In this document: piece by piece, positions 1 to 64,000 of the stretch | How positions within the stretch are numbered: the first letter of the stretch is position 1 | How the letters are laid out: every line of letters starts with the position of its first letter | Source of the DNA: Desulfurispirillum indicum S5 | GTDB taxonomy: Bacteria; Chrysiogenota; Chrysiogenetes; Chrysiogenales; Chrysiogenaceae | Assembly: GCF_000177635.2 (NCBI RefSeq) | Contig: NC_014836.1 | Coordinates: forward strand, 477,501-541,500 | Length of the DNA: 64,000 nt | Reading direction: 5' to 3' | The notes under the pieces: generated by a model | What the model saw: only the letters and a program-made list of their open reading frames with translations | What the model was told of the DNA's origin: nothing | The model's database searches: none | Program-made: the position numbers and the translations under genes

Positions 1-1320
<1,320 letters not shown>

Positions 1321-1472
1321 GGCACTGCCCCTTTGCATGATAATACTATAACATACTTTGCGTTATATGCTGTTGCAAAAGTAACATATTTGCTGCAGCA
1401 GGGGAAGGGAAAGTTGCCAAAATATTGACAGGGATCTGCATTGGTATGTTCTTGTTTTTGAATGGGATGCGA

Positions 1473-2231
1473 CTAGGTGGTGCCGTTTGTGGAACCCTGT
1501 TCGGCGGTGGCGGGATTATCAGTGGGGGCTTTGACCTGGGAGCGCAGATAGTTTTCCATTTCCAGCAGGGACTTGTTGCAGGGGGCGACGGGGCTGGAAT
1601 GGTCAAGAACCGGTATCAGGTTTTTGTCCAGAAACATGATCCGGCCAGACTGCTGTAGCTTGCGCACGGCGGCAATGCAGCGTTCCAGCAGCTTGCGGTC
1701 GGAGAATATTTCGCGGTTGGTAATCTCTTCGCCGAAGACGCGGTGTTTTTTCAGAAACTGATAGAGGCTGGGCAGCACCTTCTGCTGGGGCGTCTGGGGG
1801 CCGATCACCAGGACCTCATCCTCGCCTTCGGCATGGGCCTGGGATTGTGTGCCGTGCAGCGCATCGTGGACGCGCTGCAGCAGTTCGCGGATATCGATGG
1901 GTTTGATAATATAGCTGTTGACATTGATTGCCGTCATCTGGGAAATATGGTGTTCCTCATTGAGGGCGGTGGTGATGATGACCGGTACTTCAGGATTGAT
2001 TTCGCGGATCAGCTCGATCATGCGAAAGCCGTCCATGACCGGCATGTTGATATCGGTGACCACGATGTCGGGGCGGTGTTCCCGGAACATGTCCAGGCCC
2101 TCTTGCCCGTTGGCGGCGATGTAGAGGTTTTTGACCCGACGTGAGAGGGGTTTTTCCAGCGCTTTCCGTATGACCGCTTCATCTTCGACATAGAGAATTT
2201 TCAGTTCGGAAAAATTCGGAGCAGTCTCCAC
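1473..2231 (-). CDS. Response regulator, CheY-like receiver plus unassigned C-terminal region
   Basis: The N-terminal ~125 residues form a complete receiver domain: acidic pocket E16/D17, phospho-acceptor D60 in VVTDINMPVMDG, switch Thr T87/T88 and K110 in IIKPID. After an acidic linker (about residues 134-145) comes a ~100-residue domain rich in helices and basic residues (roughly 150-240) that I do not recognise. It has no HTH, GGDEF, EAL or HD-GYP motif, so output is probably by protein-protein contact. No histidine kinase is adjacent, so this is an orphan regulator. It is transcribed toward pckA with a 152 bp gap that serves as the pckA promoter region. Confidence 0.85.
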   Translation of the reverse strand: METAPNFSELKILYVEDEAVIRKALEKPLSRRVKNLYIAANGQEGLDMFREHRPDIVVTDINMPVMDGFRMIELIREINPEVPVIITTALNEEHHISQMTAINVNSYIIKPIDIRELLQRVHDALHGTQSQAHAEGEDEVLVIGPQTPQQKVLPSLYQFLKKHRVFGEEITNREIFSDRKLLERCIAAVRKLQQSGRIMFLDKNLIPVLDHSSPVAPCNKSLLEMENYLRSQVKAPTDNPATAEQGSTNGTT

Positions 2232-2352
2232 GGCAGTCCTCCACGGTCAGCAGCCTGCTGGAATATTTTCTGGATACGCAGGCTGACTCTTCCTGAATTG
2301 TACACTGAAAAACATCTTAATACGCATCCCATGTGAGTTCAAGGATCTTATT

Positions 2353-3567
2353 GTGTCACCGTCGAAAAATACCATCATGAAACCATGCAGACCGCAGCTG
2401 CTCGCTCCGGCGGGTGATCTCGAAAAACTGTACACCGCCGTAACCTATGGTGCGGACGCGGTGTATATCGGTGGCGATATCGGTGGCCTGCGGCAGCGGG
2501 CGGGAAATTTTTCCCATGGCGATATGGTCCGGGGGATCTCCTTTGCCCATGGGCATGGCGCGAAGGTATACGTGGCCGTCAATATCTACCCCCGTCCCGA
2601 AGATATAGCGCTCCTTCCCCCGTACCTTGCCGCGCTTCGTGCACATGGTGTCGACGCCGTCATCGCCTCTGACCCTGCCGTGGTGCGCTGTGCCCTTGAG
2701 CATGGCCACACGGTGCATCTGTCCACGCAGGCGTCGTGCATGAATACTCCCGAAGCCCTGGCCTGGAAGGAGACCGGGGTGAGCCGTATGGTTGCCGCCC
2801 GGGAGCTTTCCATCGAGCAGGTGCAGCGTATAGGTGCCGCCAGTGGCCTGGAAACGGAGATGTTTGTCCACGGCTCCCTGTGCATGTCCTACAGTGGCAA
2901 GTGCCTGATCAGTAATTTCACCGCAGGCCGCGACGCTAACCGCGGGGGCTGTGTCCAGAGCTGCCGCTGGGGCTACCGGGTCTGCGGGGAAGCAAAGGAC
3001 CCTGGTGAACTGGTCTATCCCTTGAATTCACAGGATATCATGGGTATCAGGCAGCTGGGGCGCTTTCGCGATGCCGGCATAAGCTGTCTGAAAATCGAGG
3101 GGCGCATGAAATCACACCTCTATATCGCAGCCACCACCTGCGCCTACCGCAACGCCATCGATGACCATGATGGTACCCCTGAAACGGTGGACGCCATGGA
3201 AGAACTTCTTCGCAAAATTTCCAACCGGGGCTTCACAGCGCACTTTCTGGCGGGCAGACCGGAGGATCCCGGGATCAACCTGCGCTCCTCGGGGTATGTG
3301 AGCCAGGTTGAGTATATCGGCCAGATCATCGGATGGCAGGATGGCGTAGCCCTGCTCTACAGTCGCGCGCCAGTGCGTTCCGGGGAGCCATTGTTTCTGC
3401 TGAACACTGATGGTGAACTGCTGGAGCTGCCTGGTCAGATGCGGGAAATGGATGACACCATGGTCAAGTCGGTCAATCCAGGCACTCTCGTGCAGGTGGA
3501 AGTGCCCGTTGCCTGCCAGTACTGGGTGGTATGCAAGGGAACTGAGCCACAGAGGAGGCCATGGTGA
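2353..3567 (+). CDS. U32 family peptidase-like protein (RNA hydroxylation type)
   Basis: 404 residues. The U32 signature is present near residues 172-192: EMFVHGSLCMSYSGKCLIS followed by the conserved Asn-Arg-Gly-Gly-Cys and the SCRW Cys. Characterised relatives (TrhP, RlhA) work in tRNA or 23S rRNA hydroxylation with a Cys-bound iron-sulfur cluster rather than as proteases. N-terminal LLAPAGDLEKL is typical of the TIM-barrel start. I chose GTG at 2353 because AAGGA at 2341-2345 lies 7 nt upstream. An in-frame ATG at 2377 is possible but has no ribosome-binding site. It overlaps the next gene by 7 nt, so the two are co-translated. Confidence 0.85.
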   Translation: MSPSKNTIMKPCRPQLLAPAGDLEKLYTAVTYGADAVYIGGDIGGLRQRAGNFSHGDMVRGISFAHGHGAKVYVAVNIYPRPEDIALLPPYLAALRAHGVDAVIASDPAVVRCALEHGHTVHLSTQASCMNTPEALAWKETGVSRMVAARELSIEQVQRIGAASGLETEMFVHGSLCMSYSGKCLISNFTAGRDANRGGCVQSCRWGYRVCGEAKDPGELVYPLNSQDIMGIRQLGRFRDAGISCLKIEGRMKSHLYIAATTCAYRNAIDDHDGTPETVDAMEELLRKISNRGFTAHFLAGRPEDPGINLRSSGYVSQVEYIGQIIGWQDGVALLYSRAPVRSGEPLFLLNTDGELLELPGQMREMDDTMVKSVNPGTLVQVEVPVACQYWVVCKGTEPQRRPW

Positions 3568-4637
3568 ACGGTAAATTCGTGGTCTGCAGTGCAGACGATA
3601 TTCGCAGCGTTCAGGAGTATGGCGTGAAGCGTGTTATCATCCCCTGGGCTGCTGCCAGCCAGGGGTCGGGAGTCTTTCTGCCTGAGCTGGAGGCGATGCT
3701 CACCCAGGCCCATGATGGTGGCATGCAGGTGGATCTCGCTGCTGACATCCTGCCCGATGACTCCCAGCTTGATGCCCTGATGGACGAGTTCCGGCGTACA
3801 GACCTGCTGCGGCCCGGCCGTATCCAGGGTGTCAGGCTGCAGAATATCGGCCTGGCGCGGGTTATCAGGCAGGCATATCCCCACCTGAAGGTGATTTTTG
3901 ACGTGCGTTCCGGTGGGAACCATCCCGCCTACTATACCTGGCTGCAGCGGATGGGGCTGGATGGCGCCGTGCTCTCCCGTGAGCTTAGCCTGGAGAGTCT
4001 CCCGGATTTCTTTCGCTCCGCTGGCGCGCCCTTTTCTTTTGAGCTGAGGGTTTTTGGCGCCATTGCCTTTTTCAGCAGCCGTCGCGCGCTGCTTGATATG
4101 GCCGTGGGGCAGACATGCCTGCTGGAAGAGCCCTCGCGTCCCGGCCAGCGTTTTCTGCTGGAGCGGGGCAACGATTCGGTGCTCCACCACTCCCGTTACC
4201 TTGATCTGCGGGGCCACCTCGGGCGTCTGCAATCCTGGCCGTTGACCCTGGTACTGGATTATCGCCATGTGTGCACCTGCCGGGAGATGCTTGCGTACTG
4301 GTTTGATGGCAGGGAGTTTGCCGCGCTGCACGGTCTCGCTCCCATGGCTGATCCCCAGTTGCCTCGGGAAGAGAGTCGCCCGCCATCCGATGCTCAGGAG
4401 CCCGTGGCGCGCCTGCTTGATGTGAAGCGTTCACGCTACCTGGTGGCGGAGGTCTTCGCTGGTCTGGCTGATGGCGAGGAACTGCTCTGCCAGTCTCCCG
4501 AGGGGAAGTGTTTTTCCCTGCGCTGGCAGCCCCGGAAAACCTGGAGCGGATCGCCCGGGAGTTCGCTGGCGCTGCTGCCGTGGGTGAAAGGAGCGACTGT
4601 GGGAGCGGTGTTGATGCGAAAGGATGTGGATGGGTGA
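3561..4637 (+). CDS. Degenerate U32-like protein paired with the upstream U32 gene
   Basis: 358 residues, starting inside the previous gene (ATGGTGA overlap) behind an AGGAGG at 3553-3558. The fold looks like the second half of U32 proteins: FELRVFGAIAFFSSRRALL (near residue 165) aligns by pattern with the U32 signature, but the signature cysteines are absent. Cys residues around CTCRE near 240 could be unrelated. It may be a non-catalytic partner of the upstream protein, in the way UbiU and UbiV form a heterodimer of U32 proteins, although those keep their cysteines. Assignment to U32 is by pattern and context, and the function is unknown. Confidence 0.6.
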   Translation: MVNGKFVVCSADDIRSVQEYGVKRVIIPWAAASQGSGVFLPELEAMLTQAHDGGMQVDLAADILPDDSQLDALMDEFRRTDLLRPGRIQGVRLQNIGLARVIRQAYPHLKVIFDVRSGGNHPAYYTWLQRMGLDGAVLSRELSLESLPDFFRSAGAPFSFELRVFGAIAFFSSRRALLDMAVGQTCLLEEPSRPGQRFLLERGNDSVLHHSRYLDLRGHLGRLQSWPLTLVLDYRHVCTCREMLAYWFDGREFAALHGLAPMADPQLPREESRPPSDAQEPVARLLDVKRSRYLVAEVFAGLADGEELLCQSPEGKCFSLRWQPRKTWSGSPGSSLALLPWVKGATVGAVLMRKDVDG

Positions 4638-4649
4638 AATGCCAGGAAC

Positions 4650-4687
4650 CCTCAGCAGGCTGCTGGAAAACCCCCATCAGCGTTGCC
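4650..4687. repeat. Fragment of dispersed repeat family A
   Basis: A 38 bp piece reading CAGCAGGCTGCTGGAAAACC...CATCAGCGTTGCC matches the first end of the ~150 bp family A elements described at 12620-12775. It lies between the U32-like gene and the tRNA terminator. Confidence 0.5.
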
Positions 4688-4689
4688 AA

Positions 4690-4719
4690 GAAAAAAAGCA
4701 CACTCATGTGAGTGTGCTT
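4690..4719 (-). terminator. Intrinsic terminator of the tRNA cluster
   Basis: Perfect palindrome at 4696-4719 (11 bp arms AAGCACACTCA / TGAGTGTGCTT) with seven A at 4691-4697 on the plus strand, which is a U-run after the hairpin on the minus strand. It follows the last tRNA of the minus-strand cluster. Confidence 0.85.
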
Positions 4720-4727
4720 GTTCCATT

Positions 4728-4804
4728 TGGAGCGGGAAACGGGACTCGAACCCGCGACCCTCAGCTTGGAAGGCTGATGCTCTAGCCAACTGAGCTACTC
4801 CCGC
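4728..4804 (-). tRNA. tRNA-Gly (anticodon TCC)
   Basis: Cloverleaf readable on the minus strand: acceptor GCGGGAG pairing with TTCCCGC, D-arm GCTCAGTTGGCTAGAGC, anticodon arm CAGCC-TTCCAA-GCTG with TCC, T-arm with GGTTCGAGTCCC, discriminator T and encoded CCA. Last gene of the Thr-Tyr-Gly cluster. Confidence 0.95.
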
Positions 4805-4812
4805 TTAAAGAG

Positions 4813-4897
4813 TGGTGGGGAGGGGAGGATTCGAACCTCCGAAGTCGATGACGACAGATTTACAGTCTGTTCCCTTTGGCCGCTCGGGAACCTCCCC
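4813..4897 (-). tRNA. tRNA-Tyr (anticodon GTA)
   Basis: Class II tRNA with a long variable arm: acceptor GGGGAGG, anticodon arm ACAGACTGTAAATCTGT with GTA, variable arm CGTCATCGACTTCG, T-loop GGTTCGAATCC and encoded CCA. 85 nt, 8 nt upstream of tRNA-Gly. Confidence 0.95.
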
Positions 4898-4912
4898 ACG
4901 ATAATGGCTGAA

Positions 4913-4988
4913 TGGAGCTGGTGAGAGGAATTGAACCCCCAACCTGCTGATTACAAGTCAGCTGCTCTGCCAATTGAGCTACACCAGC
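4913..4988 (-). tRNA. tRNA-Thr (anticodon TGT)
   Basis: Acceptor GCTGGTG pairs with CACCAGC. Anticodon arm CTGACTTGTAATCAG gives TGT. T-loop GGTTCAATTCC and encoded CCA are present. First gene of the cluster on the minus strand. The order Thr-Tyr-Gly is the one that commonly precedes tuf in proteobacteria, but no tuf gene follows here. Confidence 0.95.
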
Positions 4989-5070
4989 CCATACGCCGAC
5001 AGAGGACAGGCCCCCGTCGAACATCGGGGATTATAGGGAAATACTCAGCGATTTCAAGCAAAATCTCCGC

Positions 5071-5271
5071 TTACTTGTCTTTTTCCTGCATCTGCTCCCA
5101 GCGCAGTGCTTTACGGGGAGGGTTTCGGTCGGAGGTGCTGGACTCATCCCCGATGGCCTGCTGCTGCAGCTGCAAATCGGCAACATAATCAGGGCATCGT
5201 GATGGATCGGAAATGGAGAATTTTTTCCCGCAGGTGGCGCGCCAGGCGCAGGTGGCACAAGTCTGTTTCAT
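5071..5271 (-). CDS. Small cysteine-motif protein, unknown function
   Basis: 66 residues beginning MKQTCATCAWRATCGKKF, with four Cys (C5, C8, C14 and one in SRCPDY) in a CxxCx5C...C arrangement that could hold zinc or an iron-sulfur cluster. The rest is polar. The start ATG at 5271 overlaps the stop of the upstream gene (ATGA) and has AGGAG 7 nt upstream, which favours it over an earlier in-frame codon at 5304. It is the last gene of the signalling operon. Similar short CATCAWR proteins occur in deltaproteobacteria from memory; no function is known to me. Confidence 0.75.
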   Translation of the reverse strand: MKQTCATCAWRATCGKKFSISDPSRCPDYVADLQLQQQAIGDESSTSDRNPPRKALRWEQMQEKDK

Positions 5272-6188
5272 GGATGGCTCCTGAAGTCGGGTCTCTGGAC
5301 GCACAGCTTGTCGGCTCGCTTGATCAGGATGACGCGGTTGCCCTTGCGGTTATACTGAATGCGGTCCATGTAAAAGTAGCTCATGAGAATGCCCCGGCCA
5401 GAGGTCTTCAAAAGGTTTTCCGCATTGCGAGGATCTGGAAGCTGCTTGACGTTGAAGCCCTCGCCTTCGTCTTCCACGATAAAAGTGAAGAGGTTGCGAC
5501 GGAAGATAAAAACAAAACGCACCTTCTTGTGACCGTGCTGGCGGGTGCGCTCTTCAAAAAGCTGCTGATATGTGCCAGCATCAAGGGCATCGTTTTTCTC
5601 GTCGTAGCCGATGCGCAGGTTTCCGTGCTCAATGGCGTTCAGCAGGATTTCAAAGAGGGCCATGCGGATTTCATTGGCGCTTTTGGCGCTGCAGAAGGTA
5701 TTGATGGTGGGCATCAGGGAGCTGATGACGCCGTGAATCATGTCGATGCTGTTATCGAGAGCGTATTCGCGGCGCTCTTCCACGAGCTGCTTCAGTATCA
5801 TGGTATTGGCGAAACTCTGCAGCAGTCGAATCACAGCCCTGTCGAGGGATTCCAGCAGCTCTTCATTACTCCAGGGCGGTGCCAGGTAGTCAAAAGCGCC
5901 GCAGCGCAGGCAGTGCAGAATGCAGTCGGGGGCATTCTCGCGCCCCAGGACGATGATGGGAATATCGGGAGTCACCTTGCGGATTTTGGCAATGGGCTGC
6001 TCGTTGAGGCATTGGTCGCTGCCTTCATCGATGATGATGTGTGGCATGCTCTCCCAGTAGAGATCAAATGCCTGTTCCGCCGTGGAAAAGAGCACGGAAA
6101 AGCCCCTGCTCTGGAGCGCCTGTATCGTCGCTGCCTGCTCCTGGAAAAAGTCTCCGGTTCCTATCCACAGAAGAGAGTGCCCTTGCAT
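5268..6188 (-). CDS. Receiver-like domain fused to a GHKL (RsbW-type) ATPase
   Basis: 306 residues. Residues 1-120 resemble a response-regulator receiver, with an Asp in PHIIIDEG, but the conserved C-terminal Lys is lost (FDYLAPPW where FDYLxKPF is expected), so phosphorylation signalling is doubtful. The C-terminal part is a GHKL ATPase: N-box EILLNAIEHGN, G1 DEGEGF, G2 TSGRGILM. The short form and the NAIEHG motif are typical of anti-sigma-factor kinases such as RsbW/SpoIIAB. It sits downstream of a CheW gene, so a partner-switching output of the chemosensory-like operon is plausible. No histidine of an HK dimerisation helix is visible. Confidence 0.8.
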   Translation of the reverse strand: MQGHSLLWIGTGDFFQEQAATIQALQSRGFSVLFSTAEQAFDLYWESMPHIIIDEGSDQCLNEQPIAKIRKVTPDIPIIVLGRENAPDCILHCLRCGAFDYLAPPWSNEELLESLDRAVIRLLQSFANTMILKQLVEERREYALDNSIDMIHGVISSLMPTINTFCSAKSANEIRMALFEILLNAIEHGNLRIGYDEKNDALDAGTYQQLFEERTRQHGHKKVRFVFIFRRNLFTFIVEDEGEGFNVKQLPDPRNAENLLKTSGRGILMSYFYMDRIQYNRKGNRVILIKRADKLCVQRPDFRSHP

Positions 6189-6197
6189 GTCCGTCCT

Positions 6198-6707
6198 TTA
6201 CGTGTTGGAGAGGATATCGTCCATTTCGCCTTCGCTGAAAAGGGAGTTCATGTCCAGTAGAATCAGCAGGCGATCCTGGTACTGCACCACGCCACCAAGG
6301 CGCTGGCGTCCGCCCTTGGCGATGGAGGGATTGGCCTCCACCTGGCTGTTCCTGATGCGCACCACTTCCCGTACAGCGTCCACCACCAGTCCGATGAGTT
6401 TCCCCTGCACGCTGACAATGATGATGTTGGTTTCCTCCTGCAGGTCAGAGGTGGGATGTCCCAGCTTTTTCGCCAGGTTGATGATGGGGATGACCGAACC
6501 GCGCAAATCGATGATGCCCTCCATGAAGGAGGAGCTTTTCGGTATGGAAGTGATGGTGGTTTTCTTGATGATTTCCCGCACCATGTGGATATCCACCAGG
6601 TACTCTTCATCGTGGAGCATAAAGCTCACAAACTGGAGCATTTCGTCGTTGTTTTCCGTCAGGGACGTATCAAGAATCTTTTCTTCCTGAGGCTTTGACT
6701 TCTGCAT
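6198..6707 (-). CDS. cheW: CheW-type coupling protein
   Basis: 169 residues. A CheW domain fills residues ~22-165: FVSFMLHDEEYLVDIHMVREII, then GIIDLRGSVIPIINLAKKLG and VVDAVREVVRI, all standard CheW beta-barrel segments. In chemosensory arrays CheW links CheA to receptors. Here it lies in an operon with a degenerate HD-GYP protein and a receiver-ATPase, without cheA. Start set at the ATG at 6707 because AGGAG lies ~6 nt upstream. An ATG nine codons earlier lacks a site. Confidence 0.9.
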   Translation of the reverse strand: MQKSKPQEEKILDTSLTENNDEMLQFVSFMLHDEEYLVDIHMVREIIKKTTITSIPKSSSFMEGIIDLRGSVIPIINLAKKLGHPTSDLQEETNIIIVSVQGKLIGLVVDAVREVVRIRNSQVEANPSIAKGGRQRLGGVVQYQDRLLILLDMNSLFSEGEMDDILSNT

Positions 6708-6724
6708 GGCACACTCCTGCTCTC

Positions 6725-7897
6725 TCAGATGCACTGTATCTGAATAAAGGGTTGTTCGATCAGATTGATGAAGACATCGTCTGCCAGAGCATCGCCGTCC
6801 GGGGTATCCAGGACCTTGATGAGCGGGCGGTTGATCTCGAGGGTTGAAAGTTCCCAGACCACTCCGGTATGCCCGGCATATTCACCGCTGAGAATCTGGA
6901 TTTCGCTTCCCGCTGGGTAGCGGGGCGTGATGGAGATGAACACCTTGACCATCTCCAGGTTCAGACGGTTTCCCGCCAGGCGCATGATCACATCCAGGGC
7001 CCTGTCCACGGTCATGGCTTTGCGGTAGGGTCGGTGGGAAGTCAGGGCCACGAAGGTATCCACAATGGCGCAGATCTCTGCGTAGCGGTGTATCTGCGCT
7101 TTGGTGGCAATGGGTTCACGCCTTTTGGGGATGCGGTTGGAGCCCTTGAGGGCGCGGGGATAGCCACTGCCATCCTGGCTTTCATGGTGCTGATAGGCCA
7201 TGTGGGCCGCCAGAATGCCCACCCGCGGGTTCTTGCGCAGGAACTCATATCCCAGATGGGGGTGGTGGCGCATCAGGGCGTCCTCGGCGGCGCTCAGGGC
7301 GCCTTCGCGCTCCACCAGCGCCGTCGGCAGAAAGAACATGCCCACATTGTGCATCAGCCCCCCCTGGGCGATGGCGGCAATCTCCTTGCTGTCATAGAGC
7401 ATCTTGCGGGCCATCATGACGCAGCCTGCCAGAACCTCGATGGCGTGGTGGGAGAAGTAGCCTTCCCGCTCCTCCTGGGGGGTGACCACAAAACACTTGG
7501 AGCTTCCCAGGAAAATGTTTTCCAGAAGACTCTTGCTGGCAGCTTCCAGCTCACTGAGCCACTCTGAAGTTATTCCCTTGGGGCAGACTGCATCCATGTG
7601 GGTTTCCGGGTCGTCGATGGTCTGGTTGGCATGCGCCTCGGTGATGGCGTGGAAAACCTGGTGAACGCGATGCCTGGTGGTGCGCTTCAGATCTTCGCTG
7701 ATCGTGGCAGAGGGCTGCATTCCCTGGGTACGGGGGTCATCCATGTACACCCACAGGACTCCCAGCTCGTCCAGGCGGTCGAGATTCTTGCCGCTCAGGC
7801 GATAGCCGGCACCCACCAGGAGGTTGTCTCCCCCGGTGTACACGCCATCGGCGGTCTTTTCGCCCGACTGAATTTTTTCCAGGGAAATCCTGCGCAC
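6725..7897 (-). CDS. HD-GYP family protein with altered metal motif
   Basis: 390 residues. The N-terminal ~110 residues resemble the DUF3391-type region that precedes many HD-GYP domains. The central domain keeps HHESQDGSGYPR and the later YAEICAIVDTFVALTSHRPYR, but the HD dyad reads GGLMHNVGMFFLP instead of LLHDIGK, so the metal-binding Asp is Asn and the Lys is Met. Cyclic-di-GMP hydrolysis is therefore doubtful and a ligand-sensing role is possible. The C-terminal ~70 residues form a small beta domain. GTG start with AGGTGA just upstream. First gene of the operon with cheW and the receiver-ATPase. Confidence 0.85.
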   Translation of the reverse strand: MRRISLEKIQSGEKTADGVYTGGDNLLVGAGYRLSGKNLDRLDELGVLWVYMDDPRTQGMQPSATISEDLKRTTRHRVHQVFHAITEAHANQTIDDPETHMDAVCPKGITSEWLSELEAASKSLLENIFLGSSKCFVVTPQEEREGYFSHHAIEVLAGCVMMARKMLYDSKEIAAIAQGGLMHNVGMFFLPTALVEREGALSAAEDALMRHHPHLGYEFLRKNPRVGILAAHMAYQHHESQDGSGYPRALKGSNRIPKRREPIATKAQIHRYAEICAIVDTFVALTSHRPYRKAMTVDRALDVIMRLAGNRLNLEMVKVFISITPRYPAGSEIQILSGEYAGHTGVVWELSTLEINRPLIKVLDTPDGDALADDVFINLIEQPFIQIQCI

Positions 7898-7939
7898 GCG
7901 TCACCTGTGTATTGAAATAAGCCGTTTACGGGTAATCTT

Positions 7940-9160
7940 TTACAGTAAGTGTCCCAGCTTGTCTTTCTTGGTGTTGAGGTAGCGGGTATTGTGTTCGCAC
8001 TCTGCTGTATGCAGGGGAACGCGCTCGTCTATCTCAAGCCCGTATCCGGAAAGGCCCACCAGTTTACGGGGGTTGTTGGTCAGCAAGCGGATCTTTTTGA
8101 TGCCGAGGTCGGCGATGATCTGGGCGCCGGTGCCATAGTCGCGCAGGTCAGCGGCAAATCCCAGGGCTTCGTTGGCCTCCACCGTATCCATGCCCTCGTC
8201 CTGCAGATGGTAGGCGCGGATCTTATTGAGAATGCCGATGCCGCGTCCTTCCTGGAAGAGGTAGAGCACAACGCCGGATCCCGCCTCTTCAATGGCCTTC
8301 ATGGCTGTCTGAATCTGGGAACCGCAGTCGCAGCGCAGGGAGCCAAACACATCTCCTGTCAGGCACTGGGAGTGTACCCGCACCAGGGTCGGGGTTTCCG
8401 GAGTGATATCCCCCTTCACCAGGGCGATGTGCTCACTGCCATCCAGTCGGGAGCGGTAGCCGATCAGTTTGAAGTCGCCACCGTAGCGGGTGGGCAGATT
8501 GGCTTCGGCGATGCGCTCTATGGAAAGCTCTTTTCTGACATGAACGCGGTAGGAGATCAGATCTTTGATGGTCACCAGTTTCATATGGTGTTCGTCGGCA
8601 AAGGCGCGCAGTTCGCTGTAACGCGCCATGGTGCCGTCGTCGTTCATGATCTCGCAGATGACCCCGGCAGGCGAGAGGCCGGCCAGGCGGGCCAGATCCA
8701 CGCTGCCCTCGGTCTGGCCGGTGCGCTGCAGGACGCCGCCATCTTTGGCGATCAGGGGGAATACATGGCCGGGGCGCACCAGGTCGTGGGCTTTGCTGTC
8801 GGGGGCCACGGCGGTCAGAATCGTATGGGCCCGGTCCTGGGCGCTGATGCCGGTACTGACGCCGTGACGGGCTTCGATGGAGACGGTGAAGGCCGTCTCG
8901 AAGGCGCAGGTGTTGTCGCGCACCATGGGCCCGAGATCCAGGGTCTCCGCCTTTTCGCGACTCAGGGAGAGGCAGATCAGGCCGCGGCCGAATTTCGCCA
9001 TGAAGTTGATGATTTCCGGCGTGACCTTCTCGGCCGCACAGACCAGGTCACCCTCGTTTTCGCGATCTTCGTCATCCACCAGGATGACCATCTTGCCATT
9101 GCGGATATCCTCAATGGCCTCTTCTATGGAATCAAAGCGTTGTTTTTCGTCACTGCTCAT
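7940..9160 (-). CDS. ribBA: Bifunctional 3,4-dihydroxy-2-butanone-4-phosphate synthase / GTP cyclohydrolase II
   Basis: Catalyses two entry reactions of riboflavin synthesis: ribulose-5-phosphate to DHBP and GTP to the pyrimidine precursor. 406 residues. The N-terminal RibB half has [11 protein letters not shown] and the RHGVSTGIS region. The C-terminal RibA half has the zinc-binding [20 protein letters not shown], the [14 protein letters not shown] loop and LLTNNPRK. Both halves appear intact. Start ATG at 9160 has AGGAG 11 nt upstream; the reading frame stays open further upstream into rpiB, but without homology. It lies 19 nt after rpiB on the same strand. No FMN riboswitch is visible. Confidence 0.96.
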
Positions 9161-9179
9161 GCTGTCGTTGTCTCCTGTG

Positions 9180-9641
9180 TTAGCAGCCCGGCGCAGCTTT
9201 GGAAGCTGTCTCCAGGTCACGGATTTTCTGCAGGCGTCCGCTGTGGCGCCCTCCCTCAAACTCGCTGTCAAGCCATACTTGCACGATATCGGCAGCCAGA
9301 TCCGGGCCGATGATGCGTCCACCCAGGCACAGCACATTGGAGTCGTTGTGCAGGCGGCTGAAGCGGGCGGTGTACAGGTCGTTGCACAGGGTGGCGCGGA
9401 TGCCCGCGAACTTGTTAGCGGCAATGCTCATGCCAATACCAGAGCCGCACACCAGGATGCCCCGCTGGGCCTGCCCGCTTCTGATAGCCTGACAGACCGG
9501 GCTGGCGTAGTCCGGGTAGTCCACCCGCTCAGTATTCATGCAACCAAAATCAAGAATATCCAGTCCATTTTTACGGACCACGGAAAGAATCAGCTCCTTG
9601 AGCATAAAACCGCCGTGATCACATCCGAAAGCTATCTGCAC
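9180..9641 (-). CDS. rpiB: Ribose-5-phosphate isomerase B
   Basis: Interconverts ribose-5-P and ribulose-5-P. The product is the substrate of RibB encoded just downstream, which fits the operon. 153 residues, full family length. Begins [12 protein letters not shown], with the catalytic Cys in [14 protein letters not shown], the substrate-binding [14 protein letters not shown] stretch and the C-terminal [13 protein letters not shown] motif. Confidence 0.96.
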
Positions 9642-9673
9642 ATATCCTCCAGGGAAAATAGGGTATTTTTTGT

Positions 9674-10060
9674 TTATGCCTGTACCAGCAGCATGCGGGT
9701 AAGCATCATGCCTCCCACCACAGCGGCAATGGACAATGTCACGTTCAGCAGAATATTGATCAGTGCCAGCCCCATGGTGCCACTGTCGCTGAGGAGTACC
9801 GAATCCAGGGCGAAGGTGCTGAAGGTGGTGTAGGAGCCCAGAAAGCCGATGGCAAAAAAGAGCCGGAACTCATCGGGCAGCATGCCCTTCTGGGTTGTGA
9901 GTACGTAGACCACGCCCAGCAGAAAGCTTCCCGCGACATTGACCAGCAGGGTGCCGAAGGGAAAGTTTCCGCCCAGGAGCTTCAGGGCCAGGGCGCCACT
10001 GAAAAAACGGGCCAGGGCGCCGAGCGCACCGCCGACGGCGATAAACAGAACCTGTGTCAT
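9674..10060 (-). CDS. crcB: Fluoride efflux channel CrcB/FluC
   Basis: 128 residues with four predicted membrane helices. N-terminal [10 protein letters not shown], the NVAGSFLLG break helix and the signature [12 protein letters not shown] are all present. The family forms an antiparallel dimeric fluoride channel in the inner membrane. I looked for a fluoride riboswitch in the 100 bp upstream and did not see its conserved blocks. Confidence 0.95.
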
Positions 10061-10161
10061 GGGCGATACCCGGCCACTGGAAACATGTTGTCACTCCCGA
10101 AATGGTAAACCGAGATATTACCACGCCTGGAGGGGCGCACCAAGGGAAAACTCCCAAAGCG

Positions 10162-11088
10162 TTATGGCAGTGGGGAGTCATTCCGGCAGACTGCTGAGAG
10201 CCCCATCAGGAAGTGCTGTTCCTCAATGTAGGCGTTGGGTTGTCTGGTGTTCCAGTCGCGCAGGTGTTCCAGCGGGACTTCCGTGTGAACAGTGCCGGAC
10301 TGGTAGGCCCTCAGGGCTGTGGCGAAAGCTTCTTTTTCCTGCTTGCTGGGCTGAAAGTACCCGGCCATATGCTGGATGGCATTGATAACCCGGCCCCGCG
10401 TCACCGGAGCCTGCAGGGCTCCGCGCAGCCCGTATTCATAGGCATTGATGTGGCTGGCGTCCGGATGCCTGCCCGCTGCGGCGACGACGGCTCCCAGCTC
10501 CTTCTGCCTTTTGGGGTCGTAGGCCATGAGGAGGTACTTGTGGCGGCGGTGAAAGTGTTCCAGCCATCCAGGGAGCTCCTCCTGATGGCTGTGGCGCCAG
10601 CGCCCCAGGCAGAACAGGCGTGCCAGGAAGTGGTGGCGCGTTTCGGGGTCTTCCAGCCCGACTTCATCGCCCAGGGGCAGCCAGGGGAAGTATTGCCGCA
10701 GATGGCTGGCAAAAAGGCCGGAGTCGCGGACAGTGGTCGTGTCAGGCAGGTGGTGGGGTGTGCTGTCCACTCCGCAGGAGGGAGATTTGGCCTTCAGGAA
10801 AGCACCATCGATATCAAGGCCGGGAATACTGGTTGTGGCGAACTCAGACAGCTGAGCGGTCAGATCGCGCTGGTCCGTGGCCTGGATCAGCTGTATCGCG
10901 CCATGGGCACAGCGGTGGATATTCATGGGTGGACGGGGTGTCTGGAGGCCGGCGTCCACTTCGGGGCAGATGGTGAGAATTTCGCAATGGGGTCTCAGGG
11001 CATCCACCAGTTCGCACTGGAGCTGGCGGCCGTCATAGCGGCAGGGGGCAAAGCCCAGGCAGCGGCTGACCAGCAGGCGGGGACCCAT
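10162..11088 (-). CDS. DUF523 / DUF1722 protein (YbgA-like, TudS-type Cys motifs)
   Basis: 308 residues. The N-terminal DUF523 domain has three conserved cysteines in context: LLVSRCLGFAPCRYDG, ICPEVDAGLQTPR and LKAKSPSCG. The same set holds an iron-sulfur cluster in the thiouracil desulfurase TudS, so a sulfur or RNA-base role is possible. The C-terminal ~130 residues match DUF1722 (KYLLMAYDPKRQKELG). ATG at 11088 is the conservative start. A GTG at 11100, 1 nt after the upstream stop, is a fair alternative suggesting coupling to the TPR gene. Two further in-frame ATGs upstream extend into that gene without homology. Confidence 0.85.
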   Translation of the reverse strand: MGPRLLVSRCLGFAPCRYDGRQLQCELVDALRPHCEILTICPEVDAGLQTPRPPMNIHRCAHGAIQLIQATDQRDLTAQLSEFATTSIPGLDIDGAFLKAKSPSCGVDSTPHHLPDTTTVRDSGLFASHLRQYFPWLPLGDEVGLEDPETRHHFLARLFCLGRWRHSHQEELPGWLEHFHRRHKYLLMAYDPKRQKELGAVVAAAGRHPDASHINAYEYGLRGALQAPVTRGRVINAIQHMAGYFQPSKQEKEAFATALRAYQSGTVHTEVPLEHLRDWNTRQPNAYIEEQHFLMGLSAVCRNDSPLP

Positions 11089-11101
11089 GGACTGGCTCAC
11101 G

Positions 11102-12589
11102 TCAGCGCAGCTCTTCCAGGAAAGTAGCCAGCAGCCCCGTGGTGTTTTCATCCCCCAGAACGATGCTGCGGCACTCGCTGGAAGCCTCCGGATGCAGATT
11201 TTCTCCATGGGCCCAGCAGTTGCGGTAGTTGATGGCCAGGTCGTTCACCTGCTGGGGGAAGCTGCTGTTGATGAGCTGCAGGCCATTTTTCAGGCGGGTA
11301 CTGGTGAACTGGCGCAGTGCCTCCATGGAGCCGCTGAGCTCATGGGGATTGTCATCCTTGAGAGCTTCCAGCACGTTGGCCATCTGGCCAAGGGAGAGAT
11401 TGATCTTGTCGCCGATATAGTTAGCCATGATCTTGAAGGTCTCTTTTTTGGGCTCAAAGCATTCCTGCAGGAACTGCTGTTTGAAGGGGTAAAAGAGGTG
11501 GCGCTTGAGTTCGCGCTCCAGTACAAAGCAGTACTGGATGCCGGTCAGCCCACTGGAGAAACGTGCCTGTTCGTAACGCTGCTCCAGGTAGAGGGCCTGG
11601 ATAAGCAGCTGCTTACTGTCGTCGCCCATCAGGTTCCAGCAGGGGTCTCCCACGGCTTTGTGGGCCTGGGCCTGTACATCGTCCAGCAGTTCGCTGTGGG
11701 TCTTGAAGTGGGGCATGATGGCCCCGATCAGGTCTTCCGTCAGCTGCCCCATGTCGTCGTTCTCACCGGGCTGCAGGGCAATGCGTCGCAGGGCTTTCTG
11801 GAACTCCTTCTGGGACTTTTTCACGATGCGCGCCACGCCAGCCATCTCTTCCGAGCCGGGCTGCACCCGCTCCAGGAAGAATTCAGAACGCTTTCCCAGT
11901 TGGGTGAAGAGTTTTCCCGCCATGTTCAGGCGCTTCTCGTAGCTGCGGATCTGCTCCATGGCGCGTTGCAGGGCCTCATGGCCGCGCTGGCAGCCGGCCA
12001 GGTAACCACTGAGCTGGTGCCCGGTCTGGTCTGTGGGTTCTGTTTCCAGTATCTGGGCAGTGATCTCTTCGGCCTCGGCGAAGCGGGCGCTTTCAATGCA
12101 GATGAGGGCCATCTTGTGGGAGAGTTCGCGGCTGCTTTCTCCGAAGGCGATGGCCTGTCGGAAGTGCTCCATGGCCTGCTCATCGTTTTCAAGCATCATG
12201 AAGCAGTCGCCCATGGCCTTGAATATCTGGCCGCGGATGCGGTCGTGATCAACCTGCACCTGCTCTGCCGCAGTGCCGTGTTCCCGCAGGAGGTCGAGGG
12301 AAAGCTGATATTGTTCGATGGCGGCCTGATACTCGTCCAGGTTCAGGTAGGAGTCACCCAGCAGCATGTGCAGGATGGGTGAACGGGGGATGTGCCCTAC
12401 GGCGGTTTCCATGTGGAGGCGGCACTCTTCAAAGCGCCCCTGGGCCAGCAGGAGCATGCCCACGCTCATCCAGGGCCTGATCCACTGGGGATCGGCCTGA
12501 ATCTCCAGCAGGAAGTACTCCAGGGCTTCGTCGTACTGACGACGGGCGTAGGCGTTTTCACCAAGGGCGTAGTAAGGCAGAGGCTGCAT
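11102..12589 (-). CDS. TPR protein with C-terminal HEPN-like motif
   Basis: 495 residues. The N-terminal ~200 residues are tetratricopeptide repeats (ALGENAYARRQYDEALEYF..., LLGDSYLNLDEYQAAIEQY, AMGDCFMMLENDEQAMEHF). A charged helical middle follows. Near residue 460 is INYRNCWAHG, a match to the R-x4-H motif (RN..AH) of Swt1-like HEPN domains, which are often metal-independent RNases or their inactive relatives. Transcribed with the DUF523 gene. Whether it is a nuclease, a defence protein or a binding scaffold cannot be told from sequence. Confidence 0.75.
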   Translation of the reverse strand: MQPLPYYALGENAYARRQYDEALEYFLLEIQADPQWIRPWMSVGMLLLAQGRFEECRLHMETAVGHIPRSPILHMLLGDSYLNLDEYQAAIEQYQLSLDLLREHGTAAEQVQVDHDRIRGQIFKAMGDCFMMLENDEQAMEHFRQAIAFGESSRELSHKMALICIESARFAEAEEITAQILETEPTDQTGHQLSGYLAGCQRGHEALQRAMEQIRSYEKRLNMAGKLFTQLGKRSEFFLERVQPGSEEMAGVARIVKKSQKEFQKALRRIALQPGENDDMGQLTEDLIGAIMPHFKTHSELLDDVQAQAHKAVGDPCWNLMGDDSKQLLIQALYLEQRYEQARFSSGLTGIQYCFVLERELKRHLFYPFKQQFLQECFEPKKETFKIMANYIGDKINLSLGQMANVLEALKDDNPHELSGSMEALRQFTSTRLKNGLQLINSSFPQQVNDLAINYRNCWAHGENLHPEASSECRSIVLGDENTTGLLATFLEELR

Positions 12590-12619
12590 GGTACCATCCG
12601 GAATTGTACTGAGTCTGGC

Positions 12620-12775
12620 CTAGTCGGCTGCTGAAAAACCCTCATCTGCGGCGTTGCTCGCCGTCGCTCGTCACTGCAACGTACGGGGAGTACGCTTCAT
12701 TCCTCGCTTCGCGAGCGCCTTGCACCTGAGCATTTTTCAATTGCCTGCGCGTTTGAGGTATTTCAGCAAGCTGCT
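12620..12775 (+). repeat. Dispersed intergenic repeat, family A, copy 1
   Basis: About 155 bp starting GGCTGCTGAAAAACCCTC, then GCGTTGCTCGCCGTCGCTCG, a short palindromic centre around GTACGGGGAGTACG, CGCCTTGCACCTGAGC, CAATTGCCTGCGCG and ending TATTTCAGCAAGCTGC. The outer ends (GCTGCTGAAA / TTTCAGCAAGC) are imperfect inverted repeats. Related copies are at 15988-16178, 19603-19760, 47815-47940, 48098-48228 and 62321-62448, always between genes. It fills most of the 379 bp gap before secA. Confidence 0.8.
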
Positions 12776-12902
12776 AGATTGAAGCACTCCCCTGCAGAAG
12801 TCAATACGGCAGATGGTATGACCGGCCACCGGAAGGCGGTATTTTTGTTGCGCCATTGCCGTAGGAAAGTTAGATGCGGCTTTACTGTAAAATGTATTTC
12901 AT

Positions 12903-12931
12903 TTGCCACATTTTACCCCATCTGGTATATA
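12903..12931 (+). promoter_or_regulatory. Predicted sigma70-type promoter of secA
   Basis: TTGCCA at 12903-12908 and TATATA at 12926-12931 are separated by exactly 17 bp, 37 bp before the secA start. Good match to the housekeeping consensus. Confidence 0.65.
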
Positions 12932-12968
12932 GGTTCCCTTGAAAACCACACCCGAAATGAAGGTATGT

Positions 12969-15488
12969 ATGCTGAAGTATCTGGCCAAAAAGATAGTTGG
13001 AACAAAGAACGAACGGGAACTGAAGAAAATCCGGCCCCTGGTGGATAAAGTCAACGCCCTTGAAGCTTCCACGCAGGCACTCAGTGACGATGAACTCAAG
13101 GCCAAGACCATTGAATTCCGCGAGCGCTACGCTGCCGGCGAAAGTCTGGATGACCTTATGCCGGAAGCCTTCGCTGTGGTGCGCGAAGCGTCAGTGCGAA
13201 CCACCGGAATGCGTCACTTTGATGTGCAGCTTATCGGTGGTGCCGTGTTGCACGCCGGCAATATCGCGGAAATGAAGACCGGTGAAGGCAAGACCCTGGT
13301 AGCCACACTGCCAGTGTACCTGAACGCCCTGAGTGGCAAGGGTGTCCACGTTATCACCGTCAACGATTACCTGGCAAAGCGCGACTCCGAGTGGATGGGG
13401 AAAATTTATCGCTTTCTCGGCCTGGAGGTTGGGGTGATCGTCCACGGCCTGACCGATGAGGAGCGCAAAGCCGCCTATGGTGCCGATATCACCTATGGAA
13501 CCAATAACGAGCTGGGTTTTGACTACCTGCGCGATAATATGAAATTCCGTATCGAAGACTACGTCCAGCGCGAACACAACTTCGCCATTGTGGACGAAGT
13601 GGACTCCATCCTGATTGACGAAGCCCGCACACCGCTCATAATCAGTGGCCCCGCCGAAGTCTCCACCGACGACTACTACCGCGCCGACAAGGTGGTGCGT
13701 CAGCTTCAGGAGGGTGAGCACTTCAACATTGACGAAAAGAGCCGCAATACCGTGCTGACAGAGCCTGGCGTCAAGCAGGCTGAAGCCCTGCTGGGCATTG
13801 AAAACCTCTACGACGTCAGCAATATGAAGCTTTTGCACCACGTCAACCAGTCCCTGAAAGCCCACCACAATTACCAGCGCGATATCCACTATATGGTGGA
13901 CGAGGATGGCAAGGTTGTCATCGTCGATGAATTCACGGGTCGTGTGCTGGAGGGACGCCGTTACAGCGACGGCCTGCACCAGGCCATTGAGGCCAAGGAG
14001 CAGGTGCCCATTGAACGGGAAAACCAGACCCTGGCCACCATCACCTATCAGAACTACTTCCGTCTCTACAGCAAGCTGGCGGGCATGACCGGCACGGCGG
14101 ATACCGAGGCGGCGGAATTCAAGAAGATCTATGACCTGGAAGTGGCCGTTATTCCCACGAACGTCCCCATGCAGCGTATCGACAACACCGACAAGGTCTA
14201 CCGCACCAAGGACGAGAAGTTTGCCGCCGTCATTGAAGAGATTCGCGAAGCGCACCAGAAGGGGCAGCCTTGCCTGGTGGGAACCATCTCCGTTGAGAGC
14301 AGTGAATACCTGTCGAATCTGCTGAAGAAAGCCAAGATCAAGCACAATGTGCTGAACGCCAAGAACCACGCCCATGAAGCCACCATCATTGCCGATGCAG
14401 GCAAGCAAGGCGCCGTGACCATTGCCACCAACATGGCTGGCCGTGGAACCGACATCAAGCTGGGCGAAGGCGTGCTGGAGCTTGGCGGCCTGCATATAGT
14501 GGGCACCGAACGCCATGAATCCCGCCGCATCGACAACCAGCTGCGCGGACGCTCCGGGCGTCAGGGCGACCCGGGAAGCTCACAGTTCTTCCTCTCCCTG
14601 GAGGACGATCTCATGCGGATTTTTGGCGGCGACCGCATCAAGAACCTCATGGATCGTTTCGGCATGCAGGAAGGCGAGCCCATCGAGCATACGCTGGTCA
14701 ACCGGGCCATCGAGAATGCCCAGAAAAAAGTGGAAAACTACCACTTTGAAGTACGTAAACACCTGCTGGAGTATGACGATGTCATGAACCAGCAGCGCCA
14801 GATCATCTATACCTATCGCCGCGAAATCCTTGGCGGCGAAGGCGTTGACGGCATGGTCGAGGAGCGCATCGACCAGATTCTCCACGATATCTTCCAGCTC
14901 TCCATACCGGCAGTGGGCTATACCCAGGACGTGAAACAGGAAGAGCTGAGCGAATCCTTCCGTTATTACTTCTCCTTCGCCCCGGATTTCGGCCGCTTTG
15001 ACGACACCGCCAAGGTGACGGAAGTCAGGGAAGGTCTGCGCGCGCAGGTCTTTGAAGTGCTGCACCGCAAGGAGGAGGAAATCGGCAAGGAGCGCTTCTT
15101 TGCCCTCAAGCGCTATTTCCTGCTCAATATCATCGATACCGCGTGGAAGGATAACCTGCTGAGCATGGACCGCCTCAAGGAGGGCATCGGCCTGCGCAGC
15201 TACGGCCAGAAAAATCCCCTCACCGAATACAAGCGCGAAGCCTTTGAGCTCTTCGAAAATATGATGAGCCGCATCAAGGAAGAGACTGTCGTTATCCTCT
15301 TCAAGGTGGAGATAGCCAAGGAGGAAGAGCCCCCGTCCCTGCAGGATGCTGCTTCAGTTCCTGAGGCCCGTAACCGCGCAGAGCGGCGGCGCCAGCAGAA
15401 GAAGGCCCAGAAGAGCACACCAGCTGCCAACGCGCTGTGTCCCTGTGGCAGTGGGGTGAAGTACAAACTCTGCTGTGGTGCCAACTGA
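12969..15488 (+). CDS. secA: Preprotein translocase ATPase SecA
   Basis: Motor that drives unfolded preproteins through SecYEG. 839 residues from the ATG at 12969, where the family sequence [20 protein letters not shown] begins; GAAGG lies about 5 nt upstream, and the in-frame ATG ten codons earlier has none. Walker A MKTGEGKT, Walker [16 protein letters not shown], the preprotein cross-linking region, helicase motif [10 protein letters not shown] and the C-terminal zinc-binding SEC-C tail [14 protein letters not shown] are all present. It is followed by a strong terminator. Confidence 0.98.
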
Positions 15489-15525
15489 CAATAAAGGCAC
15501 TGCCCGCAGGCAGACTGAAAGCATC

Positions 15526-15556
15526 AAGGCCTCCGCGTTTGCGGGGGCTTTTTTTT
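15526..15556 (+). terminator. secA intrinsic terminator
   Basis: Stem GCCTCCGC / GCGGGGGC with a GTTT loop followed by eight T, about 40 bp after the secA stop. Confidence 0.85.
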
Positions 15557-15676
15557 GCTGCGCGACGGATGTCGCTGTTGTTATTTTTATTGGAACTCGT
15601 AAATACAATTTACATTCTATGCATTACCGTCTATTATCGTTCTGTGTAACCCGAAAACTCTTCCGGAGGTATTCCC

Positions 15677-15931
15677 ATGGTACGAAGAATTCTGGCCTTG
15701 TTGTGTGTTATCGGACTCGCCTTTGGCATCGCCCTGGCAAAAGTAAACATCAACACCGCATCACAGGCGGAGCTGGCCGCGCTCAATGGCGTGGGAGATC
15801 AGCGGGCCGCGGCGATTATCGAGTATCGCGAACAGAATGGCCCTTTTCAGAAGCCTGAGGATATCACTCGCGTCAAGGGAATTGGAAAGTCAACCTTTGA
15901 GAGGAATAAGGACAGTATTACCGTAGAGTGA
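15677..15931 (+). CDS. Secreted ComEA-like helix-hairpin-helix protein
   Basis: 84 residues. A 21-residue signal peptide (MVRRILALLCVIGLAFGIALA) is followed directly by a ComEA-type double HhH: VNINTASQAELAALNGVGDQRA and EDITRVKGIGKSTFE. Such short periplasmic HhH proteins bind double-stranded DNA; in competent bacteria ComEA draws DNA into the periplasm, and in many others the role is unknown. GGAGG lies 7-8 nt before the ATG. Monocistronic between two terminators. Confidence 0.88.
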   Translation: MVRRILALLCVIGLAFGIALAKVNINTASQAELAALNGVGDQRAAAIIEYREQNGPFQKPEDITRVKGIGKSTFERNKDSITVE

Positions 15932-15953
15932 TTGTCGTCTTTTTTCTGTTGCT

Positions 15954-15982
15954 GCCCGCAGCCCCGCGCTGTGGGCTTTTTT
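15954..15982 (+). terminator. Terminator after the ComEA-like gene
   Basis: Stem GCCCGCAG / CTGTGGGC (one G-T pair) with a CCCCGCG loop and a run of six T. Confidence 0.8.
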
Positions 15983-15987
15983 ATTGG

Positions 15988-16178
15988 CAGGTTGCTGAAA
16001 CCCCTCGTCTGCGGTTTGATCAACAGGTTGCTGAAATAACTCAAACTGCGCAGGCAATTGAAAATGCTCAGGCGCAAGGCGCTCGCGGAGCGAAAATGAA
16101 GCGTACTCCCCGTGCGTTGCTGGCGCGTGAGCGTCCTGCGAGCAACGCCACAGATGAGGGTTTTCAGCGGCCTGCTAA
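15988..16178 (-). repeat. Dispersed repeat family A, copy 2 (with a partial second copy)
   Basis: A full element in the reverse orientation at about 16022-16178 (AGGTTGCTGAAATAAC ... GATGAGGGTTTTCAGCGGCC), preceded by a ~33 bp fragment of another copy (15988-16020, GGTTGCTGAAACCCCTCG). It may therefore be an element inserted into or next to an older one. Confidence 0.75.
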
Positions 16179-16906
16179 TAGCGCAGGACTGTCTCCAGGA
16201 AACGCTGCAGTGAGAGTGTTCGGGGAGCATTGAAGAAGGTGCTGGTGTCGGCCCATTCCACCAGCTGACCGTTTTCCACAAAAGCGCACAGGTCGCCGAC
16301 CCGCCGGGCGAATCCCATATGATGAGAGGCGATGATGATCTTCTGTCCGGCCTCACGGAGCTGCGCAATCATGTCAAGGACTTCGGTGGTCATCATGGGG
16401 TCAAGGGCTGAAGTGGGTTCGTCCAGCAGGAAAAAGCGCGGCTTTATGGCGATGGCACGGGCGAGGGCGATGCGCTGCTTCTGTCCGCCCGAAAGCTGGG
16501 CGGGTTTTTTGGTGGCATGCTCCTGGAGGTTGAAGCGCTCCAGTAAATGCCAGGCGCGTTCATCAGCAGCCTGACGATGGTAACCGTGCACTTCGCGCAG
16601 GGGCAGCGCGATGTTCTCCAGGGCGCTGAGGTGCGCAAAGAGGTTGAACTCCTGGAAGACCATTCCCACACAGCGACGGTGGGCCAGCAGTTCCCTCTCG
16701 CGACGGGCGACCCTCTGGCCGTCGATACGGACTTCACCACCGCTGGGGATCAGCAGTCCGGCCAGAATGCGCAGCAGAGTGGTCTTGCCACTACCCGATG
16801 GTCCCACCAGAACCAGGCAGCCGAAGTCAGGCGAAACAAAGTCAATGGGGCCCAGTACACGCTGGTCGGAAAAATTCATGACCAGACTGCTCAGTTCAAG
16901 TCGCAT
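16175..16906 (-). CDS. Polar amino-acid ABC transporter, ATP-binding protein
   Basis: 243 residues. Walker [15 protein letters not shown]-loop [11 protein letters not shown] signature [14 protein letters not shown], Walker [14 protein letters not shown] and the His switch ASHHM are complete. The FNLF after the Q-loop is typical of the polar amino-acid (GlnQ/HisP) subfamily. It overlaps the permease gene by 11 bp and is the last gene of a binding protein-permease-ATPase operon. Substrate not predictable in detail. Confidence 0.93.
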
Positions 16907-17678
16907 AGTTGAACTTCCTCTCCATGTGGCGGCTGTACAGAGAAACTGGCAGGGTGAGTATCAGGTATCCCAGGGCCAGGGGCAGATAACTCTCCAGGGT
17001 ACTGAAGGTGAAGGCGTTCACTTCCTGGGCGTTCAGGGTGAACTCGCTGATGGCAATAATGGACAGCAGCGAAGAGTCCTTGATCAGTGAGGCGAATTGC
17101 CCGGCCAAAGGCGGCAGGATGCGTCGCAGCACCTGGGGAATGATGACATGGCGATAGATCTGCCAGGGGGTGAAGCCCAAAGAGCGTGCCGAGTCAATCT
17201 GGGACTGGCTGATGCTCTCGACGCCGGCCCGGATGATTTCAGAGATATAGGCACCGCTGAAGAGAGCAAGGATGAGCACCCCTGCCACATAGCGGTTCTG
17301 CAGGCCAAAGGCATCGGCTACCACGTAAAAGAAGATGAGTATCTGTACCAGCAGCGGTGTGCCGCGAATCACTTCCACGATGGTGCGTCCAAGCTGGCAC
17401 ACGAGGATCACCGGGCTGCGCTGAGCCGCGGCCAGCAGCAGGCCGACGATAAGGCTCATCAGCAGGCTGATGGCGCTGATCATCACGGTCATCAGCCACC
17501 CCTGCCAGAGTTTGTGCCGATACTGGTAGAGTACCTGCCAGTGCCACTCATACTGCAGGGCGCTGAAAGCGTACACAAAAAGGGCGCTGAGGCCGAAGCA
17601 CAGTACCACGGCGTTGAGTGTCGCCGCTGGCAGGGAGGGAGCCGCTGCGCCGCGCAGGAAAAAGCGTTGCCAGGGCAT
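16896..17678 (-). CDS. Polar amino-acid ABC transporter, permease
   Basis: 260 residues with an extra N-terminal segment (one hydrophobic helix near 22-42) before the usual His/Glu/Gln permease core, which begins at LWQGWLMTVMISAISLLMSL. The EAA loop that contacts the ATPase reads SARSLGFTPWQIYRHVIIPQ. The GTPLLVQI stretch is family-typical. A single permease suggests a homodimeric channel. The start overlaps the binding-protein stop (ATGA). Confidence 0.92.
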   Translation of the reverse strand: MPWQRFFLRGAAAPSLPAATLNAVVLCFGLSALFVYAFSALQYEWHWQVLYQYRHKLWQGWLMTVMISAISLLMSLIVGLLLAAAQRSPVILVCQLGRTIVEVIRGTPLLVQILIFFYVVADAFGLQNRYVAGVLILALFSGAYISEIIRAGVESISQSQIDSARSLGFTPWQIYRHVIIPQVLRRILPPLAGQFASLIKDSSLLSIIAISEFTLNAQEVNAFTFSTLESYLPLALGYLILTLPVSLYSRHMERKFNYAT

Positions 17679-18463
17679 CAGTAGTAGAATCCGTATCCCA
17701 GCTCTTTAAAGGCGCGCTTTTGCTCGCCGAGGTACTTGTCTCCCAGCCTTTCAAAAAAACCCTCACCGCGCAGCCGGTCCAGGGCGTCGTTGATCTGAAG
17801 GCGCAGGTCTTCACTCCCCTTGGGCAGGCCCACAGCCCAGTACTCACGCTGAAAGGGTTCCAGAATCGCGCGGGTTGTCTCCCGATTACGCTGCCAGTGC
17901 GAGTAGACAGACATCTGATCGTAAATGAAAGCGTCAATCTTCCCCTGTACCAGTTCAAGAACCGCAGCGGCCTCCTTGTCCAGTACCAGTATGCGCGCCT
18001 GACTCAGATGGCGAGACGCGTAGGCATGTCCGGTGGTGCCGCGTTTGACAGCAATAACCACTCCCGGCCGGTTCAGTTCGTCAATGCTGGTGACTTCACT
18101 GGCCCGATTGAGGAGCAGACACAGCCCGGTGCTCAGATAGGGTTCGGAGAAATCAACGACCCGTGCGCGCTCTTGCGTGGCAGTCATGGAGGAGAGGATC
18201 ATATGGATTTTTCCCGTGCGCAGGGCCGGGATCAAGCCGTCAAAGGGAATATTTTCGATGATGACTTCGCGTCCGAGGATCTCCCCGATCGCCCTGGCCA
18301 TCTCCACGCTGATTCCCGAAGGCTCTCCTCTGGCATCTGTCATCTCGAAGGGCGGGTAGGATAGCTCCATGCCGACGATCAGCGCTGAAGAGGTGGCCGC
18401 AGCCGTACTGGTGAATATGAGCAAGGCAATCAGAGCATGTGTCAGCAGGGCAATTCGTGGCAT
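17678..18463 (-). CDS. Periplasmic amino-acid binding protein of the ABC transporter
   Basis: 261 residues with a signal peptide (about 1-22, ending STAAAT) and a bacterial type 3 solute-binding fold: LIVGMELSYPPFEMTD, GISVEMARAIGEILG, FDGLIPALRTGKIHMI, FSEPYLSTGL and the later VAVKRGTTGHAYA-like segment. The start is the ATG at 18463, which has GGAGG 5-6 nt upstream and begins the signal peptide. First gene of the transporter operon, divergent from the AEC gene across about 160 bp. Confidence 0.92.
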   Translation of the reverse strand: MPRIALLTHALIALLIFTSTAAATSSALIVGMELSYPPFEMTDARGEPSGISVEMARAIGEILGREVIIENIPFDGLIPALRTGKIHMILSSMTATQERARVVDFSEPYLSTGLCLLLNRASEVTSIDELNRPGVVIAVKRGTTGHAYASRHLSQARILVLDKEAAAVLELVQGKIDAFIYDQMSVYSHWQRNRETTRAILEPFQREYWAVGLPKGSEDLRLQINDALDRLRGEGFFERLGDKYLGEQKRAFKELGYGFYY

Positions 18464-18621
18464 GGGCACCTCCGGAAGTATGGCTGATCGGTGAGAGATT
18501 CCACTCGCGGGGACTGCCTGTGCTGGAGTTTTCAGCAGCCTCTCAGGAGATTTGTACCTTTGGTGCAGGGGGAAGGCAAGGGGAGTTTGGCCGTAAAAAG
18601 GAGCTTGTTCACGGAGCAGCC

Positions 18622-19602
18622 ATGGTCTATCCTTACCCTTCTGCGCCTGATCAGGCCGTAATGCCAAAATCGAGGTACGAATTGTTTACGATCTTCAGCG
18701 CCCTTTTCCCGGTCTTCGCCCTCATTGCCCTCGGGTATTTTCTGCGCGTTCGCCGTTTTCCCGGTGATGCCTTCTGGCCCCTGGCCGAGCGCATCACCTA
18801 CTTTATCTTTTTCCCCGCGCTGGTGTTCTCAAACCTCTACCGCGCGCCTCTGGCCGAGCTCTCCCTGTGGAGCATGGTATTGACCCTGGCTGGCGCCACC
18901 GTGCTGGTGGGCCTGCTGACCGTCATCCTGCGCCGACCTCTGGGCATGGGCGGGCCGGCCTTCACCTCAGTGTTCCAGGGGGCCGTGCGCTTCAATACCT
19001 TTGTGGGCATTGCCGCCGCCGCTGCTCTGCTGGGGGAGAGCGGCCTGACCTTTGCCGCCATTGCCATGGCGACCCTGATTCCCCTGGTCAATGTGCTGTG
19101 CGTCTTTGTACTGCTGCGCCACAGCAGCGATGAGCACAGCGGCATGCAGAAAGTACTGGTGGCCCTGGCCAAAAACCCCCTTATCCTGGCCTGCGTTGTT
19201 GGCATTCTCTTCAACGCCCTTGCCATCCCCCTGCCCAGCTTCGGACTGGCCACCATTGACGCCCTGGGGCGCGCTTCCCTGCCCATTGGCCTGCTGGCCG
19301 TCGGTGCCGGACTGCAGTTTCGCGCCATCACCTCATCCAAGAAGGATCTGGCCATTGCCAGCGTCCTGAAACTCATGGTGCTGCCGCTGGTGACGGCAGC
19401 GCTTGGCATGTGGCTGGGTCTCAGCGGTGACGCCCTCTTCATCGCCGTACTCTTCACCGCCCTGCCCACGGCCCCCTCCGCCTATATCCTGGCCCGCCAG
19501 CTGGGGGGCGACACCACCCTCATGGCCAGCATTATCACCATTCAGACCGCCCTGGCGGCTGTTACCCTGCCCATTGTGCTCAGCTTTCTGTTGAATGGCT
19601 GA
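18622..19602 (+). CDS. AEC-family permease
   Basis: 326 residues with about ten hydrophobic helices in two similar halves, as in the auxin efflux carrier family: FPVFALIALGYFLRVRRF at the start, then AVRFNTFVGIAAAAALLG and a last helix pair around LPTAPSAYILARQLGGD. Bacterial members move dicarboxylates or similar anions; the substrate is unknown here. ATG 18622 has GGAG 5 nt upstream. An in-frame ATG at 18661 would also give a full protein. Confidence 0.85.
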   Translation: MVYPYPSAPDQAVMPKSRYELFTIFSALFPVFALIALGYFLRVRRFPGDAFWPLAERITYFIFFPALVFSNLYRAPLAELSLWSMVLTLAGATVLVGLLTVILRRPLGMGGPAFTSVFQGAVRFNTFVGIAAAAALLGESGLTFAAIAMATLIPLVNVLCVFVLLRHSSDEHSGMQKVLVALAKNPLILACVVGILFNALAIPLPSFGLATIDALGRASLPIGLLAVGAGLQFRAITSSKKDLAIASVLKLMVLPLVTAALGMWLGLSGDALFIAVLFTALPTAPSAYILARQLGGDTTLMASIITIQTALAAVTLPIVLSFLLNG

Positions 19603-19760
19603 CAGGCTGCTGAAAAATCCCCGTCTGTGGTGTTGCCCGCGGCCGCTCGTCGTTGCAACATGCGGGGAGTGCGCCTCACGCCACGCTCTGCGGACGCCTT
19701 GCACTTGGGGATTTTTCCATTGCCTGCCCGTTCCGTGATATTTCAGCGAGTTGCTGAGCC
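19603..19760 (+). repeat. Dispersed repeat family A, copy 3
   Basis: Begins CAGGCTGCTGAAAAATCCCC directly after the AEC stop and ends GATATTTCAGCGAGTTGCTG. The same internal blocks as copy 1 (CGCTCGTCGTTGCAACATGC, GGACGCCTTGCACTTGGG, CATTGCCTGCCCG) are present with many substitutions. Confidence 0.78.
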
Positions 19761-19849
19761 ATCCGGTGGTGTTCGCGGCTTGCCTCATGGCGCGTGAATG
19801 GCGTAAGATACCAACCCCATATACAGAGAATATTTTCGGGAGCATACAC

Positions 19850-21289
<1,440 letters not shown>

Positions 21290-21295
21290 AAGGGT

Positions 21296-21330
21296 ATTCA
21301 CCGCGAATGAACGCAAATGTACGCGAATAG
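21296..21330 (+). repeat. Left arm of inverted repeat flanking the GxxExxY gene
   Basis: Contains ACCGCGAATGAACGCAAATG followed by TACGCGAAT. The reverse complement of 21753-21789 matches over ~29 bp with only transition-type differences. The repeat is itself a run of ACGCRAAT-like units. Confidence 0.65.
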
Positions 21331-21344
21331 AAACAAGGAATAGC

Positions 21345-21719
21345 ATGCATGTCGAAAGCGACCTGGTCTATCGTGTAACTGGCTGTGCCATGGAAGTGCT
21401 GAATACGCTCGGCCATGGCTTGCGTGAAAAAACCTACGAGCGTGCTCTGTGCATGGAACTTCAGCACCAGGGACTTCAGTTCACCCAGCAGAAGACCTAT
21501 CCCGTGCTCTATCGTGGACAGCAGGTCGATGAATATGTTCCCGATCTGGAAGTGGAGCAGCGCCTGATTGTGGAAGTAAAAACGGCAGAGGCCATTTGCG
21601 AGGCGCATGTCGGCCAGGTACTGAATTACCTTCGCATTACGGGCCTGGAAGCTGGGATAATTCTGAATTTCAAGCACCCCCGACTTGAATGGAAAAAAGT
21701 GGTATTGCAGAAGCGCTAG
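21345..21719 (+). CDS. GxxExxY family protein (PD-(D/E)XK nuclease fold)
   Basis: 124 residues. The family motif appears as LGHGLREKTYERAL (G-x-x-E-x-x-Y). The nuclease core shows DEYVPDLEVEQRLIVEVKT, giving the D...E-x-K catalytic set. FKHPRLEWKKVV matches the C-terminal end. Function in vivo is unknown. The gene is enclosed by inverted repeats (21296-21330, 21753-21789), and its neighbours gatB and rarA are housekeeping genes, so this looks like a small cassette inserted between them. Confidence 0.85.
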   Translation: MHVESDLVYRVTGCAMEVLNTLGHGLREKTYERALCMELQHQGLQFTQQKTYPVLYRGQQVDEYVPDLEVEQRLIVEVKTAEAICEAHVGQVLNYLRITGLEAGIILNFKHPRLEWKKVVLQKR

Positions 21720-21752
21720 GTTCGGAGCTCGACCCATTCGATACGCTTTATT

Positions 21753-21789
21753 CTTGAATTTGCGTCCATTCGCGTTTATTTGCGGTTTT
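21753..21789 (-). repeat. Right arm of inverted repeat flanking the GxxExxY gene
   Basis: Reads TTGCGTCCATTCGCGTTTAT then TTGCGGTTTT, the inverse of the left arm with R-type substitutions. It ends 24 bp before rarA. Confidence 0.65.
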
Positions 21790-21812
21790 GATCTCACTCC
21801 AGCAGGTACTTC

Positions 21813-23075
21813 ATGAACTCTTCCCTCTTCGACAACACACCCCGCCCTTTGGCGGCGCGGCTGCGGCCCACCGACTTTGCCGACTTCGTCGGCCAGCGTC
21901 ACCTGCTGGGTGAGCGCTCTTTGCTGCGGCGCATGGTGGAAGAGGACAAGCTGGTCAGTGCCATTTTCACCGGCCCGCCGGGTACGGGCAAGACGACCCT
22001 GGCCCATATTATCAGTCAGCGCACCCAGAGCCATTTTGCCACCCTGAACGCGGTCAACGCGGGCACGGCAGATATCCGGGCTATCTGCAAAGACGCCAAA
22101 GAGCTGCGCCTGCACCAGGGGCAGCGCACGGTGCTCTTTATCGATGAAATCCACCGCTTCAACAAGATTCAGCAGGACGCCCTGCTGCCGGAGGTGGAGA
22201 GCGGCAATATCATCCTCATCGGCGCGTCCACCCAGAATCCCTCCTTCGCCCTGGTTCCTGCCCTGCTCTCCCGGACCGTGCTCTTTGAACTGCACGCGCT
22301 GGATGACGAGGATATGGGACGCCTTGTTGAGCGCGGCTGCGCGGAGTTGGGTGTTACCATGGATGACGAAGCCCGCGAAGCCATCATGACCCTGTGCAGC
22401 GGCGATGGCCGCCGCTGCCTCAACACCATCGAGGCCGCCGCCCTGCTGTGTCAGGGGAATCACATCACCCGGCAGGATATCCAGGACAGCACGCCACGCA
22501 AGATCGTGCGTTACGACAAGAACGAAGACAACCACTACGACTATATCAGCGCCTTTATCAAGTCGGTGCGGGGCAGCGACCCCGACAGCGCCCTCTACTA
22601 CCTGGCAGTCATGCTGGAAGCGGGGGAAGACCCCCTCTTCATCGCGCGGCGGCTGGCGATCCTGGCTTCGGAGGACATCGGCAACGCCGCTCCGGGTGCC
22701 ATCAACATGGCCGCCTCCACCATGACCATCGTGGAGCGCATCGGCATGCCCGAAGCGCGCATTACCCTGGCCCAGACCACGGTCTACCTCTGCCTCAGTC
22801 CCAAGTCCAACGCCGCCTATCTGGCCATCGACAAGGCCCTGGCCAGTGTGCGCCGTGAGCGGGTGCTGGAGGTGCCCGACCACCTGAAGAACCTCAAGCT
22901 GCGCGCAGGCAAGGCCAGCTACCAGTATCCCCATGACTTCGGGGGATTTGTGCGCCAGAACTATATGACGGAAAAACGCACCTTCTATGAACCAACAGAA
23001 AACGGCTACGAGGCCAAGATGAAACAATTCTACCAGGCACTGTGGGGGGAAGATGGGCCGAATACTGGCACTTGA
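21813..23075 (+). CDS. rarA: Replication-associated recombination protein A (RarA/MgsA)
   Basis: 420 residues, AAA+ clamp-loader-like ATPase acting at stalled forks. PLAARLRPTDFADFVGQ, Walker A GPPGTGKTTLA, Walker B FIDEIHRFN, sensor GASTQNPSF and the MgsA-type C-terminus (ISAFIKSVRGSDPDSALYYLA..., YPHDFGGFVRQNYM) are complete. It overlaps ruvX by 23 bp. Confidence 0.95.
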   Translation: MNSSLFDNTPRPLAARLRPTDFADFVGQRHLLGERSLLRRMVEEDKLVSAIFTGPPGTGKTTLAHIISQRTQSHFATLNAVNAGTADIRAICKDAKELRLHQGQRTVLFIDEIHRFNKIQQDALLPEVESGNIILIGASTQNPSFALVPALLSRTVLFELHALDDEDMGRLVERGCAELGVTMDDEAREAIMTLCSGDGRRCLNTIEAAALLCQGNHITRQDIQDSTPRKIVRYDKNEDNHYDYISAFIKSVRGSDPDSALYYLAVMLEAGEDPLFIARRLAILASEDIGNAAPGAINMAASTMTIVERIGMPEARITLAQTTVYLCLSPKSNAAYLAIDKALASVRRERVLEVPDHLKNLKLRAGKASYQYPHDFGGFVRQNYMTEKRTFYEPTENGYEAKMKQFYQALWGEDGPNTGT

Positions 23076-23511
23076 TATCGGCAGTCGACGCGTTGGCGTC
23101 GCCGTCAGCGACAGCCAGCGCAGGATGGCATCCACCCTGAAAACCCTGGAGCGCCAGGACTATCAGCAGATGCTCCACCGCATCGGCAAGTATATTGAAG
23201 AGTACGGGGTGGATCTGCTGGTGGTGGGCATTCCCCTGGATTCCCGCGATGGTTCCTTCACCCCCAAAGCCATGGAGATCGGCGCCGAAGCAAGGCAGTT
23301 GCAGGAGCGTTTCGCAGTACCGGTCATCGGTGTGGATGAGCGCTTCAGCACCAGCAAGAGCAACGACTTCCTCATCGGCGTGGCTGACCTCTCCCGCAAG
23401 AAGCGCAAGAAAGTGGTGGACACCATGGCGGCCCAGAATATTCTGCAGGGCTATCTGGATGATCCGGCCAAGGGGATAGAACTGGCCGATGTGCCGCTGC
23501 CTGCCCAGTAA
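23053..23511 (+). CDS. ruvX: Holliday-junction resolvase-like RuvX/YqgF (pre-16S rRNA nuclease)
   Basis: 152 residues with the RNase H-like fold: ILALDIGSRRVGVAVSD, LLVVGIPLDSRDG, IGVDERFSTSKSND and VDTMAAQNILQGYLD supply the acidic residues. E. coli YqgF matures the 5' end of 16S rRNA. GGGGGAAG precedes the ATG. Co-translated with rarA. Confidence 0.93.
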   Translation: MGRILALDIGSRRVGVAVSDSQRRMASTLKTLERQDYQQMLHRIGKYIEEYGVDLLVVGIPLDSRDGSFTPKAMEIGAEARQLQERFAVPVIGVDERFSTSKSNDFLIGVADLSRKKRKKVVDTMAAQNILQGYLDDPAKGIELADVPLPAQ

Positions 23512-23541
23512 CGTGCAGCCTGTTTCCCGTTGATCAGCAGC

Positions 23542-23571
23542 AAAAACCCCCAGCCACGGGTGGCTGGGGGG
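23542..23571 (-). repeat. Hairpin copy 1 beside the Rpn gene
   Basis: CCCCCAGCCA-CGGG-TGGCTGGGGG preceded by five A on the plus strand, so it works as a terminator only for minus-strand transcription. The same hairpin recurs at 24876-24909 on the other side of the Rpn gene. Confidence 0.7.
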
Positions 23572-23723
23572 GATGGCTCAGGGGTTATGGAGCAATCGAA
23601 CACAAGAAAGGCCGTTGCCTCCCGCGAAGGCGCTGAGAGCGCAGCGAACGGGCGAGAGATTCTGTCCTTGGCTGTTGCCGCCAACTCTTGCTATTCATGT
23701 ATCCAGACACTATACTTCCAACT

Positions 23724-24755
23724 ATGAGTAACCAGCATGGACACCACAACCAGCACGACAGCGGCTACAAGCTACTCTTCTCCAATCCGCGCCTGGTGCA
23801 GGATCTACTGACCGGATTTGTCAGGCAGGAGTGGGTCGGGCATATGGATTTCGCTACCCTGGAACCCGTCAAGGCATCATTTGTCAGCGACGACATGCGA
23901 CAGCGCCATGACGACTGTATCTGGAGAGTGCGTTTCAAGGGGCAATGGCTGTATCTGTATTTGCTCCTTGAATTCCAGTCCAGCGACGATTACTTTATGG
24001 CTGTGAGGTTCATGACCTACACTGGGCTGCTCTATCAGGACATCATCCGCAGTGAGCAGTTGCGGCGGGGCGATACATTGCCTCCCGTCCTGCCCATCGT
24101 CATTTACAACGGCACCAGCCCCTGGAGCGGCCCCCAGGATATACAGGAGCTCATTAACCCCGTGCATCCGGGCCTTGGACGCTTCACACCGCGCTTGTCA
24201 TACTTCCTGCTGGATGAAGGGCGCGTCAGCGCCGAGGAACTGGCCGGTGAGGACACCAACCTGGTGCGGGAGTTGATTAAACTGGAATTCTGCAGCAACC
24301 CCGCAGAAATCCGCCAGTGCATCGGGCAGCTGCACAGCAGGCTCGATCAGCCGGAGCACCAGCAAATCCGCCGGGTCTTTGCCATCTGGCTGAATCGCTT
24401 TCTCAGGGCACGTTTCAGGAACACCATTATACCGGAATGCAGCGAACTCACGGAGGTCAACGCCATGTTAGCGGAACGACTTGATGCATGGATAGGGGAC
24501 ATAGAAAAGCAAGCCCTGGAAAAAGGCCTGCGCAAAGGCGAACTTAAAGGCGAACTTAAAGGTGAACTCAGAGGTAAACTGGAAGGTGAACTGCATGGTC
24601 GCGCCCAGCTGCTGTATCTGCAGATCGAACTTCGCTTCGGCAGCGTACCCGATGCCGTGCGGGAGCGCATATCCCACGCCACGGCCGAGGAGCTGGATCG
24701 CTTTGCAGTCAATATCTTTGACGCCGAGACAGCTTATAGGGTAGTGGAGCTGTAA
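23724..24755 (+). CDS. Rpn family recombination-promoting nuclease / putative transposase
   Basis: 343 residues. N-terminal DSGYKLLFSNPRLVQDLLTGFV and the PD-(D/E)XK core RHDDCIWRVRF ... YLLLEFQSSDDYFMAVRFMTYT match E. coli RpnA-E (Transposase_31), which cut DNA and raise RecA-independent recombination. Near residues 270-290 the protein has tandem GEL-K/R repeats (KGELKGELKGELRGKLEGEL) encoded by a 12 bp repeat, the usual Rpn hinge. ATG 23724 has no clear Shine-Dalgarno site. It is bracketed by identical hairpins, so it may be an independent mobile or horizontally moved unit. Confidence 0.88.
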   Translation: MSNQHGHHNQHDSGYKLLFSNPRLVQDLLTGFVRQEWVGHMDFATLEPVKASFVSDDMRQRHDDCIWRVRFKGQWLYLYLLLEFQSSDDYFMAVRFMTYTGLLYQDIIRSEQLRRGDTLPPVLPIVIYNGTSPWSGPQDIQELINPVHPGLGRFTPRLSYFLLDEGRVSAEELAGEDTNLVRELIKLEFCSNPAEIRQCIGQLHSRLDQPEHQQIRRVFAIWLNRFLRARFRNTIIPECSELTEVNAMLAERLDAWIGDIEKQALEKGLRKGELKGELKGELRGKLEGELHGRAQLLYLQIELRFGSVPDAVRERISHATAEELDRFAVNIFDAETAYRVVEL

Positions 24756-24783
24756 GCCAGGCTGAAACGAATCACAAGATCAG

Positions 24784-24810
24784 GCCGGGAGGGAGACTTC
24801 CCGGCTTTTT
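24784..24810 (+). terminator. Terminator after the Rpn gene
   Basis: Stem GCCGGGA / TCCCGGC, 8-nt loop, five T. Confidence 0.8.
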
Positions 24811-24875
24811 ACGTTGAAACCGGGAGATTCAGGGAAAAAAGCATTTGCCTCTCGTCAAGGCGACAGATAAACACA

Positions 24876-24909
24876 AACCCCCCAGCCACGGGTGGCTGGG
24901 GGGTTTTTT
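24876..24909. terminator. Bidirectional hairpin, copy 2 of the Rpn-flanking hairpin
   Basis: CCCCCCAGCCA-CGGG-TGGCTGGGGGG with six T after it, preceded on the plus strand by ACAAA. It has the same core as 23547-23570. Confidence 0.75.
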
Positions 24910-24931
24910 GTGGGAAAGACAAGGGCGCTGG

Positions 24932-25026
24932 TCAGTCGCCCTTCATGGTATTGACCACCCGTTTCCAGGCGGACTCATTGAGCTGGTACCCATTCATGAC
25001 CTGTTCATAGGGCAGGTACTCCCGTG
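24932..25026 (-). pseudogene. 3' end of an unidentified gene interrupted by the IS3 element
   Basis: Minus-strand reading frame ending ...REYLPYEQVMNGYQLNESAW then KRVVNTMKGD and stop. It is cut at the AAC target duplication of the IS3-family element. Joining across the element (removing 25030-27438 and one AAC) continues the frame upstream through ...TRSEELDKVCSREYLPY. I do not recognise the family. Confidence 0.5.
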
Positions 25027-25062
25027 AACTGGTATGTGTTGTCAATAACGGACACGAAAACT

Positions 25063-25926
25063 TTATGCGGTTTTTCTCTCTTTGTAATATTTTTGTTCGA
25101 ATGCAGCAGGTGAGAGATACCCAAGTCCCCGCTGCACCCTTTGTCTGTTATAGAACACTTCAATGTACTCGGTTATATTACGTATAGCCTCTTGGCGTGT
25201 CGCATAGCGCTTGTGATAGATCAACTCTGTCTTCAGTATTCCCCAGAAACTCTCAATTGGTGCATTGTCATAGCAATTTCCCCGACGGCTCATGGAAGAT
25301 TGCATGCCATAACGCTCCAATTGTTGCCTGAACTCATTTGAGCAATATTGGCTGCCACGATCGCTGTGGTGAATGAGCCCCTTGCCGGGACGCTCCAGCT
25401 CCACCGCATGCTGCAGTGACTGCATGACAAGGTTCTTGGTCATACGTTCAGACATAGCATACCCCACCAGCTTTTTACTGTAGAGATCCTTGTGACCAGC
25501 AAGGTAGAGCCACCCTTCATCTGTTGGAACATAGGTGATGTCGGTAAGCCACGCCTGGTTAGGGGCACTGGCGGTAAACTCCTGATTCAGTATGTTTGGT
25601 GCCACTGGCAGCTTGTGGTTCGAGTTGGTGGTTGCCTTGAACTTCTGCTTCTGTTTGCACACTATTCCATGCATCTTGCGTACTTTCCTGATCCGGTAGA
25701 GACTGACATGTATTCCATTTGCCATCAGCTCCTGTTGTAGGCGCTCCGGAGAATATGTCTTCCGGGTTTTCTCGTGAGCCGCTTTGATTTCAACCGTGAG
25801 CCGCAGGTTTTCCTTGCGACGCTCTGACACTGGCCGTGTGCGCCATGAATAGTACCCACTGACGGATACATCGAGGACTTCACACAGCAGGCGCAGGTTA
25901 TACTCAGGCTGAAGTGCTTTGATCAT
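25063..25926 (-). CDS. IS3-family transposase OrfB (DDE catalytic subunit)
   Basis: 287 residues. The DDE triad is visible: WLTDITYVPT, GLIHHSDRGSQYCS and NAPIESFWGILKTE, with the HTH_21-type N-terminus YNLRLLCEVLDVSVSGYYSW. It starts in an ATGA overlap with the end of orfA. An A6G slippery stretch (CTAAAAAAGG, about 25965-25974) near the orfA end suggests production of an OrfAB fusion by -1 frameshifting, as in most IS3 elements. Because orfA is interrupted by IS630, normal expression of OrfAB is probably lost. Confidence 0.93.
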   Translation of the reverse strand: MIKALQPEYNLRLLCEVLDVSVSGYYSWRTRPVSERRKENLRLTVEIKAAHEKTRKTYSPERLQQELMANGIHVSLYRIRKVRKMHGIVCKQKQKFKATTNSNHKLPVAPNILNQEFTASAPNQAWLTDITYVPTDEGWLYLAGHKDLYSKKLVGYAMSERMTKNLVMQSLQHAVELERPGKGLIHHSDRGSQYCSNEFRQQLERYGMQSSMSRRGNCYDNAPIESFWGILKTELIYHKRYATRQEAIRNITEYIEVFYNRQRVQRGLGYLSPAAFEQKYYKERKTA

Positions 25927-26142
25927 CGCGTACCGGGCTGCGACTCCCGGGCAAAGTACGCGGCGGCCTTTTTTAGGATTTCACACTCCTGGCGCGCACG
26001 GTGAAGCTCGCGCTTGAGTCGGGAAAGCTCCTGCTCTACTTCTGTCAGGGGGCGGCGATCACTCCCTATTTCTGTAAGCTTGCCAGCCTTGTCCGCACGA
26101 AGCCAGCTTTCAAGCGTTGACTTGGGCAAGGAAAGATCTCTA

Positions 26143-27280
26143 GTGTTTAATTGCAAAAGTTCGCGATATACTGTATATTCATGACAATCGGACCCAAAGG
26201 AGGTTGTCATGGCCAGAAGAGCTCCAATACCTCGCTGCTCAGAGGAAGATCGTCGCACGATTGAAGAGTGGGCCAGTAGTCGAACAATGGAGGCGCGACT
26301 GGTGGAGCGTGCAAAGATCATTAAAAAGTGCCTGGCTGGTTTACCTGTTGGCCAAATTGCAGCCGATCTCAGCATTAGGCCCAACACGGTCATCGCGTGG
26401 CGCAAGCGTTTCGAGGAGCAGGGAATTAAAGGTTTGAATGATCGCCCTCGCTCCGGCAAGCCCCGGAAATACGATGAATCACTACGGGACAGAATCCTGG
26501 AAACCCTGGAGCAGCAGCCACCAAAAGGCCAGGCAAGATGGGACGGGGCCGCATTGTCCGCTCACCTCGGAGTGTCAGACGATGCCGTCTGGCGGGTGCT
26601 TCGCAGAGAAGGCATCTTTCTGTCCCGCCAGCGAAGCTGGTGCGTAAGCACTGATCCTGAATTTACGAGCAAGGCTGCGGACATTGTGGGCTTGTATCTC
26701 AATCCACCGGAAAATGCCATAGTGATTTCGCTTGATGAAAAGCCAAGTATTCAGGCGCTGGAGAGGGCGAGGGGTTATGTTTGCACGAACAACGGCAAGA
26801 TCGTCCAGGGATTAAAAAGTACATATAAGCGTCACGGAACTTTAAACCTTTTTGCGGCGCTCAATGTGGCCACTGGGGCTATCCATGCCAAGACAACGCA
26901 ACTCAAGCGCCGAGTTGAATTTCTGGAGTTCATGGACGAGCTCTTATTGGAATTGCCTGCTGACAGGGAGATCCATGTTATTCTCGACAACTACTGCATC
27001 CATAAGCGAAATAACGACTGGTTGAAAGCCCATCAGAATGTCACCTTTCATTTCACGCCTACTTCTGCAAGTTGGCTCAACATGATTGAGATATGGTTTG
27101 GCATTTTATCGCGCAAAGCGCTGAAGGGGGCAAGTTTTGGCAATGTCGAACAGCTTCGCAAGGCGATAGAGGATTTCATTGAAGTCTACCAGCAAAATGC
27201 AAAGCCTTTCCTGTGGAGAAAACGTGAAGTAAAAGGCAGTCAGCTTAAAAATACTATCGTTAATTTATGCAACTAGACAC
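26143..27280 (+). mobile_element. IS630-family insertion sequence, copy 1
   Basis: 1138 bp between TA duplications at 26141-26142 and 27281-27282. Terminal inverted repeats start GTGTTTAATTGCAAAAG and, on the other end, GTGTCTAGTTGCATAAA. Inserted at TCTAGA within IS3 orfA. It encodes one transposase. Identical by eye over the stretches I compared to copy 2 at 27751-28888, in opposite orientation. Confidence 0.93.
26209..27276 (+). CDS. IS630-family transposase, copy 1
   Basis: 355 residues. N-terminal HTH (LVERAKIIKKCLAGLPVGQI and the RPNTVIAWRKRF helix), linker, and a DDE core: VISLDEKPSIQAL, IHVILDNYCIHK and SWLNMIEIWFGIL. Full length with AAGGAGG 6 nt before the ATG. Members insert at TA. 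Protein identical to copy 2, which indicates recent movement. Confidence 0.95.
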   Translation: MARRAPIPRCSEEDRRTIEEWASSRTMEARLVERAKIIKKCLAGLPVGQIAADLSIRPNTVIAWRKRFEEQGIKGLNDRPRSGKPRKYDESLRDRILETLEQQPPKGQARWDGAALSAHLGVSDDAVWRVLRREGIFLSRQRSWCVSTDPEFTSKAADIVGLYLNPPENAIVISLDEKPSIQALERARGYVCTNNGKIVQGLKSTYKRHGTLNLFAALNVATGAIHAKTTQLKRRVEFLEFMDELLLELPADREIHVILDNYCIHKRNNDWLKAHQNVTFHFTPTSASWLNMIEIWFGILSRKALKGASFGNVEQLRKAIEDFIEVYQQNAKPFLWRKREVKGSQLKNTIVNLCN

Positions 27281-27282
27281 TA

Positions 27283-27748
27283 GATACTTCTACGGAAGAC
27301 TTCCCACTGTCCCTCACAAGACTCACGGCCTCTGCGCGAAATTCCTTGGAGTAACGCGATACCACTCGACGCTTCATAGACACCTCCGGTTTGATAACTC
27401 TATCTACCTTTCGTGTCCGATTTATTCAACATACACCAAACACACTTTGTCCAGTTCTTCCGAACGGGTGATTGCGGTAGATGTGAGAAAAAGGAAAGAC
27501 AGGTAATACCTTGGAACGTTAGTAGGCTGCAGGCAGAAAATGACGGAGCATATTACCCATTTTCAAGGAAACCTGCCATGTTTATCTGAACTTATAAGTG
27601 CTTGAATTATTATTGAGTTGTCTTAAGTGTTGCATTACGCTTAAAGGTGAAATCGAATGATGTCCCACGGCCGCATTATAAATATGTGTAAACTCGTTGC
27701 GCAAATTCGTCGCAAAAATCCCAGGATCGTCGCTTGAGACTACTATTC
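27283..27748. other. 466 bp between the two IS630 copies
   Basis: Holds, in order, the 5' piece of IS3 orfA, the IS3 right end, the 5' side of the gene interrupted by IS3 (minus-strand frame through TRSEELDKVC), a ~50 bp AT-rich gap, and the 3' end of rdrB. No independent gene is supported here. Confidence 0.7.
27582..27748 (-). pseudogene. rdrB: Detached 3' end of rdrB
   Basis: 55 codons encoding RIVVSSDDPGIFATNLRNEF and on to NNSSTYKFR, stop at 27582. VVSSDDPGIF is the adenosine-deaminase motif whose Asp binds the catalytic metal. It is in frame with 28891 onward once IS630 copy 2 and one TA are removed (...KADEIS + RIVVSSDDP...), giving an intact RdrB of 760 residues. As it stands this piece has no start of its own, apart from codons supplied by the IS end. 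Confidence 0.88.
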
Positions 27749-27750
27749 TA

Positions 27751-28888
27751 GTGTCTAGTTGCATAAATTAACGATAGTATTTTTAAGCTGACTGCCTTTT
27801 ACTTCACGTTTTCTCCACAGGAAAGGCTTTGCATTTTGCTGGTAGACTTCAATGAAATCCTCTATCGCCTTGCGAAGCTGTTCGACATTGCCAAAACTTG
27901 CCCCCTTCAGCGCTTTGCGCGATAAAATGCCAAACCATATCTCAATCATGTTGAGCCAACTTGCAGAAGTAGGCGTGAAATGAAAGGTGACATTCTGATG
28001 GGCTTTCAACCAGTCGTTATTTCGCTTATGGATGCAGTAGTTGTCGAGAATAACATGGATCTCCCTGTCAGCAGGCAATTCCAATAAGAGCTCGTCCATG
28101 AACTCCAGAAATTCAACTCGGCGCTTGAGTTGCGTTGTCTTGGCATGGATAGCCCCAGTGGCCACATTGAGCGCCGCAAAAAGGTTTAAAGTTCCGTGAC
28201 GCTTATATGTACTTTTTAATCCCTGGACGATCTTGCCGTTGTTCGTGCAAACATAACCCCTCGCCCTCTCCAGCGCCTGAATACTTGGCTTTTCATCAAG
28301 CGAAATCACTATGGCATTTTCCGGTGGATTGAGATACAAGCCCACAATGTCCGCAGCCTTGCTCGTAAATTCAGGATCAGTGCTTACGCACCAGCTTCGC
28401 TGGCGGGACAGAAAGATGCCTTCTCTGCGAAGCACCCGCCAGACGGCATCGTCTGACACTCCGAGGTGAGCGGACAATGCGGCCCCGTCCCATCTTGCCT
28501 GGCCTTTTGGTGGCTGCTGCTCCAGGGTTTCCAGGATTCTGTCCCGTAGTGATTCATCGTATTTCCGGGGCTTGCCGGAGCGAGGGCGATCATTCAAACC
28601 TTTAATTCCCTGCTCCTCGAAACGCTTGCGCCACGCGATGACCGTGTTGGGCCTAATGCTGAGATCGGCTGCAATTTGGCCAACAGGTAAACCAGCCAGG
28701 CACTTTTTAATGATCTTTGCACGCTCCACCAGTCGCGCCTCCATTGTTCGACTACTGGCCCACTCTTCAATCGTGCGACGATCTTCCTCTGAGCAGCGAG
28801 GTATTGGAGCTCTTCTGGCCATGACAACCTCCTTTGGGTCCGATTGTCATGAATATACAGTATATCGCGAACTTTTGCAATTAAACAC
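27751..28888 (-). mobile_element. IS630-family insertion sequence, copy 2, inserted in rdrB
   Basis: 1138 bp, TA duplications at 27749-27750 and 28889-28890, same ends as copy 1 but inverted. Target again TCTAGA. It splits rdrB 55 codons before its original stop. Confidence 0.93.
27755..28822 (-). CDS. IS630-family transposase, copy 2
   Basis: 355 residues, same sequence as the product at 26209-27276 (HTH domain and D-D-E core LDEKPS, LDNYCIHK, NMIEIWFG). Transcribed in the same direction as the rdrB gene it interrupts. Confidence 0.95.
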   Translation of the reverse strand: MARRAPIPRCSEEDRRTIEEWASSRTMEARLVERAKIIKKCLAGLPVGQIAADLSIRPNTVIAWRKRFEEQGIKGLNDRPRSGKPRKYDESLRDRILETLEQQPPKGQARWDGAALSAHLGVSDDAVWRVLRREGIFLSRQRSWCVSTDPEFTSKAADIVGLYLNPPENAIVISLDEKPSIQALERARGYVCTNNGKIVQGLKSTYKRHGTLNLFAALNVATGAIHAKTTQLKRRVEFLEFMDELLLELPADREIHVILDNYCIHKRNNDWLKAHQNVTFHFTPTSASWLNMIEIWFGILSRKALKGASFGNVEQLRKAIEDFIEVYQQNAKPFLWRKREVKGSQLKNTIVNLCN

Positions 28889-31004
28889 TAGATATTTCAT
28901 CAGCCTTATTAACTTGTTCGCTCAGGCCAAGCCATCTAAATATATGGTGCTCATGGTAACTTGAATAGTAGCTGATGGCCACATTGCTACTTGGCATGGT
29001 TTCCACAACTATTTGCTTAGAGTTGATACTTTTTATGACGCGTTGTTGCAGCGCACTATAGACATCATCAGGCAAAAAAGAGTTTGGCACTTCTATTAGC
29101 GATTGTGATTGCCTGTAAACGGGTGCTGAATGGTAGCTTCTAAGGATTTTTTTGCAATGGAGTGAGCCTTTTTGCGGAAAGTCCTTTTCAAGCGGATCTT
29201 GCCAGCGTAAACGCCAGAATTCCTGCAGGGTAGATGCGGTCAAAGGAGCGTCAGTGTCGAAGATTCGATGGGCATATTCGAGTGCTTCGCGCTCTGCTTT
29301 TATGACATATTCTGACATGCCGTCGACTTCACTTAGCAGCGAGAAGACAAAAATCATATTATCAAGCCATTCACCCATTGGAAGGTATGATGTTGCTCCA
29401 GCTCTGGCACGCCAAAGGGCCGGCTGAATGCCAATTGCTGTGGCGTGGCCAATCCTGTCGCCAGGTTGCAGGTCAAGATATTCCATCGTTTCAAATAAAG
29501 CTCTCATGCCGCTCAGCAGGTGGTAGAAGTCTTCGCCTGCATGATAAGTAAAATGGACAATCCCATTGTTTCGCAAATAGCGGTAAGTTGGAGCAAATAC
29601 CTCAGGAGGTGTATGGAGCTCGTTCCCAGCAGCATCTATGCCGCACAAATACTCGCGAATCCACTGAAAACTTTTGCGTAAAAAGATAATAGAACTAGAC
29701 TGCCTTTTGAGTGTTTTTCGGAGAGAGTAGAATCGGGGAGCAACAATGCTAAACTCTTTAGGGATTGCGTCCCTTTTCTTGATAAAGTGAAAAACCAGCG
29801 TCATGTTCATCCGCTTTTTCTTTATTGCCCGCTCACTAGAAAGAACAGCTTTGTTGAGAGCTGTATCTTGATGGTTTTTAAATGCATATTTTTCATACTC
29901 ATTGATAATAGTGCGCAGAAGTTTGAAACACTCCATGGTCGTTTTTTTAGGGGCAATTCGGGCTTCAAGACAACTGAGGTCTTCGCCATACATCCCTTCA
30001 AGTTGTTTGAAACGTTTGCTAAAGCGCTTTTCAGTGTACTCGCGAAGATTATTGCCAGATATCTTATTGAATTGGTCAAATCCCCATTGATTAGCTTGTT
30101 GCACCAACAGATTAATGAACTGGCCACGGAAGAGGAGATATAAGTGAAAAGCATTGGCAAAATATTGGGTGTTAGATGCATGAAGATGTTGCATAGACAA
30201 TATTAAAAGGAGCGCTTCGGAGTAGAGAGAGATATCATTAGATTCTATCGAGATAGGTATATGCGGCTGAAGTTGCAGTGAGTCAATACGTTTCAATAAG
30301 TTATTTTTTGAAATTGCCCTGTTGTTTTCTATAGCATACCAGAGCAGTGAGCGCAGGGTTTTGGCAATTCGCAGATGACGATATATTTTATTTGGGCTAA
30401 GCGCCCTGTCTAATTGCTGGTACAGCTCGCATATCTCAGGGTTGGTGCGCTTTTCCCTTATATACTTGTGTATTGCTAATGGATTCCTGATGGCATCAAT
30501 CCAGACATAATCTGCTTCACTGGTTCCGTTGATATGAAGATGAAGGTCTTGCAACCCGCTTTCCTGTATCATTGACTCAATTTCTGGGATAAATGGGGAG
30601 GGGAAAGTTGATTTTGCTGAAACTATTTTAAGCCATTGTTTCCAGCGCTCCTGTGGAACTTCTTTCCGTATTTTAGTTACGAGCAGAGGAAGTGGTGAGG
30701 TCAAAGCAATTGTGCGCTGCCACGAATCAAATGCATCGCATTTTACTCTTATTTCATTACCGCGAAAAAAAAGAGGTTCGCTTAGTTTCTCAAGACATGA
30801 CATCAACATCTCACTTAGCGACGCATTTTCCAATTGCTGCATAGAAATCGCGTGCCTATGCAGATAGTCTGGTTTCAGGCTGTCGCGCTCGCGCATCTGC
30901 TGAAATATCGACGTTAGTGCCTGTTTTGGCGTGGGGAATTCGCCATCCAAGTAGTTGCTAAGGAGACGTTGTGAAGAAAAAAGGTGCGCTAGGAAAGACG
31001 CCAT
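28881..31004 (-). CDS. rdrB: RADAR adenosine deaminase RdrB, truncated by IS630
   Basis: 707 codons, the last three (SSV region) partly from the IS end. In the RADAR defence system RdrB is the deaminase that works with the RdrA ATPase and converts adenosine (in RNA or ATP pools) to inosine during phage attack. Adenosine-deaminase motifs occur in order: metal-binding DLHLHINGTSE (H155, H157), GIDAAGNE (455-462), YHAGEDFYH (H488), RIGHATAIG (H520) and ETMPSSNVAI (668-677). The next motif, SSDDP, is cut off by IS630 (see 27582-27748), so the product should be inactive. It starts 3 nt after the rdrA stop with AGGGTGG upstream. Base composition is clearly AT-richer than the core genes. Confidence 0.88.
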   Translation of the reverse strand: MASFLAHLFSSQRLLSNYLDGEFPTPKQALTSIFQQMRERDSLKPDYLHRHAISMQQLENASLSEMLMSCLEKLSEPLFFRGNEIRVKCDAFDSWQRTIALTSPLPLLVTKIRKEVPQERWKQWLKIVSAKSTFPSPFIPEIESMIQESGLQDLHLHINGTSEADYVWIDAIRNPLAIHKYIREKRTNPEICELYQQLDRALSPNKIYRHLRIAKTLRSLLWYAIENNRAISKNNLLKRIDSLQLQPHIPISIESNDISLYSEALLLILSMQHLHASNTQYFANAFHLYLLFRGQFINLLVQQANQWGFDQFNKISGNNLREYTEKRFSKRFKQLEGMYGEDLSCLEARIAPKKTTMECFKLLRTIINEYEKYAFKNHQDTALNKAVLSSERAIKKKRMNMTLVFHFIKKRDAIPKEFSIVAPRFYSLRKTLKRQSSSIIFLRKSFQWIREYLCGIDAAGNELHTPPEVFAPTYRYLRNNGIVHFTYHAGEDFYHLLSGMRALFETMEYLDLQPGDRIGHATAIGIQPALWRARAGATSYLPMGEWLDNMIFVFSLLSEVDGMSEYVIKAEREALEYAHRIFDTDAPLTASTLQEFWRLRWQDPLEKDFPQKGSLHCKKILRSYHSAPVYRQSQSLIEVPNSFLPDDVYSALQQRVIKSINSKQIVVETMPSSNVAISYYSSYHEHHIFRWLGLSEQVNKADEISSV

Positions 31005-31007
31005 ATA

Positions 31008-34000
31008 TTAGCCACCCTGGCTTTCGATATCAGTTGGTTTTTTGGTTTTTGCTGGAGCTTTACTTTGAACGCTGGCGCGAAATCCAACAGCTGTCGCAAT
31101 TTTACTTCTCAGAGCAGTGCCGGGTTTCGAGATCAACGATTCAACGAAGGCATCAAACCCTGCTTTACCCTCTGGTTTATAGTCGCTATCGAACAAGGCT
31201 TTTAATTCTTTTTTAAACGTCGTATCCTTGAGGAGATTTTCTAGGCGTTGATTACTTATGACAGACGGCTTACCTGTGGTCCGAACAGGGGGGATTAAAT
31301 TCAATAGTGAGCTTACTCCAACAACACCGGGGATGACGCAGAATAGCTCTTTATCGATTGCATTTTCAAATAGCTCGTTTGTGCGCTCAATGTATTTTGA
31401 GAACACTCCAGTATTAAAGGAATTATCCTCAGGAATGCTGTCATTAATTTCATCTTTGTTTTCAAAGTAATACCCCCATAATGGGCAAGTAAACAGAAGA
31501 GCAAAGACATTACTTTTTTTCCATTCGGACCATGCTTTCAGGTTGTGAAGGAAGTTGTAGTCAGAGTTTGTCGGGTTTTGCAGGCGAATACTCTCATTCT
31601 TGTGTTTTACAGTGGGGTAAAAACGTGCCATTTCTACCAAAACGGCATTCAGGAACGCGATGAGCTGTCGATGCAATAGGCGGCCTATATAGAGGTCATT
31701 AGTAGTAAAATCATCGCTTTGTTGAGTGAGTGTATAGTAGAACCGCTGCCATATTCGTGACCATACTGCAGCAGGTAGTGGCTCGGCTTCTTGAAATGCC
31801 TTTATCCATTGCATGAAATGCCGTATGAACGTCTCATTTTTCCTGTTATGGTCACGGATAGCATCTTCGCCGTGTAGGTTAAGTGTCGTTATATATTTAC
31901 TACTGGGTGCGTTGTCCACGTCATCATGGTCGTCACCATCTATTTTATCTTTAGCAATGTCTATGGTTTTAAGCATCGGGTATGTGCGTATATGTCCAGC
32001 CCTGTTAAATAGACCGGTCAACCTGTCCTCACCTGTCTCCTTTGAATTTAAATTATGGTCGCTGGATGTAAACACGGCAAGAGCGCTAATAACGTTCATG
32101 ATCGAAGCAAAATAAGGCGATTCATCTTTATGGCCGAGCCCAATAATAAACGGTATACCTATGATATCTTTTGCAATAGAGTTTTGTAGTAGCCATTGAA
32201 TTTCTTTGGGCGTGAAGGTATATCGTTTTTGAGCGAACCAGTTCTTCAATGCATCCTTCGATTCTGATTTGAGTAAAATATAGCTTGATATAGCGGGGTT
32301 GGTGTGAAAGTCCGAATGCTTTATTATTGTAGTGGAGCGAGTTCGAAAGAGGTTGGGAGTAGCGACTAATTTACGTTTTTTGATAATTTGACCATCTGTT
32401 AGTACTTGCAAAGAACCATGCCGGAGGGGTGGATTATTTTTTGGGAATGATCGCATAACGCTGATCCAGCGACGACTATGCGCTAGCGTATCCTGTTCGG
32501 AAAAGGTGTTGAGAGAGCTAAGTATCTTGTTGCTATCAATCTCGTCGTTCGCTTGTGTTAAAGCTTCACGCAACAAACCGCCCGTGATCATGTAGTCAAG
32601 CTGGCTGGCCTTATTCTGTCTGAAGCGCGCATAACTGAGAATAGAAAGAACAAATGCAGCAATATTTTCTTCCTGGTTGGTGTAGCGAGGTACTAACTCA
32701 AGATCTTTAAAAAGTAAGTTAGAGCTGTACATTGCCTCATGTATGCGTGCAATGGCAAGCGTCTGATCTTGGAAGTTACTCAGCCCTTTATGTAAGTTGC
32801 TACTGAATATCCAACTGGCAAAAATATCGCCTAGAACGCTGAGATCCAGTGAAAATGGATCTTTGTCGCCAGATTCGTTGGTGCTTTGTAAGAGCTGCAA
32901 AACCAATCGTAGTGGCAAAGAGGTTATAAATGAGAGATACGCGGGAGCATCTTCCATTGTTGGCATGTTTTCAGCTTCGGTGATTATTCCACACTGATTT
33001 GTAATGAAACGACTTAACCAGTTTGCCATTGTGCGATGAGGTTCGCTTACTTGCAGCTCCTTTTCTTTCATGTTCTTGTATACATATATGTTGTCGGTGT
33101 TCAGCTGCGCCAGTGTCGGCAGCCAAATCCTGTAAGGCGCTTTAAGTAACTTCAGCAGATACTGTTCCTCAAGTGCCTGAACGAGCTCTCGATAGTCAGC
33201 AAAGGGTCGTTCTTTTTCGTATTTGGTTGGAAGTTCGCCAAGTTGCATCCACTGGTGTTTGCGCACTTGGGTAGCATATAATTGAATGTCGCCGCATACC
33301 AGCGTAATCAGGCGCGGGGTTGTTATGAATTTGCGTAAGGTTTCTAAAACTGACCACCCTTTATCAAAAAAGGTATCGACATCATCCAGGGCTATAACAA
33401 ACGCATCAACATCAAGTGCCTTCGCAGAATGCTTAATGAAATTATGAAAGCGCTTATTGAGCATTAACCCAGCGTAGGCATTATTTAGACCTTCTTCCAT
33501 GATGGTGATGGAGTCATCCCAAATTTCCTGCTTTAATACATCTGAGCCAATGCCATCAAGTTGTTTTAAGCCTTCGGCCAGGCATTTGAGACTGTTTGAC
33601 CACTCATCTCGACCATCAGGCAGTTTTGATTCGCGCAGAATATCGCATTCACCATCATCAAATATAGGAGATTGATAACAGCTATAGTGTCTCTGAACTT
33701 TAGCGCGAATTAATGATATTAAGGATAATAGCACATGCTCTTTGGTGTCCATTAATGTTGGATCAAGCATATCGAGACTACATAGTTTAAATTTTGTATC
33801 CTTCTGAATTGTTTTCTCTGAGAGTTTCTTCATGGTAGTAAGAGCAAATGTAGTCTTGCCACTTCCTCTGCCGCCAAAAATGCTTATACTGTAATGACCT
33901 CGTTCAGTTTCGAAGATATCTGTAGCGTTCCCGATAATATCAGAGATAAGTTTTTCAGTTTGGTTGTAAGCTTCGAGATGTATAAACTCTTCATCATTAA

Positions 34001-34061
34001 ATTTTGAGGCGTTATGAGAGTTCTCTAGGATGATATGTCGTGGATTTGTTTGTGTACTCAT
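31008..34061 (-). CDS. rdrA: RADAR ATPase RdrA
   Basis: 1017 residues from the ATG at 34061, chosen because AAGGTGG ends about 5 nt upstream (a GTG three codons earlier overlaps that site). Large KAP/STAND-like P-loop ATPase: Walker A IFGGRGSGKTTFA (residues ~62-72) and Walker B AFVIALDDVDTFFD (~220-233). The long C-terminal helical part has no motif I know. The pairing with an ~760-residue adenosine deaminase directly downstream is diagnostic of RADAR rdrA-rdrB. RdrA forms rings that feed the RdrB shell. It appears intact. AT-rich composition marks horizontal origin. Confidence 0.88.
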   Translation of the reverse strand: MSTQTNPRHIILENSHNASKFNDEEFIHLEAYNQTEKLISDIIGNATDIFETERGHYSISIFGGRGSGKTTFALTTMKKLSEKTIQKDTKFKLCSLDMLDPTLMDTKEHVLLSLISLIRAKVQRHYSCYQSPIFDDGECDILRESKLPDGRDEWSNSLKCLAEGLKQLDGIGSDVLKQEIWDDSITIMEEGLNNAYAGLMLNKRFHNFIKHSAKALDVDAFVIALDDVDTFFDKGWSVLETLRKFITTPRLITLVCGDIQLYATQVRKHQWMQLGELPTKYEKERPFADYRELVQALEEQYLLKLLKAPYRIWLPTLAQLNTDNIYVYKNMKEKELQVSEPHRTMANWLSRFITNQCGIITEAENMPTMEDAPAYLSFITSLPLRLVLQLLQSTNESGDKDPFSLDLSVLGDIFASWIFSSNLHKGLSNFQDQTLAIARIHEAMYSSNLLFKDLELVPRYTNQEENIAAFVLSILSYARFRQNKASQLDYMITGGLLREALTQANDEIDSNKILSSLNTFSEQDTLAHSRRWISVMRSFPKNNPPLRHGSLQVLTDGQIIKKRKLVATPNLFRTRSTTIIKHSDFHTNPAISSYILLKSESKDALKNWFAQKRYTFTPKEIQWLLQNSIAKDIIGIPFIIGLGHKDESPYFASIMNVISALAVFTSSDHNLNSKETGEDRLTGLFNRAGHIRTYPMLKTIDIAKDKIDGDDHDDVDNAPSSKYITTLNLHGEDAIRDHNRKNETFIRHFMQWIKAFQEAEPLPAAVWSRIWQRFYYTLTQQSDDFTTNDLYIGRLLHRQLIAFLNAVLVEMARFYPTVKHKNESIRLQNPTNSDYNFLHNLKAWSEWKKSNVFALLFTCPLWGYYFENKDEINDSIPEDNSFNTGVFSKYIERTNELFENAIDKELFCVIPGVVGVSSLLNLIPPVRTTGKPSVISNQRLENLLKDTTFKKELKALFDSDYKPEGKAGFDAFVESLISKPGTALRSKIATAVGFRASVQSKAPAKTKKPTDIESQGG

Positions 34062-34137
34062 GGTCGCCACCTTTGAATATATTATTAATGAGATTGCTAT
34101 ACATAAATAATAACACCACTTTTGTTTGCAAGATGCC

Positions 34138-34644
34138 TTAAAGTTGGCAAGACGGTAGAGGGTCGGCGTTATAGTCGCCGGTTTTGTCGTGTTTGGTGGT
34201 GTAGCGAAACTGCAGGCTCTGGCGGTAGTCCAGGGCTTTTTTCAGCAGATAGAAGGTTTCCAGATGGCCTTCCAGGTCTTCAAAGCCCAGTTCGATATGG
34301 AAGTTCTGGCGGGCAAGGGGCTGGCCGCGCAGGATGCGCTTGATGGTGTTGCGGTAGTCGGGGTGTACCTGGCCTACGAGGCTGGCCAGGAGTTCGAGGA
34401 CGATGGTTTCATCGGTGCGGGGGCCTGTGGCAAGGCGGTACTGGGTGGTCAGCAGGTAGCTGCCGTCTTCCTGGCGTTCGATTGGCAGCTGGGCCAGGCG
34501 TTCGAAGAGGTCTTTCTGGATGGTGCGCACGGTGACGCCAAACTCCTGGGCCAGTTCGGGTGGGCGTACGCGTTCTCCGTTGCCAAGCATGGTCAGGATG
34601 GTGGTCAGCCGGTACATGGCCTTGTCGTAGCTATGTCTGGCCAT
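34138..34644 (-). pseudogene. WYL-type transcriptional regulator, 3' truncated
   Basis: 168 codons. MARHSYDKAMYRLTTILTML, RPPELAQEFGVTVRTIQKDL and SYLL form the N-terminal winged HTH, parallel to the full regulator at 36414-37346 through about QSLQFRYT; it then diverges and stops at ADPLPSCQL, where the intact paralogue continues into the WYL core (ADPYRLACLRGRWHLLAW). The regulator has thus lost its ligand-sensing WYL and C-terminal parts at the edge of the RADAR island. Start ATG 34644 has GGGAG 5 nt upstream and overlaps the DUF1232 gene by 14 bp. Confidence 0.8.
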
Positions 34645-34996
34645 GGTCGCTCCCGTTGCCAAACTGCGCGAATCGCTCAATATCGCCTTTTATGGCTGCC
34701 ATGGCGGCACCCAGGACGGCGATGTCGTCCATCCAGCCAACGCCGGGGAGGAAGTCGGGTATGACGTCGAGGGGCAGGATGACGTAGGCCAGGGCTCCGG
34801 CGATGATGGCCCAGGTGCGGGGGCTGAGGCTGAATCCTCTGGTGGTGATCATGCGGTAGAGCAGGATGAAGTCTTCATGCCAGCTTTTGTCCTGATGGCT
34901 GCGGGCGAAGTCTTCGGCCTCTGCGGGGTCGAAGTCGTCGGCCATGTTTTCGGCTTGCCTGCGGGCGCGCGCTTTGTACTCTTCGCTGATGCTCAT
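34631..34996 (-). CDS. DUF1232 (YkvA-like) membrane protein
   Basis: 121 residues. The C-terminal AYVILPLDVIPDFLPGVGWMDD is the DUF1232 hallmark, part of a hydrophobic hairpin, preceded by a charged N-terminus. Function unknown. ATG 34996 has GGGAG about 10 nt upstream. First gene of a two-gene operon with the truncated WYL regulator, preceded by the palindromic element at 35026-35070. Confidence 0.85.
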   Translation of the reverse strand: MSISEEYKARARRQAENMADDFDPAEAEDFARSHQDKSWHEDFILLYRMITTRGFSLSPRTWAIIAGALAYVILPLDVIPDFLPGVGWMDDIAVLGAAMAAIKGDIERFAQFGNGSDHGQT

Positions 34997-35025
34997 GCCG
35001 GAGTCTCCCTGTTGTGATTGGTCGT

Positions 35026-35070
35026 CTTCAGGAGAGTATGGCACAGGGTGGCGAACGCGTGAGTTCGCCT
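35026..35070 (-). promoter_or_regulatory. Palindromic promoter/operator of the DUF1232-WYL operon
   Basis: GGCGAA (35050-35055), 8 bp, TTCGCC (35064-35069), followed toward the gene on the minus strand by CCCTGTGCCATACTC. The same arrangement precedes the second WYL operon (37364-37404). CATACT would be a -10 element and the palindrome lies over the -35 region, so repression by the WYL protein itself is likely. Confidence 0.6.
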
Positions 35071-35238
35071 TGCGGAATCGGGCGATGCCTTCTGTGCTTG
35101 TGAAAGTATAGTACATATTGTTTCTGTGGTGAAGGAAAAAGTCTCACTGTAAATGAATGTAACGTTTCGATGAGCTTGGCGTCCATGAGCGGGTTCGCGG
35201 GAAATAAAACAGGGTGTCGGCGGCGATGGCTCGGGTTG

Positions 35239-36417
35239 TTACCCTCGTTTTTCCGCGATCCATGCGGTGACGCTGGCTTCAATATCCCTGCTGACCTTCC
35301 GGTTGCAGGCGGCTTTGACTTCGGCCAGAATCCAGGTGCTGCCGGCGCGTTTGAGCCCTATGGTGGCGCGGGTGTCCGGCATATGCAGTCGGTAGGCGAA
35401 GTACTTTCCACAGATGATGTCGAAGGCATAGCCGCCGACGCAGTGGCGCATGGTTTTGCCTTCATGGTACAGGTCGGCGATGTGGGTGATGGGCGTGATG
35501 TGCGCGTTGCCGGGCAGTGGTGGCTGGGGGAAAGGCTCCTTGAGTTTGGCGTCGCGGGCGAGCCTGCGTTCAAGCTCCAGGTCGTTGAATCTGTCGGCGA
35601 TGCGGTCGTGGCACCTTTGCAGGTCGTCAAGTGTGCGGCAGTTGCGGGCCAGGGCCGTCGCACTTTCCTGCTCCAGCTGCCGTGCCATCATCTGCATGTC
35701 GCGCAGGGTGTTTTCTGTCTGCCAGAACTGCGCTTCGTCCATGGGAGGCAGGGCATTGCGCATGGGCATGTGGCGCAGCAGGGGATAGTCCCACAGCAGC
35801 AGGAAGCGTTGCCGCGAAAGTGCCCTGTGGTGGCTGAGTTCAGCGCGGAAAGCGGGGTCGTGCAGGGCCTGGATGAGCTTGTTGCTGTCGGTGCGTGTCC
35901 AGGGTTCCAGGGGGAATTTCCCCAGGGTTCGGAAGGCGCCTTTGACGGTGGGCAGCCCCAGTTCGCGGGCCAGCTCCTGACGGGGGCGGTGCAGGGCGTG
36001 TTGGAGATCGCAGAACCTGGTGTCCAGGCCCACGGCGCGCTGACACCACAGCCACAGCAGCAGGGGAGTGGTGTGCAGCAGGCAGCGGGCATCGTGGCTG
36101 TGGCAGGCAAGCTGAAGCAGCAGGAGGCTGTGGGTGCCTGGAACCTGAAAGAGTTTTTGCCAGGGTTCGGCGAAGGAGTTGCGCCATGGCTCGGCCTGGG
36201 GGTGCCAAAACAGTTCGGGTATGAAGGGCAGTTCGCATGGCTCCACCTGTTGGGTGCCTTCGTCGGTGGCGCGCACACAGTGGCCTGCCGGCGCGGCGTG
36301 AAAGCGGAAGGCCTGCACGCCCATTTCCCGCAGGAGCTGCGCGCGCACCTGCAGGTACTGGTGCTGTTCATCCCAGTGCAGTTCGGTTTCGCTGGTCATG
36401 TCCGATAGGCTCATCAT
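35239..36417 (-). CDS. PcfJ-like domain protein
   Basis: 392 residues. The C-terminal ~110 residues match the PcfJ-like family: ITPITHIADLYHEGKTMRHC, then VGGYAFDIICGKYFAYRL and ATIGLKRAGSTWILAEVKAA. The N-terminal ~270 residues are helical and rich in His, Leu and Arg, without a recognised domain. PcfJ genes are known from conjugative plasmids and from chromosomal islands; the role is unknown. It starts within the stop of the WYL gene (TGATG overlap), so the two are co-expressed. Confidence 0.75.
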   Translation of the reverse strand: MMSLSDMTSETELHWDEQHQYLQVRAQLLREMGVQAFRFHAAPAGHCVRATDEGTQQVEPCELPFIPELFWHPQAEPWRNSFAEPWQKLFQVPGTHSLLLLQLACHSHDARCLLHTTPLLLWLWCQRAVGLDTRFCDLQHALHRPRQELARELGLPTVKGAFRTLGKFPLEPWTRTDSNKLIQALHDPAFRAELSHHRALSRQRFLLLWDYPLLRHMPMRNALPPMDEAQFWQTENTLRDMQMMARQLEQESATALARNCRTLDDLQRCHDRIADRFNDLELERRLARDAKLKEPFPQPPLPGNAHITPITHIADLYHEGKTMRHCVGGYAFDIICGKYFAYRLHMPDTRATIGLKRAGSTWILAEVKAACNRKVSRDIEASVTAWIAEKRG

Positions 36418-37346
36418 CGGCTGCGCTCATCCAGGTAGGCTTCCACCTGGCGTATCAGGCGGGCTTCCATGTGGGGGTTGTCCTCAATGGTCACGTCGGG
36501 CATCCAGTGGCGGATAAAGGCCAGCACTTCCCGCTCTTCGCGGTAGTGCAGCCGCAGTATCAGGCTGTCGGCGGTTTCGCGGACTTTCTGCAGATTCTGG
36601 CTGAGGGCGCAGCGCAGAAAACGATGGGCATTGCCGGTGGCTTTGAGGGTTACGCTGGTGCTTCCCTGGTCGATCCAGCCGTAGGGGGTCGCTTTGCTGC
36701 AGAGGTTGCGGATGTGCTCCTCCACGCCTGGCTGGGGTGTGAAGGTATCGGGACCTGCGCGCAGCTGCTCCATGGACTTCATATGGAAGGTGGTGATGCT
36801 TTCGGCGTGGTGATCCCAGGCCAGCAGGTGCCACCGGCCGCGCAGGCACGCCAGGCGATAGGGGTCGGCGCAGTGCTCCCGACGTGCGCCACCGGTATGG
36901 GTATAGGTGAAGCGCAGCCGCTGGCAGCTGTGCAGGGTGCGCTTGAGCAGGGTAAAGGTTTCCTGATGGCTGCCAAGCTCCTCCAGTCCCAGGTTCAACA
37001 GAAAGTTGCGACGGGGCAGCTCCTGGCAGGGCAGAATTCGCTGAACGGTTCGGCCAAATTCGGGGTGTACCTGATCCAGCAGTTCGGCGGCCAGCTCCAG
37101 AATCAGGATTTCATCGGTCTGGGGCAGGCGTGGCAGGCGGTAGGAGTCCCCCAGGAGATAGCTGCCATCCTGGTGCCTCTCAATGGGGATGTGGCTCAGG
37201 CGCTCAAAGAGATCCTTCTGGATGGTTCGCACCGTAACGCCAAACTCTTCGGCCAGCTCCCGAGGTCGCAGCCGTTCGCCGCTGCTCAGACGGGTGAGGA
37301 TTGTGGTCAGGCGATAGAGGGCCCTGTCGTAGTCGCGTTTTGCCAT
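36414..37346 (-). CDS. WYL-domain transcriptional regulator
   Basis: 310 residues. N-terminal HTH (RLRPRELAEEFGVTVRTIQK), middle region, then the WYL domain near 165-200 (ADPYRLACLRGRWHLLAWDH) and a C-terminal WCX-type part ending YLDERSR. Such regulators bind DNA as dimers and sense nucleotides or single-stranded DNA ends; several (BrxR, CapW) control defence operons. ATG 37346 has GGGAG 6 nt upstream. It is closely similar to the truncated regulator at 34138-34644. Confidence 0.9.
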   Translation of the reverse strand: MAKRDYDRALYRLTTILTRLSSGERLRPRELAEEFGVTVRTIQKDLFERLSHIPIERHQDGSYLLGDSYRLPRLPQTDEILILELAAELLDQVHPEFGRTVQRILPCQELPRRNFLLNLGLEELGSHQETFTLLKRTLHSCQRLRFTYTHTGGARREHCADPYRLACLRGRWHLLAWDHHAESITTFHMKSMEQLRAGPDTFTPQPGVEEHIRNLCSKATPYGWIDQGSTSVTLKATGNAHRFLRCALSQNLQKVRETADSLILRLHYREEREVLAFIRHWMPDVTIEDNPHMEARLIRQVEAYLDERSR

Positions 37347-37363
37347 GTCTGCTCCCGTTTTTA

Positions 37364-37404
37364 CTGGGAGTATGGCACAGGGGGGCGAAGGGGTGGTTTC
37401 GCCT
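37364..37404 (-). promoter_or_regulatory. Palindromic promoter/operator of the WYL-PcfJ operon
   Basis: GGCGAA (37384-37389), 8 bp, TTCGCC (37398-37403), then on the minus strand CCCTGTGCCATACTC, the same layout and spacing as at 35026-35070. The rest of the 37347-37667 gap (about 200 bp) holds no gene. It contains a 19 bp stretch GCGCAGCGAACGGGCGAGA also found at 23639-23657. Confidence 0.62.
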
Positions 37405-37628
37405 GGGGAAGAGTGAATTTGCCGGTATGGGGAAAGAGTGATGGCGGAGTGTCGGTGACTTCATGGGCGTACGGAAAACAGGGGCGGCGATGTCCGCAAA
37501 GTGTGCTTGAGGCAGCGGCTGCAGGAACCCTCCGCCTCGCGTGTCCCGTGTCCTGAGTGCGCAGCGAACGGGCGAGATGGGCTTTTCCGCGTTCCAGCAT
37601 GGTGAATGGTGAGCATTAAAAGAAAAGA

Positions 37629-37660
37629 AGCCCGCAGTGGGTACTGCGGGCTTGTATTTT
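37629..37660. terminator. Bidirectional terminator of tRNA-Leu
   Basis: AAGCCCGCAG-TGGGTA-CTGCGGGCTT. On the minus strand it follows the tRNA and is succeeded by CTTTTCTTTT; on the plus strand it is followed by GTATTTTTTT. Confidence 0.8.
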
Positions 37661-37667
37661 TTTGCGG

Positions 37668-37751
37668 TGGTACGAGGAGGGGGAGTCGAACCCCCACGCC
37701 GAAGGCGCTAGATCCTAAGTCTAGTGCGTCTGCCAGTTCCGCCATCCTCGC
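37668..37751 (-). tRNA. tRNA-Leu (anticodon TAG)
   Basis: Class II tRNA: GCGAGGA acceptor, GGCGGAACTGGCAGACGC D-arm, anticodon arm CTAGACTTAGGATCTAG with TAG, long variable arm CGCCTTCGGCG, T-arm GGGGGTTCGACTCCCCC and encoded CCA. Confidence 0.95.
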
Positions 37752-37796
37752 ACGTCAGGGAGCTTGTACTGGAAGTGGGTCCGCTTGTCAATCAAA

Positions 37797-39122
37797 TTAC
37801 AGGATGTAGCGGCTCAGGTCTTCGTCTTCCACCAGCTTTTTCAGGCGCAGGTCCACGTAGTTGCGGTCGATGGCGATGGTCATGGAGTCCATTTCCGGCG
37901 CGTGGAAGCTGACTTCTTCCAGCAGCTTTTCCATGACGGTGTGCAGGCGGCGCGCACCGATGTTTTCCATCTTCTCGTTGGCCTGCACCGAGTATTCGGC
38001 AATGGCTTCTATGGCTTCGGGCTGGAAGTCCAGGGTGATGTGCTCGGTGGCCAGCAGGTGGCGGTACTGTTTGACCAGGGCGCTGCGGGGTTCGCTGAGG
38101 ATGCGCACGAAATCATCTTTGCCCAGGGAGTCCAGCTCCACGCGGATGGGAAAGCGGCCCTGCAGCTCGGGGATCAGGTCGCTGGGTTTGGAGAAGTGGA
38201 AGGCACCGGCAGCAATAAAGAGGATGTGGTCGGTGCGTACCATGCCGTACTTGGTGGAGACGGTGGAACCCTCCACAATGGGCAGAATGTCGCGCTGGAC
38301 GCCTTCGCGGCTGACATCGGCACCACCCTTGCGCACTTCCTGGCTGCTGGCGATCTTGTCGATCTCGTCCAGAAAGACGATGCCCGACTGCTCCACCAGT
38401 TCCACGGCTTTGGTGTTCACCTCTTCGGTGTCCACCAGCTTGGCGGCTTCTTCATCCTGAATCAGGCGCAGAGCGGCTCGCACCTTGGTTTTCTTCTTTT
38501 TCTGGCGATTGCCGAAGAGCCCGCCGAACATATCCTTGAGGCCGGAGGTGAAGTCCTCCATGCCGGGCTGCTGGCCGGGCATGCCCATGATTTCCACCCG
38601 GGGCGGCGGCATGGTGATATCGATTTCAATTTCCTTGTCGTCGAATTCGCCTTCCAGCAGTTTCTTGCGGAATTTCTGGCGCGTGTCCTGGTAGTTGGGG
38701 CTCTCGCTGGGGGGGATGATGGTATCCAGCACCCGCTCCACCGCCGCCTCCTGGGCCTGATCCTGATAGCGCTTCACGAGCTCATCCTTGACCATCTTGA
38801 CCGAAGCTTCGGTCAGGTCGCGGATGATGGATTCCACATCACGGCCCACATAGCCCACTTCGGTGAACTTGCTGGCTTCCACTTTAATGAAGGGCGAATT
38901 GGTGAGTTTGGCCAGGCGGCGGGCGATTTCCGTCTTGCCCACGCCGGTGGGGCCGATCATGATGATATTCTTGGGGGAGATCTCTTCGCGCAGGAAGCTG
39001 TCCAGGCGCTGGCGACGCCAGCGATTGCGCAGGGCGATGGCCACGGCTTTTTTGGCTTCGGTCTGGCCGATGATGTACTTGTCCAGCTCGGCCACGATCT
39101 GGGATGGGGTGAGTTGTTCCAC
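37797..39122 (-). CDS. hslU: ATP-dependent protease ATPase subunit HslU
   Basis: 441 residues. Unfoldase of the HslUV protease. Start [20 protein letters not shown], Walker [18 protein letters not shown], pore-type GYVGRDVE, Walker [12 protein letters not shown], sensor region [12 protein letters not shown] and the C-terminal LSRYIL that docks into HslV. Full length, 9 nt after hslV. Confidence 0.97.
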
Positions 39123-39131
39123 GATATCCTC

Positions 39132-39659
39132 TTACAGTTCCAGAATAGTGATGTTGCGGTTGGAATAGATGCAGATGTCGGCGGCAATCTCCAGGGACTT
39201 GCGGGCGATATCAACGGCGGTCAGATCGGTGTTTTCCCGCAGGGCGCGGGCTGCCGCCATGGCGTAGGAGCCGCCGGAGCCGATGGCCAGGATGCCGTCT
39301 TCAGGCTCCACAATATCGCCGGTACCGCTGATGATGAAAGAGTTCTCGCGGTCGGCCACGATAAGCATGGCCTCCAGGCGGCGCAGGATGCGGTCGCTGC
39401 GCCAGTCCTTGGCCATCTCCACGGCGGCGCGGGTCAGAATATTGCCGTGTTTTTTCAGCTTGCCTTCAAACTTCTCAAAGAGATTAAAAGCGTCGGCAGT
39501 GGAGCCGGCAAAGCCACTGATGACCGCACCGTCAGCCAGGGTACGGACTTTCTTGGCCGTGGCCTTCATCACCGTATTGCCGAGGGTGACCTGACCGTCG
39601 CCACCCAGGGCCACGCGTCCGTCGCGACGCACGCAGACTATGGTTGTTCCTTTAAACAT
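39132..39659 (-). CDS. hslV: ATP-dependent protease peptidase subunit HslV
   Basis: 175 residues. Proteasome-beta-like threonine protease; the mature N-terminal Thr follows MFKG in [40 protein letters not shown] and the [14 protein letters not shown] region are family-typical. First gene of the hslVU operon. Confidence 0.97.
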
Positions 39660-39700
39660 AGGTTATTCCTTGGTAATAATATGTGAAAATGTAAAGGTCG

Positions 39701-39793
39701 CGCCCAGCGCTCCTCCCAGAGACATTCGCTTTTCATCCCTGGCTCAAGTCTCTGCCGCTTGCCATCCGGGCTCGCTCTCAGGGCGCTGAACCG
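39701..39793. repeat. MITE-like repeat family B, copy 1
   Basis: Related to 55270-55358: CTCCTCCCAGAGACATTCGC, TCTCTGCCGCTTGCCATCCG, GGCTCGCTCTC with degenerate end repeats (CGCCCAGCGCTC / GGGCGCTG). It lies in the 174 bp gap between trmFO and hslV. Confidence 0.7.
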
Positions 39794-39833
39794 CTCACCC
39801 TCTCACCACCGGAAGGTGTTCCTCAGCAGCCCA

Positions 39834-41150
39834 CTAACCTCTATCATGCCCGCCATATCTTTGCAACCACGAGCGGAACTCCTCCTCGGCGCGGCGGGAG
39901 TAGAGGGCCTTGCGCTCCTTTTTGCGGTGGCGCTCGGCGATGGGGGCGAAGAGGCCGAAGTTGATGTTGCTGGGCTGAAAGTTGGCACTGGGGGTGGTGA
40001 CGTGGCAGCCCAGGGCACCCATGGCCGTCGTGGCTGGCGGCGCCGAGAATTCCTGAGCGCGAAGCTGGTGCAGCACGCTGAGGGCGGCCACATGGCCGCT
40101 GGCCACCGATTCAATATAACCCTCCACACCGGTTATCTGCCCCGCCAGCCACAGGCCGGGGTGGTCTTTGACCCGGTAGTCGGCCTCCAGGAAGCGGGGG
40201 CCGTTGATGTAGGTATTGCGGTGCATGCTGCCCAGGCGCAGGAAGTTGGCCGCTTCCAGGCCGGGGATCAGGCGGAAGACCCGCTTCTGCTCGCTCTGGA
40301 TCAGCTTGGTCTGAAAGCCCACCAGATTCCAGGCGTTGTCATTCAGACTCTCGCGGCGCAGCTGCACCACGGCGTGAAAGCGTTCACCGGTCACCGGATG
40401 GGGCAGGCCCACAGGCTTCATGGGGCCGAAGCACAGGGTCTCCTGGCCCCGGTCGGCCATCTCCTCGATGGGCATGCAGCCCTCAAAGTGAATCTCCTTC
40501 TCAAAATCGCGGGGCTTGACCCGCTGGGCGCTGATGAGCTCGTGGTAAAAACGCTGGTACTGCTCCTCGCTCATGGGACAGTTGAGGTAGTCGGCGTCGC
40601 CTTTGTCGTAGCGGGCAGCGCGGAAGGCAATCTCCAGGTTCACCGTGTCGCCGTCCACAATGGGGGCAATGGCATCGTAGAAGTAGAGGCTCTGGCCGAA
40701 AAGCTTGCCCATGGAGTTGCACAGGGCCTGGGAAGCCAGTGGGCCGGCAGCCACGATCAGGGGGCGTTCAGGGGAAAAGTCCAGGTGGGAGTATTCTTCG
40801 CGCACCACCCGAATCTGGGGATGATTTTCTATCAGGCGGGTTATGTGGGCCGCCAGGGCGGCGCGATCCACGGCAAAGGCGCCACCGGCAGGAACCCGGA
40901 ACTGACGGGCCGCCAGCAGAAAGGGCGAGTTCGCCTGCAGCAGTTCGCGCTTCAGGATTCCCGGCCCCGACTCCTCGGAATCGCCGCGCAGGGAGTTAGA
41001 ACAAAGCATTTCGCAGAAGTCGCCACTGGTGTGGGCGGGGGTCATGATGTGGGGGCGCATCTCAAAGAGGGTGACGTTGACGCCGTGATCGGCCAGCAGC
41101 AGCGCTGCCTCGCTGCCGGCCAGTCCGCCGCCGACGATGGTGGTATGCAT
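39834..41150 (-). CDS. trmFO: Folate-dependent tRNA (uracil-54-C5)-methyltransferase TrmFO
   Basis: 438 residues. Makes ribothymidine-54 in tRNA using methylene-THF and FADH2. FAD-binding N-terminus TTIVGGGLAGSEAALLLADH, followed by the family stretches FCEMLCSNSLRGDSEESGPG, RVPAGGAFAVDRAAL, FEGCMPIEEMADRG and GLWLAGQITGVEGYIESVAS. Complete. Distinguished from GidA by length and these motifs. Confidence 0.97.
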   Translation of the reverse strand: MHTTIVGGGLAGSEAALLLADHGVNVTLFEMRPHIMTPAHTSGDFCEMLCSNSLRGDSEESGPGILKRELLQANSPFLLAARQFRVPAGGAFAVDRAALAAHITRLIENHPQIRVVREEYSHLDFSPERPLIVAAGPLASQALCNSMGKLFGQSLYFYDAIAPIVDGDTVNLEIAFRAARYDKGDADYLNCPMSEEQYQRFYHELISAQRVKPRDFEKEIHFEGCMPIEEMADRGQETLCFGPMKPVGLPHPVTGERFHAVVQLRRESLNDNAWNLVGFQTKLIQSEQKRVFRLIPGLEAANFLRLGSMHRNTYINGPRFLEADYRVKDHPGLWLAGQITGVEGYIESVASGHVAALSVLHQLRAQEFSAPPATTAMGALGCHVTTPSANFQPSNINFGLFAPIAERHRKKERKALYSRRAEEEFRSWLQRYGGHDRG

Positions 41151-41331
41151 GGTGGTATCGTCCTTTCCGCACTCTTTTGCCTGGGCGATTTTGTAAGCTA
41201 TTTTGCCGGGGAATGCGAGGGGAAAGAGAAACGCTGTGGCTTTTTCGGAAGCGGTTTCGCTGGTTTTTCCCTGTGAGCGCTGCTAGTATATTCCGAATTC
41301 GCCATAGATATTTCCCAGCAAGGAGCCAGAC

Positions 41332-42624
41332 ATGAAGAAGCTCATCGGGTGTATTGGACTGATCATTTCGGTATGTGTTTTTTCCTCTTCGGGGTTTGCC
41401 GTGTCACTTGACAACCAGCTGGTGGTGGAGGAGCAGCAATTTGCGGCTGGTGCCTTTGAGGGGCCAGGTACCTGCCTTGGCTGTCACCACGAAATTCACA
41501 CTCAGTGGTCCCATTCCATGCATGCCTATGCCTGGCAGAATCGCTGGTATCAGGATGACTACCGGTTGGCCCACCGCGAGACGGCTGGCGCGACCGATGT
41601 GCTCTGTGGTGCCTGCCATGCGCCCATTGCCGCTCGCACAGGGCAGCTGCCTCCCCACGATGGCAGCGCGTTTGACGCAACGGCCCGGCAGGGTATCTCC
41701 TGTGATTTCTGCCACACGGTTTCCGATGTCAACCGCCTGTATAATATGGGGCATGTGTCCAGCCCCGGCAATCTGAAATACGGTAACCGCGGCGATGGCA
41801 GCTCTCCGTACCACGGCGTCAAGTACTCAGCAGTGCACCGTTCGGCGGAGTTCTGTGGTTCCTGTCACAATGTCAAGCACCCTGCTGGTGGTACCGCTAT
41901 TATCGATACCTACGATGACTGGAAGTCTGGCCCCTATGCGGAGCAGGGCATTACCTGTCAGCACTGTCATATGACCCCCGGTCCCGGTCAGGGAGTGAAT
42001 CCGGGCAAGTCAAGCCCAATGGGCATGGAGCGCTCCAACGTGGCCTTCCATGGTTTTGTGGGCGGCAGCTCCTTTGCCCAGCGCAAGATGGGTAATGAGG
42101 CCCAGGCGCAGATGGCTGAAGAGATGCTGCGGGCTGCGGCCGAGTTGGAACTGGAGGCGAAACGGGACGGAGAGAGCCTGAGTCTGACGGTGCATGTGGA
42201 TAACGTGGGAGCGGGCCACAAGATTCCCACGGGTGTGACCTATATCCGCAAGATGTGGCTGGAAGTGAAGGTGGAGGATGAGCAGGGCAACACGGTGTAC
42301 CACTCCGGCTCTGTGGACGCGAAGAACCACGTTGATCCTGAAGCGGTATTCTACCGGCTGCTTTTTGAGGATGGGGAGGGAAACCTGACCGGCAAGAGCT
42401 GGCGAGCGGTGGGAATTGGTTATGACCGTCGCATCCCTGCCAATGGCAGGGACTCTGAAACCTATGCCATCAGGTTACCGGCGGAGCAGGGTGTCTATGA
42501 GACGACGGTGCGCCTGATGTATCGCTCCTTCTCCCAGGAGAGCCTCGACTTCCACGATGGCGCGGATGCGCCCCGCATTGAAAGTGTGGAGATGGCGCGA
42601 AGCACTCTCCGGATACCGCAATAA
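41332..42624 (+). CDS. Secreted pentaheme c-type cytochrome
   Basis: 430 residues. Signal peptide 1-23 (MKKLIGCIGLIISVCVFSSSGFA). Five CxxCH heme sites: CLGCH, CGACH, CDFCH, CGSCH and CQHCH, with spare His for second ligands (HSMHAYAW, HRETAG, GHVSS). The C-terminal ~170 residues are heme-free and beta-rich (LSLTVHVDNVGAGHKIPTGV), as in cytochrome c554-like multiheme proteins. It probably carries electrons in the periplasm; the partner is unknown. AAGGAG lies 7 nt before the ATG. Monocistronic. Confidence 0.9.
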   Translation: MKKLIGCIGLIISVCVFSSSGFAVSLDNQLVVEEQQFAAGAFEGPGTCLGCHHEIHTQWSHSMHAYAWQNRWYQDDYRLAHRETAGATDVLCGACHAPIAARTGQLPPHDGSAFDATARQGISCDFCHTVSDVNRLYNMGHVSSPGNLKYGNRGDGSSPYHGVKYSAVHRSAEFCGSCHNVKHPAGGTAIIDTYDDWKSGPYAEQGITCQHCHMTPGPGQGVNPGKSSPMGMERSNVAFHGFVGGSSFAQRKMGNEAQAQMAEEMLRAAAELELEAKRDGESLSLTVHVDNVGAGHKIPTGVTYIRKMWLEVKVEDEQGNTVYHSGSVDAKNHVDPEAVFYRLLFEDGEGNLTGKSWRAVGIGYDRRIPANGRDSETYAIRLPAEQGVYETTVRLMYRSFSQESLDFHDGADAPRIESVEMARSTLRIPQ

Positions 42625-42633
42625 TCACGGGAT

Positions 42634-42659
42634 AACACCCCCGCACTTGCGGGGGTGTT
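42634..42659. terminator. Hairpin between convergent cytochrome and patatin genes
   Basis: AACACCCCCGC-ACTT-GCGGGGGTGTT, a perfect 11 bp stem. The T-run after it is weak (GATATTTC). Confidence 0.7.
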
Positions 42660-42673
42660 GATATTTCTGGAGT

Positions 42674-43609
42674 TTATGTGGCCGGGGTCGAGCGGGTCTG
42701 CCGCCATCTGGACCACCAGCGGCGCAGGGGCGAACGGCTGTTTTTCAGGAGCGTTTCAATGGCGGGCATACTCTCCTGGGCAGCTCTATATCCTTTTTCG
42801 ATGAGCGCCTTGTACTGGCTGAAATCAGCCCAGTTGATCTGGGCCACATCGGGCCGCAGAATCAGATCGGCCTGTTCCACCAGCAGGGTGTTGTAGTTGC
42901 TGAGGATGATATCACTGCTGCGGAAGACAACGCCGTAGCCACGTTCGGGAAAGGGCATGTCCAGGGATTTGCTTACATCCACGGCCACCACCGGGGCCGG
43001 GCTCATCTCCTTGGCCGGTGGAGTGGGCGTGAGGTAGGAGGCGGCGCCATCGATGAGCTTCATGCCGTCGTATTCCAGGGGAGTGAAGACGCCGGGAATG
43101 GCGGCACTGGCGGTGATGGCGGTGCGCACGGAACCGCTGCGAAAGAGTACCGGGGTGCCTTCCTCCAGGTCGGTTGCCACGGCGCAGAAGGGGATGGACA
43201 GATCCTCTATGTTTACATCATCGATGAGAAACTCCATGGCCTGCAGCAGGGCTGTGCTGGGTACAGTGCCAGCGCTGGTGAAGACCCGCGCCAGCTGCAT
43301 GTTCTTGCGCAGCTGGCTGAACAGCAGGTCGAATCCCTTCTTCTGAATGCGGTCGCCGGACCTTGAATAGCTGTCCAGCCCGGTGCTGCGCATAAAATCG
43401 CTATTCACAAGCATTTCTATGCGTCTTTCCACTTCATTGGTATCCCGGTAGCAGGCGAACATGGCACCGATAACCGCGCCCATGCTGGTTCCCACCAGCA
43501 GCGAAGGTGTGATGCCAGCTTCCTCCAGGGCGCGCAGGACACCCAGATGGGCGATACCCCGTGCGCCGCCACCGCCCAGGGCCAGTGAAATACTCTGTTG
43601 CATGATCAT
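42674..43609 (-). CDS. Patatin-like phospholipase (RssA/NTE type)
   Basis: 311 residues. Oxyanion loop LALGGGGARGIAHLGVLRAL, nucleophile elbow GTSMG (Ser-Asp dyad) and LIDGAAS carrying the Asp. The region in between (CAVATDLEEGTPVLFRSG, ASAAIPGVFTPLEYDG) matches bacterial RssA-like lipases. It starts inside the birA stop, so it is co-expressed with birA. Substrate unknown; likely an inner-membrane-associated acyl hydrolase. Confidence 0.92.
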   Translation of the reverse strand: MIMQQSISLALGGGGARGIAHLGVLRALEEAGITPSLLVGTSMGAVIGAMFACYRDTNEVERRIEMLVNSDFMRSTGLDSYSRSGDRIQKKGFDLLFSQLRKNMQLARVFTSAGTVPSTALLQAMEFLIDDVNIEDLSIPFCAVATDLEEGTPVLFRSGSVRTAITASAAIPGVFTPLEYDGMKLIDGAASYLTPTPPAKEMSPAPVVAVDVSKSLDMPFPERGYGVVFRSSDIILSNYNTLLVEQADLILRPDVAQINWADFSQYKALIEKGYRAAQESMPAIETLLKNSRSPLRRWWSRWRQTRSTPAT

Positions 43610-44616
43610 TTTCCACCTGGTTTCAGGGTTACATCGGCAGCCAGCAGGTGCCAGAGGTGCCCCGTGTCATCTTTGAGCAGCAACGCGCCGTCGTGATCCA
43701 TGCCCTGGACAACTCCTTCAATCGTGCGTTCCACCATGTGAGCCTGAATGCGTTTGCCTTCAATGGCGCAGCGCCTGCTCCAGTTGGCGGCGATGGGCGC
43801 GAAGCCTTCGCTGAGCAGGCCGCTGTAGCACTGTTCCAGAGACTCCAGGCAGGCGCGTACCACGCTGGCCAGGTGGAAGGTTTGGCTGCCGCAGATGCGC
43901 AGGGAGGTAGCAGTCTCTCCCAGCTCGGGCGGAAAGTCGTTCGCGTCGGTGTTGACGTTGATGCCGACTCCCAGGATCAGAAATTCCACCGAGTCCATTT
44001 CCGTACTCATCTCAGCCAGAATTCCCGCCACTTTGCGACCGTCGATGAGAATATCGTTGGGCCACTTGATATGCACGGATTTTCCGATGAGCCCTTCCAG
44101 GGCGGTGGCGATGGCCACGGCTGCCGTCTGGGCGATGCGCGGTGCATCGCTGGCGCTCATGCGGGGGCGCAGGATCAGGGAGAAACTGACACTGCTGCCA
44201 CTGGGGGAAAACCAGGGACGCTGGCGACGACCGCGCCCCTGCACCTGATTGCCGGTGACCACCAGAGTGCCTTCTGCAGCTCCATCCATGGCCAGTTTGC
44301 GCGCATATTCATTGGTGGATTCCACGCTTTCCAGGCAGTAGATCTCTTCCTGGCCCAGCAGGCGGGTATGCAGGTTGTGGTGGATTTCGCTGGCCAGCAG
44401 GTGTGGCGAAGCAGCGCGGAACTGATAGCCCTTCTTGGGGGAGGACTCAATGGTGTAGCCGGCGCTGCGCAGGTGTCCGATATGCTTGTTGATAGCGGTG
44501 CGGCTGATGCCCAGCTGTCCGCTGAGCTCCTCTCCGGAAACCCACTGATCCTGGTGCTGCCACAGGTGCTGCAGAATATGATCCCGGGTGCTGGGCGTTT
44601 TCACGATACTCACCAT
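43606..44616 (-). CDS. birA: Bifunctional biotin-protein ligase / biotin operon repressor BirA
   Basis: 336 residues. N-terminal winged HTH (VSGEELSGQLGISRTAINKH) makes it the repressor form. The ligase core has VESTNEYARKLA, the biotinyl-AMP loop GRGRRQRPWFSP (127-138), HIKWPNDILIDGRKVAGIL and GVGINVN. The C-terminal SH3-like domain ends DVTLKPGGK. It is divergent from bioA across a 128 bp region with a likely BirA operator, which implies self- and bio-operon regulation. Confidence 0.96.
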   Translation of the reverse strand: MVSIVKTPSTRDHILQHLWQHQDQWVSGEELSGQLGISRTAINKHIGHLRSAGYTIESSPKKGYQFRAASPHLLASEIHHNLHTRLLGQEEIYCLESVESTNEYARKLAMDGAAEGTLVVTGNQVQGRGRRQRPWFSPSGSSVSFSLILRPRMSASDAPRIAQTAAVAIATALEGLIGKSVHIKWPNDILIDGRKVAGILAEMSTEMDSVEFLILGVGINVNTDANDFPPELGETATSLRICGSQTFHLASVVRACLESLEQCYSGLLSEGFAPIAANWSRRCAIEGKRIQAHMVERTIEGVVQGMDHDGALLLKDDTGHLWHLLAADVTLKPGGK

Positions 44617-44618
44617 TA

Positions 44619-44655
44619 TTGTAAACTTGAATTATTTATAAGGTTGACGTATAAG
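44619..44655 (+). promoter_or_regulatory. Probable BirA operator over the bioA promoter
   Basis: Half-sites TTGTAAACT (44619-44627) and GGTTGACGT (44642-44650) are separated by 14 bp, close to the known TTGTAAACC-N(14-16)-GGTTTACAA pattern. A promoter TTGAAT (44627-44632)-N17-TATAAG (44650-44655) overlaps it, so BirA-biotinyl-AMP binding would block bioA transcription. Confidence 0.6.
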
Positions 44656-44744
44656 GTTTTCATGGCGAATCATTGTGCGCATTGAGCTTGGCCTTTGTTC
44701 GCCATGGAAAAGAGCACAACACACGCAATCAGACCGGAGCTGCA

Positions 44745-46115
44745 ATGTCCCACTCTATCACAAACTTTGCCCATGAGGAACTGCAGCACGTGAGCAGGCA
44801 GCACCTCTGGTATCCCTTTACCCAGATGCAGGAGCTGGAACGCGAGCCCATGGTGGTCATTGAGTCGGCACAGGGCTGCTGGCTGCAGGACACCTCGGGC
44901 AAGCGTTATCTCGACGCGGTGGGCTCTATCTGGACCAATGTCCATGGCCACTGCCATCCCCATATTGACGAAGCGCTGCGGCGGCAGCTTGACCGCGTGG
45001 CCCACTCCACCCTGCTGGGGCTCAGCAATGTGCCTGCCATTGAATGTGCCCGCAAGCTGATGGAGATCCTGCCGTCGGGTCTTGAACGGATATTCTACTC
45101 CGATAATGGTTCCACCGCCATGGAAGTCGCCCTGAAGATGGCCTTCCAGTATCACCAGCAGACGGGCCAGCCCCAGCGCACCCGTTTTCTGGCCCTCAGT
45201 GGAGCCTACCATGGTGACACCATCGGCTCAGTCAGCCTGGGTGGCATCGACCTGTTCCACGCCCTGTACCGGCCCCTGCTCTTTGAGGTGGAGCACGTGC
45301 CCGCCCCCAACTGCTACCGCTGCCCCTGTCAGGCCAGCTTTCCCGGCTGCCGGCTGGCGTGTCTGGATGTGCTGGAAAGGGCCCTTGAGCAGGATGGACA
45401 GACCATCGCCGCCCTGGTTCTGGAACCTCTGGTGCAGGGAGCGGCGGGCATGCTGGTGCATCCGCCCGGCTACCTGAAGGGTGCCCATGAACTGTGCCAG
45501 CGGCACGGGGTGCTGCTTATCGCCGATGAAGTGGCGGTGGGTTTTGGCAAAACCGGCCGCATGTTCGCCTGCGAGCACGAAGGCATTGTCCCCGACATCA
45601 TGGCCATCGCCAAGGGCATCACCGGTGGCTATCTGCCCCTGGCCGCCACCGTCACCACCGACCGGGTTTACCAGGCCTTCCTTGGAGAATTCGCCGAGCT
45701 GCGCACCTTCTTCCACGGCCACACCTTTACGGGCAATCCTCTGGCCTGTGCCGCTGCCATTGCCACCATGGAGGTCTTTGAACAGGAGCGCACCCTGGAG
45801 CAGCTGCCCGCTAAAATTGCGCGCCTGGCTGCGGGGCTGACTCCCCTGAAAGCGCATTCTCAGGTAGGTGATGTTCGCCAGCGGGGCACCATGGCGGGTA
45901 TTGAGCTGGTTCGCGACAAGGCCAGCAAGGAGCCCTACGACTACCGCCTGCGCATGGGGCAGCGGGTGACTCTGGAGGCGCGCCGGCGCGGCGTCTTCAC
46001 CCGACCTTTGGGAAATGTGGTGGTGCTGATGCCGCCCCTGTCCATCACCACCGAAGAGATCGACCTGCTCTGCCAGGTGATCGGAGAGTCCATTGCGGCC
46101 GCAACCTCGTCCTGA
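44745..46115 (+). CDS. bioA: Adenosylmethionine-8-amino-7-oxononanoate aminotransferase
   Basis: 456 residues. PLP enzyme converting KAPA to DAPA in biotin synthesis. HLWYPFTQMQELEREP, YSDNGSTAMEVALKMA, GAYHGDTIGSVSLGG, LLIADEVAVGFGKTG and the PLP lysine K290 in MAIAKGITGG are all present. A Cys-rich insert (CYRCPCQASFPGC, about 190-202) occurs in several anaerobe BioA proteins. ATG 44745 has GGAG 6 nt upstream. First gene of the biotin operon. Confidence 0.96.
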   Translation: MSHSITNFAHEELQHVSRQHLWYPFTQMQELEREPMVVIESAQGCWLQDTSGKRYLDAVGSIWTNVHGHCHPHIDEALRRQLDRVAHSTLLGLSNVPAIECARKLMEILPSGLERIFYSDNGSTAMEVALKMAFQYHQQTGQPQRTRFLALSGAYHGDTIGSVSLGGIDLFHALYRPLLFEVEHVPAPNCYRCPCQASFPGCRLACLDVLERALEQDGQTIAALVLEPLVQGAAGMLVHPPGYLKGAHELCQRHGVLLIADEVAVGFGKTGRMFACEHEGIVPDIMAIAKGITGGYLPLAATVTTDRVYQAFLGEFAELRTFFHGHTFTGNPLACAAAIATMEVFEQERTLEQLPAKIARLAAGLTPLKAHSQVGDVRQRGTMAGIELVRDKASKEPYDYRLRMGQRVTLEARRRGVFTRPLGNVVVLMPPLSITTEEIDLLCQVIGESIAAATSS

Positions 46116-46392
46116 AGCGCCCGTGGAGGGTTTTTTCCGCTTTGATCCGGAAGCGCCCCTGTACCGCGAGCACTTTCCCGGTAATCCGGTGGTGCCTGGA
46201 ACCCTGATTATTCATGCTTTTCTGGAGCTGCTGGAGCCTACGGGCCCCTGGCAGCCACGGCGCTTTCGTTTCCTGCGTTTTGTGCCGCCGGGGGAGTACC
46301 GTTACACCGTGGAGCCTGTGGAACCGGGCTGTGTACGCTGCTGCCTGTGGCGCGACGGCACTGCTGCCGTGCGTGGCGAGTGTGTGCGATGA
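46093..46392 (+). CDS. Short FabZ-like (hotdog) acyl-ACP dehydratase-like protein
   Basis: 99 residues. YREHFPGNPVVPGTLIIHAF resembles the FabZ active-site strand HFPGxPVxPG, keeping the His. The usual catalytic Glu/Asp one turn later is His (LIIHAF), and the protein is ~50 residues shorter than FabZ. It may be a partial dehydratase that works with the second hotdog protein at 50055-50504. TTG start at 46093 with GGAG 6 nt upstream overlaps bioA by 23 bp, and the end overlaps the next gene (ATGA). Confidence 0.7.
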   Translation: MRPQPRPEAPVEGFFRFDPEAPLYREHFPGNPVVPGTLIIHAFLELLEPTGPWQPRRFRFLRFVPPGEYRYTVEPVEPGCVRCCLWRDGTAAVRGECVR

Positions 46393-47135
46393 AGCTGGAT
46401 TTCTGCGACCACCGGCTGCTGATACTGGGGGGCAGCAGTGATCTTGGGCTGGCCATTGCCCGCCAGGCCCTGAGCGAAGGGCTCCATGTCACCATGACCG
46501 GCTCAGGCTCTGCGTCACTGGAGCGCATGGCTGAAGTGATCGGCCATGGAGATGGGCAAGCCGACGGCCAGCTGCTGGATATGAATGACGTGGGCAGCGT
46601 TGAAGCGCTGCTGCATGGGTGTCAAACAGCCCCCGGACTCCTGGCGGACTGCCTGCACCCTCACCTGGAAGAGCTTGTCGCCGCCGCTGCCATGGAAGAA
46701 GTCGAGGACTACTTCGGCAGCGCCCTGATCCAGCGCGCCCGCCTGCTGCAGCACCTCAGCCGTGCCATGCTCTCGCGGCGCCGCGGGCGGATGGTGCACA
46801 TTTCCTCCGGAGCCGCCGGACAACCCGCCAGCGGGCAGGGTTTCTATGCCGCCAGCAAACTGGCCGTGGAAGGCATCTACCGTTCGCTGGGGCTGGAGCT
46901 GGCCCCCCGTGGCATTACCACATGCAGCCTGCGCCCCGGCTATATTCACTGCGGACGCGCCCGCTCCATGATTGACGAACAGGGCCAGCAGCTGCTGGAG
47001 CGCATCCCTGCCCGGGAGGTGCTGGCAGTGGAGGATGTGGCCCGGACGGTACTCTTTCTGCTCAGCCAATCTGCCAGAGGAATCAATGCCACCGTGGTGA
47101 CCATGGACGGGGGGATGAGGGCGGGGAAAGGGTGA
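46389..47135 (+). CDS. Short-chain dehydrogenase, FabG-like
   Basis: 248 residues. Rossmann motif LLILGGSSDLGLAIA (the first Gly triad altered from TGxxxGxG), HISSGAAGQPASGQGFYAASK with the Tyr-x3-Lys pair, and LRPGY. It likely reduces a 3-oxoacyl-ACP, given the neighbouring ACP, ketosynthase and dehydratase-like genes. The start ATG lies in an ATGA overlap with the FabZ-like gene. The biotin operon is interrupted after this gene by a 1.35 kb repeat block. Confidence 0.88.
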   Translation: MKLDFCDHRLLILGGSSDLGLAIARQALSEGLHVTMTGSGSASLERMAEVIGHGDGQADGQLLDMNDVGSVEALLHGCQTAPGLLADCLHPHLEELVAAAAMEEVEDYFGSALIQRARLLQHLSRAMLSRRRGRMVHISSGAAGQPASGQGFYAASKLAVEGIYRSLGLELAPRGITTCSLRPGYIHCGRARSMIDEQGQQLLERIPAREVLAVEDVARTVLFLLSQSARGINATVVTMDGGMRAGKG

Positions 47136-47232
47136 ACAGGGGACGCAGCACCGCAAACCTGTGGCCTGCACGACTCTCAGACCACGGGTTCCGGTACTTT
47201 TTCTGTAACTATTTACGGTGTGTTGGTACTCG

Positions 47233-47322
47233 CGTCAGCATTCCTCCCAGAGGCGCTCACTTTCGTCCGAGGATCTCCGTCTCTGCCGCTCGCCATCCGG
47301 GCTCGCTCTCGGAATACTGGCG
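47233..47322. repeat. MITE-like repeat family B, copy 2
   Basis: 90 bp; ends CGTCAGCATTC and GAATACTGGCG form imperfect inverted repeats. Inner sequence CCTCCCAGAGGCGCTCAC ... CTCTGCCGCTCGCCATCCGG matches copies 1 and 3. Confidence 0.78.
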
Positions 47323-47374
47323 CTCCTGCTGAAAAAAACGCAGGGGAGCCGTGAATGGTTACCCCTGAAGTTTC

Positions 47375-48322
47375 GCACCCCCCGAAACGGCAGGTTGTCG
47401 GGATCGACCCTGATGCCATGCTGGAATGGCCGAAATGATTCTGCGCAGACGGGGGTCGCTTGACACTGCCCTCACCCTGTTTATGAGTTTATTTTGCCAC
47501 TTTTTTCCCGCAAAAAGTGGCGCAAAAAGCGGCCCCAAGTGCTGTCCTTTTCAGCCGTCCGCTTGCCTGGAACTGGGGACCGCAAACAACCGCCCTCCAT
47601 GGCTTTTGGTTTGCGGTTGCCGCCCTCGTGGCGGCAACCCTGCGGGTCCATAGCGTTCCAGTCTTCGCGTCCTGGCTGGGCCAGCACACGGGGGAGAAGC
47701 AAAGGAAAGCCGTTCCCCCCTGAGCCCGTCCGGTGAGTGCGACGCCTGGCTGGCAAAACCCAACGGGACACTCACAGGAAGTGAGTGGTCCGGCAGCACT
47801 GCAGGGAGGCAGGGGTCAGGCAACGCAAAGAGGCCCAGGTGCAAGGCGCGGGCAAAGCGAGGAGCGAGGCGTACTCCCTGTACGTCGCAGTGACGAGCGA
47901 TGCCCGGCAACGCAGCAGATGAGGCTTTTCAGCAGCCTGACAGTCGGCGCGTCCTGGCTGGGAAAGTACACGGGGGAAAGGCAGAAGCAGGCTGCCCCCC
48001 CTGAGCCCGTCCGGTGAGTGCGACGCCTGGCTGGCAAGACCCGAGCGGGACACTCACAGGAAGTGAGTGGTCCGGCAGCACTGCAGGGAAGCAGGGGTCA
48101 GGCAACGCAAAGAGGCCCAGGTGCAAGGCGCGGGCAAAGCGAGGAGGGAGGCGTACTCCCTGTACGTCGCAGTGACGAGCGATGCCCGGCAACGCAGCAG
48201 ATAGGACTCTTTGAGCAGCCTGCTGCCGGATCTCCAGAACAGGCGAACAATGAGCCGGAAGTACGGGCGTTCGGGGGGCGCGTTTTTGTGTCCTTTTTGC
48301 GCGGTCAAAAAGGACAATATCC
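47375..48322 (+). repeat. Composite repeat block X, copy 1
   Basis: Segments: F (47375-47480, CCCGAAACGGCAGGTTGTCG...), C (47493-47660, starting with an AT-rich hairpin CCACTTTTTT-CCCG-CAAAAAGTGG), D (47664-47814), A (47815-47940), D again (47944-48097), A again (48098-48228), E (48228-48322, ending in the hairpin GTCCTTTTTG-CGCGGT-CAAAAAGGAC). All segments recur in inverse order and orientation at 62072-62732, except that the D-A unit is duplicated here. Confidence 0.78.
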
Positions 48323-48488
48323 GGAGACTAAAAATGGAATACCAGATAAGTCAAGCATGCAAAATCAATACGGTTTCCGCGAGATAAACACCATTGTAAT
48401 AACAGCTTAACTCAAGGCAGCAAGATGCGAAAGTTGAGTTACCCTTTTCTTTGCATTTGCGCTGACGAAAAAAGACAAGGAACATTAC

Positions 48489-48857
48489 ATGCAAACATTT
48501 CACGTTATTCAACAGGAGCTTTCCCAGCTGCTGGACATGGAGTCCGAGGAGATTCAGATGGATTCCTATGTGGTCCGGGATCTGGGGGCGGAGTCCATTG
48601 ATCTGCTGGAGCTGGCGGTGGCTCTCAACGCGCGTTTTTCGGTGCCGGTGCGCGACAGCGAGATTTTCCTCAAGCCGCTGCGCGGCCTGCTGGATCAGTG
48701 TCTGGTGGAAGATACCGATCCCTTTGCCTGCCTGCGGCGGCACTTTCCCTACCTGAGTCAGGAGCGGTGCCGCGAGATTCTGGGTGATCTGGAGGGTGGC
48801 CCGGTGCTGCAGGTGCGGGATCTGGTGAGTTACATCGACTGGAAAAGTACTCTGTGA
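48489..48857 (+). CDS. Acyl-carrier-protein-like protein of the biotin cluster
   Basis: 122 residues. VVRDLGAESIDLLELAVAL carries the phosphopantetheine Ser (S36) in an E-S-I context instead of D-S-L. It is longer than a normal ACP (~80), with an extra segment around residues 60-105. AAGGA lies 8 nt before the ATG. It is followed after 10 bp by a ketosynthase. Likely carries the growing pimeloyl chain. Confidence 0.85.
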   Translation: MQTFHVIQQELSQLLDMESEEIQMDSYVVRDLGAESIDLLELAVALNARFSVPVRDSEIFLKPLRGLLDQCLVEDTDPFACLRRHFPYLSQERCREILGDLEGGPVLQVRDLVSYIDWKSTL

Positions 48858-48867
48858 GCTACGGTTC

Positions 48868-50070
48868 ATGCAGCGGGTGGTGATTACCGGGCGTGGCGTT
48901 ATCTGCTCCCTGGGGGAGCGTCTGCCGGATATCCGGGCGCGCATGGCGTCTGATGATGGGGTTTTTTGCCGCCCGGATTTTGATGGCGAGGTGGTCACCT
49001 GTCCCGTGGAGGATTTTGATCTGACGCGCCACATCGGGCGCTGGAAGCACCGGCGTTATCTGAACCGGGGGGCTTCCCTGGGGCTGGCGGCGGCGTCCAT
49101 GGCTCTGCAGGAGAGTGGTATTGCCGACAGCCAGCGGCAGGAGATGGGGCTCTTCGCGGGCGTTGGTCCCCATCTGGATATTGCCGGCACTTTTGCCCAT
49201 ATCGCCCATGGCGTTCTGGATGAACAGGGCATGGAGGCGCTGTGGCTGCTGCGCTTTCTGCCCAATACCCTGGCGGGGGCCATCGCCCAGCGTCTGGGGG
49301 CGCGGGGGGAGAACCTGACCGTTGCCACGGCCTGCACCGCGTCGCTGCAGGCCATTGGCGAAGCCTGGAATCGCATCCGTTTTGGTCAGCTGCGTCAGGC
49401 CCTGGCCGGTGGCGGCGACAGCCGCATCAGCTCCGGCGGCATTCTCGGTTACAAGCGGGCCGATGCCCTCTATCGCGGCGAAGGACCGCCTGCTGAGGCG
49501 TGCCGCCCCTTTGACAGCTCCCGTAGCGGCTTTATCTGCGGTGAGGGAGGCGCCTTTGTGGTGCTGGAATCTCTGGAGAGCGCCCAGGAGCGGGGCGCTG
49601 CCATTTACGGCGAACTCACTGGTTACGCCTGCACCATGGATGGCCTCTCCCTGACCGCACCAGACCCCCTGGCCTGCCAGGCGGAGGTGGCCCTCAGGCG
49701 TTCCCTGGAGCGGGCCGGTGATCCTGTTGTGGATCTGGTGTGCGCCCACGGTACGGGTACACCCCTCAATGACGCCATGGAGGCGGAACTCATTGGACGG
49801 GTGTTTGGCGACAGGCCGCTGGTGACGGCCTTCAAGTCGTGGATTGGACACCTGAGCGCGGCCAGTGGTGCCGCTGATCTGGTGCTGGCCCTCGGCTGCC
49901 TGGAGAGTGGGCAGGCTCCCCCGGTGCGCAATCTGCATCAGCCCTGCCACCACGGAATACGCTTGTCCCGTGAATTCCAGCCAGTTGCGGTGGAGCACCT
50001 GGTGGTGCAGAATTTCGGTTTTGGCGGTCAGAACGCTGCTCTGGTGGTGCGGGCATGGAACGGCAGGTAA
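48868..50070 (+). CDS. Beta-ketoacyl-ACP synthase (FabF/KAS II-like)
   Basis: 400 residues. Complete active site: C156 in TVATACTASLQA, H294 in CAHGTGTPLND, K323 and H328 in FKSWIGHLSAASG. C-terminal NFGFGGQNAALVV. Elongates acyl-ACP. Its location between the carrier and bioF points to a dedicated pimelate pathway. It overlaps the next gene by 16 bp. Confidence 0.92.
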   Translation: MQRVVITGRGVICSLGERLPDIRARMASDDGVFCRPDFDGEVVTCPVEDFDLTRHIGRWKHRRYLNRGASLGLAAASMALQESGIADSQRQEMGLFAGVGPHLDIAGTFAHIAHGVLDEQGMEALWLLRFLPNTLAGAIAQRLGARGENLTVATACTASLQAIGEAWNRIRFGQLRQALAGGGDSRISSGGILGYKRADALYRGEGPPAEACRPFDSSRSGFICGEGGAFVVLESLESAQERGAAIYGELTGYACTMDGLSLTAPDPLACQAEVALRRSLERAGDPVVDLVCAHGTGTPLNDAMEAELIGRVFGDRPLVTAFKSWIGHLSAASGAADLVLALGCLESGQAPPVRNLHQPCHHGIRLSREFQPVAVEHLVVQNFGFGGQNAALVVRAWNGR

Positions 50071-50504
50071 TTGCCCCGGCCACAGCACACCTGCGGCTGC
50101 TGGAGTACATTGTGTCCCTGGATGAAACCCAGGCGCTGGCGAGTGCCCGCATCGATGATGACTCGCACTTTGTCATTCAGGAGACAGTGGTGCAGTTGGC
50201 CGCCCTGCACGTGCGTCACCGCCTGCGTTGCGAGCGTCACGTCTTTTTGCTGGCGCTGCAGCAGTGGCAGCTGCATGTCGCCCGTCAGGCTGTTCCCGGC
50301 CCGCTGGCGGTGCGTTCCACCATCACAGCGGCCAGCAGCGAGGGCTTTGCCTGTCACGGTGCTCTGGTGCGTCAGGGCGCTGTGCTGGCCGAGGGGCATT
50401 TCCTGATGGGCACCATGGCCTATGGGGGCGATTTTGCGGAAAGCCTTTTACGGCCCCACTACCAGGAGGTGATCCGATGCTTGAGCGCTGGCAGATACAG
50501 CTAG
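50055..50504 (+). CDS. Hotdog-fold protein of the biotin cluster (dehydratase or thioesterase-like)
   Basis: 149 residues. Pattern LLEYIVSLDETQALASARI ... IQETVVQLAALHVRHRL ... AEGHFLMG resembles FabZ/ApeP-type hotdog proteins, but a clear His/Glu active pair is not evident. It may form the dehydratase with the short FabZ-like protein at 46093-46392, or release the chain. It overlaps both neighbours (16 bp with the ketosynthase, 28 bp with bioF), so it is tightly coupled to them. Confidence 0.7.
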   Translation: MERQVIAPATAHLRLLEYIVSLDETQALASARIDDDSHFVIQETVVQLAALHVRHRLRCERHVFLLALQQWQLHVARQAVPGPLAVRSTITAASSEGFACHGALVRQGAVLAEGHFLMGTMAYGGDFAESLLRPHYQEVIRCLSAGRYS

Positions 50505-51664
50505 AGCAGCAGCGCCAGCAGGGGCTCTACCGGCAACCGCCGACGGTGCGGCAGCGCTGTGGCAAGATCCTGGTGATGGATGACGGCTCCCGGCTGCTCA
50601 ACTTCGCTTCCAACAACTATCTGGGGCTTGGTTGCGATCCGGTGCTGGCGAACCGCGTGGCCCGTCATTTCGAACGCCTGGGCAGCAGCGCCTCCTCCTC
50701 GCGCCTGGTGTGCGCCGCCTACTCTGCCATTGCCCGTGCCGAAGAGGCACTGGCTCGCTATTTCGGCTACGAAAGCGCCATCATTCTGCCCAGTGGCTAC
50801 CAGGCGAACCTGACACTGGTTTCCACGCTTTTTGCGTATCAGGATGTGATTTTTTTTGATAAACGTATACATGCCAGCATGGTCAAAGGTCTGCAGCTGA
50901 GCGAAGCCAGCTTTCACGGCTACAACCACAATTCCATGGAGCACCTGCAGCGCCGCATGGAGCAGCGGGGCTGCCCCGGACGCAACGCCGTTGTCACCGA
51001 GGCGCTCTTCAGCATGGATGGAGACCGGTTGCCGGTGGAGGGGCTGAATGCGCTGAAAACCCACTGGCAGTTCCTGTGCGTGGTGGACGAGGCGCACTCC
51101 TTTGGAGTCCTCGGCCCTGGTGGCCGGGGTCTGGGCGCGGGGGTGGCGGACATTGCCACCGGAACCCTGGGCAAGGCCATGGGCCTGTTTGGCGCCTTTC
51201 TCCTGCTGCCCCATGTGGTGCGGGAGTATCTGCTGAACTTTGGCTCGGGGCTGATCTACTCCACCTCGCTGCCCGAAGCCCATGGGGCGGCCGTACTGGA
51301 GATGCTGGAGCTGCTGGAGAACAGTGAGCCCCGGCGGCAGCACCTGGCATGGCTGGCAGATACCATGAAAGCAGCTCTGGAGCGGGAGGGCTTTGAGGTT
51401 GCGGGCGACGCCCACATTCTGGCCCTGCAGGTGGGCGAGGAGCATCGGGCCCGGGAGTTGGCCCAGGCCATGGGCCGGCGCGGTATCCTCTGTTTTGCGG
51501 CCCGCTATCCCACGGTACCCCTGGGACAGGCCATTCTGCGCATCAGCCTCAGCGCCCTGCACGATGAGCAGGACATACGACAGTTTATACAGACCCTCAA
51601 GGAGGCATGGCATGAAACTGGACAGGAAACCCAAACGACTCTTCGTAACCGGAACGGACACTGA
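50477..51664 (+). CDS. bioF: 8-amino-7-oxononanoate synthase
   Basis: 395 residues. PLP enzyme joining pimeloyl-thioester and alanine to KAPA. LNFASNNYLGLGCDP, SSASSSRLVCAAYSA, CVVDEAHSFGVLGPGGRG and PLP lysine K233 in GTLGKAMGLFGA are all present. Start ATG 50477 is preceded by AGGAGGTGATC, an unusually complete match to the 16S rRNA 3' end, which decides against earlier in-frame codons. It overlaps bioD by 53 bp. Confidence 0.95.
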   Translation: MLERWQIQLEQQRQQGLYRQPPTVRQRCGKILVMDDGSRLLNFASNNYLGLGCDPVLANRVARHFERLGSSASSSRLVCAAYSAIARAEEALARYFGYESAIILPSGYQANLTLVSTLFAYQDVIFFDKRIHASMVKGLQLSEASFHGYNHNSMEHLQRRMEQRGCPGRNAVVTEALFSMDGDRLPVEGLNALKTHWQFLCVVDEAHSFGVLGPGGRGLGAGVADIATGTLGKAMGLFGAFLLLPHVVREYLLNFGSGLIYSTSLPEAHGAAVLEMLELLENSEPRRQHLAWLADTMKAALEREGFEVAGDAHILALQVGEEHRARELAQAMGRRGILCFAARYPTVPLGQAILRISLSALHDEQDIRQFIQTLKEAWHETGQETQTTLRNRNGH

Positions 51665-52328
51665 CGTGGGCAAAACCGTGGTCAGCCTGATGCTCATGCA
51701 CTACTTCACGGCCCAGGGTCGTTCGCCTTTCTATATCAAGCCGATTCAGACCGGCTGCGCTCACCCCCACGACCAGGAGAGTGACGCCCGCTTCGTGTGG
51801 GAGCACCTGCAGACGGCACAACCCGTGGACCCCGCCGCCAGCGTGCTCTACTGCTTCTCTCCCGCCAAAGCGCCCTGGTTTGCCGCCCGCCATGGCGCGG
51901 CTGCCATTGATATTGATGAAATCACGTCCTTCGTGGCCCAGCGGGAAGCCGAACACGACCCTGTCATCATCGAAGGTGCCGGGGGCGTCATGGTGCCCGT
52001 CACCGAAGAACTGTTGATGCTGGACCTGATGGAAGACCTGGAGGCGGCTCCCCTGATCGTGGCCCGGGCGGGGCTGGGAACCATCAACCATACCCTGTTG
52101 AGCATAGAAGCCGTGCGTCAGCGCTGGAGCAAGCCCCTGGGCGTGGTGCTGGTGGATGCGGCCGACCCGGCGACGGAATCGTCCATGATCATCGAAAACG
52201 TCGAGGCCATCGAGCGTTTCAGCGATGTGCCGGTGCTGGGAGTGATTCCGCGACTGGAGAGCTTTGCCAGCTATCCCGCCGAACTTGAGGGCCTGCTGGC
52301 ATCCATCGACGCGCGATTGTTCGCCTGA
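51612..52328 (+). CDS. bioD: Dethiobiotin synthetase
   Basis: 238 residues. ATP- and CO2-dependent ring closure of DAPA. P-loop FVTGTDTDVGKT, IKPIQTGC, VIIEGAGGVMVPV and the final IPRL motif. AAGGAGG lies 7 nt before ATG 51612. Last gene of the biotin cluster; bioB is not in the window. Confidence 0.95.
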   Translation: MKLDRKPKRLFVTGTDTDVGKTVVSLMLMHYFTAQGRSPFYIKPIQTGCAHPHDQESDARFVWEHLQTAQPVDPAASVLYCFSPAKAPWFAARHGAAAIDIDEITSFVAQREAEHDPVIIEGAGGVMVPVTEELLMLDLMEDLEAAPLIVARAGLGTINHTLLSIEAVRQRWSKPLGVVLVDAADPATESSMIIENVEAIERFSDVPVLGVIPRLESFASYPAELEGLLASIDARLFA

Positions 52329-52351
52329 CTTCCAGCGCTTTTACAACTGAA

Positions 52352-52386
52352 AAAAGGCATCCAGCCCTGTGGGCCGGATGCCTTTT
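52352..52386. terminator. Bidirectional terminator between bioD and hemL
   Basis: AAAAGGCATCC ... GGATGCCTTTT with a GC-rich inner stem (GCCC/GGGC). Serves both convergent genes. Confidence 0.85.
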
Positions 52387-52415
52387 GCGGTTCGCGTATA
52401 CGGGTCAGTAGACTG

Positions 52416-53696
52416 TCACAGCGCCTTGGCCGCCTTGCGGCACGCTTCGAGGGTGGCGTCGATGTCCTTGTCACTGTGCGCGCCGCCCATGAAGCAGGCT
52501 TCAAACTGGCTGGCGGGCAGGTAGACGCCGTTTTCCAGCATGGCGCGGAAGAAGGCGCCAAAGCGCTTGGTGTCGGAGGTGACGGCGTCGGCAAAATTGT
52601 TCACGCTGGCCTGTTCGGTGAAGAAGATGGTGAACATGCTGCCCAGCTGGTTGAGGACGTGGGGGATGCCGACTTCCTTGAGGATGGCGCTCATGGCCTG
52701 GCTCAGCTGGGCGCTTCTGGCATCGAGTTCGGTGTAGAAACCTTCGCGGGCCGTGGCCTTGAGAGTCTGGATGCCGGCTACCATGGCCAGGGGGTTGCCT
52801 GAGAGGGTTCCGGCCTGATAGACGGGGCCGGCGGGGCTGATCATCTCCATGATGGCTTTTTTGCCACCGTAGGCGCCCACGGGCAGTCCGCCGCCGATGA
52901 CCTTGCCGTAGGTGCTCAGATCGGGCTGCACGTCGGGGTTGAGGCCCTGATAACCGCTGGGGCTGAGGCGGAAGCCGCTCATGACTTCGTCAAAGATCAG
53001 CAGGCTGCCGTATTTTTCCGTCAGCTGGCGCAGGCCGGACATGAAGGCTTTGTCGGGATGGATAACGCCCATGTTGCCGGGGACGGGTTCGAGGATCACG
53101 CAGGCGATGTCTTCGGGGTGGGCCTTGAAGAGCTCTTCCACCGAGGCGAGGTCATTGAAGGTGGCCGTGAGGGTGTGTTTGGCGTAGTCGGCGGGAACGC
53201 CGGGGCTGGTGGGGACGCCGAAGGTCAGGGCGCCGCTGCCGGCTTTCACCAGCAGGCCATCGCTGTGACCGTGGTAGCAGCCTTCAAACTTGACGATCTT
53301 GTCGCGCCTGGTGTAGCCACGGGCCAGGCGAATGGCGCTCATGGTGGCTTCGGTGCCGCTGTTGACCATGCGCACCATTTCCACGGAGGGCACACGCTCG
53401 CAGACCATGCGAGCCAGCTCCACTTCCAGTTCGGTGGGGGCGCCGTAACTGATGCCACGCACCATCTGGCGCAGCAGGGCGTCCACCACGTCGGGGTAGC
53501 CGTGGCCCAGGATCATGGGGCCCCAGGAACCCACGTAGTCGATATATTCCTTGCCTTCGGCGTCCTTGATCTTGGAGCCAAAAGCCGAGTCGATGAAAAC
53601 GGGATCGGTGCCCACGGAGGCGAAGGCGCGCACGGGGGAGTTCACTCCACCGGGGATATACTGGCGGGCCTGTTCGAAGAGCTGTTTTGAATTCAT
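52416..53696 (-). CDS. hemL: Glutamate-1-semialdehyde 2,1-aminomutase
   Basis: 426 residues. C5-pathway enzyme forming 5-aminolevulinate for tetrapyrroles. [59 protein letters not shown] and PLP lysine K265 in [16 protein letters not shown]. Complete. Confidence 0.97.
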
Positions 53697-53725
53697 GCTT
53701 ACTCCTTATGATTATGGGAATTTTC

Positions 53726-53754
53726 TTGCTGCACTCTGGCGCTTATACTATATA
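53726..53754 (+). promoter_or_regulatory. Predicted sigma70-type promoter of ftsY
   Basis: TTGCTG (53726-53731), 17 bp, TATATA (53749-53754), 35 bp before the ftsY start. Confidence 0.6.
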
Positions 53755-53788
53755 GTGGAGCCATACTTTGCAAAGGAGAATTCTCCCC

Positions 53789-54850
53789 GTGGCTTTTCTG
53801 AAAAAAATATTTTCCCGCAGCGACTCCGCTGAAACCCCTGCCTCCCCTGAAGCTCCCCAGCAAACGGAAGCTCTTCCCACAGAAGATGAAACTGTCACAT
53901 CGGGCGGCGTGTTCGCGCGCCTGAAGAGTCGCCTCAGTCGCACCAGCTCGGCGCTGACCCAGCGCATTGAGGCTCTGGTTCCCGGCAAGACCACCATCGA
54001 TGACGAATACCTGGATGAGCTGGAAGAGGTCTTCCTCAGCGCCGATGTGGGGGTAAAGACCACCATGGAAATCATGGACCTGGTGCGTGAGAATGTGGGC
54101 CGGAGCCTGAAGGTTCCCGGAGATATCCAGCCCTTTCTACGCCGTGAGATCGGCCGCATGATCAGTCTGCCGGCAAAGGCAGAGACCGAACCTGCCAAAC
54201 CCCATGTGATCCTGGTGATCGGGGTGAATGGTTCGGGCAAGACCACCACCACGGGAAAACTGGCCCACAAGTTCATCGGTCAGGGCAAAAAGGTGGTGCT
54301 GGCGGCGGCTGACACCTTCCGCGCCGCCGCCATCGAGCAGCTGGCCATGTGGGCCGAGCGCACCGGTGCCCATATTGTCAAACACCAGCATGGTGCCGAC
54401 CCCTCCGCCGTGGCCTACGACGCCACTAAGGCGGCTCTCTCCCGCCACGCCGACGTGCTCCTGATCGATACGGCGGGGCGACTGCACACCAAGAGCAACC
54501 TCATGGACGAGCTGAGCAAGATTGAACGGGTGATCGGTCGCGATATCCCCGGCGCTCCCCACGAAACCTGGCTGGTGCTGGATGGTACCACCGGGCAGAA
54601 CGCCCTGAACCAGGCGCGCCAGTTTCTGCAGTCGGTGAAAATCACCGGCTTTGTCCTCACCAAGCTCGACAGCACCTCCAAGGGCGGTGCTATCATCGGC
54701 ATCATCCGCGAACTGGGCGTCCCCGTGCGCTACATCGGCATCGGTGAAGGCGTGGAGGATCTGCAGGAGTTTGACGCCGAAAGCTTTGTGGACGCGATTT
54801 TTGGAGTATCACCCTCAGCAGCCTGCGAAAAGGAAGAAAAACATGTTTGA
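53789..54850 (+). CDS. ftsY: Signal recognition particle receptor FtsY
   Basis: 353 residues. SRP-type GTPase docking ribosome-SRP to the membrane. Short acidic N-terminal A domain, NG domain with [50 protein letters not shown] and [15 protein letters not shown] chose GTG 53789 because AAAGGAG (53772-53778) lies 10 nt upstream and the protein then begins [10 protein letters not shown]. An upstream TTG has no site. It overlaps queD by 8 bp. Confidence 0.96.
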
Positions 54851-55220
54851 ACTGAAAGTGACAGAAGAGTTTGCCAGCGCCCATAATCTGCGGGACTACC
54901 AGGGCAAGTGCGAGAATATACACGGCCATAACTACGTGGTGAACCTCTATGTGCGTGGCGAAAAGCTGCAGCACAACGAAATGCTGGTGGACTTCAAGGT
55001 GATGAAAACCTGTCTGCGGGAGGTCATGGAGTACCTGGATCACAAATACCTGAATGATGTTCCTCCCTTTGACCAGTGGAACCCCACCGGCGAGAATATC
55101 GCCCGCTATGTCTATCAGGAGTGCAAACGCCTGCTGGCGGAGCAGGGGGTGGCCAACGCCACCGTCTGGAAGGTGGAGGTGTACGAAACCAGCACCTCCA
55201 GCGCTACCTACTGGGAGTAG
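54843..55220 (+). CDS. queD: 6-carboxy-5,6,7,8-tetrahydropterin synthase (QueD/PTPS family)
   Basis: 125 residues. Zinc His in FASAHNL and HGHNY, catalytic Cys in YQGKCENIHGHNY, LVDFKVMK with Asp, HKYLNDVPPFDQWNPTGENIA and the terminal VEVYETSTSSATYWE. Queuosine pathway (or pterin) enzyme. AAGGAAG lies 8 nt upstream. Translationally coupled to ftsY. Confidence 0.93.
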   Translation: MFELKVTEEFASAHNLRDYQGKCENIHGHNYVVNLYVRGEKLQHNEMLVDFKVMKTCLREVMEYLDHKYLNDVPPFDQWNPTGENIARYVYQECKRLLAEQGVANATVWKVEVYETSTSSATYWE

Positions 55221-55269
55221 GGTTGCAGCCATGTATATGCATGGGGAAATGTGCAGTGGAGCAGCACTC

Positions 55270-55358
55270 CGCCAGTGTTCCTCCCAGAGACACTCGCTTT
55301 CGTCCATGGCTCGAGTCTCTGCCGCTCGCCATCCAGGCTCGCTCTCGGAACACTGGCG
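55270..55358. repeat. MITE-like repeat family B, copy 3
   Basis: 89 bp with perfect 11 bp terminal inverted repeats CGCCAGTGTTC / GAACACTGGCG. Inner sequence CTCCCAGAGACACTCGCT ... CTCTGCCGCTCGCCATCC. It is followed by TTCTGCTGAAAAAAA, as copy 2 is. No coding capacity. Confidence 0.82.
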
Positions 55359-55503
55359 CTTCTGCTGAAAAAAAGTCCATGGTGCAGCCGTGAAGAGTTC
55401 CGTCTTTCTTTCGGGAAAACTTGAGCCCCGTCAATTTTTCTTCCGCTGTTCTGGCGTACATTGTGTGCACATGGAATTGCAATGATGCCCGAAGGAGATA
55501 ACG

Positions 55504-55746
55504 ATGCACAGCGGATGTTCTGGAACATTTACGAGTGGTGCCCAGGTGGTGGACAAACTGCGGATGATGGGGTTTAATAATCAGTTTTTTCCCATTCCCG
55601 TGCATTTCACCTGCACCAACTGTCAGACGGAATTTATGATGGAAACCCTGGAGTCCCAGTGTCCCAGCTGCCATATGACCTATGGCGTGACACCCTGCCA
55701 CGCCCATGACCCCGACAGCATTCAGGCGGCGGGAATTCACTACTGA
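55504..55746 (+). CDS. Small CxxC...CxxC zinc-ribbon-like protein
   Basis: 80 residues. Two CxxC knuckles (CTNCQTEF and CPSCHMTY, 14 residues between them) plus single Cys near both ends (SGCSG, TPCHAHDP). AAGGAG lies 6 nt before the ATG. Likely binds one zinc. I recall similar conserved short proteins in anaerobic proteobacteria but no function. Monocistronic with its own terminator. Confidence 0.8.
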   Translation: MHSGCSGTFTSGAQVVDKLRMMGFNNQFFPIPVHFTCTNCQTEFMMETLESQCPSCHMTYGVTPCHAHDPDSIQAAGIHY

Positions 55747-55767
55747 CAGGCTGCAGATGCAGACAAT

Positions 55768-55796
55768 AAAGGGCCCGGACAGTGTCCGGGCCCTTT
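55768..55796. terminator. Bidirectional terminator
   Basis: AAAGGGCCCGGAC-AGT-GTCCGGGCCCTTT between the zinc protein (plus) and the chemoreceptor (minus). Confidence 0.85.
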
Positions 55797-55811
55797 GCGC
55801 GTCAGGCGTGT

Positions 55812-57836
55812 TCAGTCGTTGTGGGTATTCTTGTGCTTCCGTGTGCCGGTGGCGGGAGGCAGTCCGGGTGCTTTGGCTGGTGCGGCGTCGTCGCCGATGC
55901 GGAAGACACTCAGGTGATCCTGGACATCCATGGCCAGGCGGGCCAGGTCGCTGGAGGCGTGACCCACTTCTTCCGACGCCTGGGCGGTTTCCTCGGCGGC
56001 GGCGGAGATGTTCTGAATGTCGCCGCTGATCTGATCGGCGGCGGTTGACATCTGCTCCATGGCGGCCACATTCTGCTCAATCAGCTGCTGCAGGCTTTCC
56101 ATTCCTCCCAGGATTTCCACGAAAGCGCTGTCGGTTTGCTGGGCAAGCTGATTGCCGCTCTGGGATTTTTCATTGACGGTGGCCATGGCGCTGGTGACCT
56201 GGTTGACTCCACCCTGAATGCTCTGGACGATGCTGATGATCTCCTGGGTGGATTCCGTGCTGCGTTCGGCCAGTTTACGCACTTCGTCGGCCACCACGGC
56301 GAAGCCTCTGCCGGCGTCGCCGGCGCGGGCCGCCTCTATGGCCGCGTTGAGAGCCAGCAGGTTGGTCTGGTCGGCGATGTCGTTGATGACCTGGATGACC
56401 TCTTCCACCCGTGCTGCTTTTTCTTCCAGGGAGCGAGCTGCGCTGGAGGCCTCTTCTGCCTCATTGGCAATGGCTTCCATCTCGCGGGTAGACTGCTGGA
56501 CGATCTGCCCACCGCGGCGGGCCTGGCTCAGGGCTTCCACTGAACTTTCGCGGATATCGGAAATGTTGCGGGTCACCTCCCCGACCGTCTGGGACATTTC
56601 CATGGCAGCGGAGGCAATCTGGGAAACGCTTTCCGCCTGGACGTTCATGCCGGCGCTCATCTGGGTGGAAGAACTGCTGAGCTCCTCACTGGCTGAAGCG
56701 ACCCCATCGGCGGAACGTCGGATATTGAGGATCATGTCGCGCAGATTGGTGATCATTTCGTTCAGGGCCTGGGCCAGCTGACCGATTTCATCGCGCTGGT
56801 TCAGGGGCAGGCTGGTGTCAAGGTTGCCAGCGGCAATTTCACGGGCGAAGGCCATGCTGAGATGCAGGGGGCCGACGAACATGCGGGTGATGGATATCGC
56901 CAGGAAAACTCCCAGCAGCATGGCGACGATGATGCCGATAATGAGGATAGCGTCAGCCCTTTGCACCTCGGCATCCATGTACTGGTCGATGGCGTTCAGG
57001 GCTTCGTCGATAGAGCCTGCAACGCGGTCGATATCCTGGCGCAGGATGCCCAGTGACTGCAACAGCAGCTCCTTCTCTCCCGACCACTGTTGCAGGAGAG
57101 GCCGATATCGCTGGATTTGCTCGCGGGTAGCTTCCATGCGTGCCAGCAGGGTGCTGTTGATGCTGTTCTGCTGCGACCAGGCAAGAAGGGTGTCGATATT
57201 GCTGAAGCTTTGCTGCAAAGACGAACGGGCCTCGTCGAGGTACTGCTCGTCCTGATGATTGTCAAAGCGCTCCACGTAGAAGCGCATGCGATAGATGTTT
57301 TCCACCAGTTGGCCTTCGGTGTGGAGAATGTTCAGCAGGGAACGGATCTGAGCAGGATTATTGGTGGCAGCCAGCATCTGGGTGATGGTGGGCAGCAGAT
57401 AGTCGCTGATCTGCTGGGCTTCCTCGCGCAGCTGGATTGCCAGAGCCCCCAGCTGGTCAAATGTTTGCGCCTCCTGCTCCAGGAGGCGCTGGTACTCCTG
57501 GAAGCTGCGCTGAATTCCCTGGATATCGGTCAGGGAGCTGCGCAGGGCAGTGGACTGGTGTGTGCGAAGAATGCCTTCTATCTGCTCGCGGCTGCTTTCC
57601 ATCTGCAGTTCTGCTGTGTTGGCGAATTCCGGGTTTTCGAAAAGGGCAAAGCGCAGGACGTTGCGGGCTGAGTCGTAGAGTTCAATGGCGGCCCGATTCA
57701 TGGCTGAAGCGGTATCGGCACCTTGCTGCACCGTGTGGAGGGACAGGTAGGCGATACCTCCGATGGCGAGAGTAATAGCGAGAATAAGGCCGAAGCCACC
57801 ACCCAGCTTGGCGCTGGCGCGCAGATTCTTGAACAT
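55812..57836 (-). CDS. Methyl-accepting chemotaxis protein
   Basis: 674 residues. TM1 near 13-33, a ~280-residue all-helical periplasmic sensor (HBM-like by its length and helix pattern), TM2 ([20 protein letters not shown]), HAMP, and a signalling domain whose tip reads [20 protein letters not shown] followed by [20 protein letters not shown]. The C-terminus lacks an NWETF-type CheR tether. ATG 57836 has AAAGGAG 6 nt upstream and is followed directly by TM1. An earlier in-frame start would overlap cheW. In an operon with cheW and an HD-GYP gene. Confidence 0.94.
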
Positions 57837-57924
57837 GGTCTCTCCTTTATGTGGCATGAAATTTACTGAAAATGTGACAGTATCGTCGAAAGATTGATGT
57901 GAGAAAATTTTGAGCTCTACAGTA

Positions 57925-58407
57925 TCATAGGCTGGTGTCCCTGATGATGGATTCAAAGTCCAGCATCATGATCAGTCGATCATCCATGCGAATAACGGAG
58001 GTTATGCTCTCCCGCTGCCCCGTCTGCTGGAAGCTGGCTGTCGATTCCAGATGTTCCGGGCAAACCTGGTAGATGCGGTTGACCGCATCCACCAGAAATC
58101 CGTGGAATCCCTCCTGGAATTGCGTGACGATGACCCTTTTCTCCTCTGCCGGGCTCCCTGCTTCAGCCTTCAGCCAGTGGGCCAGGTTGATCAGGGGGAT
58201 GATATGCTCGCGCAGGTGAAAGATGCCGAGAATACTGGGATGGGCTTCGGGAAGTGGTGTGGAAGCGGGAACTTTGATGATTTCCCGCACATGGCTGACA
58301 TCAATGCCGTAGTGCACGGGCACGCAGACATTGTCAGCGCTGCGGTGGTGCAGCTGAAATTCAATGATCTCGCCGGTGTGGGGTGGCTGGGCGGTGTTTG
58401 TCTCCAT
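57925..58407 (-). CDS. cheW: CheW-type coupling protein
   Basis: 160 residues. CheW core: [62 protein letters not shown] second CheW in the window (see 6198-6707) but clearly diverged from it. It starts on the last base of the upstream HD-GYP stop and precedes the chemoreceptor gene by 88 bp, so it probably couples that receptor to an unlinked CheA. Confidence 0.9.
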
Positions 58408-59096
58408 TACTCCTCCTGCTGGTGTGGTGGAAAAAGGGCGCTGCCTGCCTGGGTGGAGGGCGTACAGCCGATTTGCTGGTGAATGCGCCAGAGTTTCGCT
58501 TCAATATTGAGAAAGGCACTGACAACGACAGGGTCGAACTGCTGGCCTGACTGCTCGACGATGATGTCGCGGCAGGCCCGGCGTTCATAGGCGGGTTTGT
58601 AGCTCCGCGGGCTGCTGAGGGCATCGTACACGTCGGCCAGGGCGACTATGCGGGCGCCTATGGGAATGGCTTCAGCGCACAGTCCGTGGGGGTATCCGCG
58701 TCCATCAAAACGCTCATGGTGATAGAGGACGATATCCCGCGCGGTGGTGTAGGTCTGCAGATCCATGCTGCGGCAGATGTCATCCACCAGGTAGCTGCCG
58801 ATGGTGGGGTGCTGCTGGATCAGGTGGCGCTCCTGCGTGGTCAGGAAATCCTCCTTGTGCAGGATGGTTCCGGGTATGCACACCTTGCCGATGTCGTGAA
58901 TATACGAGAGCTCCATGATGCGACAGGCGTGTTCCGGCGTCAGCCTGCGCAGCTCCAGGCGCAGCAGCTCCTGGGTCAGAGCCTGCGTGAAGTACCGCAC
59001 CCGCTTCAGGTGGAGGATGGTCAGCGGCTCATGGTGGCGGGTGATCTGCGCCAGCTGGAGCAGGCAGTTGCGGCTGCTGAGCGTTGCTTTTCGCAA
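58407..59096 (-). CDS. HD-GYP domain phosphodiesterase-like protein
   Basis: 229 residues, an HD-GYP domain with no sensor. Complete motifs: LSYIHDIGKVCIPGTIL (HD), HHERFDGRGYPHG (GYP), IVALADVYDALSSPRSYKPA. Likely hydrolyses cyclic-di-GMP, unlike the altered HD-GYP protein at 6725-7897. First gene of the HD-GYP/cheW/mcp operon. Confidence 0.92.
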   Translation of the reverse strand: MRKATLSSRNCLLQLAQITRHHEPLTILHLKRVRYFTQALTQELLRLELRRLTPEHACRIMELSYIHDIGKVCIPGTILHKEDFLTTQERHLIQQHPTIGSYLVDDICRSMDLQTYTTARDIVLYHHERFDGRGYPHGLCAEAIPIGARIVALADVYDALSSPRSYKPAYERRACRDIIVEQSGQQFDPVVVSAFLNIEAKLWRIHQQIGCTPSTQAGSALFPPHQQEE

Positions 59097-59340
59097 GGGG
59101 GTACTCCTGGCAAGACGGTGGAGATGGCAGCTTCCTGATGGAATATGGCAAACCGGTATTCTGTGCTGGGGTGATATTTTCGTTCAGTGGTGAATGCGCC
59201 TGCTTCTCAGATATTATATTTTGCGATTGAGAGTTACTTGTTGTATGGGTTTGGGAGTTCGACGTATGAACAAGGGGGCTTTCTGGTAATTGTTGAGTCG
59301 TCAAATGTCTCCCATTATGCAAAAGAGAGTAGCAAACGCA

Positions 59341-59532
59341 TTATTTTCGCGCAAGGTATTTTTCTCCTATTTCGTCGATAATCTGTTCTATGCGGGCGCT
59401 TCTGGCTTTGCCGTTCACTACCTGTGAAACGCAAGATGGCGAGACACCAGCTATCTGGGCTATTTTTTTCTGCTTAATGCCGGTTTCATCTATGATTAGC
59501 CGTAATCTTTCTGTCTTTTTTTCTGTCCCCAT
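59341..59532 (-). CDS. Small XRE-type HTH regulator (Cro-like)
   Basis: 63 residues, entirely an XRE helix-turn-helix: RLRLIIDETGIKQKKIAQIA followed by GVSPSCVSQVVNGKARS. Divergent from the HTH-S24 repressor at 59626 with a 93 bp shared control region, a layout like cro/cI, although no phage genes are nearby. The 244 bp between this gene and 59096 holds nothing I can identify. Confidence 0.8.
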   Translation of the reverse strand: MGTEKKTERLRLIIDETGIKQKKIAQIAGVSPSCVSQVVNGKARSARIEQIIDEIGEKYLARK

Positions 59533-59625
59533 AGTATCCTCTATGACTTAACTTTTATGAAGTTTACGTTGTGATGCTATAGCAATAACGTGCAGACACT
59601 CTAACATGCAATGGCGAGGAAATGA

Positions 59626-60300
59626 ATGCTAAATCAACGACTTCGTGAACTCCGCAAAATGCTTGGGCTCACCCAGGGTGAATTTGCCTTCCACGTAGGA
59701 ACTTCACCGGGCTATGTCAGTGAAGCTGAGCAGGGAAAAAAAGTTCCTGGTGGAGAAATTCTTCGGCGGATCTGCGAAAAATTGAATGCCAATATCAACT
59801 GGCTGCTGACGGGAAGTGGCGATATGTTTCTCGAGGGGCACGCGGGGAGCCTGCCCTCTGGGTCAGCGCCTGTGCGGACGACGGAGTATGATTTTGTCAG
59901 CGTGACGCCCTATCGTGCCTGGGAAAGCCAGAGCCATGGGGCCTGTGTGTGGCAGATGGACGCGCACTCGATATTGTGGCTCTACCGCCCGTGGATCGAG
60001 TGTCACCTGAGAATCAGCAAGGAGGTCGTCTGGTCACTGTGTATGCAGGGTGACAATATGGACCCCACGTTGCGGGCTGGAGATATTCTGCTGGTGGACG
60101 GAAGCTGCAAGGAAGTCGCGATAGAGGGCATTTACCTGATCTGCTGTGATGGCATGCATGCCGTTCGCAGGGTGCAGCGCATGGGCTCCACCCTGACCCT
60201 CTCCAACGATAATTCTGCTTACCGGGATACTGACCTGGATGTTTCCCGTAAGGGCCTGGAAATTATCGGTCGCGTGGTGGCTCGATTGGCGGCGCTCTGA
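59626..60300 (+). CDS. XRE-HTH repressor with S24-like C-terminal domain lacking catalytic residues
   Basis: 224 residues. N-terminal HTH (RLRELRKMLGLTQGEFAFHV, TSPGYVSEAEQGKKVP). The C-terminal ~100 residues follow the LexA/CI peptidase fold: SLCMQGDNMDPTLRAGDILLVDG, where the nucleophile Ser of GDSMEPT is Asn, and HAVRRVQR, where the Lys is Arg. It therefore cannot self-cleave in the usual way and would need another inducer. Divergent from a Cro-like gene. Confidence 0.85.
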   Translation: MLNQRLRELRKMLGLTQGEFAFHVGTSPGYVSEAEQGKKVPGGEILRRICEKLNANINWLLTGSGDMFLEGHAGSLPSGSAPVRTTEYDFVSVTPYRAWESQSHGACVWQMDAHSILWLYRPWIECHLRISKEVVWSLCMQGDNMDPTLRAGDILLVDGSCKEVAIEGIYLICCDGMHAVRRVQRMGSTLTLSNDNSAYRDTDLDVSRKGLEIIGRVVARLAAL

Positions 60301-60331
60301 CAGGCTGGTCGCCGTGGGGGTTCGGCCCCGC

Positions 60332-61060
60332 TCACCAGAGGTCATAGACGAGACTGATGGCGGTGATAGTGTCGGTGTTTTCCTTGTTGGGGGGCACATC
60401 GGTCTGATGCTTTACCGTGAACGACAGACGCACGGCAAGCTGCCGGTGCATCTGGGTGGTCAGCGACAGGACCGACTCGATTTCCGTGTTATCGGCGCCG
60501 GACTGGATCAGCAGGTCTTCGCCAAGGCGAGTGCTGTCCGTCATGCGCCACTTCCAGGAGAGTGCTCCACGGATGATGGCCTCACGGTCGCGTTCGCCAC
60601 TGAGCATTTTCACCTGCCTGGCACCGGCGCCTATTTCCGCGTCCAGCTCATGGGTGGGCCCGTCCAGCAGGCGACGACCATAGCCCACTGCTTCCGAGAG
60701 TTGGTAATCGTAGCCCTTGAAGCGATCTTTCTCATAGCGCACCACGCCGAAGAGGTAGTCGTTATTGGTGAATTTCCAGTCGGCCTGGCCGCTGCCCAGA
60801 TAGCGTTCGGCGGTGGTGGTGCCATCTTCGGCGCGGTTCAGGGCTTCCAGTTGCACGGTGTAGCGCCAGGACTCCTCTTCAAAACGCATTCGGGATTTGG
60901 CGTTGAGGGTGTCGGCGTCCGTATTGCCGCGGGCAAAGAGCCCGCCCACTTCTGCCTGTCCGCTCCAGCCGTTCTTGCCGCTCCACCCGGCCAGGGCCGG
61001 GGAAGCCTGGGTGAATGCAAAGGCCAGACTTGTGGCAAGCAGGAATCGGTTTCGCAGCAT
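60332..61060 (-). CDS. DUF481 outer-membrane protein
   Basis: 242 residues. Signal peptide 1-24 (ending ASPALA), then alternating beta strands: WSGQAEVGGLFARGNTDADTLN (the DUF481 start), YLFGVVRYEKDRFKGYDYQL, GYGRRLLDGP, ending in aromatic ISLVYDLW as beta-barrels do. Resembles YdiY of E. coli. Start ATG 61060 has GAGGAGG about 8 nt upstream. Function unknown. Confidence 0.9.
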   Translation of the reverse strand: MLRNRFLLATSLAFAFTQASPALAGWSGKNGWSGQAEVGGLFARGNTDADTLNAKSRMRFEEESWRYTVQLEALNRAEDGTTTAERYLGSGQADWKFTNNDYLFGVVRYEKDRFKGYDYQLSEAVGYGRRLLDGPTHELDAEIGAGARQVKMLSGERDREAIIRGALSWKWRMTDSTRLGEDLLIQSGADNTEIESVLSLTTQMHRQLAVRLSFTVKHQTDVPPNKENTDTITAISLVYDLW

Positions 61061-61214
61061 TAAAAACACCTCCTCAATGCTACCCTAGCAGCCTGCTGGC
61101 ACACCGACAAGCCGTTTTCACTCCTGCTGACGGGTGTGAAATATCCGTTGCAATGGGCGGAGCCTTTATCAGACAATCTGTCTGAGCGCTTACTGAACCA
61201 AGATGGGAGCTCCC

Positions 61215-61940
61215 ATGGAGTATACACATGACACCATTTACGCTAAGCATGTTCGCGTGAAGCAATACCGCGATGGATATCGTTTTGGGATAGATCCGGT
61301 TTTACTGGCCCGCTTTACGCCGGTGGCTTCCCGCAGGCGGGTGCTGGATATAGGTACGGGTTCCGGAGTTATTCCCCTGCTGCTGGCCTATCTGTACGGT
61401 GTGCAGGCTCTGCACGCGGTGGAGCTGCAGCCGGAACTGGCTGATCTGGCCAGGGAGAACTTTCGGGAAAACCAGGTAAACGTGGATCTGTTTGAGGGGA
61501 ATTTTCTGGAGTACGAACCAGCAGAGGCCTTTGATTATATCTTTTCCAATCCGCCCTATCGCAAACACTCCAGTGGTGAGATGGCAACGGGCCAGCGGCG
61601 GTTGGCCCGCCACGAGAGCCTGATGACCCTGGAGCAGATGATCGCCCACGCCTCTCCCATGCTGCGGGGCGGGGGCAGCCTTTCCCTGGTGATTCTGACC
61701 GAGCGCTTCGCCGAGCTGACCCAGTATCTGCGTCGCCACAACCTGGAGCCCAAGCGAGCGCGCTTTGTTCACTCCACCCTGACGGCGGGCAGCCGCATCT
61801 GTCTGGTGGAGGCCAAGAAAGGGGCAAGGCCGGGGATGGAGGTGGAAGGGCCCCTGATCGTCTACGCCGATGCCGGCAGCCAGACCTATACCGCGGAGTG
61901 CCGGCACCTGTTGTGGGAGGACGGCAAAGCGCCGGTGTGA
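61215..61940 (+). CDS. tRNA1(Val) (adenine-37-N6)-methyltransferase-like protein (TrmN6)
   Basis: 241 residues. YRFGIDPVLLARF, SAM-binding VLDIGTGSGVIPLLLA and catalytic NPPY in YIFSNPPYRKHSSGE are typical of the YfiC/TrmN6 family. Start ATG 61215 has GGGAG 5 nt upstream, favouring it over the ATG at 61203. Upstream is a perfect inverted repeat TCAGACA-ATC-TGTCTGA in the ~60 bp leader. Confidence 0.88.
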   Translation: MEYTHDTIYAKHVRVKQYRDGYRFGIDPVLLARFTPVASRRRVLDIGTGSGVIPLLLAYLYGVQALHAVELQPELADLARENFRENQVNVDLFEGNFLEYEPAEAFDYIFSNPPYRKHSSGEMATGQRRLARHESLMTLEQMIAHASPMLRGGGSLSLVILTERFAELTQYLRRHNLEPKRARFVHSTLTAGSRICLVEAKKGARPGMEVEGPLIVYADAGSQTYTAECRHLLWEDGKAPV

Positions 61941-62820
61941 CAGGCCCCAAGGTTTTTCTGAAGTTACGCATCTTGTCGTCTTGGTATAAGTTATTATTAT
62001 TATGTTTACCATGCGAAAATCGTATTGACTTTGTCATCTGTTATTTCTCTTTTCGTTTGTGGATATTACCCTTTTTGACCGCGCAAAAAGGGCACAAAAA
62101 CGCGCCCCCCGAACGCCCGTTTTTCCGGATCGTTGGCTCGCCTGTTCTGGAGATCCAGCAGACACTGCATCCCTGCAGTGCTACCGGACCACTCACTTCC
62201 TGTGAGTGTCCCGTTCGGGTCTTGCCAGCCAGGCGTCGCACTCACCGGACGGGCTCAGGGGGGAACGACCTGTTTCTGCCTCTCCCCCGTGTGCTGGCCC
62301 CGCCAGGACGCGCCGACTGTCAGGCTGCTGAAAAACCTCACCTGCGGCGTTGCTCACCAGTGCTCGTCGCTGCGACGTACAGGAAGTACGTCGCACTCCT
62401 CACCTTGCTTGCGCCTTGCACTTGAGAACTTTTCAATTGCCTGCATAACGCGATGGACCCGCAGGGTTGACGCCACGAGGGCGGCAACTGCAAACCAAAA
62501 GCCATGGATGGCGGTTGTTTGCGGTCCCTAGTTCCAGGCAAGCGGACGGCTGAAAAGGACAGCACTGGGGGCCGCTTCCCAGTCACTTTTTGCGGGTAAA
62601 AAGTGGCAAAAGAATCTCGTATATATGGTGAGGATAATGTCAAGCGACGCAGTCTGTGCAGAACTATTTCCGCCATTCCAACATGGCATCAGGGTCGGCG
62701 CTGACAACCTGCCGTTTCGGGGATGCGAAATTTGGGGTACGGTTCTGGCTGGCGCTCGCCATTCTGGCGTGCTTTCGCTGTGCAGGCGAGGTTTGCCAGG
62801 CCAGCAGCAACGTGTTTTTC
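61941..62820. other. 880 bp non-coding, repeat-filled region
   Basis: No supported gene. About 130 bp of AT-rich unique sequence after the methyltransferase, then the inverted composite repeat (62072-62732), then about 90 bp before the htpX stop. Open frames here mirror those of 47136-48488. Confidence 0.75.
62072..62732 (-). repeat. Composite repeat block X, copy 2 (inverted)
   Basis: E (62072-62165, hairpin CCTTTTTG-ACCGCG-CAAAAAGG at its start), D (62166-62320), A (62321-62448, the family A element), C (62449-62612, ending in the CACTTTTTG/AAAAAGTGG hairpin) and F (62620-62732). Inverted relative to 47375-48322 and with a single D-A unit. Confidence 0.78.
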
Positions 62821-63789
62821 TCAGTACCAGAGTCCCCAGATGTTGCGTCTGGGTCGCCGGATAGTGTCGAAGGGTGATTCAAAAGGCGCGCGTTCTGTTT
62901 CCAGGACGGCGGGGGAAATATGGTCTGGAGGGGCCATGGTCAGTATGCGTTCAATGCGTTCAGCGGTGGGCGGATGGGTTCGCAGCAGTGAGGGGTAGGG
63001 AGTTTTGGTGCCGGGCATCAGGGCTCGCTCCAGCCACGAGTGCTGATAGCGTTCGATTTTTTCCAGGGCGACTGCCAGGGCTTCGGGGTCGCCGCTGATC
63101 CGCAGGGACTCCAGATCGGCGTCGTACTCTCTGGTCCGCGAGAGTGCCAGCTGCAGAAGCGCGCTGACGGTGGGCGCGGCAATCAGGGTGATGATCAGGA
63201 GCCAGGAGACCGTGGCTTTTCCGGCGGCAATCAGGGGCAGGTTAATGATCAGCAGAATCTGCCCGGCGAAGCTCAGGGTGGCTGTCAGGCGTGAGGCGAT
63301 ATCAGCCATGGACATCAGGCGCAGATCGCCGCTGGTGATGTGGGCGATTTCGTGGGCCAGAATGGCGCCCAGTTCGCGCATGCCCATGACGTGCAGCAGG
63401 CCGTGGGAAAGGGCGATGGCGGGGTTTTTGCGGCTGCCCACGGTAAAGGCGGTAATGGTATAGCTGGGCAGGAAATAGAGCTGGGGAGGGCGTTCCAGCC
63501 CGGCGCGGCTGCACAGGATGGCCAGCAGGTCGTGAATGCGGGGCGCGTGGCTGTAGCCCATGACTCTGGCGCGATACAGGCGCAGCACCATGTGGGGATC
63601 TATGCCGGGGGTCAGCAGAATCAGCGTGATGCCGAAACTGACGACCCAGAGGGCCCCCAGGGCTCCGGCCAGAAAGTACCCCACCAGGGCCATCAGCAGG
63701 CCCATGCCACTGAGCAGCGCGACGGTCTGCCATAGGTTGCCCAGTTTGGAGGCAACGTAGGAGATTCGGTCAGGACTTTTTCTTCTCAT
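62821..63789 (-). CDS. htpX: M48-family membrane zinc metalloprotease HtpX
   Basis: 322 residues. Two N-terminal helices (residues ~22-60), the zinc motif LAHEIAHI in MRELGAILAHEIAHITSGD, two more helices, then SRTREYDADLES supplying the third zinc ligand Glu. LRTHPPTAERI is the conserved end region. Degrades misfolded membrane proteins in the inner membrane. The start overlaps the upstream small gene by 20 bp. Confidence 0.93.
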   Translation of the reverse strand: MRRKSPDRISYVASKLGNLWQTVALLSGMGLLMALVGYFLAGALGALWVVSFGITLILLTPGIDPHMVLRLYRARVMGYSHAPRIHDLLAILCSRAGLERPPQLYFLPSYTITAFTVGSRKNPAIALSHGLLHVMGMRELGAILAHEIAHITSGDLRLMSMADIASRLTATLSFAGQILLIINLPLIAAGKATVSWLLIITLIAAPTVSALLQLALSRTREYDADLESLRISGDPEALAVALEKIERYQHSWLERALMPGTKTPYPSLLRTHPPTAERIERILTMAPPDHISPAVLETERAPFESPFDTIRRPRRNIWGLWY

Positions 63790-63913
63790 CTTTTTTTATC
63801 TTTTTCGGCTCGCACAGGTGGCCCTTCTTTTCGGATATCGCCTTGCAGTGCTTGCATTTGTAAGCGCCGGCCTTGGCCGTGGCTTCAGATTTTCCCTTCA
63901 GGCATGATCCCAT
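63770..63913 (-). CDS. Small lysine-rich Cys-motif protein
   Basis: 47 residues beginning MGSCLKGKSEATAKAGAYKC, with KCKHC and a later HLCEPKK, i.e. CxxC plus two single Cys, and a basic tail (KKIKKDEKKKS). GGAGG lies 5 nt before ATG 63913; the ORF is open further upstream without a site. Overlaps htpX and is probably co-translated with it. Possibly zinc-binding; function unknown. The 87 bp beyond it hold nothing identifiable. Confidence 0.75.
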   Translation of the reverse strand: MGSCLKGKSEATAKAGAYKCKHCKAISEKKGHLCEPKKIKKDEKKKS

Positions 63914-64000
63914 GGTGCCTCCGGTGAGTAAGGGGTGGAGGTGCTGCGCCTTCACTGCGGAAGAAGGAATCGGACAGCACGCGGGAGTCATAATACGCCA

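Follow-up and report, generated by a model that had tools for sequence, protein, structure and literature searches.

A GxxExxY nuclease gene between inverted arrays of its own word: a probable gene-carrying member of a REPIN/RAYT-like repeat system

We identified, between gatB and rarA, a short cassette in which one gene for a predicted nuclease of the GxxExxY family is enclosed by two inverted arms, each composed of iterations of a single word. We consider it probable (roughly 0.6) that this locus represents the gene-carrying form within a system of dispersed repeats comparable to REPIN/RAYT, in which the PD-(D/E)XK enzyme would be the cognate of the repeats. Across the genomes compared, arms match gene by gene, arm sequence and protein vary together, copies of the repeats are found genome-wide in many genomes bearing the gene, elements are exchanged and lost at shared slots, and repeat types (flavours) are nested within one another. 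The mobility of these elements is what we infer, purely from comparison.

The cassette between gatB and rarA

The window, i.e. the whole stretch of DNA analysed, comprises 64,000 nt, corresponding to positions 477501 to 541500 of a chromosome assembled as one contig (2,928,377 bp). An earlier note on this DNA had placed a GxxExxY gene between gatB and rarA, with inverted ACGCRAAT-rich flanks at both sides. Both statements are borne out: only this gene is present between the end of gatB (21289) and the start of rarA (21813), and it is bounded by two real arms. The features of the interval, in window coordinates, are as follows.

21300 to 21328, forward strand: left arm, ACCGCGAATGAACGCAAATGTACGCGAAT, pointing into the gene
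21300 to 21328, forward strand: words of the left arm, ACCGCGAAT..ACGCAAAT..ACGCGAAT, at 10-bp spacing
21335 to 21339, forward strand: AAGGA, candidate site resembling a ribosome-binding site, 5 bases 5' of the start codon
21345 to 21719, forward strand: GxxExxY protein gene, ATG to stop, 124 aa, PD-(D/E)XK (PDDEXK_3)
21758 to 21786, reverse strand: right arm, triad of the same type as the left arm, inverted
21300 to 21786, forward strand: whole cassette, 487 bp, in the gatB/rarA interval

The flanks had been described as inverted repeats of about 30 bp. They are indeed inverted, but instead of a plain 30-bp repeat each arm is a triad of 8-bp ACGCRAAT-like words placed 10 bp apart, the outermost of which begins ACC. 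The left and right arms are identical at 23 of 28 core positions, and the differences comprise four A/G transitions, the only kind of change that the note had allowed, and one T/G transversion. On inspection, each arm consists of one word repeated in direct orientation, and is neither palindromic nor GTAG-bearing. The four exact matches to CGCRAATNNACGCRAAT in the window all fall within the two arms; with up to two mismatches there are five matches against 0.46 expected, and five or more were obtained in none of 100 shuffles. A generic repeat finder, run on the window with 9-base seeds, did not report the arm pair.

The same note had proposed a search for empty gatB-rarA sites and target duplications. 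An empty site was identified in G001, a relative from the same family as the host, in which gatB and rarA are adjacent, separated by a 73-bp gap without any triad word. We found a rarA match near gatB in this genome only, and the other 28 of the 29 relatives searched, having no such match in the stretch around gatB, are therefore uninformative on the site. Inspection by eye of the surroundings of the window cassette revealed no target duplication.

The encoded protein is a plain member of its family by both models that describe it, matching TIGR04256 with 136.8 bits (cut-off 35; E=4.1e-40; model positions 2-116 of 116) and PF13366 (PDDEXK_3) with E=1.5e-37. These are its sole NCBIfam (GxxExxY) and Pfam matches, respectively, and neither an HUH-type transposase nor any other known transposase family was matched in either collection. 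The G-x-x-E-x-x-Y motif reads GLREKTY, its E being present in all 70 aligned proteins and its Y in 68. The conserved residues of the window protein are E28, D67, E77, K79, Q91 and Y95, including the PD-(D/E)XK catalytic residues D67 and E77-x-K79; across the alignment the first E, the D and the K each occur in 70/70 proteins, the second acidic residue and the Q in 68/70, and the last Y in 69/70. These residues fit a PD-(D/E)XK active site followed by a Q-x-x-x-Y element, which is also found in RecB-like nucleases, and the protein is a predicted nuclease.

AlphaFold models built from one and from three sequences reached mean pLDDT values of 35.4 and 49.1, too low for use, and a search of the PDB by sequence returned no relative at E<=1. 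Scanning with the window protein gave no relative among viral contigs and matches in 8 of 72,556 plasmid records, and a profile scan of the viral contigs yielded two GxxExxY relatives, both judged by eye to have such arms. In the passages of open-access literature that we found, neither the function of the family nor its flanking repeats are described, and one passage on GxxExxY concerns reverse transcriptases.

Matched arms and repeat flavour across the family

We investigated the flanks of GxxExxY loci drawn from 50 diverse genomes, the host phylum, Geomonas and plasmids; for gatB loci, the first 50 of 80 were taken. At each locus the 300 bp upstream were aligned with the reverse complement of the 300 bp downstream, and a score of at least 15 was counted as a match. 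At least one GxxExxY fragment above the cut-off was present in 16 of the 50 diverse genomes, and the family was present in all 19 Geomonas genomes. Among the diverse-genome matches 39 loci were scored, leaving aside fragments (including L252-L256), weak matches, and L216, L225 and L234, which lie near contig ends.

Matched inverted arms were identified at 86 of the 94 scored loci: 40/45 in the first locus set, 29/29 in Geomonas, 6/8 on plasmids and 11/12 in a further Geomonas set, although the 29 Geomonas loci occupy nine slots and so are not 29 independent cases. Eight loci fell below the threshold, and some matches above it are without clear triads, such as L258 (a G+C-rich match) and L325. 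The median cassette length is 529 bp, calculated from the 68 of 82 loci that score at least 18, the further 12 Geomonas loci lying outside this set. The flavours vary widely (CACGAAG, CACAGAG, CGCAAAG, CACGGAT, GGGGAT, CTGATT, CAGAATT and others), and the arms belonging to one gene are in most cases alike. The earlier note had suggested a search for other GxxExxY genes with the same flanks. In the host chromosome there are four GxxExxY genes, each between inverted arms of its own flavour.

This window: arms CGCRAAT, arm score 20
722 kb: arms CACRAAT, score 15, gene broken by an in-frame stop
2112 kb: arms CACGGAA, score 22
313 kb: arms GCGCAAAG, score 18

Two other explanations were considered. 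Chance pairing of repeats is rejected on the basis of the window shuffles and of a control set of ordinary ORFs, of which 18 of 582 score at least 15 and one of 582 at least 20. The abundance of repeats in some genomes has a real effect, but one too small to account for the result: upstream and downstream flanks that had been mispaired reached 15 in 14% of cases within the same genome (n=140), 10% between different genomes (n=1840) and 20% within Geomonas (n=812).

Arm flavour also follows protein type between genomes. Protein identity and arm similarity are correlated over 70 loci (Spearman 0.30), a value that none of 1000 permutations reached (maximum 0.16). For this test all Geomonas were counted as one group and 12 of 82 loci were removed for an internal stop, a score below 15 or a length below 95 aa, and hence only arm-matched loci are included. 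The median arm score is 7-8 where protein identity is below 45% and increases to 17 above 60%, and at 62 of the 70 loci the arm sequence is shared better with the nearest protein from another group than with the rest on average.

The distribution of the repeats was compared between bearers and non-bearers of the gene. In the host phylum, GxxExxY is present in two of 50 genomes, which have 84 triads against 1 in the control and 10 against 0, and the highest counts in the other 48 are 5 against 15, 3 against 3, and 2 against 0. Among the 50 diverse genomes, triads are enriched (at least 4 matches and at least three times the control, a rule fixed after the counts were known) in 8 of 16 bearers and in 0 of 34 non-bearers. 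Pooled over 100 genomes, this amounts to 10 of 18 bearers and 0 of 82 non-bearers (Fisher 2.5e-9, with the threshold set post hoc), which contradicts a repeat family general to all bacteria. The eight diverse bearers without enrichment include five with at most two matches, two with three, and G070, which with 13 matches against 5 in the control fails the rule; the search pattern was built from the few flavours of the window, which may or may not be the cause.

Together, these comparisons bear on the possibility that the repeats are moved by another agent, be it an enzyme or recombination slippage, and that GxxExxY is a passenger repeatedly captured between two of them. Many repeats are distant from any GxxExxY gene, some genomes have abundant repeats without the cognate gene, and some triad arrays resemble duplicated larger blocks, all of which such a passenger would explain. 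We nevertheless consider it unlikely, given that the arms match gene by gene, that flavour tracks protein type between genomes, and that triads are enriched in none of the 82 genomes lacking GxxExxY.

We additionally noted two genomes with local or numerous copies. In Desulfosarcina widdelii (G099), most of the 75 triad matches and three GxxExxY genes lie at ~344-447 kb of contig 1, i.e. within about 100 kb of a 7.3-Mb chromosome. In G065, the genome of locus L111, many GxxExxY fragments, some with stops, accompany a small number of intact copies, a pattern suggestive of copies arising and then decaying.

Gene-less units and turnover at shared slots

Repeats of this kind are not confined to the surroundings of GxxExxY genes but form a family spread over the whole genome, which the earlier note, based on the window alone, was not in a position to recognise. 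Searching the host chromosome with a word-pair pattern (at most one mismatch) gave 110 matches against 2 for the reversed control, and most of the matches listed lie at a distance from GxxExxY genes, frequently within mosaic intergenic blocks. Many host triads are single or stand in direct arrays, and paired gene-less units are therefore established for Geomonas and not for the host.

In Geomonas, we identified scattered gene-less units of two inverted triads, of ~75-230 bp. In the three Geomonas genomes with complete match lists, to which the orientation count is restricted, the 143 matches to one flavour (B) include 48 neighbouring pairs 21-300 bp apart that are convergent, and none that are divergent or on the same strand. 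Sixteen of the 48 have a spacing of 48-50 bp, giving units of 75-77 bp, one of which forms a near-perfect hairpin of -40.3 kcal/mol (RNA parameters). At two sites a B unit is nested within an A unit, the outer A arms of which still match (scores 20-25). Around 20 gene-less units inspected by eye there was no consistent target duplication, although short matches occurred in places (CGTTT at L335, for example).

The number of B repeats is higher in genomes judged by eye, on the basis of proteins and arms, to have a B gene (median 60, n=8) than in the others (median 29, n=11; p=0.002, with species not independent and a large overlap). Several Geomonas genomes that lack a B gene still have many B repeats, e.g. 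63 and 51, indicating that repeat number and gene are loosely coupled.

The pairing of the words also bears on a reading of GxxExxY as a defence or DNA-processing nuclease, with the dispersed words as self-marking or uptake signals. A restriction-like family accompanied by short words genome-wide would suit this, as would the few relatives that our searches returned among phages, plasmids and viral contigs, but the words stand in inverted, element-like pairs with preferred spacing and several flavours co-occur in one genome, and we regard it as very improbable.

We identified turnover at two slots shared between Geomonas genomes. The first lies 3' of a polysaccharide-synthesis gene and 5' of a Wzi-type gene, the latter present in 17 of 19 genomes. 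In these 17 the slot holds cassette A (five genomes), cassette B (seven), gene-less units or remnants (four) or no repeats (one). The five genomes without a cassette comprise two with a C-type gene-less unit and a leftover A-type right end, one with B-type gene-less units, one with a B-type right end, and one that is bare. Protein identity between A and B is 35-41%, and the flanks are 91-93% identical in the closest A/B pair (G109 versus G107). On the left side, homology in this pair breaks off outside the outermost left arm, 9 bp from it in G109 and 4 bp in G107, and on the right side it restarts ~60-70 bp beyond the last arm, within the Wzi gene.

All 19 genomes have the second slot (flank identity to the query 85-97%), which contains a B unit in eight (one of them shortened), a C-type unit in seven (that of G070 loosely similar), unrelated repeats in two, and nothing or nearly nothing in two. 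At the L333 slot, G108 and G115 have other, unrelated repeat types, which suggests that this slot accepts several kinds of element. Homologous recombination through the outer flanks, and not transposition, could have produced the A/B exchange at the first slot; such recombination accounts less well for the nesting and for the units found genome-wide.

The slots are likewise relevant to the view that the repeats are binding sites of a nucleoid protein or global regulator, with GxxExxY either unrelated or autoregulated with the repeats as its operators. Passages of Aklujkar et al. 2009 (PMC2700814) describe, in Geobacter metallireducens, opposite-strand pairs of sites with 3-5 tandem repeats of 7-9 bases, proposed as putative IHF/HU-type sites, and a related Geobacter genome paper reports, in the part cited here, many multicopy sequences (PMC2996986). 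By these partial descriptions, the Geobacter sites resemble ours in their iterated short repeats, opposite-strand pairs, variable distance and many copies, but in those passages they are interpreted as regulatory and no nuclease gene is tied to them (PMC2700814). Slot replacement, nesting and two-armed gene-less units resemble elements, not conserved regulatory sites, and sister species hold different flavours in one slot; we therefore find a regulatory origin quite improbable.

The mosaic intergenic blocks of the host, in which several flavours follow in succession, are exemplified by L073 at 8780-9880 (709.3-710.4 kb of the host chromosome). Similar triads occur at 1058, 2318 and 2853 kb, and host triads that are nearly identical, also in the 12 bases around them, are found at places far apart. 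A 28-base sequence, CTCACGCCCGTTCGCTGCGCTCACTCAA, is found beside CGCAAAG-like words in both the host and Geomonas, which we take to belong to different phyla, with at most one change (L073 around 9091, the left flank of L095 and the upstream flank of L274). A CACRAAT cassette also occurs in two genera (L093, 2052-2452, and L250 on contig 10 of G002), with 88.8% identity over 401 bp. Both copies are broken; they flank a conserved gene on different sides in the two genera, and a 3' remnant occupies the alternative position.

Proposed working and relation to known systems

We propose that the small PD-(D/E)XK nuclease would recognise arrays of three to four iterations of a short word, two of which, in inverted orientation, bound its own gene (~0.5 kb) and also gene-less units. 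The nuclease might cut or nick its cognate arms, either as duplex or as a hairpin that the inverted arms could form, and host replication or recombination may then copy, swap or delete the unit. The earlier note had proposed a minimal mobile or self-mobilising cassette using its own nuclease or a host enzyme; a mobile cassette with its own nuclease is the best-supported reading of the locus, and it is partly supported, mostly through arms, slot turnover and gene-less units elsewhere. A broader generalisation, which we put forward tentatively and with some doubt, is that nucleases of the GxxExxY family drive the movement of a widespread form of transposase-free mobile DNA, with a private word, a self-copied 0.5-kb cassette, swarms of 75-230 bp units spread via host repair, and flavours competing for slots.

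REPIN/RAYT systems, as excerpts of the literature describe them, consist of dispersed extragenic repeats in inverted doublets, with an enzyme gene near its own repeat type and co-evolution of enzyme and repeat (PMC3116915, PMC8266576), the REP sequences having a tag such as GTAG (PMC8266576, PMC3733652). Similarly, the repeats here are short, dispersed and extragenic, the cognate gene stands beside its own repeat type, inverted doublets are in excess (as in the B flavour of Geomonas), and repeat type co-varies with the cognate enzyme. In contrast, the enzyme is of the PD-(D/E)XK type and not an HUH transposase as in RAYT, and the arms iterate one word, unlike the palindrome and tag of REP. Thus, the system would be REPIN/RAYT-like in its working, but with no HUH enzyme and no palindromic REP it is not a member.

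The terminal inverted repeats recall insertion sequences, from which the cassette differs in having no known transposase family. MITEs are gene-less elements that share terminal inverted repeats with a gene-bearing parent insertion sequence, and the gene-less units share theirs with the cassette in the same manner, although without a classical transposase or a consistent target duplication seen by eye.

Among the matches listed in the open-access literature, supplements aside, we found no report tying such repeats to GxxExxY genes. Should genes and repeats prove to be linked, the GxxExxY family, for which we found no described function, gains a testable role and a class of intergenic repeats gains an owner, and there would be a second independent route, besides RAYT, to populations of miniature repeats in bacteria. 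Most genes have their own word, and recognition is therefore directly testable with matched versus swapped pairs.

Finally, a gene for a Transposase_31 (YhgA-like) protein is located ~2 kb downstream of the cassette (window 23688-24755). Transposase_31/YhgA-like proteins are PD-(D/E)XK nucleases tied to recombination. GxxExxY resembles Transposase_31 and the Rpn recombination-promoting nucleases in being of the PD-(D/E)XK type, but belongs to a different Pfam family, and such triads are absent around the window's Transposase_31 gene. An integrase-core (rve) transposase gene with an HTH_21 domain, presumably IS3-like, is located at window 25063-25926.
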